From positions 1-52,285 of the forward strand of contig NZ_AYZC01000006.1 in the NCBI RefSeq assembly GCF_001436775.1: a DNA stretch of 52,285 nucleotides, read 5' to 3'. This stretch comes from Lactobacillus acetotolerans DSM 20749 = JCM 3825. Its GTDB lineage: Bacteria; Bacillota; Bacilli; Lactobacillales; Lactobacillaceae. This document shows positions 1-52,285 of the stretch, one piece after another; the stretch's first letter is position 1, and each line of letters opens with the position of its first letter. The notes beneath the pieces are model-generated. The model searched no databases. It worked only from the letters and a program-made list of their open reading frames with translations, and was not told where the DNA came from. The position numbers were made by a program, and so were the translations under genes.

Positions 1-98
1 CCTGCTAACAGCTTATCATATATAAACTATCAACAGGGAATATCATAGACCCAAAATAATTTCCAGATCCCTTTTACTGTGTAAATTAATAGCTTTAA

Positions 99-272
99 TT
101 AGCACCCAAGGGGAGCATAAAACATCGCAAATAATGCAAAACCATTACTTGTTCCTCTGCTTCGTATATCATCTACATATGAAATTGAATTAAAAATCTG
201 TATTACTCCCATAATAATTAATAGGACTGCAAAGCCCCGAACAAATTCATTACTACCAAGAAAACTCTTCAT
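99..272 (-). pseudogene. truncated copy of a small membrane protein
   Basis: This 57-codon reading frame begins MKSFLGSNEFVRGFAVLLII and is a clear relative of the 73-residue protein encoded just upstream at 398-619, sharing the FL-SN start, the IIQ-INSI segment and the RGT-NGFAL motif. Similarity stops after FYAPLG, where a TAA ends the frame; the relative continues with a second hydrophobic segment. The predicted product keeps only the first membrane helix (about residues 12-30). It may be a decaying duplicate or a short functional protein. The function of the family is not recognised. The truncation is seen in the sequence; the pseudogene status is inference. Confidence 0.5.
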
Positions 273-334
273 TATTTCACCTTTTTTATAAAAACATAAA
301 TAAGCTTATAACATTATGTTATTACTTCTAAGCC

Positions 335-378
335 AAAAGAAAAAGGATCCAAAAAATTATTTTAGACCCTTCTTCTTT
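335..378 (-). terminator. rho-independent terminator of the small membrane protein gene
   Basis: Read on the minus strand, AAGGGTC pairs with GATCCTT (one G-U pair), followed by a T-rich tract, directly downstream of the stop at 398. Confidence 0.5.
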
Positions 379-397
379 ATAAAATTAATTTTTCATT

Positions 398-619
398 CTA
401 CCTAAATCCACCTACAAGGACGTAAATACCACTAAAAATCAACACCATACCAAATATTGGAGCAAAAAACATTGGAATCAATGCAAAGCCATTGTTTGTT
501 CCTCGATGCAATATTCCTTTTATATAGGGAATTGAATTTATAATTTGAATTATTCCTAAAATAATTATTACGATACCAAAACCAGTATTAAATGCATTAC
601 TACTAAGAAATTTTTCCAT
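398..619 (-). CDS. small two-helix membrane protein, unknown function
   Basis: The 73-residue product starts MEKFLSSNAFNTGFGIV and has two predicted transmembrane segments (about residues 13-31 and 46-68) joined by a short loop with an RGTNNGFAL motif. A GGTGAG sequence lies 5 bases before the ATG as ribosome binding site. No domain is recognised. A truncated relative lies immediately downstream (99-272) in the same orientation, so the pair arose by tandem duplication. The two-helix layout would fit a small stress, holin-like or immunity-type membrane protein, but nothing in the sequence decides between these. Confidence 0.6.
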   Translation of the reverse strand: MEKFLSSNAFNTGFGIVIIILGIIQIINSIPYIKGILHRGTNNGFALIPMFFAPIFGMVLIFSGIYVLVGGFR

Positions 620-711
620 CGTTACTCACCATTTTCTGTAAAAATATAAATAGTTCTTACCAATATATTATTACTTTTATTTAGAAATACAATAAAAAAA
701 TCAAAAATTCA

Positions 712-2271
712 TTATTTTGATTTTAACTGCTTTAATTGTTTAGAAATATTTTGAATTTCTTTGATCGAAACATTCGGATCAGCCATTAATTTATCTAATT
801 TGAACTTTAATAATTCTATTTGATTTTCTTTATCAATATTTTTATTTTGATGCACATAAGAAGGCGTGAGCAGTTGCTGGTGGACAATTTCCCATTTTTT
901 AACATTAATATCAGAAATAAATTTCTTATCATGAGAAACAATAATAATAGCAAAAGGATAATCGTTAATAAAATTTTCTAAAGCTTCAATGGAACTTATA
1001 TCCAGGAAATTGGTTGGTTCATCCAACAAGATCAAGTTATATTTGCCAAGCAAAGTTTCAGCTAGATTAAAGCAGACTAATTGTCCGCCACTCAAAGTAG
1101 CAATTTTATCATTTATATGTTCCTTTAGATTCAAATCTCCTAAAGCCTGCATAGTTGAACTTCTATCAAACATTGTTGTTTTCATTATTGAAGAAATAAC
1201 TGTGCCTTCAGAAATTGAAGAAGCAACATTTTGATCAAAATAGCCAACCCGCAATTTTTTATTAAATATTCCTTCTATTTTTTGCTTATATAATTTTTTA
1301 AGAAAAACTGATTTTCCAACACCATTGTTACCAGTTAACAAAATTTTATCAGTGGCCTTAATTCCAAGTTCACGCGGAATCGTAAACAATTTTTTCTTAG
1401 CAATAGTTATTTCTTGTGCTGCAATTTTAACAAGACTACTATTTTTAGGAATTGTAATACTCGTTAAATTAGTAGTTATATTTTTTAAGGTTATTTTCTT
1501 ATGCGTTATCGGCTTAACTACTTTTTCGTTACTTATCCTTTTGGCCAAAATGTGACTTGTCTTTAACAAATTCTTTTCGGCGCGCTCACCATTCTTGGTT
1601 TTCCAATCAGAATATGACTTATGTTTACTCTTATTATGAGTTAACTTTTTAGCTGCTTTTCCCTGTTGAAGTTTTTGCGTACTTGCCTTTTTTAAACGAG
1701 CAATTCTATGTTGGTGCACATTAAAAGCAGCCTCTTCTTTTTGCTTTTTAGTTTGTTCAAACTTCTCATAATCAGAATATTTACCATTAAATTGGGTTAC
1801 TTTTTTATCTTTTATACACCAAATAGTATTCACAACAGAATTTAAAAAATCCCGATCATGACTTACTACTAAAAGTGAGATATCACGTGCGTTTAAAATA
1901 TTAATTAACCATTTTTGCTGATTTATATCTAAATTCGAGGTTGGCTCATCTAATAAAAGCAAACTGTTGGGTTCGCGCTTTAAATTATAAATTGCCTTAT
2001 CAATGGCTTGTCTTTCCCTTTCACCACCACTAATCCCTCCATAATCTAAAAGTTGGGGAACAAAAATAGTAGAACAATTTTTAACTATCTTGCCATGAGT
2101 CACATTTAAATTATTATTCTGATCAATAGCTTTCAGCAGAGTAGTTTTACCAACACCATTATTCCCAATTAAACCAATTTTTTCGTTAGTATTAATATTT
2201 AGTTCCGGAATATTAAATAGATCCCGATTACCAAAACTAATTTTAAAATTTATTATTTTAATGAGTTCCAT
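712..2271 (-). CDS. ABC-F family ATPase (Vga/Msr-like ribosome-associated)
   Basis: The protein of about 519 residues has two ABC ATPase domains and no membrane segment, which defines the ABC-F family; members bind the ribosomal E site and many relieve macrolide, lincosamide or streptogramin inhibition. The first domain has Walker A GNNGVGKTT (36-44), signature SGGERERQ and Walker B LLLLDEPTSNLD. The second has GNNGVGKSV, LSGGQ and LILLDEPTNFLD. A long basic linker (about residues 180-260, rich in Lys and Gln) joins them, and the C-terminal VKKWEI motif resembles Vga(A). I chose the ATG at 2271 because AGGAG lies 10 bases upstream; the GTG at 2280 abuts that site. A leader peptide and RBS hairpin precede it, suggesting inducible expression. 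Resistance itself is inference. Confidence 0.88.
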   Translation of the reverse strand: MELIKIINFKISFGNRDLFNIPELNINTNEKIGLIGNNGVGKTTLLKAIDQNNNLNVTHGKIVKNCSTIFVPQLLDYGGISGGERERQAIDKAIYNLKREPNSLLLLDEPTSNLDINQQKWLINILNARDISLLVVSHDRDFLNSVVNTIWCIKDKKVTQFNGKYSDYEKFEQTKKQKEEAAFNVHQHRIARLKKASTQKLQQGKAAKKLTHNKSKHKSYSDWKTKNGERAEKNLLKTSHILAKRISNEKVVKPITHKKITLKNITTNLTSITIPKNSSLVKIAAQEITIAKKKLFTIPRELGIKATDKILLTGNNGVGKSVFLKKLYKQKIEGIFNKKLRVGYFDQNVASSISEGTVISSIMKTTMFDRSSTMQALGDLNLKEHINDKIATLSGGQLVCFNLAETLLGKYNLILLDEPTNFLDISSIEALENFINDYPFAIIIVSHDKKFISDINVKKWEIVHQQLLTPSYVHQNKNIDKENQIELLKFKLDKLMADPNVSIKEIQNISKQLKQLKSK

Positions 2272-2274
2272 ACT

Positions 2275-2300
2275 AATCACTCTCCTAATTCTAAGTGATT
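2275..2300 (-). promoter_or_regulatory. hairpin enclosing the ABC-F ribosome binding site
   Basis: On the minus strand AATCACT (2300-2294) is a perfect 7-bp complement of AGTGATT (2281-2275). The 12-base loop holds the AGGAG ribosome binding site of the ABC-F gene, and the hairpin ends 3 bases before its ATG. Upstream, TTGCTCAT inside the leader peptide gene (2360-2353) is complementary to ATGAGCAA (2314-2307), giving a second 8-bp stem. The arrangement resembles translational attenuators of erm and some ABC-F genes. The pairing is seen; the switching is inference. Confidence 0.6.
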
Positions 2301-2322
2301 CAATATTTGCTCATTTGATTTT

Positions 2323-2409
2323 TCACCTTAAGTGGTACTTATGATTAAAACCATGAGCAATGAAAACAACTTTTCCATTTATCTGCAGTAATTTTTGTAA
2401 AGTCTTCAT
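2323..2409 (-). CDS. candidate 28-residue leader peptide of the ABC-F gene
   Basis: A short reading frame MKTLQKLLQINGKVVFIAHG..., ending in HKYHLR, is preceded by a perfect AGGAGG Shine-Dalgarno sequence 5 bases before the chosen ATG (a second ATG lies immediately upstream at 2412). It ends 51 bases before the ATG of the ABC-F ATPase. Its position, strong ribosome site and the complementary segments that link it to the downstream ribosome binding site are those of a leader peptide controlling an antibiotic-inducible gene by ribosome stalling. The central KVVFIAHG stretch is the natural place for a stall motif. No known leader peptide was matched from memory. Confidence 0.6.
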   Translation of the reverse strand: MKTLQKLLQINGKVVFIAHGFNHKYHLR

Positions 2410-2440
2410 CATTGCCTCCTGATTAACTAAATTTTTTTAA

Positions 2441-2484
2441 ATATCTATAAAATTCATTATTCACCTTTTAACTACGCAATTCAA
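2441..2484 (-). promoter_or_regulatory. possible promoter of the leader peptide/ABC-F unit
   Basis: On the minus strand TTGAAT and AATAAT are separated by 17 bases, about 30-60 bases upstream of the leader peptide start. The match is moderate. Confidence 0.3.
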
Positions 2485-2553
2485 TTTTATATACAAATTT
2501 TGATTTATATTCTATCCACGGTCAGATATTATATTTTTTTATAAAAATTTTGA

Positions 2554-2566
2554 TTGCATTATGCAA
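2554..2566. promoter_or_regulatory. 13-bp palindrome, possible operator
   Basis: TTGCAT-T-ATGCAA is a perfect inverted repeat in the otherwise featureless 2420-2650 stretch between the divergent ABC-F and nucleoside-uptake genes. It lies about 85 bp upstream of the plus-strand promoter. Regulator unknown. Confidence 0.3.
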
Positions 2567-2650
2567 GATACATACTTCTGTAAATCTCATCGTGTGTTCT
2601 AGACCAAATGAGAATCCTATTCTATCAATACTCTATCTTGTATGTTGCTT

Positions 2651-2679
2651 TTGACAGTACCACTAAATATTGTTAATCT
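2651..2679 (+). promoter_or_regulatory. promoter of the first BMP lipoprotein gene
   Basis: A consensus TTGACA is followed after 17 bases by TAATCT, ending 39 bases before the translation start at 2719. It fits a housekeeping sigma factor promoter. Confidence 0.65.
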
Positions 2680-2718
2680 CAGATCTGTTAAAGGAATTTT
2701 ATGGAGGAGTTCAAGTCA

Positions 2719-3810
2719 ATGAATACAAAAATAAAAAAGATATTATCAATTGGTGCAATTGCACTTAGTGTCGGGATAATGCTCACTGCATGTTCTGGGA
2801 AAAAGCAAGGTGGGAGTGGTAACAGTAGCAGCAATGCTAAACACTCAGTAGCTTTAATTACTGACGTTAGCGGAATTAATGATCACTCCTTTAACCAATC
2901 TGCCTGGACAGGTTTTAAAGCTTATGGTAAACAACACGATTTAAATCAGGGCCGCAATGGTTACCAATATTTCCAATCAAGTAGTGCCGCTGATTTTCAG
3001 CCTAACTTAGATGAAGCAGCCAAAGCCGGTTACCAGACAATTTTCGGCGTCGGCTATTCACTAAAGGATGCTGTCAGTGCTGCAGCTAAAAAGTACCCTA
3101 AGAAAAATTTTGCCATTATTGATGACAAAATTGACGGACAAAAGAATGTTGTTTCAGCTAATTTCAAAAGTGAACAGGCCGCATATTTAGCCGGAGTAGT
3201 AGCCACAAAAGAAACTAAAACTAATACGGTTGGTTTTATCGGTGGTACACACGGTGATATTATCGACCTTTTTGACGCTGGTTTTACTAAAGGTGTTAAA
3301 GATGAATCCAAAAAGTTACATAAGAAAGTAACCATCCTAAATCAATATGTAGGTAATTTCACCAGCGCTGATAAAGCTAAATCAATCGCCCAATCAATGT
3401 ACACTAAGAAAGCCGATATCATCTTCCATGCAGCTGGTGGTGCCGGTGATGGGCTCTTCCAAGAAGCCAAATCAATCAACCAAACTCGTCCTGCCAATAA
3501 AAAGGTTTGGGTAATCGGCGTCGACGTTGATCAATCTAATCTTGGTAATTATTCCGCAAAAGGCGGACAAAAATCGAACTTTGTTTTAACTTCCGTAATT
3601 ACTGGTGTAAATGTCGCAACGCAAGATATCGCCAACCGTGCTTATAAAGGAAAGTTTCCGGGTGGTGAGCACCTCGTTTACGGCTTAAGAGGCAATGGCG
3701 TTTCTATTAAACACGGACAAATTACCCCTGCCGCTTGGAAAGATGCACAAACAGCTAGAGACCAAATTTTAAGTAATAGAATTAAAATTCCAACCCACCC
3801 TAATAAATAG
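2719..3810 (+). CDS. BMP family nucleoside-binding lipoprotein (copy 1)
   Basis: The 363-residue product is the extracellular substrate-binding lipoprotein of a nucleoside ABC importer (BMP/BmpA family, related to B. subtilis BmpA/YufN and treponemal PnrA). A lipoprotein signal with lipobox LTAC puts the lipidated cysteine at residue 25, followed by a Gly/Ser/Asn-rich tether. Family landmarks are DVSGINDHSFNQSAW, YFQSSSAADF, GVGYSLKDAV and VWVIGVDVDQS. I start at the ATG at 2719, since GGAGGAG is correctly spaced for it; an in-frame ATG at 2701 lies ahead of that site. A close paralog follows, then the ATPase and two permeases. Nucleosides are the likely ligands from family knowledge; the exact ligand cannot be read from the sequence. 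Confidence 0.88.
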   Translation: MNTKIKKILSIGAIALSVGIMLTACSGKKQGGSGNSSSNAKHSVALITDVSGINDHSFNQSAWTGFKAYGKQHDLNQGRNGYQYFQSSSAADFQPNLDEAAKAGYQTIFGVGYSLKDAVSAAAKKYPKKNFAIIDDKIDGQKNVVSANFKSEQAAYLAGVVATKETKTNTVGFIGGTHGDIIDLFDAGFTKGVKDESKKLHKKVTILNQYVGNFTSADKAKSIAQSMYTKKADIIFHAAGGAGDGLFQEAKSINQTRPANKKVWVIGVDVDQSNLGNYSAKGGQKSNFVLTSVITGVNVATQDIANRAYKGKFPGGEHLVYGLRGNGVSIKHGQITPAAWKDAQTARDQILSNRIKIPTHPNK

Positions 3811-3934
3811 TTCGTAATATACTTAACTAATTATCTTTTATTTCATATAAAAATAATATTATTGGATTTACACGTATATTAATGATAATATTTGTATTGA
3901 TTATTCGTATTATTTGTGTGGAGGATAAAAGATA

Positions 3935-5017
3935 ATGAACAAAAAGTTCAAGAAGTTATTGTCTTTAGGTATTGTTTTAGCGTCTCTCGGGTTGATCCTA
4001 ACTGCTTGTTCAGGCAAAAAAGAGGGCAATGCTGGAAGTAAAAATAGTAAACATGATATTGCCTTAATTACTGATTCTAACGGTGTTGATGACCACTCGT
4101 TTAATCAAGCTGCTTGGGAAGGATTTAAATCATACGGTCAAGAACATGATCTGAAAAAGGGTAAGGATTACCAATACTTTCAATCAAGCAGTGCCGCTGA
4201 TTACACCCCAAACTTTGATCAGGCTGCCAAAGCCGGCTACCAAACTATTTTTGGTGTTGGTTACATGCTGACTGATTCAGTTAAAGCCGCTGCGAAGAAA
4301 AATCCTAAGAAAAACTTCGTAATTGTTGATGATGTAATCAAAGGACAAAAGAATGTTGCTTCCGCAACCTTCATGAGTAACCAAGCCTCCTACCTTGCCG
4401 GTTTAGCTGCTGCTTATACTACCAAAACTAACAAAGTTGGTTTTGTCGGTGGTGCCAAATCTTCAATCATTAACTTATTCGAGGCCGGATTTAAACAAGG
4501 TGTCCGTGATGGCGCTAAAGCATTACATAAGAAAGTTTCCGTTTCTACCCAATATATTGGCAACTTCACCTCAACTGATAAAGCTAAGTCAATTGCACAA
4601 TCAATGTACGCTGACAAAGCCGATATCATTTATCAGGCTGCCGGTAATGCAGGAAATGGTATTTTCCAAGAAGCTAAAGACTATAACCAAACCCGTCTTG
4701 CTAACAAAAAAGTTTGGGTAATTGGTGTTGACGTTGACCAACAAAGCTTGGGTAACTATAAAGCTAAGAATGGTAAGAAATCTAACTTTACTTTGACCTC
4801 TGTTCTAAAAGGTTTAAATGTTGCTACCAAATCAATTTCTGACAAAGCTTACGACAATAAATTCCCTGGTGGTAAACACATCGTTTACACCTTAAAGGAT
4901 AACGGTGTATCTGTTACCAAAGGTAATCTAGATTCTAGGACCTGGTCAGCTATTCAAAAAGCCCGTAAACAAATTATTGCAGGCAAGATTAAGGTTGCTA
5001 CTACACCATCCAAATAG
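3935..5017 (+). CDS. BMP family nucleoside-binding lipoprotein (copy 2)
   Basis: This 360-residue tandem paralog of the preceding protein has lipobox LTAC (Cys25), then DSNGVDDHSFNQAAW, YFQSSSAADY, GVGYMLTDSV and VWVIGVDVDQQ. GGAGG lies 12 bases before the ATG. The two copies diverge mostly in surface segments and in the tether, consistent with duplication to widen ligand range or dosage. A 124-bp gap separates them, and a strong terminator after this gene lies before the transporter ATPase, so the lipoprotein may be made in excess over the membrane parts. Substrate-binding function is family-based. Confidence 0.88.
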   Translation: MNKKFKKLLSLGIVLASLGLILTACSGKKEGNAGSKNSKHDIALITDSNGVDDHSFNQAAWEGFKSYGQEHDLKKGKDYQYFQSSSAADYTPNFDQAAKAGYQTIFGVGYMLTDSVKAAAKKNPKKNFVIVDDVIKGQKNVASATFMSNQASYLAGLAAAYTTKTNKVGFVGGAKSSIINLFEAGFKQGVRDGAKALHKKVSVSTQYIGNFTSTDKAKSIAQSMYADKADIIYQAAGNAGNGIFQEAKDYNQTRLANKKVWVIGVDVDQQSLGNYKAKNGKKSNFTLTSVLKGLNVATKSISDKAYDNKFPGGKHIVYTLKDNGVSVTKGNLDSRTWSAIQKARKQIIAGKIKVATTPSK

Positions 5018-5032
5018 TGCAAGTAACATTTC

Positions 5033-5066
5033 AAGAACTCTTCGTTTTACACGAAGAGTTCTTTTA
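5033..5066 (+). terminator. terminator between lipoprotein and ATPase genes
   Basis: A perfect 12-bp stem (5033-5044 with 5052-5063) with a 7-base loop and a T tract sits only 25 bases before the ATPase start. It probably acts as a partial terminator, setting the ratio of binding protein to transporter. Confidence 0.8.
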
Positions 5067-5090
5067 TCAAAAGGAAGATCATGATCAATT

Positions 5091-6629
5091 ATGGAAAAAG
5101 AGACTAAAAATATAATTGAGATGCGCCATATTGTTAAAGACTTTAACGGTTTTAAAGCCAATAACAATATCAACCTCACGCTCCAAAAGGGTGAAATCCT
5201 GGCGCTTCTCGGTGAAAATGGCGCGGGGAAATCGACTTTAATGCGCATATTATCCGGGCTACTCGAGCCAACTGCCGGAGAGATTTATGTCCGCGGTAAA
5301 AAAGTCGACATTAAAGATCCTACAGTGGCTAAAAATTTAGGAATTGGTATGGTCCACCAGCATTTTATGTTAATGGAATCATTTACCGTGTTAGAAAATA
5401 TTATTTTGGGCCATGAGAGTACGAAGGGACCAATATTAGACTTAAAAAAGGCAGCAAAACAAGTGTCTGCCTTAGCTAAGCGTTACGGATTAACCCTTGA
5501 CCTCAACGCAAGAGTTGCGGATATTACGGTAGCACAACAACAAAAAGTAGAAATTTTAAAAGTATTATACCGTGGGGCAGATATTCTTATCTTTGATGAA
5601 CCAACTGCCGTATTAACCCCGCAGGAAGTTACTGAATTCATTAAAATCTTGAAAGGTTTAGCAAAAGAAGGCAAATCTATCATCTTAATTACCCACAAAT
5701 TAGAAGAAATTAAAGAGGCAGCCGATCGGGTAATAGTCATTCGTGCCGGTAAAAGTGTCGGCACCTTTGATGTGGCAGCAGTTAGTGATGATCGGTTAGC
5801 TGAATTAATGGTTGGCCGCCATGTTAATATGACCCTCACCAAACCCCAAGTTAAGGCAGGTAAAGAAATCTTAAACGTAAAAGATTTACACGTTAAAGAT
5901 AACCGCGGCATCATGGCAGTCAAAGGATTATCTTTTGCTATTCACGCCGGTGAAATATTAGGGTTAGCCGGAATTGACGGTAATGGTCAAGATGAATTGG
6001 TGGAAGCAATTACCGGTTTACGGCACGTTACTTCTGGTTCGGTAATAATTAATAATAAAGATATGACTAACCAAAAGGTACGTAAAATTACTGAGGCTGG
6101 TGTTGCCCACATCCCTGCCGACCGGCAAAAGTATGGTTTGATTTTACAATTCCCCTTAGCCGATAATTTGGCCTTGCAAACATATTACAGGCCACCACTT
6201 TCTAAACACGCAATTATTAACCATAAGGCTATTCATGAACACGCTGAAAAATTAATTAAACAATTTGATATCAGAACAACTAGTGCCACACTTCTTGCAA
6301 GTGATTTATCTGGAGGTAACCAACAAAAAGCGATTATCGCTCGCGAATTAGACCTCAAGAGTGATTTAATCATCGCTTTTCAACCAACTCGTGGCCTCGA
6401 TGTCGGTGCGATCGAATATATCCATAAACAGCTACTTGCTCAGCGCTCTGCTGGAAAAGCCATTCTGCTTATTTCTTATGAATTAGACGAAATTATGCAA
6501 TTATCTGACCGCATCGTTGTTCTTCATGATGGGCAAGCCTCTGGCGAGGTTAAGCCTGAAGAAACAAGCAACAAAGAATTAGGCCTGCTAATGACCGGAG
6601 CAAAGACAGAAGGTACAAATCATGATTAA
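5091..6629 (+). CDS. nucleoside ABC transporter, double ATPase subunit
   Basis: The 512-residue protein has two fused ABC ATPase domains of the sugar/nucleoside (RbsA-like) type and powers uptake with the two permeases that follow; it corresponds to B. subtilis NupO/YufO. The first domain has Walker A GENGAGKST (41-49), a degenerate signature ITVAQQQK and Walker B ILIFDEPTAVL. The second has a degenerate Walker A GIDGNGQDE, signature LSGGNQQK and IIAFQPTRGLD. One active and one degenerate site is normal for this subfamily. AAGGA lies 15 bases upstream of the ATG, a slightly long spacing. The stop overlaps the next start, so expression with the permeases is coupled. Confidence 0.9.
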   Translation: MEKETKNIIEMRHIVKDFNGFKANNNINLTLQKGEILALLGENGAGKSTLMRILSGLLEPTAGEIYVRGKKVDIKDPTVAKNLGIGMVHQHFMLMESFTVLENIILGHESTKGPILDLKKAAKQVSALAKRYGLTLDLNARVADITVAQQQKVEILKVLYRGADILIFDEPTAVLTPQEVTEFIKILKGLAKEGKSIILITHKLEEIKEAADRVIVIRAGKSVGTFDVAAVSDDRLAELMVGRHVNMTLTKPQVKAGKEILNVKDLHVKDNRGIMAVKGLSFAIHAGEILGLAGIDGNGQDELVEAITGLRHVTSGSVIINNKDMTNQKVRKITEAGVAHIPADRQKYGLILQFPLADNLALQTYYRPPLSKHAIINHKAIHEHAEKLIKQFDIRTTSATLLASDLSGGNQQKAIIARELDLKSDLIIAFQPTRGLDVGAIEYIHKQLLAQRSAGKAILLISYELDEIMQLSDRIVVLHDGQASGEVKPEETSNKELGLLMTGAKTEGTNHD

Positions 6630-7773
6630 AGTTAGTCCAAAAATAAAACGGATCCTGGTACCAATTATTTCTATTATTGCTGGATTCTTAGTTGGTGCGA
6701 TCATTATGCTTATCTGGAATTACAACCCAATCCAGGCTTATTCATCCATGTTTGCGAGTGCCTTAGGAAACATGAACGGAATTGGTGAAACTATTCGGGA
6801 AGCCAGTCCACTTATTTTTACAGCAATTGGCTTTGCCATCGCTTCAAAAGCTGGTTTCTTTAATATTGGCCTGCCGGGGCAAGCACAAGCTGGCTGGTTA
6901 ACTTCAATTTGGATTGTTTTAGCTTATCCTAATATGCCTAAAATAATCTTATTGCCCTTGGCAATTATTGTGGGGACCATTGCCGGTGCTTTAGTTGCAG
7001 GAGTTGCAGGTTACTTGCGAGCACAATTTGGTACAAATGAGGTAATCACAACCATCATGCTCAACTACATCGTGCTTTATACCTGCCAATACCTTATGCA
7101 GCAGGTTATGTCACCTAATTTGCGAATCGATACAGACACAACCAAAAATATCTCGAGTAATGGCAGTTTAAAAATTAACTGGTTAACCAATATGTTTGGC
7201 GGATCTCGAATCAATGCCGGTATTTTCTTAGCTTTGGTTGCTATCATTATTTACTGGTTTTTGATGAAGAAAACAACAATGGGTTTTGAAATCAAATCCG
7301 TTGGTGCAAACCCATTTGCCAGCCGTTACGCCGGAATGTCCTCCAAGAAAAATATTATTCTTTCAATGTTACTATCCGGGAGTTTTGCCGGATTAGGCGG
7401 TGTTGTGCAAGGATTAGGAACTTACCAAAACTACTTCACGCAAACTACGAGCTTAGACATAGGCTGGGATGGTTTATCCGTTGCTTTACTTGGCGGTAGT
7501 ACCACTATCGGCATTTTACTGGCTGCCATTTTATTCTCCATTTTAAAAATCGGTGGGTTAGGGATGCAGACAATTGCCGGTATTCCCTATGAAATTGTTT
7601 CCATAGTTATCGCCGCAATTATCTTCTTTGTCGCAATTAGTTACGTCATCGGCTTGTTATTTAAGACGAAAGATAAGAAAAATAATTACCAACAACCGCA
7701 AAGAAAAGAACGTGGGCCCAATAATGGCATAGATGGCTCTAATATCGAAGTTGGTAAGAAAGGACAAATTTAA
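6622..7773 (+). CDS. nucleoside ABC transporter permease (first subunit)
   Basis: This 383-residue integral membrane protein of the BPD_transp_2 family resembles B. subtilis NupP/YufP. About nine hydrophobic segments are visible, starting with residues 9-30. A conserved IGFAIASKAGFFNIGLPGQ segment and a VGANPFASRYAGM loop, which would contact the ATPase, identify the branched-chain/nucleoside permease type. A hydrophilic tail of about 30 residues ends the protein (KDKKNNYQQPQRKERG...). It overlaps the ATPase gene by 8 bases and the next gene starts on its last base, so translation is coupled throughout. Confidence 0.9.
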   Translation: MIKVSPKIKRILVPIISIIAGFLVGAIIMLIWNYNPIQAYSSMFASALGNMNGIGETIREASPLIFTAIGFAIASKAGFFNIGLPGQAQAGWLTSIWIVLAYPNMPKIILLPLAIIVGTIAGALVAGVAGYLRAQFGTNEVITTIMLNYIVLYTCQYLMQQVMSPNLRIDTDTTKNISSNGSLKINWLTNMFGGSRINAGIFLALVAIIIYWFLMKKTTMGFEIKSVGANPFASRYAGMSSKKNIILSMLLSGSFAGLGGVVQGLGTYQNYFTQTTSLDIGWDGLSVALLGGSTTIGILLAAILFSILKIGGLGMQTIAGIPYEIVSIVIAAIIFFVAISYVIGLLFKTKDKKNNYQQPQRKERGPNNGIDGSNIEVGKKGQI

Positions 7774-8729
7774 TGAATATTGTTACTACGTTGGCACTGA
7801 TTGTGTCATCAACTTTTGTCTACTCTGCACCGCTAATTCTTACTGCACTTGGCGGCGTATACAGTGAAAATTCTGGGATTGTTAACATCGGTCTTGAAGG
7901 GATCATGACCATGGGTGCTTTCTCATCCATCGTCTTCAACTTAACCTTCGCTTCTACATTTGGTAAAGCTACCCCATGGATCGGAGCATTGGTTGGCGGT
8001 ATTTGTGGACTAACCTTCTCGCTTTTGCACGCTGTAGCTACGATTAACTTTCATGCTAACCACGTTATCAGTGGTACCGTGCTCAACTTAATGGCCCCAC
8101 CACTCGGCGTCTTCTTAATTAAGGCAATTTATGATAAGGGCCAAACTGAAAATATTACCCAAAACTTTGGCTACTTTACCATTCCTGGTTTAGCCAACAT
8201 CCCTATAATTGGGCCAATTTTCTTTAAAAATACGTCGGCTCCTGCCTGGTGCGCAATCCTTATTTCCATCCTATTATGGTGGGTTTTATATAAGACCCGT
8301 TTCGGCCTACGCCTAAGATCCTGTGGTGAAAATCCACAGGCAGCCGATACGATGGGCATCCACGTTTACGCTATGCGTTACGCAGGTATACTTATCTCCG
8401 GCTTCATGGGTGGCCTTGGAGGCGCAGTCTTTGCGGAAGCAATTTCTGGCAACTTCTCAGTTTCTACCATCGTAGGGCAAGGATTCATGGCATTAGCCGC
8501 CGTTATCTTCGGCAAGTGGAACCCGTTAGGTGCAATGTGGGCCTCCTTATTCTTTGGTTTTGCTCAAAGTCTAAGTATTATTGGAAACCAACTGCCTCTT
8601 ATTTCTAAAATTCCATCTGTTTATATGCAGATTGCACCATACGTGATCACAGTTGTTGTCTTGGTTCTTTTCTTCGGTAAATCTGTAGCTCCTGCTGCCG
8701 ATGGGGTTAACTACATTAAATCCAAATAA
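7773..8729 (+). CDS. nucleoside ABC transporter permease (second subunit)
   Basis: The 318-residue partner permease resembles B. subtilis NupQ/YufQ. Eight or nine transmembrane segments are visible. The NSGIVNIGLEGIMTMGAF segment and the SCGENPQAADTMGI loop, which faces the ATPase, are typical. The start ATG shares its A with the previous stop (TAATG), and GAAAGGA lies upstream in the preceding coding end. It closes the importer operon; a strong terminator follows at 8750. Confidence 0.9.
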   Translation: MNIVTTLALIVSSTFVYSAPLILTALGGVYSENSGIVNIGLEGIMTMGAFSSIVFNLTFASTFGKATPWIGALVGGICGLTFSLLHAVATINFHANHVISGTVLNLMAPPLGVFLIKAIYDKGQTENITQNFGYFTIPGLANIPIIGPIFFKNTSAPAWCAILISILLWWVLYKTRFGLRLRSCGENPQAADTMGIHVYAMRYAGILISGFMGGLGGAVFAEAISGNFSVSTIVGQGFMALAAVIFGKWNPLGAMWASLFFGFAQSLSIIGNQLPLISKIPSVYMQIAPYVITVVVLVLFFGKSVAPAADGVNYIKSK

Positions 8730-8749
8730 CTTATTTCAAAGCAAAATAA

Positions 8750-8785
8750 AATTGCCTCTTCTTTTCACGAAGAGGCGATTTTTTA
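8750..8785 (+). terminator. terminator of the nucleoside importer operon
   Basis: AATTGCCTCTTC pairs with GAAGAGGCGATT over 12 positions with one G-U pair and is followed by TTTTTT. Confidence 0.85.
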
Positions 8786-8870
8786 TCTAAAAAAGTTACA
8801 CACATATCAACATATTTATCCACAACATATTGATAATATTTAAAATTATTTTCTATATCTTGTATTACGG

Positions 8871-9698
8871 CTAAATCGTATCCAATGATTGTTTCTCAGT
8901 TGGTTGTGGGAAGTCCGCATTAATCAACCGCAATTCATCTTCTGTCAATTTAATGTCCTGTGCCGCGATATTGTCCTTCATATGGCTAACCTTACCTGCT
9001 TTAGAAAGAACCAAAATACGGCCGCTTCTCATTGCCCATGCAAGCATTATTTGGTGAACTGTAGCATCATGATCACGAGCAACCACCTTTAAATTCTGGG
9101 TAACTCGAATAGAATCACCATTGCCAGAATTAAATGGAGAATAACCAATAAAACGGACACCGTGTTTTTGTTGCCATGGAAAAAGATCATACTCGACACC
9201 ACGGTGATCTAGGTTATACAAATCCTCATTGACAAAACATTCTTTGCCGCCCGGCACCGTAAACAATTCTTTCATATCCGGTGTGTCAAAGTTAGAAACA
9301 CCCCATTTACGAATCAGGCCTTCTTTTTGCAAAGCTTGCAAGCCTCTAACCGTATCTGATAAACGGTGATTACCACGCCAGTGCAATAAGTATAGATCTA
9401 GATAATCAATTCCTAACCTTTTAAGGCTGGCTTCTAGGCTCTTACGCTCAAGTTCTGGTGTTGCATGATAAGGATAAAATTTTGAAATTAAGTATATCTT
9501 ACTTCGATCATAACCCTTCATGGCTTCGCCAACGAGCTTCTCACTCTTACCTTCACCATACATTTCTGCGGTATCAATCACGTTAATCCCGTTATCTAAG
9601 CCATAGTGAAGTGCCGCGATCTCATCATTTTTTTTCTTAGGATCTTCACCAATATTCCAAGTTCCAATCCCGAGTCCAGTTAATTTAGCAAAACTCAT
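8871..9698 (-). CDS. aldo/keto reductase
   Basis: The 275-residue cytoplasmic oxidoreductase has a TIM-barrel aldo/keto reductase fold and reduces carbonyls with NAD(P)H. The catalytic tetrad is visible: Asp and Tyr in DTAEMYGEGKSEK, Lys in YLISKFYP and His in LYLLHWRG. The later KWGVSNF and QIMLAWAM segments fit the family. TAGGAG lies 12 bases before the ATG. The gene stands alone and is divergent from nagB. The physiological substrate is not readable from the sequence. Confidence 0.88.
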   Translation of the reverse strand: MSFAKLTGLGIGTWNIGEDPKKKNDEIAALHYGLDNGINVIDTAEMYGEGKSEKLVGEAMKGYDRSKIYLISKFYPYHATPELERKSLEASLKRLGIDYLDLYLLHWRGNHRLSDTVRGLQALQKEGLIRKWGVSNFDTPDMKELFTVPGGKECFVNEDLYNLDHRGVEYDLFPWQQKHGVRFIGYSPFNSGNGDSIRVTQNLKVVARDHDATVHQIMLAWAMRSGRILVLSKAGKVSHMKDNIAAQDIKLTEDELRLINADFPQPTEKQSLDTI

Positions 9699-9760
9699 AT
9701 CTATTTCACACTCCTACCTAAATTTTAGCGCATAAATACAATAATTTCTTTTTTTATTAG

Positions 9761-9790
9761 TTGACAAATTGGAATATACCAATTTATAAT
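9761..9790 (+). promoter_or_regulatory. nagB promoter with GntR/NagR-type operator in the spacer
   Basis: TTGACA (9761-9766) and TATAAT (9785-9790) are both consensus. The 18-base spacer AATTGGAATATACCAATT (9767-9784) is an inverted repeat with AATTGG/CCAATT arms. This matches the style of operators bound by HutC-type GntR regulators such as NagR/YvoA, which respond to amino-sugar phosphates. Binding here would block RNA polymerase. The sites are seen; the regulator is inferred and is not encoded in this window. Confidence 0.75.
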
Positions 9791-9825
9791 ATGCTTAACA
9801 AGTAAATGAGGAGGAGTCATTCATT

Positions 9826-10551
9826 ATGAAAATCATTGTTAAAGAAAACGATATCGAAGGCGGCGCAGCTGCATTCAAAATTTTTGAAAAAGGCATCAAG
9901 AATGGTGCTAAAGTTTTAGGTTTAGCTACCGGTTCAACCCCTGTTACACTTTACCAAAACTGGGTAAAGAGTGACCTTAATTGCGATAATCTTACTAGTA
10001 TCAACCTTGATGAATATGTAGGTTTAAAACCAGATAATCCTCAAAGTTACCACTACTTTATGCAAAAGCACTTGTTTGACAAGAAGCCATTCAAGAAGTC
10101 ATATGTTCCCGATGGTCTTGAAGCTGCCAAAGATCCACAAGCAGCAGCTGATCACTATAACCAAATTATCAAAGACAACCCAATCGATATCCAACTTTTA
10201 GGTATCGGAAGAAATGGTCATATTGCCTTTAACGAACCTGGTTCATCATTTGACACTGTTACCCGTGAAGTTAAGTTAACTGACAACACCATTAAGGCTA
10301 ACTCACGTTTCTTCGACAACATTGATGAAGTTCCAAAATCAGCAATTTGTATGGGAATTGCCAACATTATGTCAGCAAAGAAGGTTGTTTTGATGGCATT
10401 CGGCAAGAACAAAGCTCATGCTATTAAAGAAATGATCGAAGGTCCAGTTACTGAACAAGTACCTGCTTCAATCCTACAAAAGCATTTAGATGTAGTTGTA
10501 ATCATTGATAAGGCTGCCGCATCAGAATTAGACGACAAATATAAGAAATAA
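9826..10551 (+). CDS. nagB: glucosamine-6-phosphate deaminase
   Basis: The 241-residue enzyme converts glucosamine-6-phosphate to fructose-6-phosphate and ammonia, feeding amino sugars into glycolysis. LGLATGSTP near the N-terminus, the NLDEYVGL active-site motif and [16 protein letters not shown] are diagnostic. It is the short allosterically simple form usual in Firmicutes, compared with about 266 residues in E. coli. GAGGAGGAG lies 9 bases before the ATG. The gene is monocistronic with its own operator-containing promoter and a strong terminator. Confidence 0.95.
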
Positions 10552-10580
10552 AATAAACTTAAGACAGATTAATGAATCCA

Positions 10581-10617
10581 AAAAACTGAGGTGAACCACG
10601 TATTCACCTCAGTTTTA
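10581..10617. terminator. bidirectional terminator between nagB and the SLAP gene
   Basis: A perfect stem of about 14 bp (AAAACTGAGGTGAA with its complement) with a 7-base loop is flanked by T tracts on both strands, serving two convergent genes. Confidence 0.85.
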
Positions 10618-10651
10618 TTTTTGCCTTAAATTAAAATTATTTACTTACATA

Positions 10652-12748
10652 TTATTTTTTAGAAGCTGAATAAAGCTTCTTGCTACGAACACTAGGCTTT
10701 ACATCAGCGGCTCTCACAGCATAACCATCGGTATCAGCAAATATGCTCCTCAAAGTTTCTGCAAAATAATACCTACCATTCACTTTAACTATCTTGGGAT
10801 CACCTATAGACATAACCTGACCCTTCTTAAATTTAGAGTCTGGGTGCAGGTTGATTTCTCCATACGGATCTTCAAGGTAATCATATGTGTTAACTTTAGC
10901 AGTTACATCCATAGCCCTTGAATTCTTAGTGAAGCTCTTAGAAATTCGATCAAGTTCTGCTTTATATTTCTTATATCTTGGACTCTTTGCAAAGTTATCT
11001 CGTTTAACGTTTTGAGCCGGAACGTAGTAAACCTTTTTCTCGGCAACTAAGAAATAATACTTACCTTTTATCTTTACTACCGGGTTTACATAGTATCCGA
11101 TATTATCGCCCTTCTTCAAAGTTGTCTTAGACGGGGCAAGTTTAACTTTATTAACATTCATATAAATATTAGGATTTTGCTTGGTGACATCTCTGTATAC
11201 TTTAGTATTACGTTTTGCCACTAAAACGGTCTTACTTTGATCGTAATTAATCAGCTTATTGTATTTACGTAAAGTTGCATCCTTCTTTAGGTCTTCCGGA
11301 TATAAAGAACTCTCGTTGTCGGTTTTTGACTTTTTTCTAGCTGGCTCAGGAGCCTGCGTTGCATAATCTGCAATATTTAAAGTGTGTTGAACATTGTCAT
11401 CATCAAAACTAATTAGCTTAGTATTATGGTTGACGAAGGTTGCCCAATCACCGGTGGCAGCACTGACTAGCTCTTCAATTTTGGTAGCTTCCCGATTAGT
11501 TATCTTATTTAAATAAGTTACCTGAACCTTAGCTCCATTTAATGATTTTGCGGCTTTATCCAAAAGCCAAGCGGCCTGCTTAACCTCTGCAATACTTGCT
11601 TTACTTGAGGCATTAGTCTGCTTAGCGGCATCCAAGGCCTGATCGTAACTCACCCTTAAATACGATTCAGAAAGTTTATAAGGATCGCCTGCTTTAACCG
11701 TTTGTTCATCATTAATTAAAGACTGCAATTCTTTTTTATCATCTGAACTAGCGGTAATAGCACCTGCTTCAGCTTCTTTTTCAGTATTTACCGGTTTTAA
11801 TTTTACATCGTTATCAACGTCAACATCAGAGGCTTTAACAAAACCTTCACCGATATATTCATCTTTTTTAATAGAATTAACGTAACTCTTCACGTTCGGC
11901 AGATGGTAGAATAATTCAGATTTTTGCTCATCCGGTAACCAAATATAGAGCAGCTCATCGGCAGTGGCCTCTGCACCCTTTGTGGTGGTCCTATAAGGAT
12001 GATCCTTCTTTGTGCCGTTAATAGTATAAACATCGGCATCCTTATTAAAAATCAGTTGCGCCTTTGTTGGAGACTTAAAATCAGTGACTTCAAGATTTTG
12101 TCTGGGTGTGACATTATACTCATAATCGGCTTCACCGCCATAAATATATTCGTCTTTGCCAGCAATTTTATAATAAAACTGCGTGTCGATATCTTCTTCT
12201 TCGACCGATACAAGCTTATCAACCGCAACTTTTTGCCCTTTTTTGACAACATCATCATTTTCATTCATATCAGAATCATAGGTATGAGAGTCATTCTTAC
12301 CGGTAACATAAGTCGTTCCCCGATAATACATTGTTTCACCATCAATCGAGCCAATATTATCTGCTCTAATATAAGCATTCTTACCCACGCGATAGTAATC
12401 ATGACCATTAATGTTCTTATACGGCAACCAATAGTAGGTGTTCCCACTTTGGGGAGTATATTTAGCAAAATAATGCTTCTTCAATTCGGTTGTTTGCTCC
12501 GGATTACCCATGTACTTAACCTTTTTGCCTTTGGCAACAAAGGTATTTCTCTTGCTTCCTTTGTAAGTTTTCAGCCGCTTGCCATTCTTACCATAAAAAT
12601 AAGAATTGTAATTCAAGGTAAGCATCCCTTTAGAGGAAGTTTTTGCAGCCTGAACAGTTGCATTAGAGCTTCCCATAAAAGCCACTGTCGGAATAATTAG
12701 TAACAGCATAGCAATCATGGTTATAACTGTTTTTTTACTTGATTTCAT
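10652..12748 (-). CDS. secreted surface protein with SLAP (S-layer type) domains
   Basis: The 698-residue protein has a signal peptide (MKSSKKTVITMIAMLLLIIP..., cleavage likely after ATVQA near residue 35). It then carries repeated SLAP-type modules, recognisable by an LTLNYNSYFYGKNGKRL-like start and a hydrophobic GKYYFL/GHDYYRV core before a YIRADN/YVPAQNV-like end. Roughly three modules lie in the first 300 residues and two in the last 190. Between them is a charged, Ala/Lys-rich helical region (about 320-420) that may form a coiled coil. SLAP modules attach S-layer proteins non-covalently to the cell wall. GAGGTG lies 7 bases before the ATG at 12748; an in-frame TTG at 12763 precedes that site. 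It is probably an S-layer-associated protein rather than the main S-layer subunit. Confidence 0.8.
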   Translation of the reverse strand: MKSSKKTVITMIAMLLLIIPTVAFMGSSNATVQAAKTSSKGMLTLNYNSYFYGKNGKRLKTYKGSKRNTFVAKGKKVKYMGNPEQTTELKKHYFAKYTPQSGNTYYWLPYKNINGHDYYRVGKNAYIRADNIGSIDGETMYYRGTTYVTGKNDSHTYDSDMNENDDVVKKGQKVAVDKLVSVEEEDIDTQFYYKIAGKDEYIYGGEADYEYNVTPRQNLEVTDFKSPTKAQLIFNKDADVYTINGTKKDHPYRTTTKGAEATADELLYIWLPDEQKSELFYHLPNVKSYVNSIKKDEYIGEGFVKASDVDVDNDVKLKPVNTEKEAEAGAITASSDDKKELQSLINDEQTVKAGDPYKLSESYLRVSYDQALDAAKQTNASSKASIAEVKQAAWLLDKAAKSLNGAKVQVTYLNKITNREATKIEELVSAATGDWATFVNHNTKLISFDDDNVQHTLNIADYATQAPEPARKKSKTDNESSLYPEDLKKDATLRKYNKLINYDQSKTVLVAKRNTKVYRDVTKQNPNIYMNVNKVKLAPSKTTLKKGDNIGYYVNPVVKIKGKYYFLVAEKKVYYVPAQNVKRDNFAKSPRYKKYKAELDRISKSFTKNSRAMDVTAKVNTYDYLEDPYGEINLHPDSKFKKGQVMSIGDPKIVKVNGRYYFAETLRSIFADTDGYAVRAADVKPSVRSKKLYSASKK

Positions 12749-12994
12749 CCTTCTACACCTCAAAAAATAAAACTATATACTTATACCACTATTTTACTAC
12801 AAGCACTAACGTTGTCTAATCGTTAAAATACGATAAAAAAGCAATTCTTTGTTTCTAATCATATTTAAAAAGCTACCTGTATCATACAAATTGCCTTGAC
12901 TTTTACCGAAAAAGCTTAACTAAACTTCCTCTTGTTAGCCCCCACATATCGTATTAAACTAGTTAGGTATCTATATCTTGTATTTAGAAAGAAC

Positions 12995-13642
12995 GTGATC
13001 CAAGTTATTGTTTTAAGTGGCCCAATTGGAGCCGGTAAATCCAGTTTAACCAGTATTTTAGCTGAACATTTAGGTACTCAGGCTTTTTATGAAGGGGTCG
13101 ATAATAACCCTGTTCTTCCTTTGTATTATAAAGATATGAAACGCTACACTTTTTTACTTAACATTTACTTGCTTAACCACCGGTTAGCACAAATCGATCA
13201 AGCAATTAAAGAGAAAAACAGTGTTTCAGACCGTTCAATTTACGAAGACGCATTATTTTTCAAAATGAACGTTGATAGTAAGGTTGCTGACCCAACAGAA
13301 TTTAAAATCTATGACGACTTACTCGAGAATATGATGGAAGACACTCCTGGTAATCCCAGTAAAAAGCCAGATTTATTGATTTATATCCATGTATCACTTG
13401 ATACGATGCTTAAGCGCATAAAAAAGCGTGGACGTTCATTTGAACAAATTTCTAATGATCCAAGCCTGAAAGATTATTATGCTAGGCTTCTTCGCTATTA
13501 CGAACCATGGTATAGAAACTATGATGCATCACCAAAAATGAAGATCAACGGTGACTCATTAGACTTTATGATCAATGAAGATGCTAAAAAAGAAGTTTTA
13601 AGTGAAATTGATAATAAGTTACGCGCTATAGGTAACTTATAG
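12995..13642 (+). CDS. dak: deoxyadenosine kinase subunit (deoxynucleoside kinase, first of tandem pair)
   Basis: The 215-residue P-loop kinase phosphorylates deoxyadenosine (and probably deoxycytidine) for dNTP salvage. GPIGAGKSS is the phosphate-binding loop, [11 protein letters not shown] the catalytic DRS-type motif and [10 protein letters not shown] the LID arginines. The frame is open from an ATG at 12932, but homology and comparison with the next gene begin at VIVLSGPIG, so I choose the GTG at 12995 (MIQVIVLSG). AGAAAG upstream is a weak ribosome site. In L. acidophilus the two tandem gene products form a heterodimer of deoxyadenosine and deoxyguanosine kinase, and the arrangement here is the same. 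Assigning this copy as dAK rests on order and on likeness to that system. Confidence 0.85.
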
Positions 13643-13665
13643 AGTAACGAAAAAGAAGGAACGTG

Positions 13666-14352
13666 ATGACAGTTATTGTTTTAAGCGGGCCAATTGGAGC
13701 CGGTAAATCCAGTTTAACAGGTATTTTAGCAGACTATTTAGGAACTAAGCCGTTCTACGAAAGTGTCGATGACAACCCCGTCTTGCCACTTTTCTACGCT
13801 GATCCGAAAAAGTATGCTTTCTTATTGCAAGTATATTTCTTAAATACGCGTTTCCACAGTATCAAAGACGCGTTGACAGAAGACAATAATGTTTTAGATC
13901 GTTCTATTTATGAGGATGCTCTCTTCTTCCAAATGAACGCAGACATTGGACGGGCAACTTCAGAAGAAGTCGATACTTATTACGAGCTACTGCACAATAT
14001 GATGCGTGAGCTCGATAATATGCCCAAGAAAAGACCTGATCTGCTTGTACACATCAAAGTTTCTTATAATACGATGATTAAACGTATCCAAAAGCGTGGT
14101 CGTCCTTATGAGCAACTTAGTTACGATGCAACTTTAGAAGATTACTACAAACGACTGCTTCGTTATTACAAGCCATGGTATAAAAAGTATAATTATTCGC
14201 CAAAAATGGTAATTGATGGTGATAAGTTAGACTTCATGACTAGTGAGAAAGATCGGCAAATTGTTCTCGACCAAATAGTTGCCAAATTAAAAGAAATGGG
14301 TAAGTTACCAAAAGATTGGGATAAACCTACTGATGTTAAAATTAAAGCATAA
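13666..14352 (+). CDS. dgk: deoxyguanosine kinase subunit (second of tandem pair)
   Basis: The 228-residue paralog of the preceding kinase starts [16 protein letters not shown] and includes [14 protein letters not shown] and KRGRPYEQL. It begins 23 bases after the first kinase stops, behind AAGGA, which is 5 bases from the ATG at 13666; a GTG one codon earlier is too close to that site. The C-terminal extension KDWDKPTDVKIKA is longer than in the first copy. It matches the L. acidophilus dGK subunit pattern and should form the heterodimer with the upstream product. Together with the nucleoside importer and purine permeases this points to heavy dependence on salvage. Confidence 0.87.
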   Translation: MTVIVLSGPIGAGKSSLTGILADYLGTKPFYESVDDNPVLPLFYADPKKYAFLLQVYFLNTRFHSIKDALTEDNNVLDRSIYEDALFFQMNADIGRATSEEVDTYYELLHNMMRELDNMPKKRPDLLVHIKVSYNTMIKRIQKRGRPYEQLSYDATLEDYYKRLLRYYKPWYKKYNYSPKMVIDGDKLDFMTSEKDRQIVLDQIVAKLKEMGKLPKDWDKPTDVKIKA

Positions 14353-14355
14353 AGA

Positions 14356-14390
14356 AAAACTGAGCAGTTACTAAAACTGCCCAGTTTTTT
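14356..14390 (+). terminator. terminator of the kinase pair
   Basis: AAAACTGAGCAGTT pairs with AAACTGCCCAGTTTT around a short loop, with one internal mismatch, then a run of T. Confidence 0.8.
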
Positions 14391-14399
14391 ATATCAATT

Positions 14400-14429
14400 T
14401 TTCTGCATATATAAATTCTGCATATATAA
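14400..14429. repeat. two tandem copies of a 15-bp unit
   Basis: TTCTGCATATATAAA occurs twice head to tail (14400-14414 and 14415-14429). It lies in the non-coding stretch between the kinase terminator and the next hairpin. Confidence 0.8.
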
Positions 14430-14442
14430 ATAAGGTAAACAA

Positions 14443-14474
14443 AAAGTAGCTCACCAAATTTGATGAGCTACTTT
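14443..14474. terminator. hairpin, probable minus-strand terminator
   Basis: A perfect 11-bp stem (AAAGTAGCTCA with TGAGCTACTTT) is followed on the minus strand by TTTTTGTTT. It could end transcripts from the HAD phosphatase gene, although 235 bases downstream of its stop. Confidence 0.6.
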
Positions 14475-14497
14475 ATAATGAAATTAAGCAAAAAATA

Positions 14498-14550
14498 TTA
14501 TCTGGTAAGCCATTAATTGTATTGCAATTAAAAAATTACAATCCAGATAA
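14498..14550. repeat. nested inverted repeat in non-coding DNA
   Basis: TTATCTGG (14498-14505) pairs with CCAGATAA (14543-14550), and inside it ATTGTA pairs with TACAAT, with a 10-base bulge on one side. The rest of 14475-14710 is AT-rich and shows no gene. Role unknown; it could be part of an untranslated RNA or a small mobile remnant. Confidence 0.5.
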
Positions 14551-14710
14551 CACTTATATTATAAAACACTAAAGTATCAAATGTACTTTTTTCAAAGACA
14601 TTTTCTATTCTATGTAAATCAGATAATTACATAATCCCAATTCTGTAATATCAAAAATGACAATTTTTAATTTCTGTAAGAACATTTATACGCATTTAAT
14701 ATAATTATCC

Positions 14711-15499
14711 TCACATTTTTTCAAGTGCATCCGCAATGCCATCGTGATTATTATCCGCCGTGACAGTCCCAATTTTCTTCTTTAAATCCTCAGGAGCATT
14801 ACCCATTAAAGCAGGATGTCCAACCACATCTAACATTGCTTCATCATTATAATTATCGCCAAAGCCCCAACAATCTTGAAGCTTTACGTTAAATTCTTTA
14901 GCCAGCGTTTCAACGCCTTTACCCTTTGAAACACCTTGAACCATAATTTCAAGCAAATGTGGCGCCGATTTAACTAAATAAAGGTTAGGATATTTAGGAG
15001 TCAAATCTGCCTTCATCTGATCTAATACTTTGGGCTTGCCCATAAGCAAAACTTTGTGTACACCTTTTAATTTTTTAATTTGGTCAATTGATACAGGTAT
15101 TGCCTTAACCGCAACTATTTTTTCTTCATCTTCAACTAATGAACTCTTATTTTTAGAGCAATACCAGTTATAGCCGCTGTAAACATTCCAAGCACTGCCA
15201 CTATTCTTATCTTCAGCATATTGGCAAATTTCAGCGGCAGTTTTTGCAGTCATGAATTGAGAATTAAGCGGCTTGCCCATTTCATCCAACACTAGGGCAC
15301 CATTATAAGCAATCATCGGACAGCCATTGGTAATCTGACCCGCAGCAGTCATAATAGCTTTTGGCATCCGTGCCGATACAGGAACAAATACGTTCCCCTT
15401 GATGATCTGTCTGCGAATGGCATCCCGCGTCTTAGGTGTGACCTTTAAATCCGTATTAATTAAAGTCCCATCAATATCTGAAAAAATCAGTTTCGCCAT
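14711..15499 (-). CDS. Cof-type HAD-IIB sugar-phosphate/flavin phosphatase
   Basis: The 262-residue hydrolase of the haloacid dehalogenase superfamily has the nucleophile motif DIDGTLINTD at the N-terminus. A large C2-type cap follows in the middle (about residues 85-185), then GFGDNYNDEAML, the acidic Mg2+-binding motif. AAGGAG precedes the ATG by 6 bases. Cof proteins dephosphorylate sugar phosphates, FMN or thiamine pyrimidine phosphates; the substrate here cannot be read. It stands alone on the minus strand, divergent from the purine permeases. Confidence 0.88.
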   Translation of the reverse strand: MAKLIFSDIDGTLINTDLKVTPKTRDAIRRQIIKGNVFVPVSARMPKAIMTAAGQITNGCPMIAYNGALVLDEMGKPLNSQFMTAKTAAEICQYAEDKNSGSAWNVYSGYNWYCSKNKSSLVEDEEKIVAVKAIPVSIDQIKKLKGVHKVLLMGKPKVLDQMKADLTPKYPNLYLVKSAPHLLEIMVQGVSKGKGVETLAKEFNVKLQDCWGFGDNYNDEAMLDVVGHPALMGNAPEDLKKKIGTVTADNNHDGIADALEKM

Positions 15500-15633
15500 A
15501 TTTTCTCCTTAATAAATCGTAGAGTTTTCTTATAATTTATTTTAGCGGTTACATCTTTATTAGGTCAACTTCCTTTTAGATTGGGTTATTAAAAACAGAG
15601 ATTATTAATTCCTGTTTATACATATAATTCGTA

Positions 15634-15662
15634 TTTACAAAATATTTAATCAATGATAAAGT
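15634..15662 (+). promoter_or_regulatory. promoter of the first purine permease gene
   Basis: TTTACA and TAAAGT are 17 bases apart and about 55 bases upstream of the translation start. Confidence 0.4.
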
Positions 15663-15684
15663 ATATAAGCTGATTGACTGATAT

Positions 15685-15700
15685 AAAACACGAACATTTG
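15685..15700 (+). promoter_or_regulatory. PurBox-like element
   Basis: AAAACACGAACATTTG closely matches the PurBox recognised by the purine regulator PurR in Firmicutes (core CGAAC). It lies between the promoter and the ribosome site GGAGGAG of the first NCS2 permease. A weaker reverse element, AATTCGTATTT (15627-15637), overlaps the -35 region. A role in purine control is inference. Confidence 0.5.
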
Positions 15701-15716
15701 CTCATGGAGGAGAAAA

Positions 15717-17024
15717 ATGAATTTTATAAAGAGTTACTTTCGACTCGATAAGTATAAAACCAGCGTTAAGGTGGAATTTCTTGCTGGCCTAACTACTTTT
15801 ATCAGTATGTCATATATCTTGTTTGTTAACCCTAGTGTATTAGGTGCCAGCGGCATGAACAAAGGTGCCGTCTTCACCGCTACCGCTTTAGCCAGTGCGC
15901 TTGGAACTGCAATCATGGGGATTGTTGCCAACTACCCGATCGCTGAAGCACCAGCTCTGGGAATCAACGCTTTCTTTGCTTACACAGTTTGTATTGGAAT
16001 GCATGTTTCATGGGAAACAGCCTTAGCTGCCGTTTTCGTTGCTTCAATTATCTTCATCCTAATTACCATGTTTAAGTTGAGAGAAAAGATTATTGATGCA
16101 ATTCCGGCAGATTTAAAGTTTGCTATTTCTTCTGGGATTGGTTTGTTTATTGCTTTCTTAGGATTGCAAGATAGTGGCTTGATTGTCGCTAACAAATCTA
16201 CCTTAGTTGGTTTAGGTTCATTACACAGTCCATTAGTTTGGATTTCTATTTTTGGATTGTTGGTTACTATTATCCTAATGATTTTGAACGTTCCTGGCGC
16301 TATTTTCATTGGAATGATTTTATCTGCTATCTTTGGTATTTGTACTGGTCAAATTGCCTTACCACATAAAGTGATTTCAATGGCTCCAAGTATAGCCCCA
16401 ACCTTTGGTCAAGCAATTTTCCACGTTAAAGATATTAATACGTTACAAATGTGGGTCGTTGTTTTAACCTTCTTGCTTGTTACTTTCTTTGATACTGCTG
16501 GTACCTTAATTGGTTTAGCTCAACAAGCTGGCTTCATGAAGAATAATAAAATGCCACGTGTTGGTAAAGCTTTAGCATCAGATTCAACGGCCATGATGGT
16601 TGGTTCTGTTCTTGGTACTTCTCCAGTTGGTGCATTCGTTGAATCAAGTGCTGGTATTGCTGTTGGTGGCCGTACCGGTTTAACCGCTGTCTTTGTTGCA
16701 ATCTTCTTCTTGATTTCAATGATTTTCAGCCCGCTCCTAAGTGTATTCACTACCCAAGTTACCGCTCCAGCTCTAATTTTGGTCGGCGTATTAATGGCGC
16801 AAAATACCGCACATATCCATTGGAACAAGTTAGAGATCGCAGTTCCTTCATTCTTAATACTTATAGGAATGCCACTAACCTATTCCATTTCTGATGGTTT
16901 AGCCTTAGGACTCATTACTTATCCTATCTGTATGGTTGCTGCTAAACGCGGCAAAGAAGTTACTCCAATGATGTGGATACTATTTGTGATCTTCCTGATC
17001 TTCTTATGGGTATTGAATTTTTAA
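15717..17024 (+). CDS. NCS2 family purine permease (copy 1)
   Basis: The 435-residue membrane protein of the AzgA/PbuG branch of nucleobase transporters probably imports hypoxanthine, guanine or adenine with protons. About 12-14 membrane segments are visible. Diagnostic stretches are GLTTFISMSYILFVNPS near residue 25, TFFDTAGTLIGLA and SVLGTSPVGAFVESSAGIA with its conserved ESSAGI. GGAGGAG lies 6 bases before the ATG. A PurBox-like site upstream ties it to purine control. A paralog follows after a terminator, so the two have separate promoters. Confidence 0.9.
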   Translation: MNFIKSYFRLDKYKTSVKVEFLAGLTTFISMSYILFVNPSVLGASGMNKGAVFTATALASALGTAIMGIVANYPIAEAPALGINAFFAYTVCIGMHVSWETALAAVFVASIIFILITMFKLREKIIDAIPADLKFAISSGIGLFIAFLGLQDSGLIVANKSTLVGLGSLHSPLVWISIFGLLVTIILMILNVPGAIFIGMILSAIFGICTGQIALPHKVISMAPSIAPTFGQAIFHVKDINTLQMWVVVLTFLLVTFFDTAGTLIGLAQQAGFMKNNKMPRVGKALASDSTAMMVGSVLGTSPVGAFVESSAGIAVGGRTGLTAVFVAIFFLISMIFSPLLSVFTTQVTAPALILVGVLMAQNTAHIHWNKLEIAVPSFLILIGMPLTYSISDGLALGLITYPICMVAAKRGKEVTPMMWILFVIFLIFLWVLNF

Positions 17025-17039
17025 ATAATAAATAAACTT

Positions 17040-17069
17040 AGCAGTTCATTATATAATGAGCTGCTTTTA
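17040..17069 (+). terminator. terminator after the first purine permease
   Basis: The near-perfect palindrome AGCAG-TTCATTATATAATGAG-CTGCT is followed by TTTTAT. Confidence 0.75.
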
Positions 17070-17174
17070 TATTACCCAGGAAATACGATCAAGACTGTCA
17101 GATAGTATCCCACCGCTATCTCGTTGTGCTACACTATTTATAATAGTTTTTTTAAAGTTTAATCAGGAGGAAAA

Positions 17175-18485
17175 ATGACGACACTAAATAAAGTCTTTCA
17201 TTTAACCGATGCTCATACCACTGTCAAGCGTGAATTAATTGCTGCATTAACAACGTTTGTCAGCCTCTCCTACATCCTTTTTGTTAACCCTAATCTTTTA
17301 CATGCAGCCGGAATGCCTAAAGGAGCAGCGTTTACTGTTACTGCAATTGCAACAGCAATTGGTTGTTTCATCATGGGTTTAGTAGCGAATTATCCCGTTG
17401 CCTTAGCACCAACACTCGGCAGTGGAGCATTCTTTGCTTACAATGTTTGTGTTGGCATGCATATCAAGTGGCAAACTGCCTTAGCCGCAGTTTTAGTTGC
17501 TTCAATTTTGTTTATCTTAATTACTGTTTTTAAATTACGGAAAAAAGTAGTAGATGCTATTCCACAAGATTTAAAATATGCAATTTCTGCAGGAATAGGC
17601 TTATTTATTGCCTTTATTGGCCTGCAAAATGGGAAGTTGATCGTAAACAGTGATTCAACTCTTGTCACTTTGGGTAAATTCAATTCACCTGCTGTCTGGA
17701 TTACCCTATTTGGTTTAATTCTGACCGTCATTTTAATGGCCATGCAGGTTCCAGGTTCAATTTTCATCGGAATGGTTGTCACAGCTATTTTCGGTATTTT
17801 AATTGGACAGATTCCATTACCAACCCATATTATTTCAAGTGCTCCCAACATTGCACCAACCTTTGGTCAAGCTGTTATTCACCTAAAAGATATTAATACA
17901 CCACAATTATTTATGGTTGTTCTGACCTTTTTACTTGTTACCTTCTTTGATACTGCTGGTACTTTAATCGGAATGACTGAACAAGCTGGTATGGTTGATA
18001 AAAATGGAAAAATACCACGAATCGGAAGAGCATTTCTTTCTGACTCAACTGCCATGGTTGAAGGTGCCGTCCTTGGTACAGCACCCCTTGGTACTTCTGT
18101 AGAATCAAGTGCCGGAATTGCCATGGGTGGTCGAACCGGTTTAACTGCTGTTTTCATCGGGATTTTCTTCATCATTAGTATGATCTTCAGCCCACTCTTA
18201 GCAGTTATTCCAACTACTGTAACTGCGCCAGCATTAATCATCGTTGGTGTGTTAATGGCCGGTAACTTAAAGAAGATTCACTGGGAAAAGTTCGAAATTG
18301 CTCTTCCTGCCTTCTTAACCGTAGTTGGTATGCCGTTAACTTACAGTATCTCTGATGGCTTGGCTTTAGGCATGATTGCCTATCCAATTACCATGATTGC
18401 TTCAAAGCAATATAAAAAGGTTACACCGATGATGTATATTTTATTCATCATCTTCATTATCTTTTTCTTAGTAACAAATATGTGA
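17175..18485 (+). CDS. NCS2 family purine permease (copy 2)
   Basis: The 436-residue tandem paralog of the previous permease shares ALTTFVSLSYILFVNPN, TFFDTAGTLIGMT and AVLGTAPLGTSVESSAGIA. Differences such as GTSVESS against GAFVESS in the substrate region suggest distinct specificity or affinity. AGGAGG lies 5 bases before the ATG. A 6-bp inverted repeat AGATAG/CTATCT lies about 70 bp upstream; no clear PurBox was found before this copy. The substrate (guanine, hypoxanthine or adenine) is not readable by eye. Confidence 0.9.
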   Translation: MTTLNKVFHLTDAHTTVKRELIAALTTFVSLSYILFVNPNLLHAAGMPKGAAFTVTAIATAIGCFIMGLVANYPVALAPTLGSGAFFAYNVCVGMHIKWQTALAAVLVASILFILITVFKLRKKVVDAIPQDLKYAISAGIGLFIAFIGLQNGKLIVNSDSTLVTLGKFNSPAVWITLFGLILTVILMAMQVPGSIFIGMVVTAIFGILIGQIPLPTHIISSAPNIAPTFGQAVIHLKDINTPQLFMVVLTFLLVTFFDTAGTLIGMTEQAGMVDKNGKIPRIGRAFLSDSTAMVEGAVLGTAPLGTSVESSAGIAMGGRTGLTAVFIGIFFIISMIFSPLLAVIPTTVTAPALIIVGVLMAGNLKKIHWEKFEIALPAFLTVVGMPLTYSISDGLALGMIAYPITMIASKQYKKVTPMMYILFIIFIIFFLVTNM

Positions 18486-18553
18486 TAAAAATATTACTCA
18501 TTATGTATTCGATTTCATTCTAATAATAATAGTATTCAAGCTATCTAACAATT

Positions 18554-18583
18554 ATTTGCTTAGTTCCGCTAAGCAAATTTTTT
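18554..18583 (+). terminator. terminator after the second purine permease
   Basis: A perfect 10-bp stem ATTTGCTTAG/CTAAGCAAAT with loop TTCCG is followed by six T. Confidence 0.85.
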
Positions 18584-18597
18584 ATTGCTTTAATATT

Positions 18598-18607
18598 TAC
18601 AACTGTA
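18598..18607. promoter_or_regulatory. CopY operator (cop box 1)
   Basis: TACAACTGTA fits the cop box TACANNTGTA recognised by the copper repressor CopY. It overlaps a TTTACA that could be the -35 element of the copper operon. Confidence 0.75.
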
Positions 18608-18624
18608 AACTTATATTGTGTGAT

Positions 18625-18634
18625 TACAAATGTA
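18625..18634. promoter_or_regulatory. CopY operator (cop box 2)
   Basis: TACAAATGTA is a second exact TACANNTGTA site, 27 bp start-to-start from the first. Paired cop boxes are the known arrangement for CopY repression in enterococci and streptococci. Confidence 0.75.
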
Positions 18635-18681
18635 GACAAAAGAGATAGATAAAAACAAATATCAATTCGGAGGTAAAACTT

Positions 18682-19059
18682 ATGAATACTAATCAAATCA
18701 TAGTATTGATTGCAGCAATTTTATTAATCGGTTTTATTATTTGGTGGTTCTTTGGTAAACATCAAGAAACTGCTGAAAATGCGAACGTAACTAAAGGCAA
18801 GCAGGAAGCTGATGTAGTTGTTAATGGTGGCTATTCTCCTTCAACCATCGTCCTAGAGAAAAATGTCCCAGCCGAAGTAAACTTCGATTTAAAAGATTCA
18901 ACCGCTTGTCTTTCTCACGTAGTTTTCGATCAACTCGGAGTTAACAAAGATTTATCCAAGAAAGATGTAACACCTGTTAAAATCCCAACTAATAAACCAG
19001 GCGAATATGACTTTACTTGTCAAATGGGTATGTTCCATGGAAAGGTGGTAGTTAAGTAA
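18682..19059 (+). CDS. cupA: membrane-anchored cupredoxin-like copper protein (CupA-like)
   Basis: The 125-residue protein has one N-terminal membrane helix (about residues 6-25) followed by a cupredoxin-like domain. Candidate Cu ligands are Cys and His in [10 protein letters not shown] and the Cys, Met and His of [10 protein letters not shown] near the C-terminus. Size, topology and position before the Cu ATPase match pneumococcal CupA, a membrane-bound Cu(I) chaperone that hands copper to CopA. CGGAGG lies 9 bases upstream. Its stop shares a base with the ATPase start (TAATG), so the two are translationally coupled. Two cop boxes precede the gene. Function is inferred from this context and the ligand pattern. 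Confidence 0.82.
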
Positions 19060-20996
19060 TGAAACTTTCAAATATTAAACGTTTTTGGATCGCATTAATT
19101 TTATCAATTCCAATGATTATCCAGATGTTGGCAATGCCTTTCCACTGGATGATGCCTGGATATAATTGGATAGCATTTATCACAACCACGGTAATTATGT
19201 TGATTTCAGCTGCACCATATTGGAAGAGTGCTTGGGCCGCTTTTAAGAAACATAATGCCAACATGAATACACTTGTAGCTGTCGGTACATCCGTAGCATA
19301 CTTCTACAGTATTTTTGCTATGTTCACCAACCGTGCGGTCTACTTCGAAAGTGCCGCCTTCGTGACTATCTTTGTGTTACTTGGTGACGCCATGGAAGAA
19401 AAGATGCACTCCAATGCATCAAACGCATTATCCAAATTAATCAATTTACAGGCTAAAGATGCAGACGTACTTCGCAACGGAGAATTCGTTAAATTACCAT
19501 TAAAAGAGGTTCACGTTGGCGATATCTTACGTGTCAAGCCTGGTGAAAAGATCCCAGTTGATGGTACTATTACTGAAGGAACAACTACAATTGATGAATC
19601 GATGGTAACTGGCGAAAGTATGCCGGTCACTAAGAAAAAGGGTGACAAGGTTGTAGGTGCAACCATTAATAGTAACGGAACCTTTACTTTCAAAGCTACC
19701 AAAGTTGGTTCCAACACAATGTTGTCCCAGATTGTTGAATTAGTTAAAAAAGCACAGACTAGCCATGCTCCTATCCAAAATCTAACTGATAAAATTTCTG
19801 GCTTCTTCGTACCAGCCGTATTAATAATTGCCATTATCACATTTGTTATTTGGTACGTATTTTTAAATGCCAGTTTAGTTAACGCTATTCTTTTCGCCGT
19901 TTCAGTCATCGTAATTGCTTGTCCTTGTGCTCTTGGACTCGCAACCCCAACTGCCTTAATGGTTGGAACTGCCAAAAGTGCCAAAATGGGTGTCTTAATT
20001 AAAAATGGTGAAGTACTAGAAAAAGTTACCAATATTGACACCGTCGTCTTTGATAAGACTGGTACCATCACCATTGGTAAACCTAAGGTTACCGATATTG
20101 TTGGCGACAGCAAACGCGTCTTAACAGTTGCCACAAGCCTTGAAGAGTCATCTGAACACCCACTAGCCACAGCAATTATAAAAAAAGCTAAGGAAGAAAA
20201 GATTGCTCCAGTAAAAGTAGATAACTTTGCTGCAATTGAAGGTAAAGGTGTTAAAGCCAACTTCAATAATCACACAGCACTTGTCGGTAGTAATAAATTA
20301 TTCGCAAACAGCAATATTTCTCAGGAAATACAAGCTGAAGCTGAACAATTACAAAACGAAGCTAAAACTGTTATCTATGTTGGCTTAGATCAGCAAGTCA
20401 TCGGTTTAATTGCCATTCAAGATGTACCGAAGCCAAGTGCCAAAGCTGCCATCGCCGAACTCAAGAAGCGTGGTTTAAAGACTGTTATGCTTACAGGTGA
20501 TAATAAAAATGTTGCCCAAGCTATCGGCAAGCAAGTCGGTATTGACCAAATCATTGCTGGGGTTCTCCCAACTGATAAGGTGGCTAACATCAAGAAATTA
20601 CAAAAAGCTGGCAATAAAGTTGCCTTCGTTGGCGACGGTATTAATGATACTCCTGCACTTTCTACTGCTGATGTCGGTATTGCCATGGGTGCTGGCACAG
20701 ATATCGCCATTGAATCTGGCGGAATCGTCCTCGTTCAAAACGATTTAATGGGCGTTGTCAAAGCTTTGGATATTTCTAAGAAGACCTTCAACAGAATTAA
20801 GTTAAACTTGTTCTGGGCACTGATTTACAACTTAATCGGCATCCCTATTGCTGCTGGTTTATTTGCAGGTGTAGGTTTGCAATTAAGTCCTGAATTAGCC
20901 GGTTTAGCCATGGCCTTCTCCTCAGTATCTGTTTTAACCAGTTCATTATTACTTAACAAAGCAAAAATTGCTGGTACATCAACGCAAACAGCTTAA
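19059..20996 (+). CDS. copA: Cu(I)-exporting P1B-type ATPase
   Basis: The 645-residue heavy-metal pump exports cytoplasmic Cu(I). The membrane metal site CPC is at residues 288-290, the phosphorylated Asp in DKTGT at 332-336, then [13 protein letters not shown] and [10 protein letters not shown]. The late LIYNLIGIP and MAFSSVSV segments supply the Tyr-Asn and Met-Ser ligands typical of Cu(I) P1B-1 pumps. There is no N-terminal CxxC heavy-metal domain: the first helix begins within 15 residues, so the cupredoxin-like partner may provide copper loading. It is the last gene of the copper operon. Confidence 0.9.
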
Positions 20997-21014
20997 ACTA
21001 TACTTAAACGAAAT

Positions 21015-21050
21015 AGACTACTAATTAATGTCAATTAGTAGTCTTTTTTT
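21015..21050 (+). terminator. terminator of the copper operon
   Basis: A perfect 12-bp stem AGACTACTAATT/AATTAGTAGTCT is followed by a run of T. Confidence 0.85.
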
Positions 21051-21129
21051 GTCTACTTTCACCGTTTTTGGTAAAATTGTACATTGGTTTCTTAAATAAG
21101 CAATGAAGGAGATGCTCTTAATTAGGTAA

Positions 21130-22479
21130 ATGAATACTCATTTGCCTACTCTTATGGAAAATAATACAAATATTAAAAAGAATTATAAAAAAGCACCACT
21201 TTCTGAGGTACATATTCGGGTACTTATCGCGGTCATTTTAGGGCAAATTGCCTGTGGCTTCGGACTAGGAATCAGTGGGACTGCACTTACGAATGCTAGT
21301 AAGTACATTCAAATCAGTAGTTTATGGACAGGATTAATTGGAGCTGGTTCCCTAATTGGTTTGGCCGGCAGTATCGTCGTTGGCCGTTTATCAGACAAAA
21401 TCGGTCGGCGAAAACTACTGATGATCAACATGTATATTCTTGCTGGTCTTACACTATTACACTTATTAACTGCTAATTTCTTCCTAACTTTTTTACTTAG
21501 AATTGGCATTGGATTAATGATTGCAATTGATTATACCGTTGGCAATGCATTACTAACGGAATGGCTGCCTAAAAGTGAAGGCAGTAAACGCCAAAGCCAC
21601 TTATTAATCTACTGGACAATCGGCTTTATTGCTTCGTATATAACCGGTTCCCTAATTGATGGTTTTGGGGCTTATACCTGGCAGATTATCTTAGCTACCG
21701 GTGCCATTCCAGCACTTATAACCGCATTATTTCGCAGTTTCTTTCCCTTACCAGCTTCTCCAAGTTGGCTAGCCAGTCGTGGCAAAGTCAAGACAGCTAA
21801 CAAAGTTATTGATAAACATTTGGGCCGTAACTGGGGTATATCTCCCAAGTTAAAGCATATAAAGCCAGTTAAATCAATGTCATGGACCATCCTATTCAGC
21901 AAAAAATATATTCGGCAGACTTTAGTCGGCGGTTTATTTTATGCATGCCAAGCCTTTGCTTTCTTTGGCATCAGTATCTTCTTACCGATTCTTTTACAAA
22001 GTATGAACATAAATAACCAGGCCGTTTCCGGTATTCTTTATAATGGTGGTATGTTTATCGGTGTTTTATTAGGCATTATTATTTTTAATCGAATTAGCCG
22101 GCGTTCCTTTTTAATTAATAACTTCCTCTTTTCAGAAATTTTAATCGGTATTTTAGCATTAATGCCGCAGATATCTTCAATACTTAAACTACTAGTCTTC
22201 TCTGTTTTTTCAATTGTTCTATCATCTGGCTTAGTTTTAGATTATTCATACCCAACTGAACTATTTGATATTAAAGTACGAGCAACAGGAGTTGGTACTT
22301 GTATTACTATTAGTCGAATCGGTGCGGCAGCCGGTACTTTCTTATTGCCAATCTTAACCGATGTCGGTGGTGCCGGCCTAGCTATGCTTGTCTGTGCTGG
22401 AGTTCTTTTATTTGCCTTCCTTATTTGTTTAATCTGGGCACCTGAAACTTCACCGAAATTTATTAAAAATACTAAATAA
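21130..22479 (+). CDS. major facilitator superfamily transporter
   Basis: The 449-residue protein has about 12 membrane helices and the loop 2-3 signature GRLSDKIGRRKLL, placing it in the MFS, with likeness to the sugar/metabolite-H+ branch. The substrate is unknown. The ATG at 21130 is unusual: the nearest AAGGAG is 18 bases upstream and immediately followed by a 5-codon reading frame (ATGCTCTTAATTAGGTAA) whose stop abuts this start. A second ATG eight codons in lacks a ribosome site. The gene is monocistronic and convergent with the ClC gene. Confidence 0.8.
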   Translation: MNTHLPTLMENNTNIKKNYKKAPLSEVHIRVLIAVILGQIACGFGLGISGTALTNASKYIQISSLWTGLIGAGSLIGLAGSIVVGRLSDKIGRRKLLMINMYILAGLTLLHLLTANFFLTFLLRIGIGLMIAIDYTVGNALLTEWLPKSEGSKRQSHLLIYWTIGFIASYITGSLIDGFGAYTWQIILATGAIPALITALFRSFFPLPASPSWLASRGKVKTANKVIDKHLGRNWGISPKLKHIKPVKSMSWTILFSKKYIRQTLVGGLFYACQAFAFFGISIFLPILLQSMNINNQAVSGILYNGGMFIGVLLGIIIFNRISRRSFLINNFLFSEILIGILALMPQISSILKLLVFSVFSIVLSSGLVLDYSYPTELFDIKVRATGVGTCITISRIGAAAGTFLLPILTDVGGAGLAMLVCAGVLLFAFLICLIWAPETSPKFIKNTK

Positions 22480-22494
22480 AAATAATTTAGATGG

Positions 22495-22543
22495 AAAAAG
22501 GGTAAATCACAACAAACTTTTGTTTGTGGTTTACCCTTTTTTA
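22495..22543. terminator. bidirectional terminator between MFS and ClC genes
   Basis: AAAAAGGGTAAA pairs with TTTACCCTTTTT around an inner CACAA/TTGTG stem, between convergent genes, with T runs on both strands. Confidence 0.8.
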
Positions 22544-22557
22544 GTAGCCAATTTTAT

Positions 22558-24114
22558 TTATCCATCAAATTTTACTTCTTGCAATTTAATCATCGCATTA
22601 TAGACTTCTCCACGTTGACCAGAATCAACCGCCAATACTAGCATATCTCCTGCTAATATTTCGGTCTGGCCATTAGGAATTATGTCTTGACTACTGCGAT
22701 GAATCACCTTAACTAGAGTACCTTTAGGCCACTTAATTTCGGCTACTTTTTTACCAACTAATTGACTAGATTCGTAAACTGGTACCGTTAATTGATCGCC
22801 GTAGCCAGAAGCAGTTTTGCTTACACCGTTCTTACCTTCCATTGCTTGGGCCAAACTATCATAAATCGGCTTACCGCCTAGCAGTTGGTCAGTAAACAAT
22901 GCAATAAAGGCAACAACAGCTAAAGGCATCAAATGAAGAAGTGAACCGACCATTTCTGTGATCAAAATAATTGCCGTAAACGGTGCACGAATAACTGCTG
23001 CAAAGGAACCAGCCATTGAAAAAATAATCAGGTTAACAACTAAAACACGTGGAAGCAAGTGCAGTTGCACCATAAACAAACCATAGATGGCCCCAATCAG
23101 TGCCCCCATGGTTAGAACTGGTAAAAAAACACCACTCGGCAACCCTGAATCATAAGAAATGATTGAGAAGACTAATCTGAGTAAATAGAAAAAGACTAAT
23201 GTTCCAAGCATAATCCAACCGGTTTTAGTTACCATTTCAGGCAAATCTAAAATTAACCGGCTGCCCGGTCCGGTAATCAAAGGTAAAAAGTATGCAATCG
23301 GAATTAAGATTGCGAGTGGAATGAGTCCCAGAAGCCAGTGCGGCAGAAATTCAATCTTGGCATAAAGCTTTTTACAAGAAAATAAACCCATTTTATAAAA
23401 ATGTCCGAGTAATCCTAAAATTATTCCCAAGATAAGCAGATGCCAATAAAGCACAACTGGAAATGGATGATCATAGGCAATAGCCAAAACTGGTTGCTGT
23501 CCAAAAATATTAGAAGTTACAAAGTTGGAAGCAAGTGCACCAGCTAAAGCATTTATTCCCACACGTGGTGAAAAGTTATGAAAAATCGTCTCAAGCATAA
23601 ATAGTACACCACTAAGCGGCGCACCAAAGGCAGCAGATAAGCCACTAGCTGCACCGGTTGCTAAAAGGACCCGTGAATTGGTTTTGTTTTGCTTAAACCC
23701 TTCGCTAACACCCTGTCCAATATTTGAACCAAGTTGCAGTGACGGCCCTTCTGGGCCCAGGAAAAGCCCAGTACCAATTACTAAAATGCTACTGATAAAT
23801 TTCCGCCACAGGATCGGGAACCATCTAAGGCTTAACTTACCCTCTAGCTGCAATTTAACCTCTGGGATACCGGAACCACCAACATGCGGATATTGTTTTA
23901 CGAAATAACCAGCAATCACATCTGTGGCAATAAAGCCAACAACAATGGCTATTAACCACATTGCATTATTATGTGCCAGTCTGAAAATATTCAGCCAAAA
24001 GCCAGTAGTCTGACTAATTCCATACCGAAATAGCCCGATTATTATTCCCGTACAAATACCAACAATTAGTGCTTCTAAAAGCAGTTTCACATCCGCTTTT
24101 TCTTTATCACTCAT
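22558..24114 (-). CDS. ClC-family chloride/proton antiporter or channel with RCK_C domain
   Basis: The 518-residue protein carries the ClC signature motifs GSGIPEVK, GPEGPSLQ (containing the gating glutamate) and GVFLPVLTMGA, spread over about 10-12 membrane segments. A cytoplasmic C-terminal domain of about 80 residues (GDQLTVPVYESSQLVGKKV...) has the TrkA-C/RCK_C pattern, which usually binds a ligand. Such ClC-RCK proteins in Firmicutes may move chloride or fluoride and aid acid tolerance; the ion is not decided here. GGGTGA lies about 15 bases before the ATG. It is a single gene downstream of gnd in the same direction. Confidence 0.88.
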   Translation of the reverse strand: MSDKEKADVKLLLEALIVGICTGIIIGLFRYGISQTTGFWLNIFRLAHNNAMWLIAIVVGFIATDVIAGYFVKQYPHVGGSGIPEVKLQLEGKLSLRWFPILWRKFISSILVIGTGLFLGPEGPSLQLGSNIGQGVSEGFKQNKTNSRVLLATGAASGLSAAFGAPLSGVLFMLETIFHNFSPRVGINALAGALASNFVTSNIFGQQPVLAIAYDHPFPVVLYWHLLILGIILGLLGHFYKMGLFSCKKLYAKIEFLPHWLLGLIPLAILIPIAYFLPLITGPGSRLILDLPEMVTKTGWIMLGTLVFFYLLRLVFSIISYDSGLPSGVFLPVLTMGALIGAIYGLFMVQLHLLPRVLVVNLIIFSMAGSFAAVIRAPFTAIILITEMVGSLLHLMPLAVVAFIALFTDQLLGGKPIYDSLAQAMEGKNGVSKTASGYGDQLTVPVYESSQLVGKKVAEIKWPKGTLVKVIHRSSQDIIPNGQTEILAGDMLVLAVDSGQRGEVYNAMIKLQEVKFDG

Positions 24115-24169
24115 ATATTCTCTATCACCCTTTTTATAAAACTTGCGAATATTATCTATTCTACAACAA

Positions 24170-24201
24170 AAACCAGCTAAAACTTAAAGCTTAGCTGGTT
24201 T
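24170..24201 (-). terminator. gnd terminator
   Basis: A perfect 11-bp stem AAACCAGCTAA/TTAGCTGGTTT is followed on the minus strand by a T tract. Confidence 0.8.
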
Positions 24202-24217
24202 CGTTACACGTGTAACG
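24202..24217. repeat. 16-bp perfect palindrome after gnd
   Basis: CGTTACACGTGTAACG reads the same on both strands and lies between the gnd stop and its terminator. Role unknown. Confidence 0.6.
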
Positions 24218-24222
24218 TTAAT

Positions 24223-25617
24223 TTATTTTTCTTCATACCATTCAGTATGGCATACACCCACACGGTCATTTCTATGGTAAGTATGAGCACCGAAGTAATC
24301 ACGCTGACCTTGGATTAAGTTAGCTGGAAGTGTTGGGTTAAAGATTGATTCCAAGTAATTAAGTGAAGCACTTAATGTTGGTGTAGGAATACCCGCATCA
24401 GTAGAAATCTTGATTATTGCCCGTAATGAATGAATATTCTTGTTTAACAAGTCCTTGAAGTACGGATCTTGGAATAGATTCTTAAGCTTCTTGAACTTAC
24501 CGCCATCCATATAAGCATTCTCAATGTCTTTAAGCATTGATGAACGAATGATACAGCCAGCTTCCCAATTTTGGGCAATGGCTGTGTAACGCAGGTCCCA
24601 ATTATATGCATCGGCAGCCATACCTAATTGTTGGAAGCCTTGAGCATATGAAACAGCTTGGGCTAACTGCAAAGACTTTTCCAAGTTATCAACCAAATCT
24701 GCTGGAACTTCACCGTTCCAAACGACACTCTTGCCTTCACGAGTCGTTGCTTTAGACATAAAACGCGCAATAACGGCTTCAGCAACCACGCTGATCGGTG
24801 CACCTAAACTGACACCATCTTCTAACATCCAGTTACCAGTACCCTTATATGAAGCAACGTTTAAGATGTGATCAATAACGTGATCAGGGGTCAAAGTATC
24901 CTTTTTCTTCAAAACCTTTGACGTAATTTCAGTTAAGTAAGAATGAACTAGATGGACGTCCCAATTAGCAAAAATATCGGACATTTCATCATCAGTTTTA
25001 CCGGCAACCTTACGTAAAATATCATAAATTTCGGCGAATTCTTGCATAATTGCATATTCAATTCCGTTGTGAACCATCTTTACGTAGTGGCCACTGCCTT
25101 CAGGACCAATATAGCTTACACATGGACGGCCATCTGGAGTCTTAGCAGCAATTGCCCTTAAGATTGGTGCAACCTCGTTATAGGCATCCTCATCGCCACC
25201 TGGCATAAGAGCTGGGCCATGTAAGGCACCTTCTTCACCACCAGAAACACCCATACCAATAAAGTGAATCCCGTGCTTTTCCATTTCATGATAACGACGG
25301 TTGGTATCGTGGAAATTAGAATTACCACCATCAATTAAAATATCTCCCTTATCAAGGAGCGGTAATAATTTTTGCAAGGTTTCATCAACTGGCTTACCAG
25401 CCATAATTTGAATTAAAATCTTACGCGGTTTTTCAAGTGAATCAACGAATTCTTTCCAAGAATAAGTTGGTTTTAATTTATCATCTTTGTATTTAGCAAA
25501 AGCATCAATCTCTGACCTATCAATACTGTAGCCAGAAACTGAAAAGCCATGATTTCTTACGTTTAATGCAAGATTCTTACCCATAACGGATAAGCCAATG
25601 ACACCGAACTGTTGCAT
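24223..25617 (-). CDS. gnd: 6-phosphogluconate dehydrogenase, decarboxylating
   Basis: The 464-residue enzyme oxidises 6-phosphogluconate to ribulose-5-phosphate and CO2 in the pentose phosphate pathway, yielding NADPH. Visible motifs are the N-terminal Rossmann segment GLSVMGKNLALN, ILIDGGNSNF, the substrate-binding MGVSGGEEGA, the catalytic Lys in HYVKMVHNGIEY, and the C-terminal RDYFGAHTY. GGAGG precedes the ATG by 9 bases. Length matches the long homodimeric form. It supplies ribose phosphate, in keeping with the salvage genes nearby. Confidence 0.95.
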   Translation of the reverse strand: MQQFGVIGLSVMGKNLALNVRNHGFSVSGYSIDRSEIDAFAKYKDDKLKPTYSWKEFVDSLEKPRKILIQIMAGKPVDETLQKLLPLLDKGDILIDGGNSNFHDTNRRYHEMEKHGIHFIGMGVSGGEEGALHGPALMPGGDEDAYNEVAPILRAIAAKTPDGRPCVSYIGPEGSGHYVKMVHNGIEYAIMQEFAEIYDILRKVAGKTDDEMSDIFANWDVHLVHSYLTEITSKVLKKKDTLTPDHVIDHILNVASYKGTGNWMLEDGVSLGAPISVVAEAVIARFMSKATTREGKSVVWNGEVPADLVDNLEKSLQLAQAVSYAQGFQQLGMAADAYNWDLRYTAIAQNWEAGCIIRSSMLKDIENAYMDGGKFKKLKNLFQDPYFKDLLNKNIHSLRAIIKISTDAGIPTPTLSASLNYLESIFNPTLPANLIQGQRDYFGAHTYHRNDRVGVCHTEWYEEK

Positions 25618-25672
25618 ATTAATAATTCCTCCATCATTTTTAGTTTATCAATTATCATTATACGACAGCAAA

Positions 25673-25698
25673 AAAGCGAAACCAAACGGTTTCGCTTT
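25673..25698 (-). terminator. pyruvate oxidase gene terminator
   Basis: A perfect 11-bp stem AAAGCGAAACC/GGTTTCGCTTT is followed on the minus strand by a T-containing tract, shortly after the stop at 25727. Confidence 0.75.
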
Positions 25699-25726
25699 CC
25701 TATCAAATATATCTACTAAAGCCAGA

Positions 25727-27523
25727 TTAATGTTGTGAAGCACCTGAAGTAGTATCAGGTTCTGATTCTGCTTCTTGAGATGCACTTGAGGCAGGAGCAG
25801 CTTCTTCAACACCATACTTCTTTGCAAAGTAGCTAAATGGCTTCAATGCTTCAGCTTGATATTTCTTGACGAATGCTGGATCGTCAAGGGTATTCAATTC
25901 AGTTGAGTAAGGCATTGCATGGGTTAACTTAACGTCAATTAACATTGGACCATCCATGTTCTTGAATTCTTTAACAGCATCTGCGAATTCTTTCTTGTTA
26001 CGAACAACTACGCCCTTAACATTCATACCATCAGCAACTTTTGCCCAATTATTATCTGGAATAATAACTCCTGATAATGGTTGGTGGGATTCGTCTTCTT
26101 GTTCAGCTTGAATATAGCCTAAAGTTTCGTTAGTAAAGACAACGTTTAATACGTGCATGTTGTAACGAGCTTGGGTCAACAATTCTTGGTTCATCATTGC
26201 AAAAGCACCATCACCAGCTAAGTTCCAAACTTCACGTTTTGGATATACAGTAGCTGCTGCAAGTGAAGCAGGAGCACCAAAGCCCATAGTTGCGTACAAG
26301 CCAGATGTTGCCCAAATTTGATCATCATGTAAATTCATCAAACGTTGGAAGTTGATATTAACGTTACCAACATCAACTGCAAAGACTGCATCGTCAGCAG
26401 CTTCTTTGTTAATAACATCAAAGACTGGTTCTGGACGCATTGGTGTCTCATCTGAATCAGCAAAGCTTTCTTGCCATGAATCCCAGTTCTCACGGTCTGC
26501 AATAGCAGCCTTGTAAAGTGGTGATTCTGAACGTTCTTCACCTGCATCAATAATTGCCTGCAAAGTCTTCTTACCGTCTGCTAAGATTGGAACATCAACT
26601 GCGTGCCGCTTACCTAAAGCTTCAGAGTCAACATCAATTTGGATAACCTTAGCCTTAGGGTTAAAGAAGAAGAGTGAGAATGGTGTGTCGTTACCAACCC
26701 AGACAACCAAGTCAGCATGAGTTTGAATATCATTACTTGGCTTCGGAGCAACACGGCCAATTGAGCCCATGTATGCTGGGAACTTATCTTCAACAATACC
26801 CTTAGCAAGTACTGATGACATCAAAGGTGTCTTAAATTTGTCAGCAAATTCTTTTAATTCTTTGCCAGCACCCTTAACACCAAGACCATAGTAAACTACA
26901 GGGTTCTTTGCTTCCTTAAGTAACTTAACGGCTGCATCAACTGACTCCTTCTTTGGAGCAGCGTAGTTTGGTGTAACTGCATGAGCATCGTAATTTACAC
27001 GGAAGTTATCACTAATCTTGTCCCAGCCAAAGTCCTTAGGAAGAATTAATACGGCTGGACCCATCTTAGCATATGCTTGACGAATAGCTTCATCCATCAT
27101 GCCAGGGATTTGATCGGCTCTCTTAATTTGGTGATTCCAAACAGCAACCGGATCAAACCAAGGTTTCTCATCAAAGGCTTGGAAGAAGTCCATATCTTGA
27201 CGGCTAGTTGGAACGTTAGCAACAATAGCTACCATTGGAACGTGGTCATACTTTGCATCGTACAAGCCGTTCATTAAGTGAACAGCACCAGGACCGGCTG
27301 AACCGAAACATACACCGAGCTTGCCGCTGAACTTGTATTCAGCTGAAGCTGCTAAAGCTGCAGCCTCTTCGTGACGAACCTCGATATACTTCATCTTATC
27401 CTTAAAATCATAGATAGCGTTCATACCAGAATCGAATGAACCACCTGGGAATCCATAAATATGATCAATGTGCCAATTGTATAAAACTTGAAGCATGGCG
27501 TCGGCGCCATTAATTTTTGTCAT
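25727..27523 (-). CDS. pox: pyruvate oxidase
   Basis: The 598-residue TPP- and FAD-dependent enzyme turns pyruvate, phosphate and O2 into acetyl phosphate, CO2 and H2O2. The N-terminal TPP domain has GFPGGSFDSGM and RHEEAAALAA with the catalytic Glu. The central domain binds FAD, and the C-terminal domain has the GDGAFAMMNQE TPP/Mg motif near residue 435 and YIQAEQED. Substrate assignment against acetolactate synthase rests on the overall similarity to SpxB/Pox. A 25-residue Ala/Ser/Glu-rich tail (APASSASQEAESE...) extends past the folded core. AAGGAG precedes the ATG. A cre-like site overlaps the promoter, suggesting repression by CcpA on glucose. Confidence 0.9.
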   Translation of the reverse strand: MTKINGADAMLQVLYNWHIDHIYGFPGGSFDSGMNAIYDFKDKMKYIEVRHEEAAALAASAEYKFSGKLGVCFGSAGPGAVHLMNGLYDAKYDHVPMVAIVANVPTSRQDMDFFQAFDEKPWFDPVAVWNHQIKRADQIPGMMDEAIRQAYAKMGPAVLILPKDFGWDKISDNFRVNYDAHAVTPNYAAPKKESVDAAVKLLKEAKNPVVYYGLGVKGAGKELKEFADKFKTPLMSSVLAKGIVEDKFPAYMGSIGRVAPKPSNDIQTHADLVVWVGNDTPFSLFFFNPKAKVIQIDVDSEALGKRHAVDVPILADGKKTLQAIIDAGEERSESPLYKAAIADRENWDSWQESFADSDETPMRPEPVFDVINKEAADDAVFAVDVGNVNINFQRLMNLHDDQIWATSGLYATMGFGAPASLAAATVYPKREVWNLAGDGAFAMMNQELLTQARYNMHVLNVVFTNETLGYIQAEQEDESHQPLSGVIIPDNNWAKVADGMNVKGVVVRNKKEFADAVKEFKNMDGPMLIDVKLTHAMPYSTELNTLDDPAFVKKYQAEALKPFSYFAKKYGVEEAAPASSASQEAESEPDTTSGASQH

Positions 27524-27610
27524 TTTAAGTGCATCTCCTTAAATAATTGCTTACTTACATGATTCATTAAAACATATAATTTCACAATTTCAAGTGCAAG
27601 CAATTGTTAT

Positions 27611-27638
27611 TTTATAGCATATGTAAGCGCTTCGTAAA
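27611..27638 (-). promoter_or_regulatory. pox promoter overlapped by a cre-like site
   Basis: On the minus strand TTTACG (27638-27633) and TATAAA (27616-27611) are 16 bases apart. The spacer contains the AAGCGCTT core of a catabolite-responsive element, read forward as ATGTAAGCGCTTCGT (27621-27635), one mismatch from the usual consensus. CcpA binding there would block the promoter. Confidence 0.5.
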
Positions 27639-27788
27639 AATATTTACATCACAAAGTTCACAAATTAATAAACAATTTTTTGATAATGATAGGGGTTACA
27701 ATTGTGATTACCTGATCATAAAAGGTTATTTTTAGGTATTTTTTAGTAAAAAATACTTATAAAATAATTTTAAAATTATTTATTAAAT

Positions 27789-29687
27789 TTACTTTGTTAC
27801 TTTAGAATAATGACCATTTTGAACGTAAACACTCAAAATAGCTAAATCAGCAGGGTTGACCCCTGAAATTCGTTCTGCTTGGGCTAATGTTTCCGGACGA
27901 ATCTTCTCAAACTTCTGCCTAGCTTCCGTAGCAAGACCATCAATAGCCTCATAATCAATATCAGCCGGTATTTTCTTAGCTTCCTGCCTGTGAAGGCGGT
28001 TAATTTGAACCTGTTCCTTTTTTATGTAACCGGCATACTTAATATTAATTTCTACTTGCTCTTTAACGTAACGGTCGTCTGAAATCTGCATCCCTGTTAA
28101 CCGCTCAATATCATCAATTCTAACCTTAGGTCTACGTAAAAAGACGTCTGCCTTAGTACCAGCTTTCATCTTTCCACCACCGATAGTCTTTAAGTATTTT
28201 TGTACTTCATCGGTTGGATGAATGGTAATCGAAGCGAGTTTAGTCTTTGCTTCAGCAATATGCTTCTTTTTCTCCTCAAATTTAGCGTAGCGTTCATCCG
28301 AAATCAGACCAAGCTTATAGCCATAATCGGTCAAGCGCAGGTCGGCATTATCATGCCGCAAAATCAAGCGGTATTCCGCACGAGAGGTCAATAAACGGTA
28401 TGGCTCATTGGTCCCCTTGGTTACCAAATCATCAATTAAAACGCCAATATAGGCTTCATCACGGCCCAAGGTAAAGCCAGGCTTACCCTTAGCACGAAGA
28501 GCCGCATTGATTCCAGCAATTAAACCTTGCCCTGCTGCTTCTTCATAGCCTGACGTACCGTTCATTTGTCCAGCGGTAAATAAGTTCTTAATCTTCTTAG
28601 TTTCCAGAGTATGTCTAAGCTGCCAAGGATCGATTACGTCGTATTCAATCGCATATCCTGGACGCATCATTTCCGCATGTTCAAGCCCAGCTACTGAGTG
28701 CAGCATCTTTAACTGAATTTCTTCAGGCATAGAGGTTGAAAAATCCCCAACATAAATTTCATGAGTGGTTTTGCCTTCAGGCTCTAAGAAAAGTTGGTGA
28801 CGCGGTTTATCAGCAAAACGGACAACTTTGGTTTCAATTGATGGACAATAACGCGGACCCACACCCTTAATTTGGCCAGAAAACATGGGAGACCGTTTTA
28901 AGTTATTCCTAATAATCTTATGAGTCACAGGATTGGTATAAGTCATCCAGCAGGAAATTTGGTACTTTAGATAATCTGAATCTTTACTTTCAAATGAAAA
29001 GTGCCGCGGAGTTTTATCCCCCGGTTCTTCCTGCGTTTTAGAATAATCAATCGTATGACCATTAACCCGTGGCGGGGTCCCAGTCTTAAACCGTCGAAGC
29101 TTAAATCCTAATTTTTGTAAATTTTCTGATAATTTAATGGCAGGAATCGTGTTATCCGGCCCGGATGAATAATTAAGCTCACCAATATAAATCCGGCCAC
29201 GAGCAGAAGTCCCAGTAGTCAAAACCACACTCTTTGAATGGTATCTGGCACCGGTATTAGTTTGCACACCTTTGCAGACGCCATCTTCGGTAATCAGTTG
29301 GTCTACAAGCCCCTGCCGTAAAGTCAAATGCGGGGTATTTTCAATAACATCTTTCATATGTTCATGGTATTGCCACTTGTCGGCTTGTGCCCTTAACGCA
29401 CGGACAGCCGGCCCCTTGCCTGTATTCAACATCCGCATTTGAATGTAGGTAGCGTCAATATTTTTACCCATTTGACCGCCTAATGCATCAATTTCACGGA
29501 CAACCGTTCCCTTAGCGGGACCACCAACGGAAGGATTACACGGCATAAAAGCAACCATATCCAAGCTAATGGTTAATAGTAATGTCGTGAGGCCCATATG
29601 AGCACTGGCTAAAGCAGCTTCACAACCTGCATGGCCAGCACCAACGACAATGACATCATATTCATCTGAATCAAAAGTCTTTATCAT
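27789..29687 (-). CDS. mnmG: tRNA uridine-5-carboxymethylaminomethyl modification enzyme, FAD subunit
   Basis: This 632-residue partner of MnmE installs the carboxymethylaminomethyl group on U34 of several tRNAs, using FAD and methylene-tetrahydrofolate. The dinucleotide-binding motif [10 protein letters not shown] is at residues 16-25, followed by [10 protein letters not shown]. The conserved cysteine segments SCWMTYTNP and [10 protein letters not shown], which carry catalytic residues, are both present. A helical C-terminal domain contacts tRNA and MnmE. It starts 13 bases after mnmE ends and is cotranscribed with it. Length is normal for the long form. Confidence 0.95.
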
Positions 29688-29700
29688 CTTTTATTAATTC

Positions 29701-31086
29701 CTACTTTCCTAAACAAAATTGGCTGAACAGGTCATTGATTAATTCATCTGGGGCACTATCACCGGTAATCTCACCTAAAGTATCCCAAGCACCAGTAAAA
29801 TCAATCTGCGCAATATCTACGGGAACATCCTTATTAACAGCATGGATAACATCCTGTAACTGCTTTTTTGCTTTTTGCAAAAGTCCTGTTTGCCGCTGGT
29901 TAGTTACCATAACTTGATCATTAGAATTTTCAATACCAGAGAAGAACAGTTTTTTGATAGTATTCTCTAGCTCATCTAAATTCTTTTCTTTTAAAATTGA
30001 AGTTGAAATTACCGCACTGCTGGTTAGTTTTCTCATCCCTGCAGTCGTTATTTTCTGTCCCAAATCGGTTTTATTTAAGATAATGATCCGCTTTTTGCCA
30101 TCGGTTTCCTTAACTAGAGCCATATCTTCATCAGTCAATTCTTCACTTGAATCAAGTATGAGTAAAACCAGATCAGCTTTCTTCAAAGCCGCTTCTGAAC
30201 GTTCAACTCCAATTTTTTCAACCTTATTACTAGTGTGCCGAATGCCGGCCGTATCAACTAGTTTAAGCGGAACCCCTTTAATAGAAACGTATTCTTCTAG
30301 AGTGTCCCGAGTAGTCCCTGCAACATCGGTAACGATTGCCTTATCACTCTTAGTCAAATAATTAAGCAGGGATGATTTCCCAACATTAGGACGACCCACG
30401 ATTGCGGTGGCTAAACCATTACGTAAGACGGTCCCTTCTTGAGCAGTTTTAAGCAGCTGATTTATCTTATTGATAACGGATTGCGATGTATCAGCCATCT
30501 GCTTGGCAGTTACTGTATCTGCATCGTACTCAGGGTAATCGATATTAACCTCAACGTTAGCTAGCGTATTCAAAATTTCTTTGCGCATTGCGCGAATCTT
30601 CTTAAGTAAGCCGCCACTGAGTTGTTGAACGGCTACCTGCCGTGCCTTATCAGTTTTAGCACGAACAATATCCATCACACTCTCAGCTTGGGTTAAATCA
30701 ATTCGTCCGTTAACAAAGGCCCTTTTGGTAAATTCACCAGGATCTGCCATCCGCGCACCATGTCCAAGCAGCAACTGCAAAATATGGTTGGTAACAACAA
30801 TCCCACCATGGCAGTTAATTTCAACAATATCCTCACGGGTAAAGGTTTTAGGAGCACGCATCACAGTTACCATTACCTCATCAATTGTTTTGCCGGTGTC
30901 CGGATCAACAATATGGCCGTAATGAATGGTATGCGTCGGCACTTTAGTTAAATTAGCTCCCTTAAATACCTTATTGGCAATTTTAACCGCATCTTCACCA
31001 GACATACGTACAATAGAAATTCCACCTTCACCTATGGGAGTGGAAATTGCTGCTATCGTATCAAACTCAGTTAAAGTTTTAGCCAT
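29701..31086 (-). CDS. mnmE: tRNA modification GTPase
   Basis: The 461-residue protein has an N-terminal folate-binding domain, a helical domain interrupted by a Ras-like G domain (GRPNVGKSS near residue 230, [19 protein letters not shown]), and the C-terminal FCLGK with the essential cysteine. It forms a complex with MnmG for wobble-uridine modification. GAGGTAAATC precedes the ATG. Its upstream neighbour, the rpmH-rnpA-yidC unit, ends in a strong terminator, so mnmE-mnmG probably form their own operon. Confidence 0.95.
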
Positions 31087-31106
31087 GATTTACCTCTTTT
31101 TTCCAA

Positions 31107-31155
31107 TAAAAAAAGCGCATTATAACAGCATGGAACACCATGATGTATAAAGCAC
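31107..31155 (-). terminator. terminator of the rpmH-rnpA-yidC unit
   Basis: A long imperfect hairpin (outer GTGC/GCGC, middle TTATA/TATAA, inner CATGG/CCATG) is followed on the minus strand by seven T. Confidence 0.75.
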
Positions 31156-31194
31156 TTTGACTACTTTATCTAAAAATCATTTTAGACGTTTATT

Positions 31195-32064
31195 CTATTT
31201 TCTGCGTCTTAGACGCTTGTAAGTTTTTCTGATTTTATGCTTACGCTCACGTTCAGCCTTAACCTTAGCTTCTTGCTCACGCTTATATTTAAACGGGTTT
31301 TGCAGGATGAAGGTTTGAATAACCTGGAAAAGATTAGAAATAACCCAGTAAAGAGTAATGGCAGACTGGAAGTAAATACCCATTACACCTACCATAATTG
31401 ACATTCCATATGTCATAACCTTGGTCATCCCGTTTTGAGATTCCTTCGGCGTAGACATTTGACTGATATAAGTAGATATAAAAGTAAATACCATCGACAA
31501 AATCGGCATTATGTAATACGGGTCCGGCTTACCTAAGTCCATCCATAAGAAACGACCGGTTTGCAGTTGTGGCGTACGCATAATGGCACCATACAGGGCA
31601 TACATAACAGGAAGCTGAATAATCAATGGAAGACACCCGGCGTACGGATTTACCCCGGCTTCCTTATAAAGCTTATTTGTTTCCTGTGATAATAATGTCC
31701 TGGATTCAGTATCGTGTCCTGGATACTTCTTCTGAAGCGCAGTAACCTGCGGCTGAATCCCCTGCATCTTGGTCGTGCTTCTGATTGAAATCGCATTTAA
31801 TGGTAACAAGATGACCCGGACAATAACGGTAAAGGCTATAATTGACCAACCATAGTTGTTGCCCATAATCTTGGCAAGCCAAAGTAGGAAGGTGGACATG
31901 TAATAAATTACCCATCTATCCCACCAATTTCCGCTATTATGCGAAACTGGCGCCATTTGCTGCGAATTGGGAGCCGCACAACCAGTTAAAACAACTGCAA
32001 TTGTGACAACCGCCAAAAGTGCAAGCAGACGTTTGACATTTCTTTTAGTCAGAATGTCTTTCAC
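31195..32064 (-). CDS. yidC: membrane protein insertase YidC/OxaA
   Basis: The 289-residue lipoprotein inserts and folds membrane proteins, alone or with SecYEG. The signal ends in lipobox LTGC with Cys29, followed by the conserved YidC core GNNYGWSIIAFTVIVR, PLIIQLPVMYALY and the last helices around ITLYWVISNLFQ. A basic C-terminal tail (KAERERKHKIRKTYKRLRRRK) would bind ribosomes. The frame is open well upstream, but a GTG at 32064 with GAGGAAG 6 bases before it, one base after the rnpA stop, gives the expected size and the usual rnpA-yidC junction. Confidence 0.92.
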   Translation of the reverse strand: MKDILTKRNVKRLLALLAVVTIAVVLTGCAAPNSQQMAPVSHNSGNWWDRWVIYYMSTFLLWLAKIMGNNYGWSIIAFTVIVRVILLPLNAISIRSTTKMQGIQPQVTALQKKYPGHDTESRTLLSQETNKLYKEAGVNPYAGCLPLIIQLPVMYALYGAIMRTPQLQTGRFLWMDLGKPDPYYIMPILSMVFTFISTYISQMSTPKESQNGMTKVMTYGMSIMVGVMGIYFQSAITLYWVISNLFQVIQTFILQNPFKYKREQEAKVKAERERKHKIRKTYKRLRRRK

Positions 32065-32065
32065 T

Positions 32066-32434
32066 CTAATCTTCCTCAACTTCATCTGGCATTTCTTCAA
32101 TAATATGAGCCAAAGACAGCGCATGAAGCAAATTCTTGCGTATCTCAGCCATCTTAAAATTACGAGCATAAGGTCTGGCGATTACCAAAAAATCAATGTG
32201 CGGATCAATCTCCGCCTTTTCTTCGGTAAGCACTGCACGAATATAACGTTTGAGTTGGTTTCGAGCAACAGCAGTATGCCCAACCTTTTTGCCAACAGAA
32301 ATACCTACCCGAAAGTGTTTATTTTCTGTTCTTTCCATTTTATAGATAACAAAAGCTCGATTAGCAACTGAGTCGCCAGATGTAAAAACTCGCTGAAAAT
32401 CCTTTTCAGTTTTAACTCGATAAGACTTTCTCAA
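32066..32434 (-). CDS. rnpA: ribonuclease P protein component
   Basis: The 122-residue basic subunit of RNase P supports maturation of tRNA 5' ends by the catalytic [15 protein letters not shown] at the N-terminus and the RNR-type motif [13 protein letters not shown] are diagnostic; Gln replaces the usual Arg in RNR, a mild variation. The frame is open to a GTG at 32449, but homology starts at RKSYRV, so I choose the TTG at 32434. The gene follows rpmH after a hairpin and precedes yidC by one base. Confidence 0.9.
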
Positions 32435-32462
32435 AACGTTCCATTCCACTCTAGTAGACTAA

Positions 32463-32488
32463 AAAAACCACTGGGATTCAGTGGTTTA
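32463..32488 (-). terminator. hairpin overlapping the rpmH stop codon
   Basis: On the minus strand AAACCACTG pairs with CAGTGGTTT around a short loop and is followed by a run of T. It begins at the rpmH stop codon and precedes rnpA, so it probably lowers rnpA and yidC expression relative to rpmH. Confidence 0.75.
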
Positions 32489-32626
32489 AGCAGATAAGAC
32501 TTTTCTACCCTTTGCGCGGCGTCTTGCTAAAACCTTACGGCCATTTGATGTACTCATACGCTTCATAAAGCCATGAACACGTGAACGGTGACGCTTCTTA
32601 GGTTGGTAAGTTCTTTTAGTTGTCAT
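32486..32626 (-). CDS. rpmH: 50S ribosomal protein L34
   Basis: The 46-residue, very basic protein starts [20 protein letters not shown] and ends [12 protein letters not shown], the highly conserved L34 pattern. GGAGGTG lies 7 bases before the ATG. The stop coordinate is uncertain by about one base from hand counting. An extended -10 promoter lies about 50 bases upstream. The gene borders oriC, its standard position in Firmicutes. Confidence 0.93.
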
Positions 32627-32671
32627 TAGACTACACCTCCATTTGTGTGCGAACTGCACAATTTAGTATCT

Positions 32672-32700
32672 AGAATAGCATGATTACGGCAAAAAACCAA
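32672..32700 (-). promoter_or_regulatory. rpmH promoter
   Basis: On the minus strand TTGGTT and TATTCT are 17 bases apart, with TGC directly before the -10 (extended -10). Confidence 0.65.
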
Positions 32701-32839
32701 GTATAAATTAAAAAAAGAATAATTATTTATGGTAAGAACTTTCTAAATTTCGCATCCCACACCGTAATTTCTTATTAAATAACTGATAAAGGCTAACCAG
32801 ATAAGAAAAAATAACAGCAGTAAATAAGCAATATTTAAA

Positions 32840-33180
32840 ATCAAATCTGTGGATTATTTTAGCTTTTCATTTTCCATATTTAGTAAAACACAAGAAAATA
32901 CGCAGATTTATCCACAATTCACACCTTGTTTAAAAAGATATGCACAAGTTGTGGATAACGATTCATAAAATAGCTATAATGTACTATGAAATAAGGGAAA
33001 ATTATACACAGATAGTCTGTAGAAAGAGGACAATATTTAAATAATAATAGTATTAATGTGGATCAGCCAAAAATAATTATCCACATCCTGTGAATATTGG
33101 ATTTCTTTTGTACACTTGTGGAAAACATTTTAATGAGATGCTAAAATAAAGATTGCTTTTTATTATTGGAGGAATAAATT
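32840..33180. other. replication origin oriC, main DnaA-box cluster
   Basis: The rpmH-dnaA intergenic region holds DnaA boxes of the TTATNCACA type. Perfect TTATCCACA occurs at 32908-32916, 33077-33085 and, reversed, 32950-32958. TTATACACA is at 33002-33010. Near matches are at 32848-32856, 33057-33065 and 33117-33125. An AT-rich tract (about 33035-33057, TATTTAAATAATAATAG...) is a candidate unwinding element. The dnaA promoter lies inside the cluster. Gene order around it and the switch of gene direction support origin function. Confidence 0.9.
32975..32980 (+). promoter_or_regulatory. dnaA promoter -10 element
   Basis: TATAAT follows a perfect reversed DnaA box (32950-32958) by 16 bases, so the -35 region overlaps the box and DnaA probably represses its own gene. 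Only the -10 is a strong match. Confidence 0.45.
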
Positions 33181-34551
33181 TTGTTCGATATTGATAAATT
33201 TTGGCAACATTTTAACGATGAAATGCGCGAACGCTTTAATGAAGTTGCCTATAATGCTTGGTTTAAAAACACGAAACCAATTTCCTACAATAAAGGAACG
33301 CATGAATTAAAAATTGCTGTTCAAAATCCAGTAGCCGAAGGTTACTGGGAAAAGAATCTATCTTCACAGCTTATTCAATCGGCTTATGGGTACGCAAATA
33401 TAGAAATTCTGCCTACCTTTCACGTTGCAGACGACAGTAAAAGTCCCGAAAGAATGGTCACACCTAAACCTAAAACCGCTCGTCCCTTACACACTAGCAA
33501 GGCTCCCGATCATGAAGATTTTATGCGCGATTTACAGCTAAACGATAAGTATACTTTTGACAACTTCGTTCAAGGCGAAGGCAACAAACTAGCCGCTGGT
33601 GCAGCCCTAGCCGTTGCCGATAGCCCTGGTAGTTTTTATAATCCGCTCTTTATTTTTGGTGGCGTTGGTTTAGGAAAAACACACTTAATGCAGGCAATCG
33701 GGCACCAGATGCTCGCCGAAAGGCCAAACTCAAAGGTCGTTTACATTCAAAGTGAGACTTTCGTCAATGACTTCATTAACTCCATCAAAAATAAAACGCA
33801 GGATCAATTCCGTGAGAAATACAGAACCTGCGACCTATTATTAGTTGATGATATTCAATTCTTTGCAAAAAAAGAGGGGATTCAGGAAGAATTCTTTCAT
33901 ACTTTTGAAACCCTTTATAATGATCAAAAACAAATTGTAATGACGAGTGACCGCCTGCCAACCGAAATACCTGATTTGTCGGAGCGTCTGGTATCCCGGT
34001 TTGCTTGGGGACTGCAAGTTGAAATTACACCACCGGATCTTGAAACCCGAATCGCAATTTTACGTAAAAAAGCAGAAGCGGAACACTTAACCATTGACGA
34101 CAACACTTTGGATTACATAGCTTCACAAGTTGACACAAACATCCGTGAACTTGAAGGTGCCCTTGTTAAGGTCCAGGCTCACGCCACCATTGAAAAAGAA
34201 GATATTAATGTAAATTTAGCGCGTGAAGCTTTAGCCGATCTTAAGTTAGTTCAAAAGGATCGTGGCTTACAAATATCCAAAATTCAAGAAGTAGTTGCTA
34301 ATTATTTTCAAACTTCAACTACTGAATTAAAGGGAAAGAGACGGGTAAGACAAATAGTGGTACCAAGACAAATCGCAATGTACCTTTCTCGTGAACTGAC
34401 AGATGCAAGCTTACCTAAAATTGGACAAGAATTTGGCGGGAAGGACCACACGACAGTCATGCATGCTTACCAAAAGATCAGCCGCCAGATTAAAACTGAT
34501 TCCGATATCAAAACTGCTGTATTCGATTTAAAGCAAATGCTTGATCGCTAA
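33181..34551 (+). CDS. dnaA: chromosomal replication initiator DnaA
   Basis: The 456-residue initiator binds DnaA boxes and opens oriC. Domain I spans about 1-85 and a linker follows. The AAA+ domain has Walker A GGVGLGKT (160-167), Walker B LLVDDIQF and the RLVSRFAWGL arginine region. Domain IV contains the DNA-binding signature GGKDHTTVMHAYQKI near the C-terminus. The start is TTG, with GGAGG 11 bases upstream, giving MFDIDKFW. The last six codons and stop are repeated in tandem just after the gene. dnaN follows after 198 bp. Confidence 0.96.
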   Translation: MFDIDKFWQHFNDEMRERFNEVAYNAWFKNTKPISYNKGTHELKIAVQNPVAEGYWEKNLSSQLIQSAYGYANIEILPTFHVADDSKSPERMVTPKPKTARPLHTSKAPDHEDFMRDLQLNDKYTFDNFVQGEGNKLAAGAALAVADSPGSFYNPLFIFGGVGLGKTHLMQAIGHQMLAERPNSKVVYIQSETFVNDFINSIKNKTQDQFREKYRTCDLLLVDDIQFFAKKEGIQEEFFHTFETLYNDQKQIVMTSDRLPTEIPDLSERLVSRFAWGLQVEITPPDLETRIAILRKKAEAEHLTIDDNTLDYIASQVDTNIRELEGALVKVQAHATIEKEDINVNLAREALADLKLVQKDRGLQISKIQEVVANYFQTSTTELKGKRRVRQIVVPRQIAMYLSRELTDASLPKIGQEFGGKDHTTVMHAYQKISRQIKTDSDIKTAVFDLKQMLDR

Positions 34552-34573
34552 AAAGCAAATGCTTGATCGCTAA
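34530..34573. repeat. 22-bp perfect tandem duplication across the dnaA stop
   Basis: The unit (starts AAAGCAAATGC, ends GATCGCTAA) at 34530-34551 encodes the last dnaA codons KQMLDR and the stop. It is repeated exactly at 34552-34573, outside the gene. Confidence 0.95.
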
Positions 34574-34575
34574 TA

Positions 34576-34620
34576 AGTTGTCCACTGTGGATAACTTTTA
34601 ACTTTGTACACATTTTCTTA
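34576..34620. other. secondary DnaA-box cluster between dnaA and dnaN
   Basis: A perfect reversed DnaA box TGTGGATAA (34586-34594), an adjacent TTGTCCACT on the left and TTGTACACA on the right make a second cluster. This gives a bipartite origin flanking dnaA, as in B. subtilis. Confidence 0.65.
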
Positions 34621-34749
34621 ACCGCAACAATTCCGTTATTTTAGGCCGCTTAATACTTTTCAACAAAAATCACAGGACCTACTACTACTAAGTAATTAAA
34701 TATATAATTAATATAAATAAAAAACATACCTGAAATCAGGAGGCAACAA

Positions 34750-35880
34750 ATGAAATTTACAGTTAACCGCAACTTGTTTTTAGAAAACTTAAATAATGTA
34801 ATGAGAGCAATTTCATCAAGAGCTACTATTCCAATACTTAGTGGGATTAAACTTGATTTATCTGAACAAGAATTACTATTAACGGGTAGTGATACAGATA
34901 TTTCAATCGAAATCAAAATTCCGGTAAGTGAAGATTTAACAGTAGAATCAACCGGTTCAATTGTTTTACCTGCACGCTTCTTTAGTGAAATTGTTAAAAA
35001 ATTACCAGGAAAAGATTTCTCTTTTGAAGTTAAACAAAGTTTTCAAACACAAATCATATCTGAAAATAGTGAATTCACCATTAACGGCTTAGATGCCAAT
35101 AATTACCCAAGATTACCTGAAATCCCTGACGATTCCTCTTTTGTTATCTCAGGAAAAACTTTCAGAGAGATAATTAACGAAACTGAATTTGCCGTTGCTA
35201 TTCAAGAAAGCCGTTTGGTTTTAACAGGTGTTCATTTTACTTTTAGTCCAGATAAAATTCACGCTGTTGCCACTGATTCCCACCGGTTAGCAAGCAGAGT
35301 ACTAGCTTTAAAAAACGGACCGCAAACTAAAACAGATTTAATTATTCCCGGTAAGAGTTTACAGGAATTGTCACGGATTATCGGAGAGACCGATCCGAAG
35401 GTTAAAGTTTGCCCAGGTGATAGTCAGGTCCTTTTTGAAATTGGCAATATTTCATTCTATTCACGTCTTCTTGAGGGTAGTTATCCTGATACCGAGCGGT
35501 TAATTCCAACCGAAAGCACCACAACGGTTAAATTTGACCTGTCTGAACTTTCTAGTGCCCTTGACCGTGCGAGTCTATTAACGCATGCGGGTCGTAACAA
35601 CGTTGTCAACTTAACTTTGGATACTGAAAAGCAAACGGCAAAATTATCCGGTAAATCCGCTGAAATTGGTAATGTTGAGGAAGATGTTGCCTTTAAGGAT
35701 CTGGAAGGGAAGAACTTAAAGATTTCCTTCAACCCTGATTATTTGCGGGATGCCTTACGTGCTTCAGTTACCGATTCGGTAATCATGAACTTTACGCAGC
35801 CACTTCGTCCGTTTACGGTAAATCCAGATAAGGATGACGTAGCTTTTGTCCAATTGATAACGCCAGTTAGAACTTATTAA
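34750..35880 (+). CDS. dnaN: DNA polymerase III beta sliding clamp
   Basis: The 376-residue ring-forming processivity factor starts MKFTVNRNLFLENLNNVMRA. The three repeated clamp domains and the conserved C-terminal end (AFVQLITPVRTY, normally LPMR/TPVR-Y) are clear. AGGAGG precedes the ATG and is partly covered by a small CCTGA/TCAGG hairpin. It has normal length and a terminator behind it. Confidence 0.96.
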   Translation: MKFTVNRNLFLENLNNVMRAISSRATIPILSGIKLDLSEQELLLTGSDTDISIEIKIPVSEDLTVESTGSIVLPARFFSEIVKKLPGKDFSFEVKQSFQTQIISENSEFTINGLDANNYPRLPEIPDDSSFVISGKTFREIINETEFAVAIQESRLVLTGVHFTFSPDKIHAVATDSHRLASRVLALKNGPQTKTDLIIPGKSLQELSRIIGETDPKVKVCPGDSQVLFEIGNISFYSRLLEGSYPDTERLIPTESTTTVKFDLSELSSALDRASLLTHAGRNNVVNLTLDTEKQTAKLSGKSAEIGNVEEDVAFKDLEGKNLKISFNPDYLRDALRASVTDSVIMNFTQPLRPFTVNPDKDDVAFVQLITPVRTY

Positions 35881-35902
35881 TCTATTATTAAAGTTGGTTA
35901 CT

Positions 35903-35931
35903 AAAAAAGATCGTCGATTGACGGTCTTTTT
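35903..35931 (+). terminator. terminator after dnaN
   Basis: AAAAAGATCGTC pairs with GACGGTCTTTTT around GATT with one G-U pair. Confidence 0.75.
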
Positions 35932-36050
35932 GTTTGTTATTTTTTCTCTGAGTGCCAAAAAATGGTTGGAGTTACTTTTTTTACGTATTTATTATGAGTT
36001 GGTTAGCTTTCTAAAAAAACGCTCATATGGCTTTATATTAGCCTTTAAGT

Positions 36051-36079
36051 TTGTCTTTTAACTCACAAACGAATATAAT
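36051..36079 (+). promoter_or_regulatory. promoter of the yaaA-recF-gyrB-gyrA operon
   Basis: TTGTCT and a consensus TATAAT are separated by 17 bases, ending 19 bases before the first start codon. Confidence 0.65.
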
Positions 36080-36097
36080 TATATAGGTACTAATAGA

Positions 36098-36322
36098 GTG
36101 TTGAAGGTGAATACTATCAAAAATTTTACAATTAAAGGTGAATATATTACCTTAGGTCAATTTTTAAAAGAAGAGGCCATAATCTCTTCTGGTGGACAGG
36201 CAAAATGGTATTTGCGTGACAATCCCGTTTTATTGAACGGTGAAAAAGAAAATCGCCGGGGTAAGAAACTACGTTCAGGTGACAAAGTTGAAGTTGCCGG
36301 TAATACTTATGAATTTCGGTAA
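36098..36322 (+). CDS. yaaA: S4-domain RNA-binding protein YaaA
   Basis: The 74-residue protein of the S4 superfamily (YaaA/YlmH-like) is encoded between dnaN and recF in many Firmicutes. The pattern [28 protein letters not shown] and [10 protein letters not shown] is that of a compact S4 RNA-binding fold. A role in ribosome assembly or RNA binding is presumed from the family. The start is uncertain: GTG at 36098 or GTG at 36107, neither with a good ribosome site. It is followed 5 bases later by recF, so the two are coupled. Confidence 0.85.
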
Positions 36323-36327
36323 AATTA

Positions 36328-37464
36328 ATGTATCTCGATCATTTTGTTGCACAGAATTATCGTAATTTAAAAAATATTGATATTAATTTTGATCCGAATG
36401 TCAATATTTTTATTGGTAAAAATGCGCAAGGGAAAACCAATTTACTTGAAGCAATTTATTTTTTAGCGTTGACCAGATCTCATCGGACCAGCAGTGATAA
36501 AGAATTAATTGCTTTTGGCAAAGATTATACCAACCTCATGGGACATGTCCATAAAAGCCAGGTGAACTCAGATTTACGAGTTCTGATTACCAAAAAAGGT
36601 AAAAAAGTTTGGGTGAATCGGGTAGAACAAGCAAAAGTGTCTAAGTATATTGGACAATTGAACGCTATTCTTTTTTCGCCAGAAGACCTGGAATTAATCA
36701 AGGGTGCCCCAGCTTTAAGGCGTCGGTTTATGGATCAAGAATTTGGTCAAATTAATCCAGAATACTTGTATTTTGCGAGTAAATACCGGCAGGTTCTCTT
36801 TCAGAGAAACAATTATTTAAAGCAGTTAGCAAAAGGCGAGGCACATGATTTAGTTTTTCTGGATGTTCTTTCAGATCAATTAGCTGGGATCGCAGCCGAA
36901 ATTGTTGTGCGGCGGTTTAAGTTCCTCAACTATCTGAGTCGCTTTGCAAGTGACGCGTATACGCACATAAGTTCAGCAGATGAGGTTTTAACGGTAACTT
37001 ATCATCCATCAGTGGTGGATATTAAGGCTACAGATAGTACGGAGGACATTTATCATAAAGTCCTAGCTAATTATAAAAGAAGCAAAAATAATGAGATTAG
37101 AAAGGGCACAACCTTATCTGGTCCCCACCGCGATGACATTGAATTTAAGCTTGATGGTAAAGATGCTCATTTGTATGGCTCCCAGGGTCAGCAAAGAACG
37201 ATTGCCTTGAGTATCAAGCTGGCTGAGATTCAATTGGTTCACCAGTTAACAGATGAATATCCGCTGCTTTTGCTGGATGATGTTATGAGTGAACTGGATC
37301 ATAGTCGTCAGAGCGCGCTTTTGAATTATATTCACGGGAAGACACAAACTTTCATCACCACTACAGATCTTGAAGGTATTTCCTGGGAAATAATCAAGCA
37401 ACCGAAAATATATCGTATTCAATCCGGTAAAATTAGTTTGGAAAAAGGAGAATTGAATGGCTGA
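36328..37464 (+). CDS. recF: DNA replication and repair protein RecF
   Basis: The 378-residue SMC-like ATPase helps load RecA at gaps. Walker A GKNAQGKT is at residues 30-37, followed by the [20 protein letters not shown] segment, the signature TLSGPHRDD and Walker [14 protein letters not shown]. The gene lies 5 bases after yaaA and overlaps gyrB by 8 bases, so the operon yaaA-recF-gyrB-gyrA is translationally coupled in part. Confidence 0.95.
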
Positions 37465-39421
37465 TAATAAAAAAGAAAATCTTGCTAAAGACAAGAAATA
37501 TGAAAAAGAAGCCGATAAATATAATGCCAGTCAAATTCAGGTTTTAGGCGGACTTGAAGCTGTTCGTAAGCGGCCAGGCATGTACATTGGCTCAACTAGT
37601 TCTCAAGGCTTGCACCATTTGGTATGGGAAGTTATTGATAACAGTATCGATGAGCGTTTAGCCGGTTTTGCTAGTAAAATTGAAGTTACTGTCAATGCCG
37701 ATGGCAGTGTAACTGTTCAGGATGATGGTCGTGGTATTCCGGTTGATATCCAAAAGAAGACCGGTCGTCCAGCCCTAGAAACTGTATTTACTGTCTTACA
37801 TGCCGGTGGTAAATTTGGCGGCGGCGGATATAAAGTATCCGGCGGACTGCACGGTGTTGGTGCTTCCGTTGTTAACGCACTTTCTAGCCACCTTGATGTA
37901 ACTACTATGCGTGATGGTAAAAAGTACTTTATCGATTTCGATCGTGGCCGTGTAAGGGATCAGATGAAAGTGGTTGGTGATGTTCCGTTAAACGAACACG
38001 GTACAATCGTCCATTTTTATCCAGATCCAGACATTTTTACTGAGACTACTTCCTTCGATGATAAGGTTTTAAAGACCCGTATTCGTGAACTTGCATTCCT
38101 AAACAAAGGCTTAAAGTTGACCTTTACTGATAAACGCAAGGACTCTGCAGAGACCGATGTTTACCACTATGAAGGTGGAATTAAGGAGTATGTTTCTTTC
38201 TTGAATAGGAACTCTAAAGTACTCTTTGATGAGCCTATTTACGTTGAGGGTAATTACAATGGCATTAATGTTGAAGTAGCTTTGCAATATACCACTGGCT
38301 ATAAAACAACGTTAATGACTTTTGCCAACAACATTCATACCTATGAAGGTGGAACTCATGAAGCCGGCTTTAAGACCGCACTCACCCGGGTAGTGAATGA
38401 CTATGCTCATAAAGCTAAAATTTTAAAAGATAAAGATGATAACCTTTCGGGTGAAGACATCCGTGAAGGTATGACTGCTGTAGTTTCCGTTAAGCACCCA
38501 GATCCACAATTTGAAGGGCAGACGAAGACTAAACTTGGTAACTCTGACGCTAGAACTGCCGTTGATAAGGCATTTTCTGAGACCTTCAGCCACTTTTTGA
38601 TGGAGAACCCCAAAGTAGGCCGTAAGATCGTAGAAAAATCGCAATTGGCTGAACGTGCCAGAACGGCCGCTAAGAGAGCTCGTGAAGTAACACGTAAGAA
38701 GTCAGGGCTCGAAATAGCTAACCTGCCAGGTAAATTAGCTGACAATACCAGTAATGATCCTAATATTTCGGAATTATTTGTTGTCGAAGGTAACTCAGCC
38801 GGTGGTTCTGCTAAGCAGGGACGTTCAAGGTTAACGCAAGCTATTTTGCCGATTAGAGGTAAAATCTTAAACGTTGAAAAAGCTTCAATGGATAGAATCC
38901 TAGCTAATCAAGAAATTCGTTCTTTGTTTACAGCTTTGGGGACAGGTTTTGGTGCTGATTTTGATATTACAAAAGCCCGGTACCATAAGCTAATCATCAT
39001 GACTGATGCCGATGTCGACGGGGCACACATTAGAACTTTGCTTCTAACCCTGTTCTACAACTACATGCGTCCGATGATTAAAAAGGGATATGTGTATATC
39101 GCTCGTCCGCCTCTTTACCAGGTTCGTCAAGGTAAGATCGTTAAGTACCTTGATACTGACGATGAACTCCATGATTATTTGGGTAGTTTACAACCAAGTC
39201 CGAAGCCGACAGTTCAGCGGTACAAAGGATTAGGAGAAATGGACCCATCACAGTTATGGGAAACAACAATGAATCCAGAAAACCGGCGTCTTGATCGGGT
39301 TAGCCCAGAATATGCCCAAGATGCTGACCAGGTCTTTGAACTATTGATGGGCAATGAAGTTGCACCTCGGCGTAACTTTATTGAAAAGAATGCTAAATAC
39401 GTTGAGAACTTGGATGCTTAG
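37457..39421 (+). CDS. gyrB: DNA gyrase subunit B
   Basis: The 654-residue ATPase subunit of gyrase has a GHKL ATPase site ([31 protein letters not shown]), a transducer domain, a TOPRIM domain with [15 protein letters not shown] and [12 protein letters not shown], and the C-terminal [19 protein letters not shown]. An unusually Lys/Glu-rich extension of about 25 residues precedes the conserved core. AAGGAG precedes the ATG. gyrA follows 9 bases later. Confidence 0.97.
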
Positions 39422-39430
39422 GAGGTTTAA

Positions 39431-41944
39431 ATGGATAACGATAATCAAACTCAAGATCACAGAATAAGAAACGTTGATCTGACTAGCATGATGAATAGTT
39501 CCTTCTTGGACTATGCTATGTCAGTTATCGTTGCTCGTGCCTTGCCTGATGTACGTGATGGCTTAAAACCGGTACAGCGTCGGATTCTTTACGGAATGAG
39601 CGAATTGGGCGTTACACCTGATAAACCGTATAAAAAATCGGCCAGAATTGTTGGGGAAGTCATGGGGAAGTTTCACCCCCACGGTGACTCATCAATTTAC
39701 TTAGCTATGGCGCACATGGCGCAAAATTTCAGCTATCGCTACATGTTAGTTGATGGTCACGGTAACTTTGGTTCTGTCGATGGTGATGAACCAGCTGCTA
39801 TGCGGTATACCGAAGCTCGGATGAGCAAGATCGCCGTTGAAATGCTACGCGACATCAATAAAAATACGGTTGATTGGCAACGTAACTATGATGACACGGA
39901 GAATGAGCCGGTTGTTTTACCGGCTAGAATTCCGAACTTATTAGTTAACGGAGCTAGTGGTATTGCCGTTGGTATGACAACTAATATTCCACCCCATAAT
40001 TTAAGTGAAGTTATTAGCGGCATTCACATGCTTATGGATAATCCAGAAGTTACTACCAAAGATTTGATGAAGGCTATTCCTGGCCCTGATTTTCCTACCG
40101 GTGGTATCATTATGGGTCGCGGCGGTATTTACCGTGCTTATAACAGTGGTAAGGGCAATATTGTTGTCCGCGCTAAGACTAATATTGAAACTGAAAAGAG
40201 CGGCCGTGAACGAATTATCGTCAGTGAAATTCCGTACATGGTCAATAAGGCTGAGTTAGTTAAAAAAATTGCTGATTTAGCACGAGCCAAAACAATTGAT
40301 GGCATTACCGGTGTCCGTGATGAATCAGATCAGACAGGGATGCGGGTAACTATTGATATTCGGCGGGATGCCAGTGCTAGCGTTGTCTTAAATAATCTAT
40401 TCAAGATGACCCAAATGCAGGCCAACTTCGGTATGAATATGGTTGCGATCGTTGATGGTGCACCACACTTCTTAACTTTGAAGCAAATGCTGCAATATTA
40501 CTTGAAACACCAAGAGGATGTAGTAACCCGCAGAACTAAGTTTCAGTTAGCCAAAGCTGAAGCAAGGGCCCATATACTTGAAGGCTTAAAGGTTGCTCTA
40601 GACCATATCGATGAAATTGTCCGGATTATCCGTCAAAGTCAATCAAGTGATGTAGCCAAAGCTGCCTTGATTAGTCGTTTTGACCTCGATGATAAGCAAT
40701 CACAGGCCATCTTAGATATGCGTCTTGTTCGCTTAACTGGATTAGAACGAGGCAAAGTTGAAGCTGAATATAATGATTTGCAAACTAAGATTGCAGATTA
40801 TAAAGATATTCTTGCTAAGCCTGAAAGAATTAATAAAATTATTTATGATGAACTGCTTGATATCCAGAAGCGTTTTGGTGACAAGCGTCGAACTGAGATT
40901 GGAGCAAGTGAAGTTGTTTCGATTGAAGACGAAGATTTAATTGAAAAGCAAAACGTTCTTTTGACCTTAACCCATAGTGGTTATATCAAGAGAATGCCAA
41001 TTAAAGAATTTAAGACCCAAAACCGTGGTGGTAAAGGAATTAAAGGCATGGGCGTTAAGAAGGGTGACTTTATTGAGCACCTGATTTATTCAAGCACGCA
41101 CGATTCACTTTTATTCTTTACTAATAAGGGTAAGGTTTATTCTAAGAAAGCCTTTGAGATTCCAGAATACGGACGAACTGCTCAAGGGTTGCCAGTTGTA
41201 AACCTCCTTCGACTTGAAAAGGGCGAAAAGATTCAAACTATTATCAATATTCCTGAGGATGCCAAGGATAATTACTTATTCTTTATTACTAAGATGGGTA
41301 CCGTAAAACGTACGCATGTCAGTGCATTTTCTAATATTAGAAATAGTGGTTTGATCGCACTAACTCTGCGTGATGGGGATGAATTAAATAATGTTTTGAC
41401 TACCGATGGTAAACAAAATATTTTAATTGGTACCCATTTAGGCTATGCCGTAACCTTTAATGAAGGTGACGTTCGTGCCATGGGTCGAACCGCTGCCGGT
41501 GTTCGTGGGATTAAACTTCGTGATCATGATTATGTAGTGGGATCAGGCGTTATTAAGCCAAATGATGAAGTTCTCGTAATTTCTGAAAAAGGTTATGGTA
41601 AACGCACGGCTGCTAAAGAGTATCCGGTTAAAGGCCGTGGTGGTAAAGGAATCAAAACTTCCAATATTACCGAAAAGAATGGTCCGCTTGCTGGTGTGAA
41701 AGTCATTGATGGCACTCAAGACATTATGGTTATTACCACGAATGGGATTATGATTCGTTTTAAGATTGGCGACGTTTCCCAAACTGGTAGAAGCACAATG
41801 GGAGTTCGTTTGATCAAAGTTAGTGGCAAGAGTAAGGTAGCTAGCCTCGCAATTGTTCCAACTGAAGAAGATCAAGACATTACTGATGATGACCAAGATG
41901 CAGACAGTGATGAAAAAGCAGATAGTTCAGATAAAAAAGAATAA
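39431..41944 (+). CDS. gyrA: DNA gyrase subunit A
   Basis: The 837-residue cleavage-reunion subunit has its catalytic Tyr in [10 protein letters not shown]. The quinolone-determining region [12 protein letters not shown] has Ser at the position of E. coli Ser83 and Leu where E. coli has Asp87. The GyrA box ([10 protein letters not shown]) and six-bladed C-terminal repeats (about residues 510-810, with [12 protein letters not shown]) show gyrase rather than topoisomerase IV. A highly acidic tail of about 25 residues ends the protein. TTAGGAGG lies 6 bases before the ATG. Confidence 0.97.
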
Positions 41945-41983
41945 AAACTAAAAATTTAGTTTACTAAAAAGTTATCAGACCTT

Positions 41984-42033
41984 TTCGCGTATTTATAAAT
42001 AGAGAATCAATGAATTCTTATAAATCACGCGAA
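41984..42033. repeat. long inverted repeat after gyrA
   Basis: TTCGCGTATTTATAA (41984-41998) pairs with TTATAAATCACGCGAA (42018-42033) over 15 bp with a one-base bulge. No T tract follows. It lies between gyrA and the rpsF promoter. Confidence 0.55.
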
Positions 42034-42039
42034 CGATGT

Positions 42040-42068
42040 TTGGTAATTTTTTGTTTATGTGCTAAAAT
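42040..42068 (+). promoter_or_regulatory. promoter of rpsF-ssb-rpsR
   Basis: TTGGTA and TAAAAT are 17 bases apart, placing the transcript start near 42075. Confidence 0.6.
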
Positions 42069-42072
42069 TAAA

Positions 42073-42143
42073 GACTGCGAGTAATATTTTCCGTTACTCC
42101 TTGTTCTTGTTTTGGCAAGAACCATTTAGTCCAGAAGGAGGTG
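42073..42143 (+). promoter_or_regulatory. probable S6:S18 autoregulatory leader
   Basis: The rpsF leader can fold as a junction closed by GACT (42073-42076) and AGTC (42128-42131), with hairpins GAGTAA/TTACTC (42079-42099) and GTTCTTG/CAAGAAC (42103-42122). The first loop contains CCGTTAC. CTCCTT (42097-42102) can instead pair with the ribosome site AAGGAG (42135-42140), mutually excluding the first hairpin. Known S6:S18 leaders bind the S6-S18 complex and repress this operon. Pairing is seen; the mechanism is inferred. Confidence 0.5.
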
Positions 42144-42151
42144 CAATAGTC

Positions 42152-42448
42152 ATGGCAACTACTAAGTATGAAATAACTTATATTATTAAGCCTGATGTTG
42201 ATGAAGAGTCAAAGAAGGCAATCGTTGATAAATACGATAAAGTTATCGCAGACAACGATGGTACTATGGTTGAATCTAAAGACTGGGGAAAGCGTCATTT
42301 TGCATATGAAATCGATAAATATCGTGAAGGTGTTTATCATATTATGACTTTCACTGCAGATAATGCTAAAGCAGTTAATGAATTTGACCGTTTGTCTAAG
42401 ATTGACAACGCAGTTTTGCGTTCGATGACCGTTAAATTAGATAAATAA
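42152..42448 (+). CDS. rpsF: 30S ribosomal protein S6
   Basis: The 98-residue protein starts [18 protein letters not shown] and has the ferredoxin-like S6 pattern with the [11 protein letters not shown] and [12 protein letters not shown] strands. It pairs with S18 in the 30S platform. The frame is open further upstream, but GGAGGTG sits 8 bases before the ATG at 42152 and homology starts there. It forms the rpsF-ssb-rpsR operon and is preceded by a likely regulatory leader. Confidence 0.95.
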
Positions 42449-42492
42449 TTACATTAATCGTTTTCGTGATTTAGGAAAGGAAGGACCGAAGT

Positions 42493-43035
42493 ATGATTAA
42501 TAGAGCTGTACTTGTTGGCCGTTTAACACGTGATCCTGAATTACGTACTACTACGAGTGGAATCTCAGTTGCTAGCTTTACGCTTGCCGTTGACCGTCAG
42601 TATACTAACGCTCAAGGTGAAAGAGGCGCAGACTTTATCAGCTGTGTGATCTGGAGAAAGGCTGCGGAGAACTTCTGTAACTTTACTTCAAAGGGATCAT
42701 TAGTTGGTATTGATGGCCGAATTCAAACTAGAAGTTATGATAACAAAGATGGGCAGCGAGTTTATGTAACTGAAGTTGTAGTAGACAATTTCGCGTTACT
42801 TGAATCACGTAAAACTCGTGAGGCTCAAAGCCAGAATGGCGGTTTCACTCCAAATAACAATGGGAATGTTGGTACTGGGAATGCACCTAGCACGCCAAGT
42901 AGCAATAATTCTCAAAGTAATGGAAATACATCAAATAATAATGACAACAATGATAGTAAAAAAGATAAACCTAAAGATCCATTTGCTGGATCGGGCGATA
43001 CCATTGACATTTCAGATGATGATCTTCCATTCTAA
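42493..43035 (+). CDS. ssb: single-stranded DNA-binding protein
   Basis: The 180-residue protein has an N-terminal OB fold ([17 protein letters not shown]..., about residues 1-107). A long Asn/Ser/Gly-rich flexible linker follows (about 112-160), then the acidic tip DISDDDLPF, which docks replication and repair partners. GGAAAGGAAGGA precedes the ATG. It is encoded between rpsF and rpsR as in most Firmicutes. Confidence 0.96.
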
Positions 43036-43059
43036 GTTTTAAAGAAAGGATCTAGGGAT

Positions 43060-43299
43060 ATGGCTCAACAAAGAAGAGGCGGCGGTCGCCGTCGTCGTAA
43101 GGTTGACTACATTGCAGCTAACCACATCGACTACGTTGACTACAAAGACGTTGATCTGTTGAAACGTTTTATCTCAGAAAGAGGTAAAATTTTACCACGT
43201 CGTGTCACTGGCACTAGTGCTAAGAATCAACGTAAGGTAGCTAAAGCAATTGAAAGAGCTCGTATTATGGGCTTATTGCCATTTGTTACTGAAGACTAA
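43060..43299 (+). CDS. rpsR: 30S ribosomal protein S18
   Basis: The 79-residue basic protein starts [21 protein letters not shown] and contains the S18 core [21 protein letters not shown] and [23 protein letters not shown] precedes the ATG. It binds S6, and the pair probably regulates this operon through the rpsF leader. Nothing is unusual in its length or sequence. Confidence 0.96.
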
Positions 43300-43320
43300 T
43301 TAGTCAAAACAAATAATATT

Positions 43321-43351
43321 AAAAATGCAGGACAAAATCCTGTATTTTTTT
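43321..43351 (+). terminator. terminator of rpsF-ssb-rpsR
   Basis: AAAATGCAGGA pairs with TCCTGTATTTT with one G-U pair and is followed by T residues. Confidence 0.8.
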
Positions 43352-43398
43352 GTATAAAAATAATTTAAAAAAGTAAAATTAGACTCTTTTTTATATGG

Positions 43399-43427
43399 TT
43401 TCTTCCTAGCTCCATACAAGGTATAAT
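43399..43427 (+). promoter_or_regulatory. promoter of gdpP-rplI-dnaB
   Basis: A consensus TATAAT at 43422 is preceded after 17 bases by a weak TTTCTT. It lies 40 bases upstream of the gdpP start. Confidence 0.5.
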
Positions 43428-43467
43428 AAAAATGATATATTTTACCTTAAACTAGGAAGGATCTTTC

Positions 43468-45501
43468 ATGAAAAATTTTTTAAAAGATTTTTTACGTAAG
43501 CTTGAAATCCCCGCCTTTATTAAAGATCCACGGTTAACAGCTTCCGTAGTAATCATTCTAGTATTGTCATTATTAGGCAGTATCATTGGGATGATTATGA
43601 ACCCATTATTTGGTTTGGCGATGGTTTTGATTTTTATTTTGACTGTAGCTTTTACCATTTATGGAACTTATATTTTAGCTGGTAATGCAAATAACTTCGC
43701 GGTTAATTTGTCTTACAGGATCAAACGTAGCGAACAAGAAGCGATGATTAAGATGCCCCTTGGCATCTTACTTTATGATGCTGATCATCAAATTCAATGG
43801 GTAAACCCGTATTTACAGCTTTATTTAAAGAATGATGATTTAGTTGGGCACACAATTGAATCAGTTGATCCAGAACTAAATAAATTGCTTAATAAGGCAA
43901 TTGAAGCAAAAACTTCTGAAAACCACGTTGTCAGTTGGGATAATCACCAGTTTGAAATGGTGGTGCAAGATAATTTAGGTGTTATATATTTACTTGATAT
44001 AACACGTTATGCCAAAATTGAGGATAAGTACAAGGCAGATAGGCTAGCAATCGGGCAGGTCTTTATCGATAACTATGATGAGTTAAGTGAGGCTATGCAT
44101 GATCAACAATTGACCAGTATGAGTTCTTACGTTCAGAATACTTTAAGCGATTATGCTAAAGAGTTTAATTCATACCTTAAGAGAATTGATGAAGATCACT
44201 CCCTGCTTTTGACACATAAGCAGGATCTAGATAAAATGGAAAAAAATAAATTTTCTGTTTTAGACAAAGTTCGTCAGGAAACAAGCCGTAATAACACTCC
44301 TTTAACCTTATCAATCGGGATTGCATTTGGCAGTGATTCAATTACTGAAATTGCTGATCAGGCACAATCTAACCTTGATCTGGCTTTAGGACGTGGTGGT
44401 GACCAGGTTGTTTTGCGTCAACCTGGAAAAGATGCCCGCTTTTATGGTGGGAAATCTAACCCAATGGAGAAGCGGACCAGAGTCCGTGCCCGTATGGTTT
44501 CCAATGCGATTAGTGAATTATTTAAGGATGCCGACAGGGTCTTTGTTGTGGGTCATACTCGTCCTGATATGGATTCAGTCGGCAGTGGTATTGGTGTTGT
44601 TAAGATCGCCCGTTTACATAAGGTGAAAGCTAATTTTGTTTTAGACGTTAATAATACCAACTACGATGTAGCCCGGTTAGTAACTCATATGAAAAAGTCA
44701 AAGGGTGACGATAACATCTTTATTGACCCTAAAGTTGCTTTAGATAAGGTAACTGATAAATCAATATTGGTTATGGTTGATCACTCTAAGTATTCAATTA
44801 CGTATTCTAAGAAATTGTATGATCGGTTGAAGAATCGAATTATTGTAATTGATCACCACCGCCGTGGCGAAGAATTTCCAGAAAATCCAATGTTAACCTA
44901 CGTTGAACCATATGCCTCATCAGCTTCTGAGTTGGTAACTGAAATGGTTGAATACCAACAACCTGGTACAAGGAAGCGTGTGTTAACCGATATTGATGCG
45001 ACTGCAATGTTAGCCGGGATCACGGTTGACTCCAAAGAATTTTCACTTAGGACTGGCACCAGAACCTTTGATGCGGCAAGTTATTTGCGGTCAATTGGAG
45101 CTAGTTCACTAGAAGTTAGTGAGTTATTGAAGGAAGACATCAGCAGTTTCCTTGAACGAACACGTCTGGTTGCTACTATTAAGATGGTCCAACCCAAGAT
45201 GGCTATGCTTTGTGGCCCAGATGATCAAATTATTGACCCAATTATTACGGCTCAGGCAGCAGATACGGCGCTTGAGCTTGAGAATGTTGAGGCAAGTTTT
45301 GCCATTACTCGTCGTAGTAAGGATACTATTGGTATCTCTGCTCGTTCGATGGGTGATGTCAACGTGCAGATTATCATGGAACAAATGGGCGGTGGTGGCC
45401 ACCTTTCTAATGCAGCTACCCAAATTAAAGGCATTACAGTTAAAGATGCATGTACTAAACTAGAGCAGGCAATCGAAACATACAAAAAAGAAAATGATTA
45501 A
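43468..45501 (+). CDS. gdpP: cyclic-di-AMP phosphodiesterase GdpP
   Basis: The 677-residue membrane protein degrades c-di-AMP, which controls potassium uptake and wall stress. Two N-terminal helices (about residues 22-41 and 47-70) are followed by a PAS domain that can bind heme, a degenerate GGDEF domain (about 175-310), and DHH/DHHA1 domains. The latter show catalytic [24 protein letters not shown] and the late [18 protein letters not shown] lies upstream of the ATG. rplI begins 11 bases after the stop and dnaB follows, the conserved Firmicutes order. Confidence 0.94.
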
Positions 45502-45512
45502 AGGAGACAAAA

Positions 45513-45968
45513 ATGAAGATTATTTTTACAAAAGACGTTAGAGGCCGCGGTAAGCGTGGAGAAGTTAAAGATGTTCCTACAGGCTATGCACAAAATTTCT
45601 TAATTAAGCGTGGATTAGCTAAAGCTGCCACCAAAGCTAACATGAATACCTTAAAGCGGGTAGTTGCCAATGAAGAAGCTGCTTATAAGGCACAGAAAGC
45701 AGACGCTGAAAAAGTTAAGGCAAGCCTTGAGAAAGATGATACTATTGTCAACTTTAAGTCAAAGGCTGGTACCGATTCTCGTTTGTTTGGCTCAATTTCT
45801 AGTAAAAAGATAGTTGAAGGACTTGATAAACAATATGGTATTAAGATTGATAAACGTAAATTAAACCTGCCTGAACCAATTAAAACTTTGGGATACACAA
45901 ACGTACCAGTTAAGTTATTTAAAGGCGTAGAAGGCACTATTCGGGTTCATGTTACGGAACAGGATTAA
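45513..45968 (+). CDS. rplI: 50S ribosomal protein L9
   Basis: The 151-residue two-domain protein has the N-terminal signature [20 protein letters not shown], a long connecting helix (about residues 40-75), and the C-terminal RNA-binding domain ending [18 protein letters not shown] precedes the ATG by 7 bases. It lies between gdpP and dnaB. Nothing unusual is seen. Confidence 0.96.
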
Positions 45969-46006
45969 TACTTTAACTAGATTTTTATAAAAAGTGGTCG
46001 TGATTA

Positions 46007-47389
46007 ATGGATAATATTGTTTCTCAACAAATACCTCATGACGATGAGGCGGAAAAAGCCGTTTTAGGTGCGATTTTTATTGATCCAGAAGCAATTGCTG
46101 ATGCGAGTGTAATAGTTCAGCCCGAGGATTTTTATAAACGGGCTAACCAGTTAACCTTTCAGGCGATGTTGGATTTATCCGACCGGGGGGATGCAATCGA
46201 TCCACTTACGCTTCAAGATGAATTAACTAAGAAAAAGCAGTTAGAAGATATTGGCGGGATCGGTTATGTTTCTGAATTAGCATTAGCCACACCAACCGCT
46301 GCGCATATTACTTACTATGCTAAGATCGTGCACAGAAAAGCATTGTTGCGCAGACTGATTTCTGCCAGCCAAAAAATTATTAGCAATGCTATTCAGGATT
46401 CTGATGATGTCACCGACATTATTGATGATGCTGAGAGTGAGATCATGAATGTTTCCGCTGAAAATAGTACTGGCGGATTCAGGAAGATTAAAGACATTGT
46501 TAATTCAACAGTTGAAGAGATTAATAATATTCCAGATGACGGCAATATGGTCACCGGCTTGCCAACCGGATTTTCTGAGCTCGACAAGATGACCACTGGT
46601 TTTCATGATGGTGAATTGGTTATCGTGGCTGCTCGTCCTGGTGTCGGTAAAACCTCTTTTGCATTGAACGTGGCTCAATTTGTTGGATTGCATACAGATA
46701 AGACGGTTGCTATGTTCTCACTTGAAATGAGTGGCGAACAGTTAGTACAAAGAATGCTCGCTTCTGAGGGATTGATTGATTCGCAACATTTAAGAACGGG
46801 TCAATTAAATGAAGAAGAGTGGCGAAAATTGATCGTTGCCTCTGGCTCACTCGCTAATACCAGTATTTATATTGATGACACACCAGGTATTAAGATGAGT
46901 GAAATACGAGCTAAGTCTAGACGCTTGGCAAAAGAAAAAGGCAATCTTGGCCTGATTGTGGTTGATTATTTGCAGTTGATCGAAGGACCGCATAGTGAAT
47001 CACGTCAGCAAGAAGTTTCCGCTATTTCACGGCAGTTAAAGAAGCTAGCGAAAGAGTTACACGTACCCGTCATTGCATTGTCACAATTATCGCGTTCAGT
47101 TGAGCAACGGCAAGATAAACGTCCTGTGTTATCTGATATTCGTGAATCTGGTTCGATTGAACAGGATGCCGATATCGTGTCGTTTCTTTACCGTGATGAT
47201 TATTACCGTGATGATAGTGATGAAGAAAATAGTAATGCTGAAGTTACCCCAGAAGAGGATAATGGTGAGATAGAAGTTATTATTGAGAAGAACCGGTCGG
47301 GTAGCCGAGGAACTGTTAAATTGATGTTCTCAAAGCCGTATAACCGTTTCTCAAATTTGGATTATGCTCACGATGATCCTGGTAAATAA
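46007..47389 (+). CDS. dnaB: replicative DNA helicase DnaB
   Basis: The 460-residue hexameric helicase (called dnaC in B. subtilis) has an N-terminal primase-interacting domain (IPHDDEAEKAVLGAIFID). Its RecA-like motor has Walker A PGVGKTS near residues 211-217, LIVVDYLQLI as Walker B, LSQLSRSVEQR and the final EVIIEKNRSGSRGTV. An acidic insertion DDSDEENSNAEVTPEEDN near residue 405 is longer than average. The ribosome site is weak (AAGTGG). A terminator follows. Confidence 0.95.
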   Translation: MDNIVSQQIPHDDEAEKAVLGAIFIDPEAIADASVIVQPEDFYKRANQLTFQAMLDLSDRGDAIDPLTLQDELTKKKQLEDIGGIGYVSELALATPTAAHITYYAKIVHRKALLRRLISASQKIISNAIQDSDDVTDIIDDAESEIMNVSAENSTGGFRKIKDIVNSTVEEINNIPDDGNMVTGLPTGFSELDKMTTGFHDGELVIVAARPGVGKTSFALNVAQFVGLHTDKTVAMFSLEMSGEQLVQRMLASEGLIDSQHLRTGQLNEEEWRKLIVASGSLANTSIYIDDTPGIKMSEIRAKSRRLAKEKGNLGLIVVDYLQLIEGPHSESRQQEVSAISRQLKKLAKELHVPVIALSQLSRSVEQRQDKRPVLSDIRESGSIEQDADIVSFLYRDDYYRDDSDEENSNAEVTPEEDNGEIEVIIEKNRSGSRGTVKLMFSKPYNRFSNLDYAHDDPGK

Positions 47390-47395
47390 AAAATA

Positions 47396-47426
47396 AAATG
47401 TCCACTGATTAATGTGGGCATTTTTT
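47396..47426 (+). terminator. terminator after dnaB
   Basis: AAATGTCCAC pairs with GTGGGCATTT with one G-U pair and is followed by six T. Confidence 0.8.
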
Positions 47427-47463
47427 GTAGAAAAGAATTAAAAGAGTAAATAAGTATGCATTG

Positions 47464-47488
47464 ATTGTTTTGAACTAGCTAAAACAAT
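47464..47488. promoter_or_regulatory. 25-bp inverted repeat upstream of the CsbD gene
   Basis: ATTGTTTT and AAAACAAT, 9 bases apart, form a perfect inverted repeat about 125 bp before the CsbD-like gene. It is a possible operator; the regulator is unknown. Confidence 0.4.
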
Positions 47489-47614
47489 ACTTAAGTAAAT
47501 ATAGTATAGTTTAAGTGGCTTTCTAGGTGCTTTTTTAGTGACATTATTATATGAATCATGTACCACAAGAATGTAAACCTAAACTACATATTTTTAAGAA
47601 AGGACAGGTATTAT

Positions 47615-47815
47615 ATGTCTAAGGATACAGAAAACTTAAAAGATAAGGTAGCCGGCAAAGCAAAAGAAGTCGAAGGTAAAGGTACTGGAGACAAGGCTCG
47701 AGAAGTTGAAGGCAAGGCTCAAAAAGCTGCTGGAAAAGTCGGAGATAAGGCAAAAGAAGCTGCCGGTAAGGTAAAAGATAAAATTAATGAGGTTAAAGAC
47801 AATCTTAAGAAGTAA
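47615..47815 (+). CDS. CsbD-like stress response protein
   Basis: The 66-residue, highly charged protein consists of repeated GKAKEVEGK/AAGKV-type units. This is the CsbD family, induced by general stress in many bacteria, with unknown biochemical role; family members are often largely helical or disordered. The frame extends upstream to 47558, but AAGAAAGGA lies about 10 bases before the ATG at 47615 and the family match starts MSKDTENLKDKVAGK. It has its own terminator. Confidence 0.88.
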   Translation: MSKDTENLKDKVAGKAKEVEGKGTGDKAREVEGKAQKAAGKVGDKAKEAAGKVKDKINEVKDNLKK

Positions 47816-47831
47816 TTTAACCTTTGAATAG

Positions 47832-47873
47832 AAAATATCCCTAAGAGAAAAATTCTCTTAGGGATATTTTTAT
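47832..47873. terminator. bidirectional terminator after the CsbD gene
   Basis: A perfect 18-bp stem (47832-47849 with 47853-47870) with a 3-base loop and T tracts on both sides lies between convergent genes. Confidence 0.9.
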
Positions 47874-47905
47874 GTTTCATGTGTAACACGAATTTGCTTT
47901 ATGAA

Positions 47906-49141
47906 TTATTTCTTTTTAATTTTTTTGCTTTTACCTTTCTTCTTATTTACTTTTGCTTCAACGTTTTTAGGTAATTTCAAATTAGGGCTATCAGGATCGT
48001 AAAATTCAAAAAATACGGGTGCTTTCTTTGAATCGTTACTCTTTGGGTAAAAGTCATAACCATTTTCAATAAGAGGAAGATTCATATTCTTTCGGTAAGA
48101 ATTCCAAATATCTGTGAAAATAGCAATAATTACTTTACGTAATTTGGGATCAAGGGACATAATTACACGACTCAGACGGTAAGTCCCAATAATTTTATGT
48201 GCGGTAAGCTGATTAACGTCCTTAATATCAGAATTTTCGAAGGCATCAAAGAGGGCAGAGAACATCTCACTCCTTTTGTCTTCAGGAATAGAATTATTAA
48301 AATGAATTAAAGCATGACGCATAATGCGTGCGCCTGGAGTTAATCCTGCTGCTAATACGAAACTATCCCGACCGACTGACCAACGTCGGGGATCATGCTG
48401 GTATCGCATTGGTACGGTACTTTTGACAATCAAAGTTCGTTCAGGATGATCTAGCATAGTTCCGATAACAGAAGCTTCTGGCAGGTATGTCTTCATTTTA
48501 GATATAGTTCGGATAAATCCCGAGCTTGAAGAAATTTTATGGAAAAAGCCTGGTCCATCAAAGCATAATGCTTTAATTACTCGATCCTGTACTTGCTGTT
48601 TGGCTACACTTAAAGAGTATTGAGCAAAGTTGCCACCTTTAGAGTGCCCTAATAAATAAATCTGATCATCCTGGAATTTTCTAGCTATTTTGTTAAGGTA
48701 CTTAGCAGCAACGTTTTGCCCATAAATTTTGGGCATATAACTCATATTCATATCTTCATTCCAACCGATTATGGAACTGTCCGTGCCCCGATAAGCAATT
48801 ATGATTGTATTGGAATTTAACCTAAAAGTGGCAGCAGAAAATTGTAATGGATACGGATCCTTTTCCATTTTGTTAGTCCAGTCGAGGATTGTAATGTTAC
48901 CAAGACGGGGACTCTTAGTTAGAAGTAAAACTTCTGCTCCCGTTTCATCATGCATTTGGTGCTGAAAAGAGGGTAATTTACTTAATTTTTCGGCAACTTC
49001 TCCTAATGTGTGGTTAATTGCAGACTTATCAATGGGTAAATAAATGACAGAAGAAAGTAAAGATGCGTCGACACTGTTAAATGGCTTTTCTTTAAAACTG
49101 AGATCACCCCGCCAACGAAGATAATCAAGTGAACTTGCCAT
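47906..49141 (-). CDS. Mbeg1-like alpha/beta hydrolase (DUF2974)
   Basis: The 411-residue cytoplasmic protein has the Mbeg1/DUF2974 layout. The N-terminus is SLDYLRWRGDLSF, then IAYRGTDSSIIGWNEDMNM and the nucleophile elbow GHSKGGNFAQYS. This predicts a lipase- or esterase-like serine hydrolase; the Asp and His partners cannot be placed with certainty. The last 25 residues are almost all Lys (NVEAKVNKKKGKSKKIKKK), which may bind nucleic acid or anionic lipid. AAGGAAGG precedes the ATG. Substrate unknown. It is divergent from the following phosphatase gene. Confidence 0.78.
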   Translation of the reverse strand: MASSLDYLRWRGDLSFKEKPFNSVDASLLSSVIYLPIDKSAINHTLGEVAEKLSKLPSFQHQMHDETGAEVLLLTKSPRLGNITILDWTNKMEKDPYPLQFSAATFRLNSNTIIIAYRGTDSSIIGWNEDMNMSYMPKIYGQNVAAKYLNKIARKFQDDQIYLLGHSKGGNFAQYSLSVAKQQVQDRVIKALCFDGPGFFHKISSSSGFIRTISKMKTYLPEASVIGTMLDHPERTLIVKSTVPMRYQHDPRRWSVGRDSFVLAAGLTPGARIMRHALIHFNNSIPEDKRSEMFSALFDAFENSDIKDVNQLTAHKIIGTYRLSRVIMSLDPKLRKVIIAIFTDIWNSYRKNMNLPLIENGYDFYPKSNDSKKAPVFFEFYDPDSPNLKLPKNVEAKVNKKKGKSKKIKKK

Positions 49142-49244
49142 TTTATCCTTCCTTTCAAATTAAAAATGTGACACTATTTTATTGTAGCGAATTTTATTAA
49201 AAATAATCACTTAGAAGGACGAAATTAAGAAAAAAGAATAAAAG

Positions 49245-50348
49245 ATGAAAATTTTGAAAAGAATTGCTGTTACTATTTTGGTTATATTAGGAATATTGAT
49301 TGTTGCTTTGTTATTGTATTTTTGGTATATGCAAGCACATTATTATAGAATACCTGATCATAAGAAATTACCTGTAGGTAATAACCCAAGAGATGAATTA
49401 GTGCCAGGTAAAAAGTATACTGCTACTACTTATAATATTGGCTTCGGTGCGTATAATCATAACTTTGATTTCTTTATGGACGCTGGGGAATTAAAGAATG
49501 GAAAGAAAATACGAGGACATCGTGGAACAGCATTTTCAAAACAGGCTGTTTTGGACTCCACTCATGGTGTCATGAATGCTATGGATAAAGAAAATCCTGA
49601 CTTTATGTTTTTCCAAGAAATTGATACTAACTCAACTCGAAGTAAACACGTTAACCAGGTTCAGATGTTGGAGAATCATTTTCCTAATTATGGACATGTG
49701 TTTGCTAATAACTTCCATTCGGCATTCCTTGCCTGGCCACCATTTGATCCACATGGCAGTGTTCAATCAGGCTTGCTTAGCTTGAGCCGCTATCATATTA
49801 ATCATGCCGTTCGGCGTAAATACCCAGTTACAAAGGCTTTGATTTCTAAATTTACGGATCTTGATCGCTGTTTTGCCATGATGATCCTGCCAGTAAAGAA
49901 TGGCAAAAAATTAATTTTGATTAATAGCCATATGTCTGCCTATGACAAAGGTGGTAAAATGCGTAAAGCGCAGATGAAACTACTTGATTCCGTCATTGAA
50001 AAAGAATATAAAATGGGGAATTACGTGATTGTTGCAGGTGATTATAATCATGCTTTAGGTAAAGATATGATGACGCACTTCTCACATGAAGAAAAAATTC
50101 CCAGTTGGGTATCAGTACTTGATCAAAAAATGTTGGCTAAGCACTTTACTATGGTTAAAGCTGTAAACCGGGAGAAGATCCCGACAGTTAGGGCAACGGA
50201 TATGAAGTATGATCCGAAGGTTAACTATATGACGATCTGTGACGGCTACTTTGTTTCTGACAATATTAAAGCTAAAGCAACTAATATTAATACGGATTTT
50301 AAGTATGCGGATCACAACCCTGTAAGATTAGAATTTGAATTAAAATAG
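49245..50348 (+). CDS. membrane-anchored endonuclease/exonuclease/phosphatase family protein
   Basis: The 367-residue protein has one N-terminal membrane helix (about residues 7-28) and an outward-facing EEP-fold domain. Active-site motifs are FFQEIDTNSTRS (metal-binding Glu), INSHMSAYDKGG, VAGDYNHALG and the terminal YADHNPVRLEF with its catalytic Asp-His. Family members cleave phosphodiester or phosphomonoester bonds in nucleic acids, lipids or inositol phosphates, so this could be a surface nuclease or a sphingomyelinase-like enzyme. The ribosome site is weak (AAAAGAATAAAAG). No partner gene is adjacent in the same direction. Confidence 0.8.
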   Translation: MKILKRIAVTILVILGILIVALLLYFWYMQAHYYRIPDHKKLPVGNNPRDELVPGKKYTATTYNIGFGAYNHNFDFFMDAGELKNGKKIRGHRGTAFSKQAVLDSTHGVMNAMDKENPDFMFFQEIDTNSTRSKHVNQVQMLENHFPNYGHVFANNFHSAFLAWPPFDPHGSVQSGLLSLSRYHINHAVRRKYPVTKALISKFTDLDRCFAMMILPVKNGKKLILINSHMSAYDKGGKMRKAQMKLLDSVIEKEYKMGNYVIVAGDYNHALGKDMMTHFSHEEKIPSWVSVLDQKMLAKHFTMVKAVNREKIPTVRATDMKYDPKVNYMTICDGYFVSDNIKAKATNINTDFKYADHNPVRLEFELK

Positions 50349-50359
50349 CGCAAAAAAAT

Positions 50360-50392
50360 AAGCAATAGATTTCAAAAATCTATTGCTTTTTG
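50360..50392. terminator. terminator between EEP and MgtC genes
   Basis: A perfect 13-bp stem AAGCAATAGATTT/AAATCTATTGCTT between convergent genes is followed by T residues. Confidence 0.85.
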
Positions 50393-50397
50393 CTTTT

Positions 50398-51099
50398 TTA
50401 TCTGCCGCCACGTGTATAACTAATCCTTTTAATATCAGGATATTTACGTAGCGCCATTATAATATCATTTTCGTCGATTTTATTATTGATTACACCATCT
50501 ACGAAAAAAACGATATTAGTATCACTGACATCCAAGATTTTAACGGAAATGTTTTCTACCCCGTTAGCTTTTAATTCCCGCTCAATCGTATTCAATATGT
50601 GATGTGTGTTAACTGCTTCTATTTGTAAATTAAAACGGACGTGAACGATAATTTTATTAATCAAGGTATCATCATGAAACAGCATCTGTACAATGAACAA
50701 AAAGGCCGCAGATAGGATGCCGATAATATACATTCCGGCACCAACGGCCATACCGATAGCTGCGGTCGCCCAGACACCGGCGGCTGTAGTTAAACCTGAA
50801 ATCTGTTCTTTACGGACCAAGATTGTACCAGCGCCAATGAAGGAAATACCGGTAACAATCTGGGCCGCGATTCTTGAAGGGTCTAGAGCGACATCACGCA
50901 TACTTAATAAATCGGCAAAACCGTATTTTGATACGATCATAAAGAGGGCAGAGGCAATGGCTACAACAATATGAGTTCTAACTCCTGCGCTTTTTCTTTG
51001 AATTGCTCGTTCATAGCCGATTACCGCACCACAGATAGCTGCGACGACAATTCTTAATAGCCAGTCCAATTGAATAGGAAGAGACGTTAAACTAGTCAT
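50398..51099 (-). CDS. MgtC/SapB family membrane protein
   Basis: The 233-residue protein has four to five N-terminal helices carrying the MgtC signature AICGAVIGYERAIQRKSAGVRTH and the later GISFIGAGTILVRKEQISGLTTAAGVWATAAIGMAVG. A soluble C-terminal ACT-like domain (about residues 145-233) follows. MgtC proteins affect Mg2+ homeostasis, membrane potential or ATP synthase activity; the role in lactobacilli is unclear. The ATG at 51099 has GGAG 7 bases before it, so I prefer it to the open frame starting at 51159. Confidence 0.88.
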   Translation of the reverse strand: MTSLTSLPIQLDWLLRIVVAAICGAVIGYERAIQRKSAGVRTHIVVAIASALFMIVSKYGFADLLSMRDVALDPSRIAAQIVTGISFIGAGTILVRKEQISGLTTAAGVWATAAIGMAVGAGMYIIGILSAAFLFIVQMLFHDDTLINKIIVHVRFNLQIEAVNTHHILNTIERELKANGVENISVKILDVSDTNIVFFVDGVINNKIDENDIIMALRKYPDIKRISYTRGGR

Positions 51100-51250
51100 G
51101 AAGTCACTCCATTCTGTAAAAAAACTTATAACATGTCCTATTATACCCAATACCAACATGCAGTTATAACAAAAAGTGGGGAAAAGTCAAAAAATACTTG
51201 CGTGCCATTCGTTTATATGTTTTAATTAATATCGTTGTCAGTTAAGACAT

Positions 51251-51323
51251 GCTGACTTAGCTCAGTTGGCAGAGCACGTCATTAGTAATGATGAGGTCGG
51301 AGGTTCGAATCCTCTAGTCAGCA
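51251..51323 (+). tRNA. tRNA-Thr (anticodon AGT)
   Basis: A full cloverleaf can be drawn. The acceptor stem GCTGACT/AGTCAGC, D-stem GCTC/GAGC, anticodon stem CGTCA/TGATG with loop TTAGTAA (anticodon AGT, reading ACU), and T-arm GGAGG-TTCGAAT-CCTCT are all present, with discriminator A. The 3' CCA is not encoded. Confidence 0.93.
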
Positions 51324-51345
51324 CTATAAAGATTCATTTAGTGTT

Positions 51346-51398
51346 ATAAAGCTTTGTTTATCAGCGTTTTGTGAAGATAAATGAAGCTTTATTTTTTT
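51346..51398 (+). terminator. terminator after tRNA-Thr
   Basis: ATAAAGCTT pairs with AAGCTTTAT, extended by TTTATC/GATAAA with a 2-base internal loop, and is followed by seven T. Confidence 0.75.
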
Positions 51399-51426
51399 GA
51401 ATTAAAGTAAATGAAGCACATGATTC

Positions 51427-51450
51427 TGCACACGTTTTTGACTGTGTGCA
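51427..51450. repeat. TGCACAC/GTGTGCA inverted repeat
   Basis: Seven-base arms TGCACAC (51427-51433) and GTGTGCA (51444-51450) form a hairpin at the left edge of the repeated region. GTGTGCA recurs at 51511, 51634 and 51699. Confidence 0.6.
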
Positions 51451-51520
51451 TGAAAGAAATTTTGAGAATGCTAAGAATGCTATAATGACGCGGTTTATAA
51501 GCAATATTTTGTGTGCAACG
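51444..51520 (+). repeat. degenerate ~75-bp direct repeat, copy A
   Basis: The unit runs from GTGTGCATG through TAATGACG and a GG-TTTA-AAGC segment to TTTTGTGTGCA, parallel in order to copy B at 51634-51708. In this copy the hairpin is degenerate, but it carries an extended -10 promoter. Confidence 0.55.
51478..51486 (+). promoter_or_regulatory. extended -10 promoter of a non-coding transcript
   Basis: TGCTATAAT is an exact extended -10 element (TGN plus TATAAT). No open frame of note follows for 250 bases, and a terminator lies at 51675-51698, implying a transcript of about 200 nt. Confidence 0.45.
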
Positions 51521-51700
51521 GCAAAACGTTTTAAGATAATTTGGATAATAGGTTACTTGGAAGATTGAGTAAGTAAGAGTTGAAGTTCAATTTAGAGTAA
51601 GAAAAGAAATAATTTCTGTACATGGATTAAATCGTGTGCATGTTAAAGTTTAAGGATAGAATACATGTTGTAATGACGGGCTTTAAGCCCGTTTTTTTGT
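51493..51700 (+). ncRNA. candidate small RNA of about 200 nt
   Basis: The segment is bounded by the extended -10 promoter at 51478-51486 and by the ACGGGCTT/AAGCCCGT hairpin with seven T. No convincing open frame with a ribosome site is visible in it. It may be an independent small RNA or a leader left from a larger duplicated element. No known family was recognised. Confidence 0.35.
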
Positions 51701-51708
51701 GTGCATAA
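51634..51708 (+). repeat. degenerate ~75-bp direct repeat, copy B
   Basis: This is the second copy of the unit starting GTGTGCATG, with TAATGACGGGC, a perfect hairpin and TTTTTTTGTGTGCAT. The next gene's extended -10 promoter (TGATATAAT, 51710-51718) begins just after it. Confidence 0.55.
51675..51698 (+). terminator. rho-independent terminator
   Basis: ACGGGCTT pairs with AAGCCCGT at near-zero loop and is followed by seven T. It lies inside repeat copy B. Confidence 0.7.
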
Positions 51709-51709
51709 A

Positions 51710-51718
51710 TGATATAAT
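51710..51718 (+). promoter_or_regulatory. extended -10 promoter of the RNase H-like gene
   Basis: TGATATAAT is an exact extended -10 element 33 bases before the start codon at 51752. Confidence 0.5.
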
Positions 51719-51751
51719 AAAATTATAGTAAAGTATGAGATGGAGGCTAGA

Positions 51752-52252
51752 ATGGCTTATACAATTTATACAAGAGGCGTTGTAAGTAAATTCCCTGAAA
51801 AAGGGGATTTTGAATTAGGTTTTTGGTGTTATTACTTACGCACCATAAATCATACAGAATTAAAATGCGAAGTAATTAGTAGTAAAACTACTACTCCTAG
51901 AATGCAATTAAAAGCAGTTATAGAAGCTTTGAAAGCTTGTAAAGATATTGGCCCTCAAAATACAGTTAAGGTATATACAACTGATCAGCAATACTTTGAT
52001 AATTGCTTTAACGATAAAGCAAGTAGAAGAAAAAATAAAGATCTTTGGGAAGAAATAGATAATTTACAAATAGATAAACAACTAATGATGTTCCCAGCTG
52101 ATAAAGATAATAGTATTGAGGAAAGTAGGGGTATGAGAATATTAAAGAGTGCCCTTAAAGATACTCAAGAATATGATTCCACTTGGCAAGTCTCTAAATC
52201 TCAACCTAATATGGAAAAATATTTTGGTGTACGCGTGGTGCTAGTTGTTTAA
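51752..52252 (+). CDS. RNase H-like protein with lost catalytic residues
   Basis: The 166-residue protein resembles RNase HI in order of motifs. IYTRGV stands where IFTDGS carries the first catalytic Asp, PRMQLKAVIEALKA matches NRMELMAAIVALEA but has Gln for the catalytic Glu, and VYTTDQQYFDNC matches STDSQYV, keeping that Asp. KNKDLWEEIDNL matches KNVDLWQRLD. The usual final H-x-G/N-E-x-x-D region is not recognisable. With two or three of four metal ligands gone, it is probably an inactive fold used for binding. ATG 51752 has GGAGG 7 bases upstream; an ATG at 51740 precedes that site. The C-terminus (GVRVVLVV) is hydrophobic. Function unknown. Confidence 0.6.
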   Translation: MAYTIYTRGVVSKFPEKGDFELGFWCYYLRTINHTELKCEVISSKTTTPRMQLKAVIEALKACKDIGPQNTVKVYTTDQQYFDNCFNDKASRRKNKDLWEEIDNLQIDKQLMMFPADKDNSIEESRGMRILKSALKDTQEYDSTWQVSKSQPNMEKYFGVRVVLVV

Positions 52253-52285
52253 ATTAACCAAATAGCCTAGATTATAAGTTAAAAT

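Follow-up and report, generated by a model that had tools for sequence, protein, structure and literature searches.

The ABC-F ATPase gene at 712-2271 (minus strand) of the window, i.e. of the whole 52,285-nucleotide stretch from Lactobacillus acetotolerans DSM 20749 = JCM 3825 (NZ_AYZC01000006.1) that was analysed, is preceded by a 28-codon leader frame and by a set of RNA segments that can pair in competing ways, and fold modelling and comparison with related genes make it fairly probable that these elements constitute a divergent, terminator-less, cis-acting translational attenuator of the gene, with drugs that stall ribosomes early on the leader as the most likely trigger. A switch of this kind is well known, and the long leader and the lack of a terminator are the features that distinguish the variant. 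If this reading is true, the regulation of ABC-F genes in the family consists of clade-specific designs, namely 3-codon uORFs that are mostly combined with a terminator, 8-codon uORFs, and long terminator-less leaders that switch the ribosome binding site (RBS). It would then permit a comparison, within a single genus, of how a drug-sensing leader is replaced while the protected gene persists, and it would predict which antibiotics induce the intrinsic ABC-F genes of harmless lactobacilli.

The gene product is Vga/Msr/Lmo0919-like and comprises 519 amino acids when read from the ATG at 2271, or 519-522 depending on the start; the alternative GTG at 2280 lies too near to the Shine-Dalgarno (SD) sequence. 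Both ATPase sites are intact in the translation (site 1 GNNGVGKTT/SGGE/LLLLDEP, site 2 GNNGVGKSV/LSGGQ/LILLDEP), a site being taken as intact when it has Walker A, the signature, and Walker B with the catalytic Glu. The NCBIfam model of ribosomal-protection ABC-F proteins (NF000355) gives 341.7 bits, which is below its curated cut-off of 380, and the Vga and Msr models give 278-303 bits, far under their own cut-offs. Ribosome protection is a presumed function of this protein. Among solved chains, Listeria Lmo0919/VgaL is the closest to it, a protein that gives protection from pleuromutilins, lincosamides and streptogramin A (PMC10201436). The best relatives in the genus are 43-50% identical and the best plasmid match 42%, and a search for a close homologue in plasmids, viral contigs and one scan of genome contigs found none, the genome contigs yielding remote matches only.

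The leader (2323-2409, minus strand) has the 28 codons MKTLQKLLQINGKVVFIAHGFNHKYHLR and a TGA at 2325-2323, and 51 nt separate this stop codon from the ABC-F ATG. Its own SD, a perfect AGGAGG at 2415-2420 (minus strand), is 5 nt from the ATG at 2409, which opens the frame with normal spacing, while an in-frame alternative ATG at 2412 is merely 2 nt away. In the genome (1.58 Mb), the pattern AGGAGGN(4-6)ATG occurs 29 times versus 15 times for the reversed control pattern, and arithmetic from the control rate gives a chance expectation of about 0.001 for an AGGAGG with start spacing on the right strand within the 180 nt upstream of the gene. Judged by its sequence, the leader looks translated. 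No homologue of the leader DNA turned up in plasmids or among 75 genomes of the genus, where the searches gave short chance matches or none. An earlier note on this DNA had recognized no familiar leader in the peptide, and the macrolide +X+ motif (R/K-X-R/K) is absent from it. Further upstream, TTGAAT-17-AATAAT at 2456-2484 (minus strand) is a candidate promoter, of a type whose site count is not above chance. A 6-codon frame, MNFIDI (2437-2457, minus strand), with a AAAGGTGA site on its 5' side, stops 16 nt short of the SD of the leader and could be a second, upstream uORF; it conflicts with the promoter candidate (2484-2456).

At the ABC-F start, AATCACT (2300-2294) and AGTGATT (2281-2275) of the minus strand form a perfect 7-bp stem with the SD AGGAG (2286-2282) in its 12-nt loop, an arrangement found in 41 of 4000 shuffles (~1% by chance). 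An exact 8-bp complement joins the leader to the spacer (TTGCTCAT, 2360-2353, with ATGAGCAA, 2314-2307), which on its own is weak evidence, because 103 of 1000 shuffles (~10%) yield one of at least 8 bp. The earlier note had pointed out the frame with its AGGAGG, the hairpin and this separate complement, and all of them lie on the minus strand as it described. Two extra helices, which the note had not mentioned, exist, one between GCAATGA (2415-2409, over the leader start) and TCATTGC (2363-2357, codons 16-18), the other between the spacer AATGAG (2315-2310) and CTCATT inside the ABC-F gene (2265-2260), and together with the 8-bp complement they make up a 1:2 / 2:3 / 3:4 set. Segment 1 (GCAAUGA, 2409-2415) is the partner of segment 2 in the modelled ribosome-free state (P 0.94), segment 2 (UCAUUGCUCAU, 2353-2363, leader codons 16-19) has either segment 1 or segment 3 as partner, and segment 3 (AAUGAGCAA, 2307-2315, in the spacer) is predicted to pair with segment 2 (2360-2353) under early stalls and otherwise with the CUCAUU of the gene, all on the minus strand. 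The RBS-sequestering structure (2260-2306, minus strand), as derived from the fold model and the sequence, contains the helices AUAUU (2306-2302)/AGUAU (2274-2270) and AAUCACU/AGUGAUU; its inner hairpin has 12 bp with a bulge, and its base helix is closed by the CUCAUU of the gene. An Rfam scan of positions 1-12000 gave no family. The terminator scan found no intrinsic terminator between the uORF and the ABC-F gene, and a transcription attenuator of the vmlR/cplR kind was rejected on this ground.

In the fold model, the switch was assessed by the free energy needed to hold the region from SD to AUG single-stranded, with a ribosome masking -14 to +16 at each leader codon. The known switch of the ermC control was reproduced, with an opening cost of 11.1 kcal/mol in the free RNA that dropped to ~2.3 at codons 8-16, and a second ermC locus with a different leader sequence (L076) was open already when free (2.1-2.3 kcal/mol). 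The ribosome-free ABC-F start costs 11.4 kcal/mol, which is high but not unique as it ranks fourth among 27 window genes, and its RBS is predicted to be sequestered when the leader carries no ribosome, as is typical of erm systems. (The most folded start among the 27, at 16.6 kcal/mol, belongs to the second gene of a tandem pair that encodes BMP-type lipoproteins, 3935-5017, plus strand.) Stalls at codons 1-12 are modelled to lower the cost to 9.0-9.9 kcal/mol, with P(2:3) of ~0.8 and P(3:4 base) of ~0.01-0.09, except for codon 10 with 0.26 and 0.66, respectively. At codons 13-27, P(2:3) is 0, P(3:4 base) is 0.78-0.95, and the cost is 10.1-12.9 kcal/mol; at codon 28 and the stop it falls again to 9.8-9.9 kcal/mol because the ribosome itself masks segment 3. 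The earlier note had proposed a fold with the ribosome parked on codons 8-18; in the model, the RBS is released at codons 1-12 and not across 8-18, since a ribosome at 13-18 leaves it closed. The early-late difference amounts to 1.7 kcal/mol with longer and 2.9 kcal/mol with shorter context, and the latter was reached in 2 of 200 shuffles, a frequency that is optimistic because the early/late split was picked after inspection of the window results. The inner hairpin, which carries the SD loop, remains closed wherever the ribosome stalls, and 2:3 pairing frees the base helix alone; therefore the modelled relief of ~2-3 kcal/mol is much smaller than the ~9 kcal/mol of the ermC control. The predicted switch is hence modest, consistent with attenuation but weaker than that of ermC.

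Mechanistically, ribosomes would pass through codons 13-27 in the absence of drug, or segment 1 would pair with segment 2, and segment 3 would be left free to close the base of the hairpin that buries the SD and the AUG of the ABC-F gene. If a drug kept ribosomes on the first twelve or so codons of the leader, these would cover segment 1 and let segment 2 pair with segment 3, the RBS hairpin would open at its base, and translation of the ABC-F protein would rise. From the model we infer this direction of switching, and the likely inducers would be drugs whose arrest of the ribosome comes shortly after initiation, such as pleuromutilins, lincosamides and streptogramin A, the classes from which Lmo0919/VgaL, as closest solved relative, protects. 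An arrest right after initiation would act with little demand on the leader sequence, as has been argued for the early-acting drugs in case of vmlR and cplR (PMC9226507, PMC10201436), whereas an arrest at codons 13-20, for example at a macrolide motif near VVFIAH, would work in the opposite direction.

The ermC/ErmCL system shares with this arrangement the leader with a strong SD, the 1:2, 2:3 and 3:4 segments, the RBS buried in 3:4 and, according to the model, the stall-dependent 2:3 pairing, but it differs in gene, peptide and extent of relief, and the modelled induction window is at codons 1-12 here versus around codons 8-16 in ermC. The genes vmlR (MIN), cplR (MR[I/M]), lsaA (MAGN) and lmo0919 resemble the window in having a uORF before an ABC-F gene of the same superfamily, and an SD-sequestering hairpin has been reported for vmlR and cplR as well (PMC9226507, PMC10201436). 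However, the uORFs of vmlR, cplR and lsaA have 3-4 codons, as opposed to 28, and vmlR and cplR also act via an intrinsic terminator, which the window lacks. The msrD leader MsrDL (MYLIFM) likewise precedes an ABC-F gene, but there macrolides cause arrest at the stop codon and the outcome is transcription attenuation (PMC10314930).

The best independent support for a switching of the RBS by ribosome position in this ABC-F branch comes from the sister clade L002-L007, with which the window protein groups in the tree (support 94/92). The leaders of this clade (MRIQLTSKQAMEIA, MRSLLVNQNAMEIA, MRILLTNDEAMAIARG) have 14-16 codons and peptides without detectable similarity to the window leader, and they end at segment 2 or two codons later, whereas the window leader runs 10 codons past it. 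The terminator scan gave no proper terminator for the sister leaders or the window leader, and in both cases segment 3 has two alternative partners, late codons of the leader and the start region of the ABC-F gene; the topology is the same as in the window, with other sequences. In the sister clade, up to 14 bp of complementarity link segment 3 to the ABC-F start region (UAGUUAUGGAAUUU), and it pairs alternatively, and exclusively, with the last leader codons. The fold model predicts a strong switch, stronger than in the window, for five of the six members. For L003-L007, which have 14-codon leaders, early stalls give 7.4-10.4 kcal/mol versus 13.1-16.1 for late ones, and the early/late difference was reached by none of 103 shuffles for L004 and none of 126 for L007. 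L002, the nearest relative of the window, has a weak switch of 1.2 kcal/mol, which 7 of 65 shuffles reach. The sister clade retains both competing pairings, with covariation of the sort that the earlier note had proposed to look for in related genomes. The 2:3 helix has five pairs changed on both sides (alignment A1; 0 of 500 shuffles) and is 91.7% paired compared with 37-56% in slid controls, but the 3:4 anti-start helix, with 94.8% of cells paired mainly via G-U/A-U exchanges, is not above the shuffle control (168 of 500) and is little varied because it is partly coding. A lenient terminator scan picked up weak hairpin/T-run candidates (-8 to -13.5 kcal/mol) in L002, L003, L004 and L006, which lie inside the leader hairpin itself and have no proper U-tract, and no candidate in L005 and L007.

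Nearly every related ABC-F gene in the genus has a uORF in the same place upstream, and its type tracks the ABC-F clade in the tree: apart from the sister-clade leaders, there are 3-codon uORFs (M[EK]N, MRN or MRI) and 8-codon uORFs that are MSRxVNNQ-like. Most of the checked relatives with 3-codon uORFs have an intrinsic terminator shortly 5' of the gene. The window branch has a longer leader and no terminator, while the leader of most relatives has 3 codons and in many cases is combined with a terminator. These leader-controlled relatives, together with the two competing pairings of the sister clade, back the suggestion of the earlier note that the architecture is that of an attenuator.

What alternatives exist for the proposed attenuator? 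It is rather unlikely, yet conceivable, that the leader, although translated, is all that remains of the attenuator of the clade after decay and has little strength, in which case the hairpin would hold ABC-F expression constitutively low and stalling would matter little. Such a decay would fit the small modelled relief, the inner hairpin that never opens, and the extension of the leader beyond segment 2, where the sister leaders stop at once or two codons on. However, the frame and the strong SD are preserved, as is every pairing segment, and the early/late contrast exceeds that of 198 of 200 shuffles. There is a slim chance that the hairpin works without a leader, be it for constitutive low expression or for temperature sensing, and that the short frame arose by chance or encodes an unrelated small protein. 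In AT-rich DNA, a frame of 28 codons is nothing unusual, and the 8-bp complement is no rarity among shuffles, but a perfect and well-spaced AGGAGG is hardly expected by chance at this position, and the related ABC-F genes have their uORFs at the same place.

An ermC-like arrest in the middle of the leader, with a macrolide or another tunnel-binding drug stalling the ribosome at a motif such as VVFIAH, is very improbable. A long leader could house a motif for arrest, and VFIA bears a loose resemblance, and no more than that, to motifs of the IFVI type in Erm leaders; against this, a P-site at codons 13-20 would mask segment 2 and keep the RBS closed according to the model, the leader has no R/K-X-R/K motif, and Lmo0919/VgaL confers protection against pleuromutilins, lincosamides and streptogramin A (PMC10201436). 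One may speculate, with little probability, that a Lactobacillus-type ABC-F clade swapped the 3-codon uORF and terminator that many relatives have for attenuators that act on translation alone and whose long leaders evolve fast, and that the window peptide is a novel arrest sequence adapted to a compound of the niche, which could be a lanthipeptide or some other product of bacteria; such an inducer is suggested because related ABC-F genes occur in lanthipeptide operons.

Some further arrangements were seen among the relatives. Many ABC-F genes of Lactobacillaceae (L044-L066) share the block CGAGGTATT...ATGCG(C/T)AACTAA, which encodes the uORF MRN, and a terminator, and this looks like a conserved attenuator family. 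Tandem short uORFs, the second of which is very near the ABC-F start, are present in L017 (MSIKSTNR, then MKTETYAK) and L036 (MSRIVVNR, then MKTEAGINQIS). In L078 (1-4530; L. helsingborgensis plasmid pIBH002-1), a related ABC-F gene is in an operon with genes for a lantibiotic dehydratase, LanC and an ABC transporter, and in L016 a LanC-like reading frame precedes the ABC-F gene. Upstream of these two ABC-F genes, which lie 3' of LanC-like genes, no uORF was found, and their products possibly serve self-protection in a lanthipeptide cluster.
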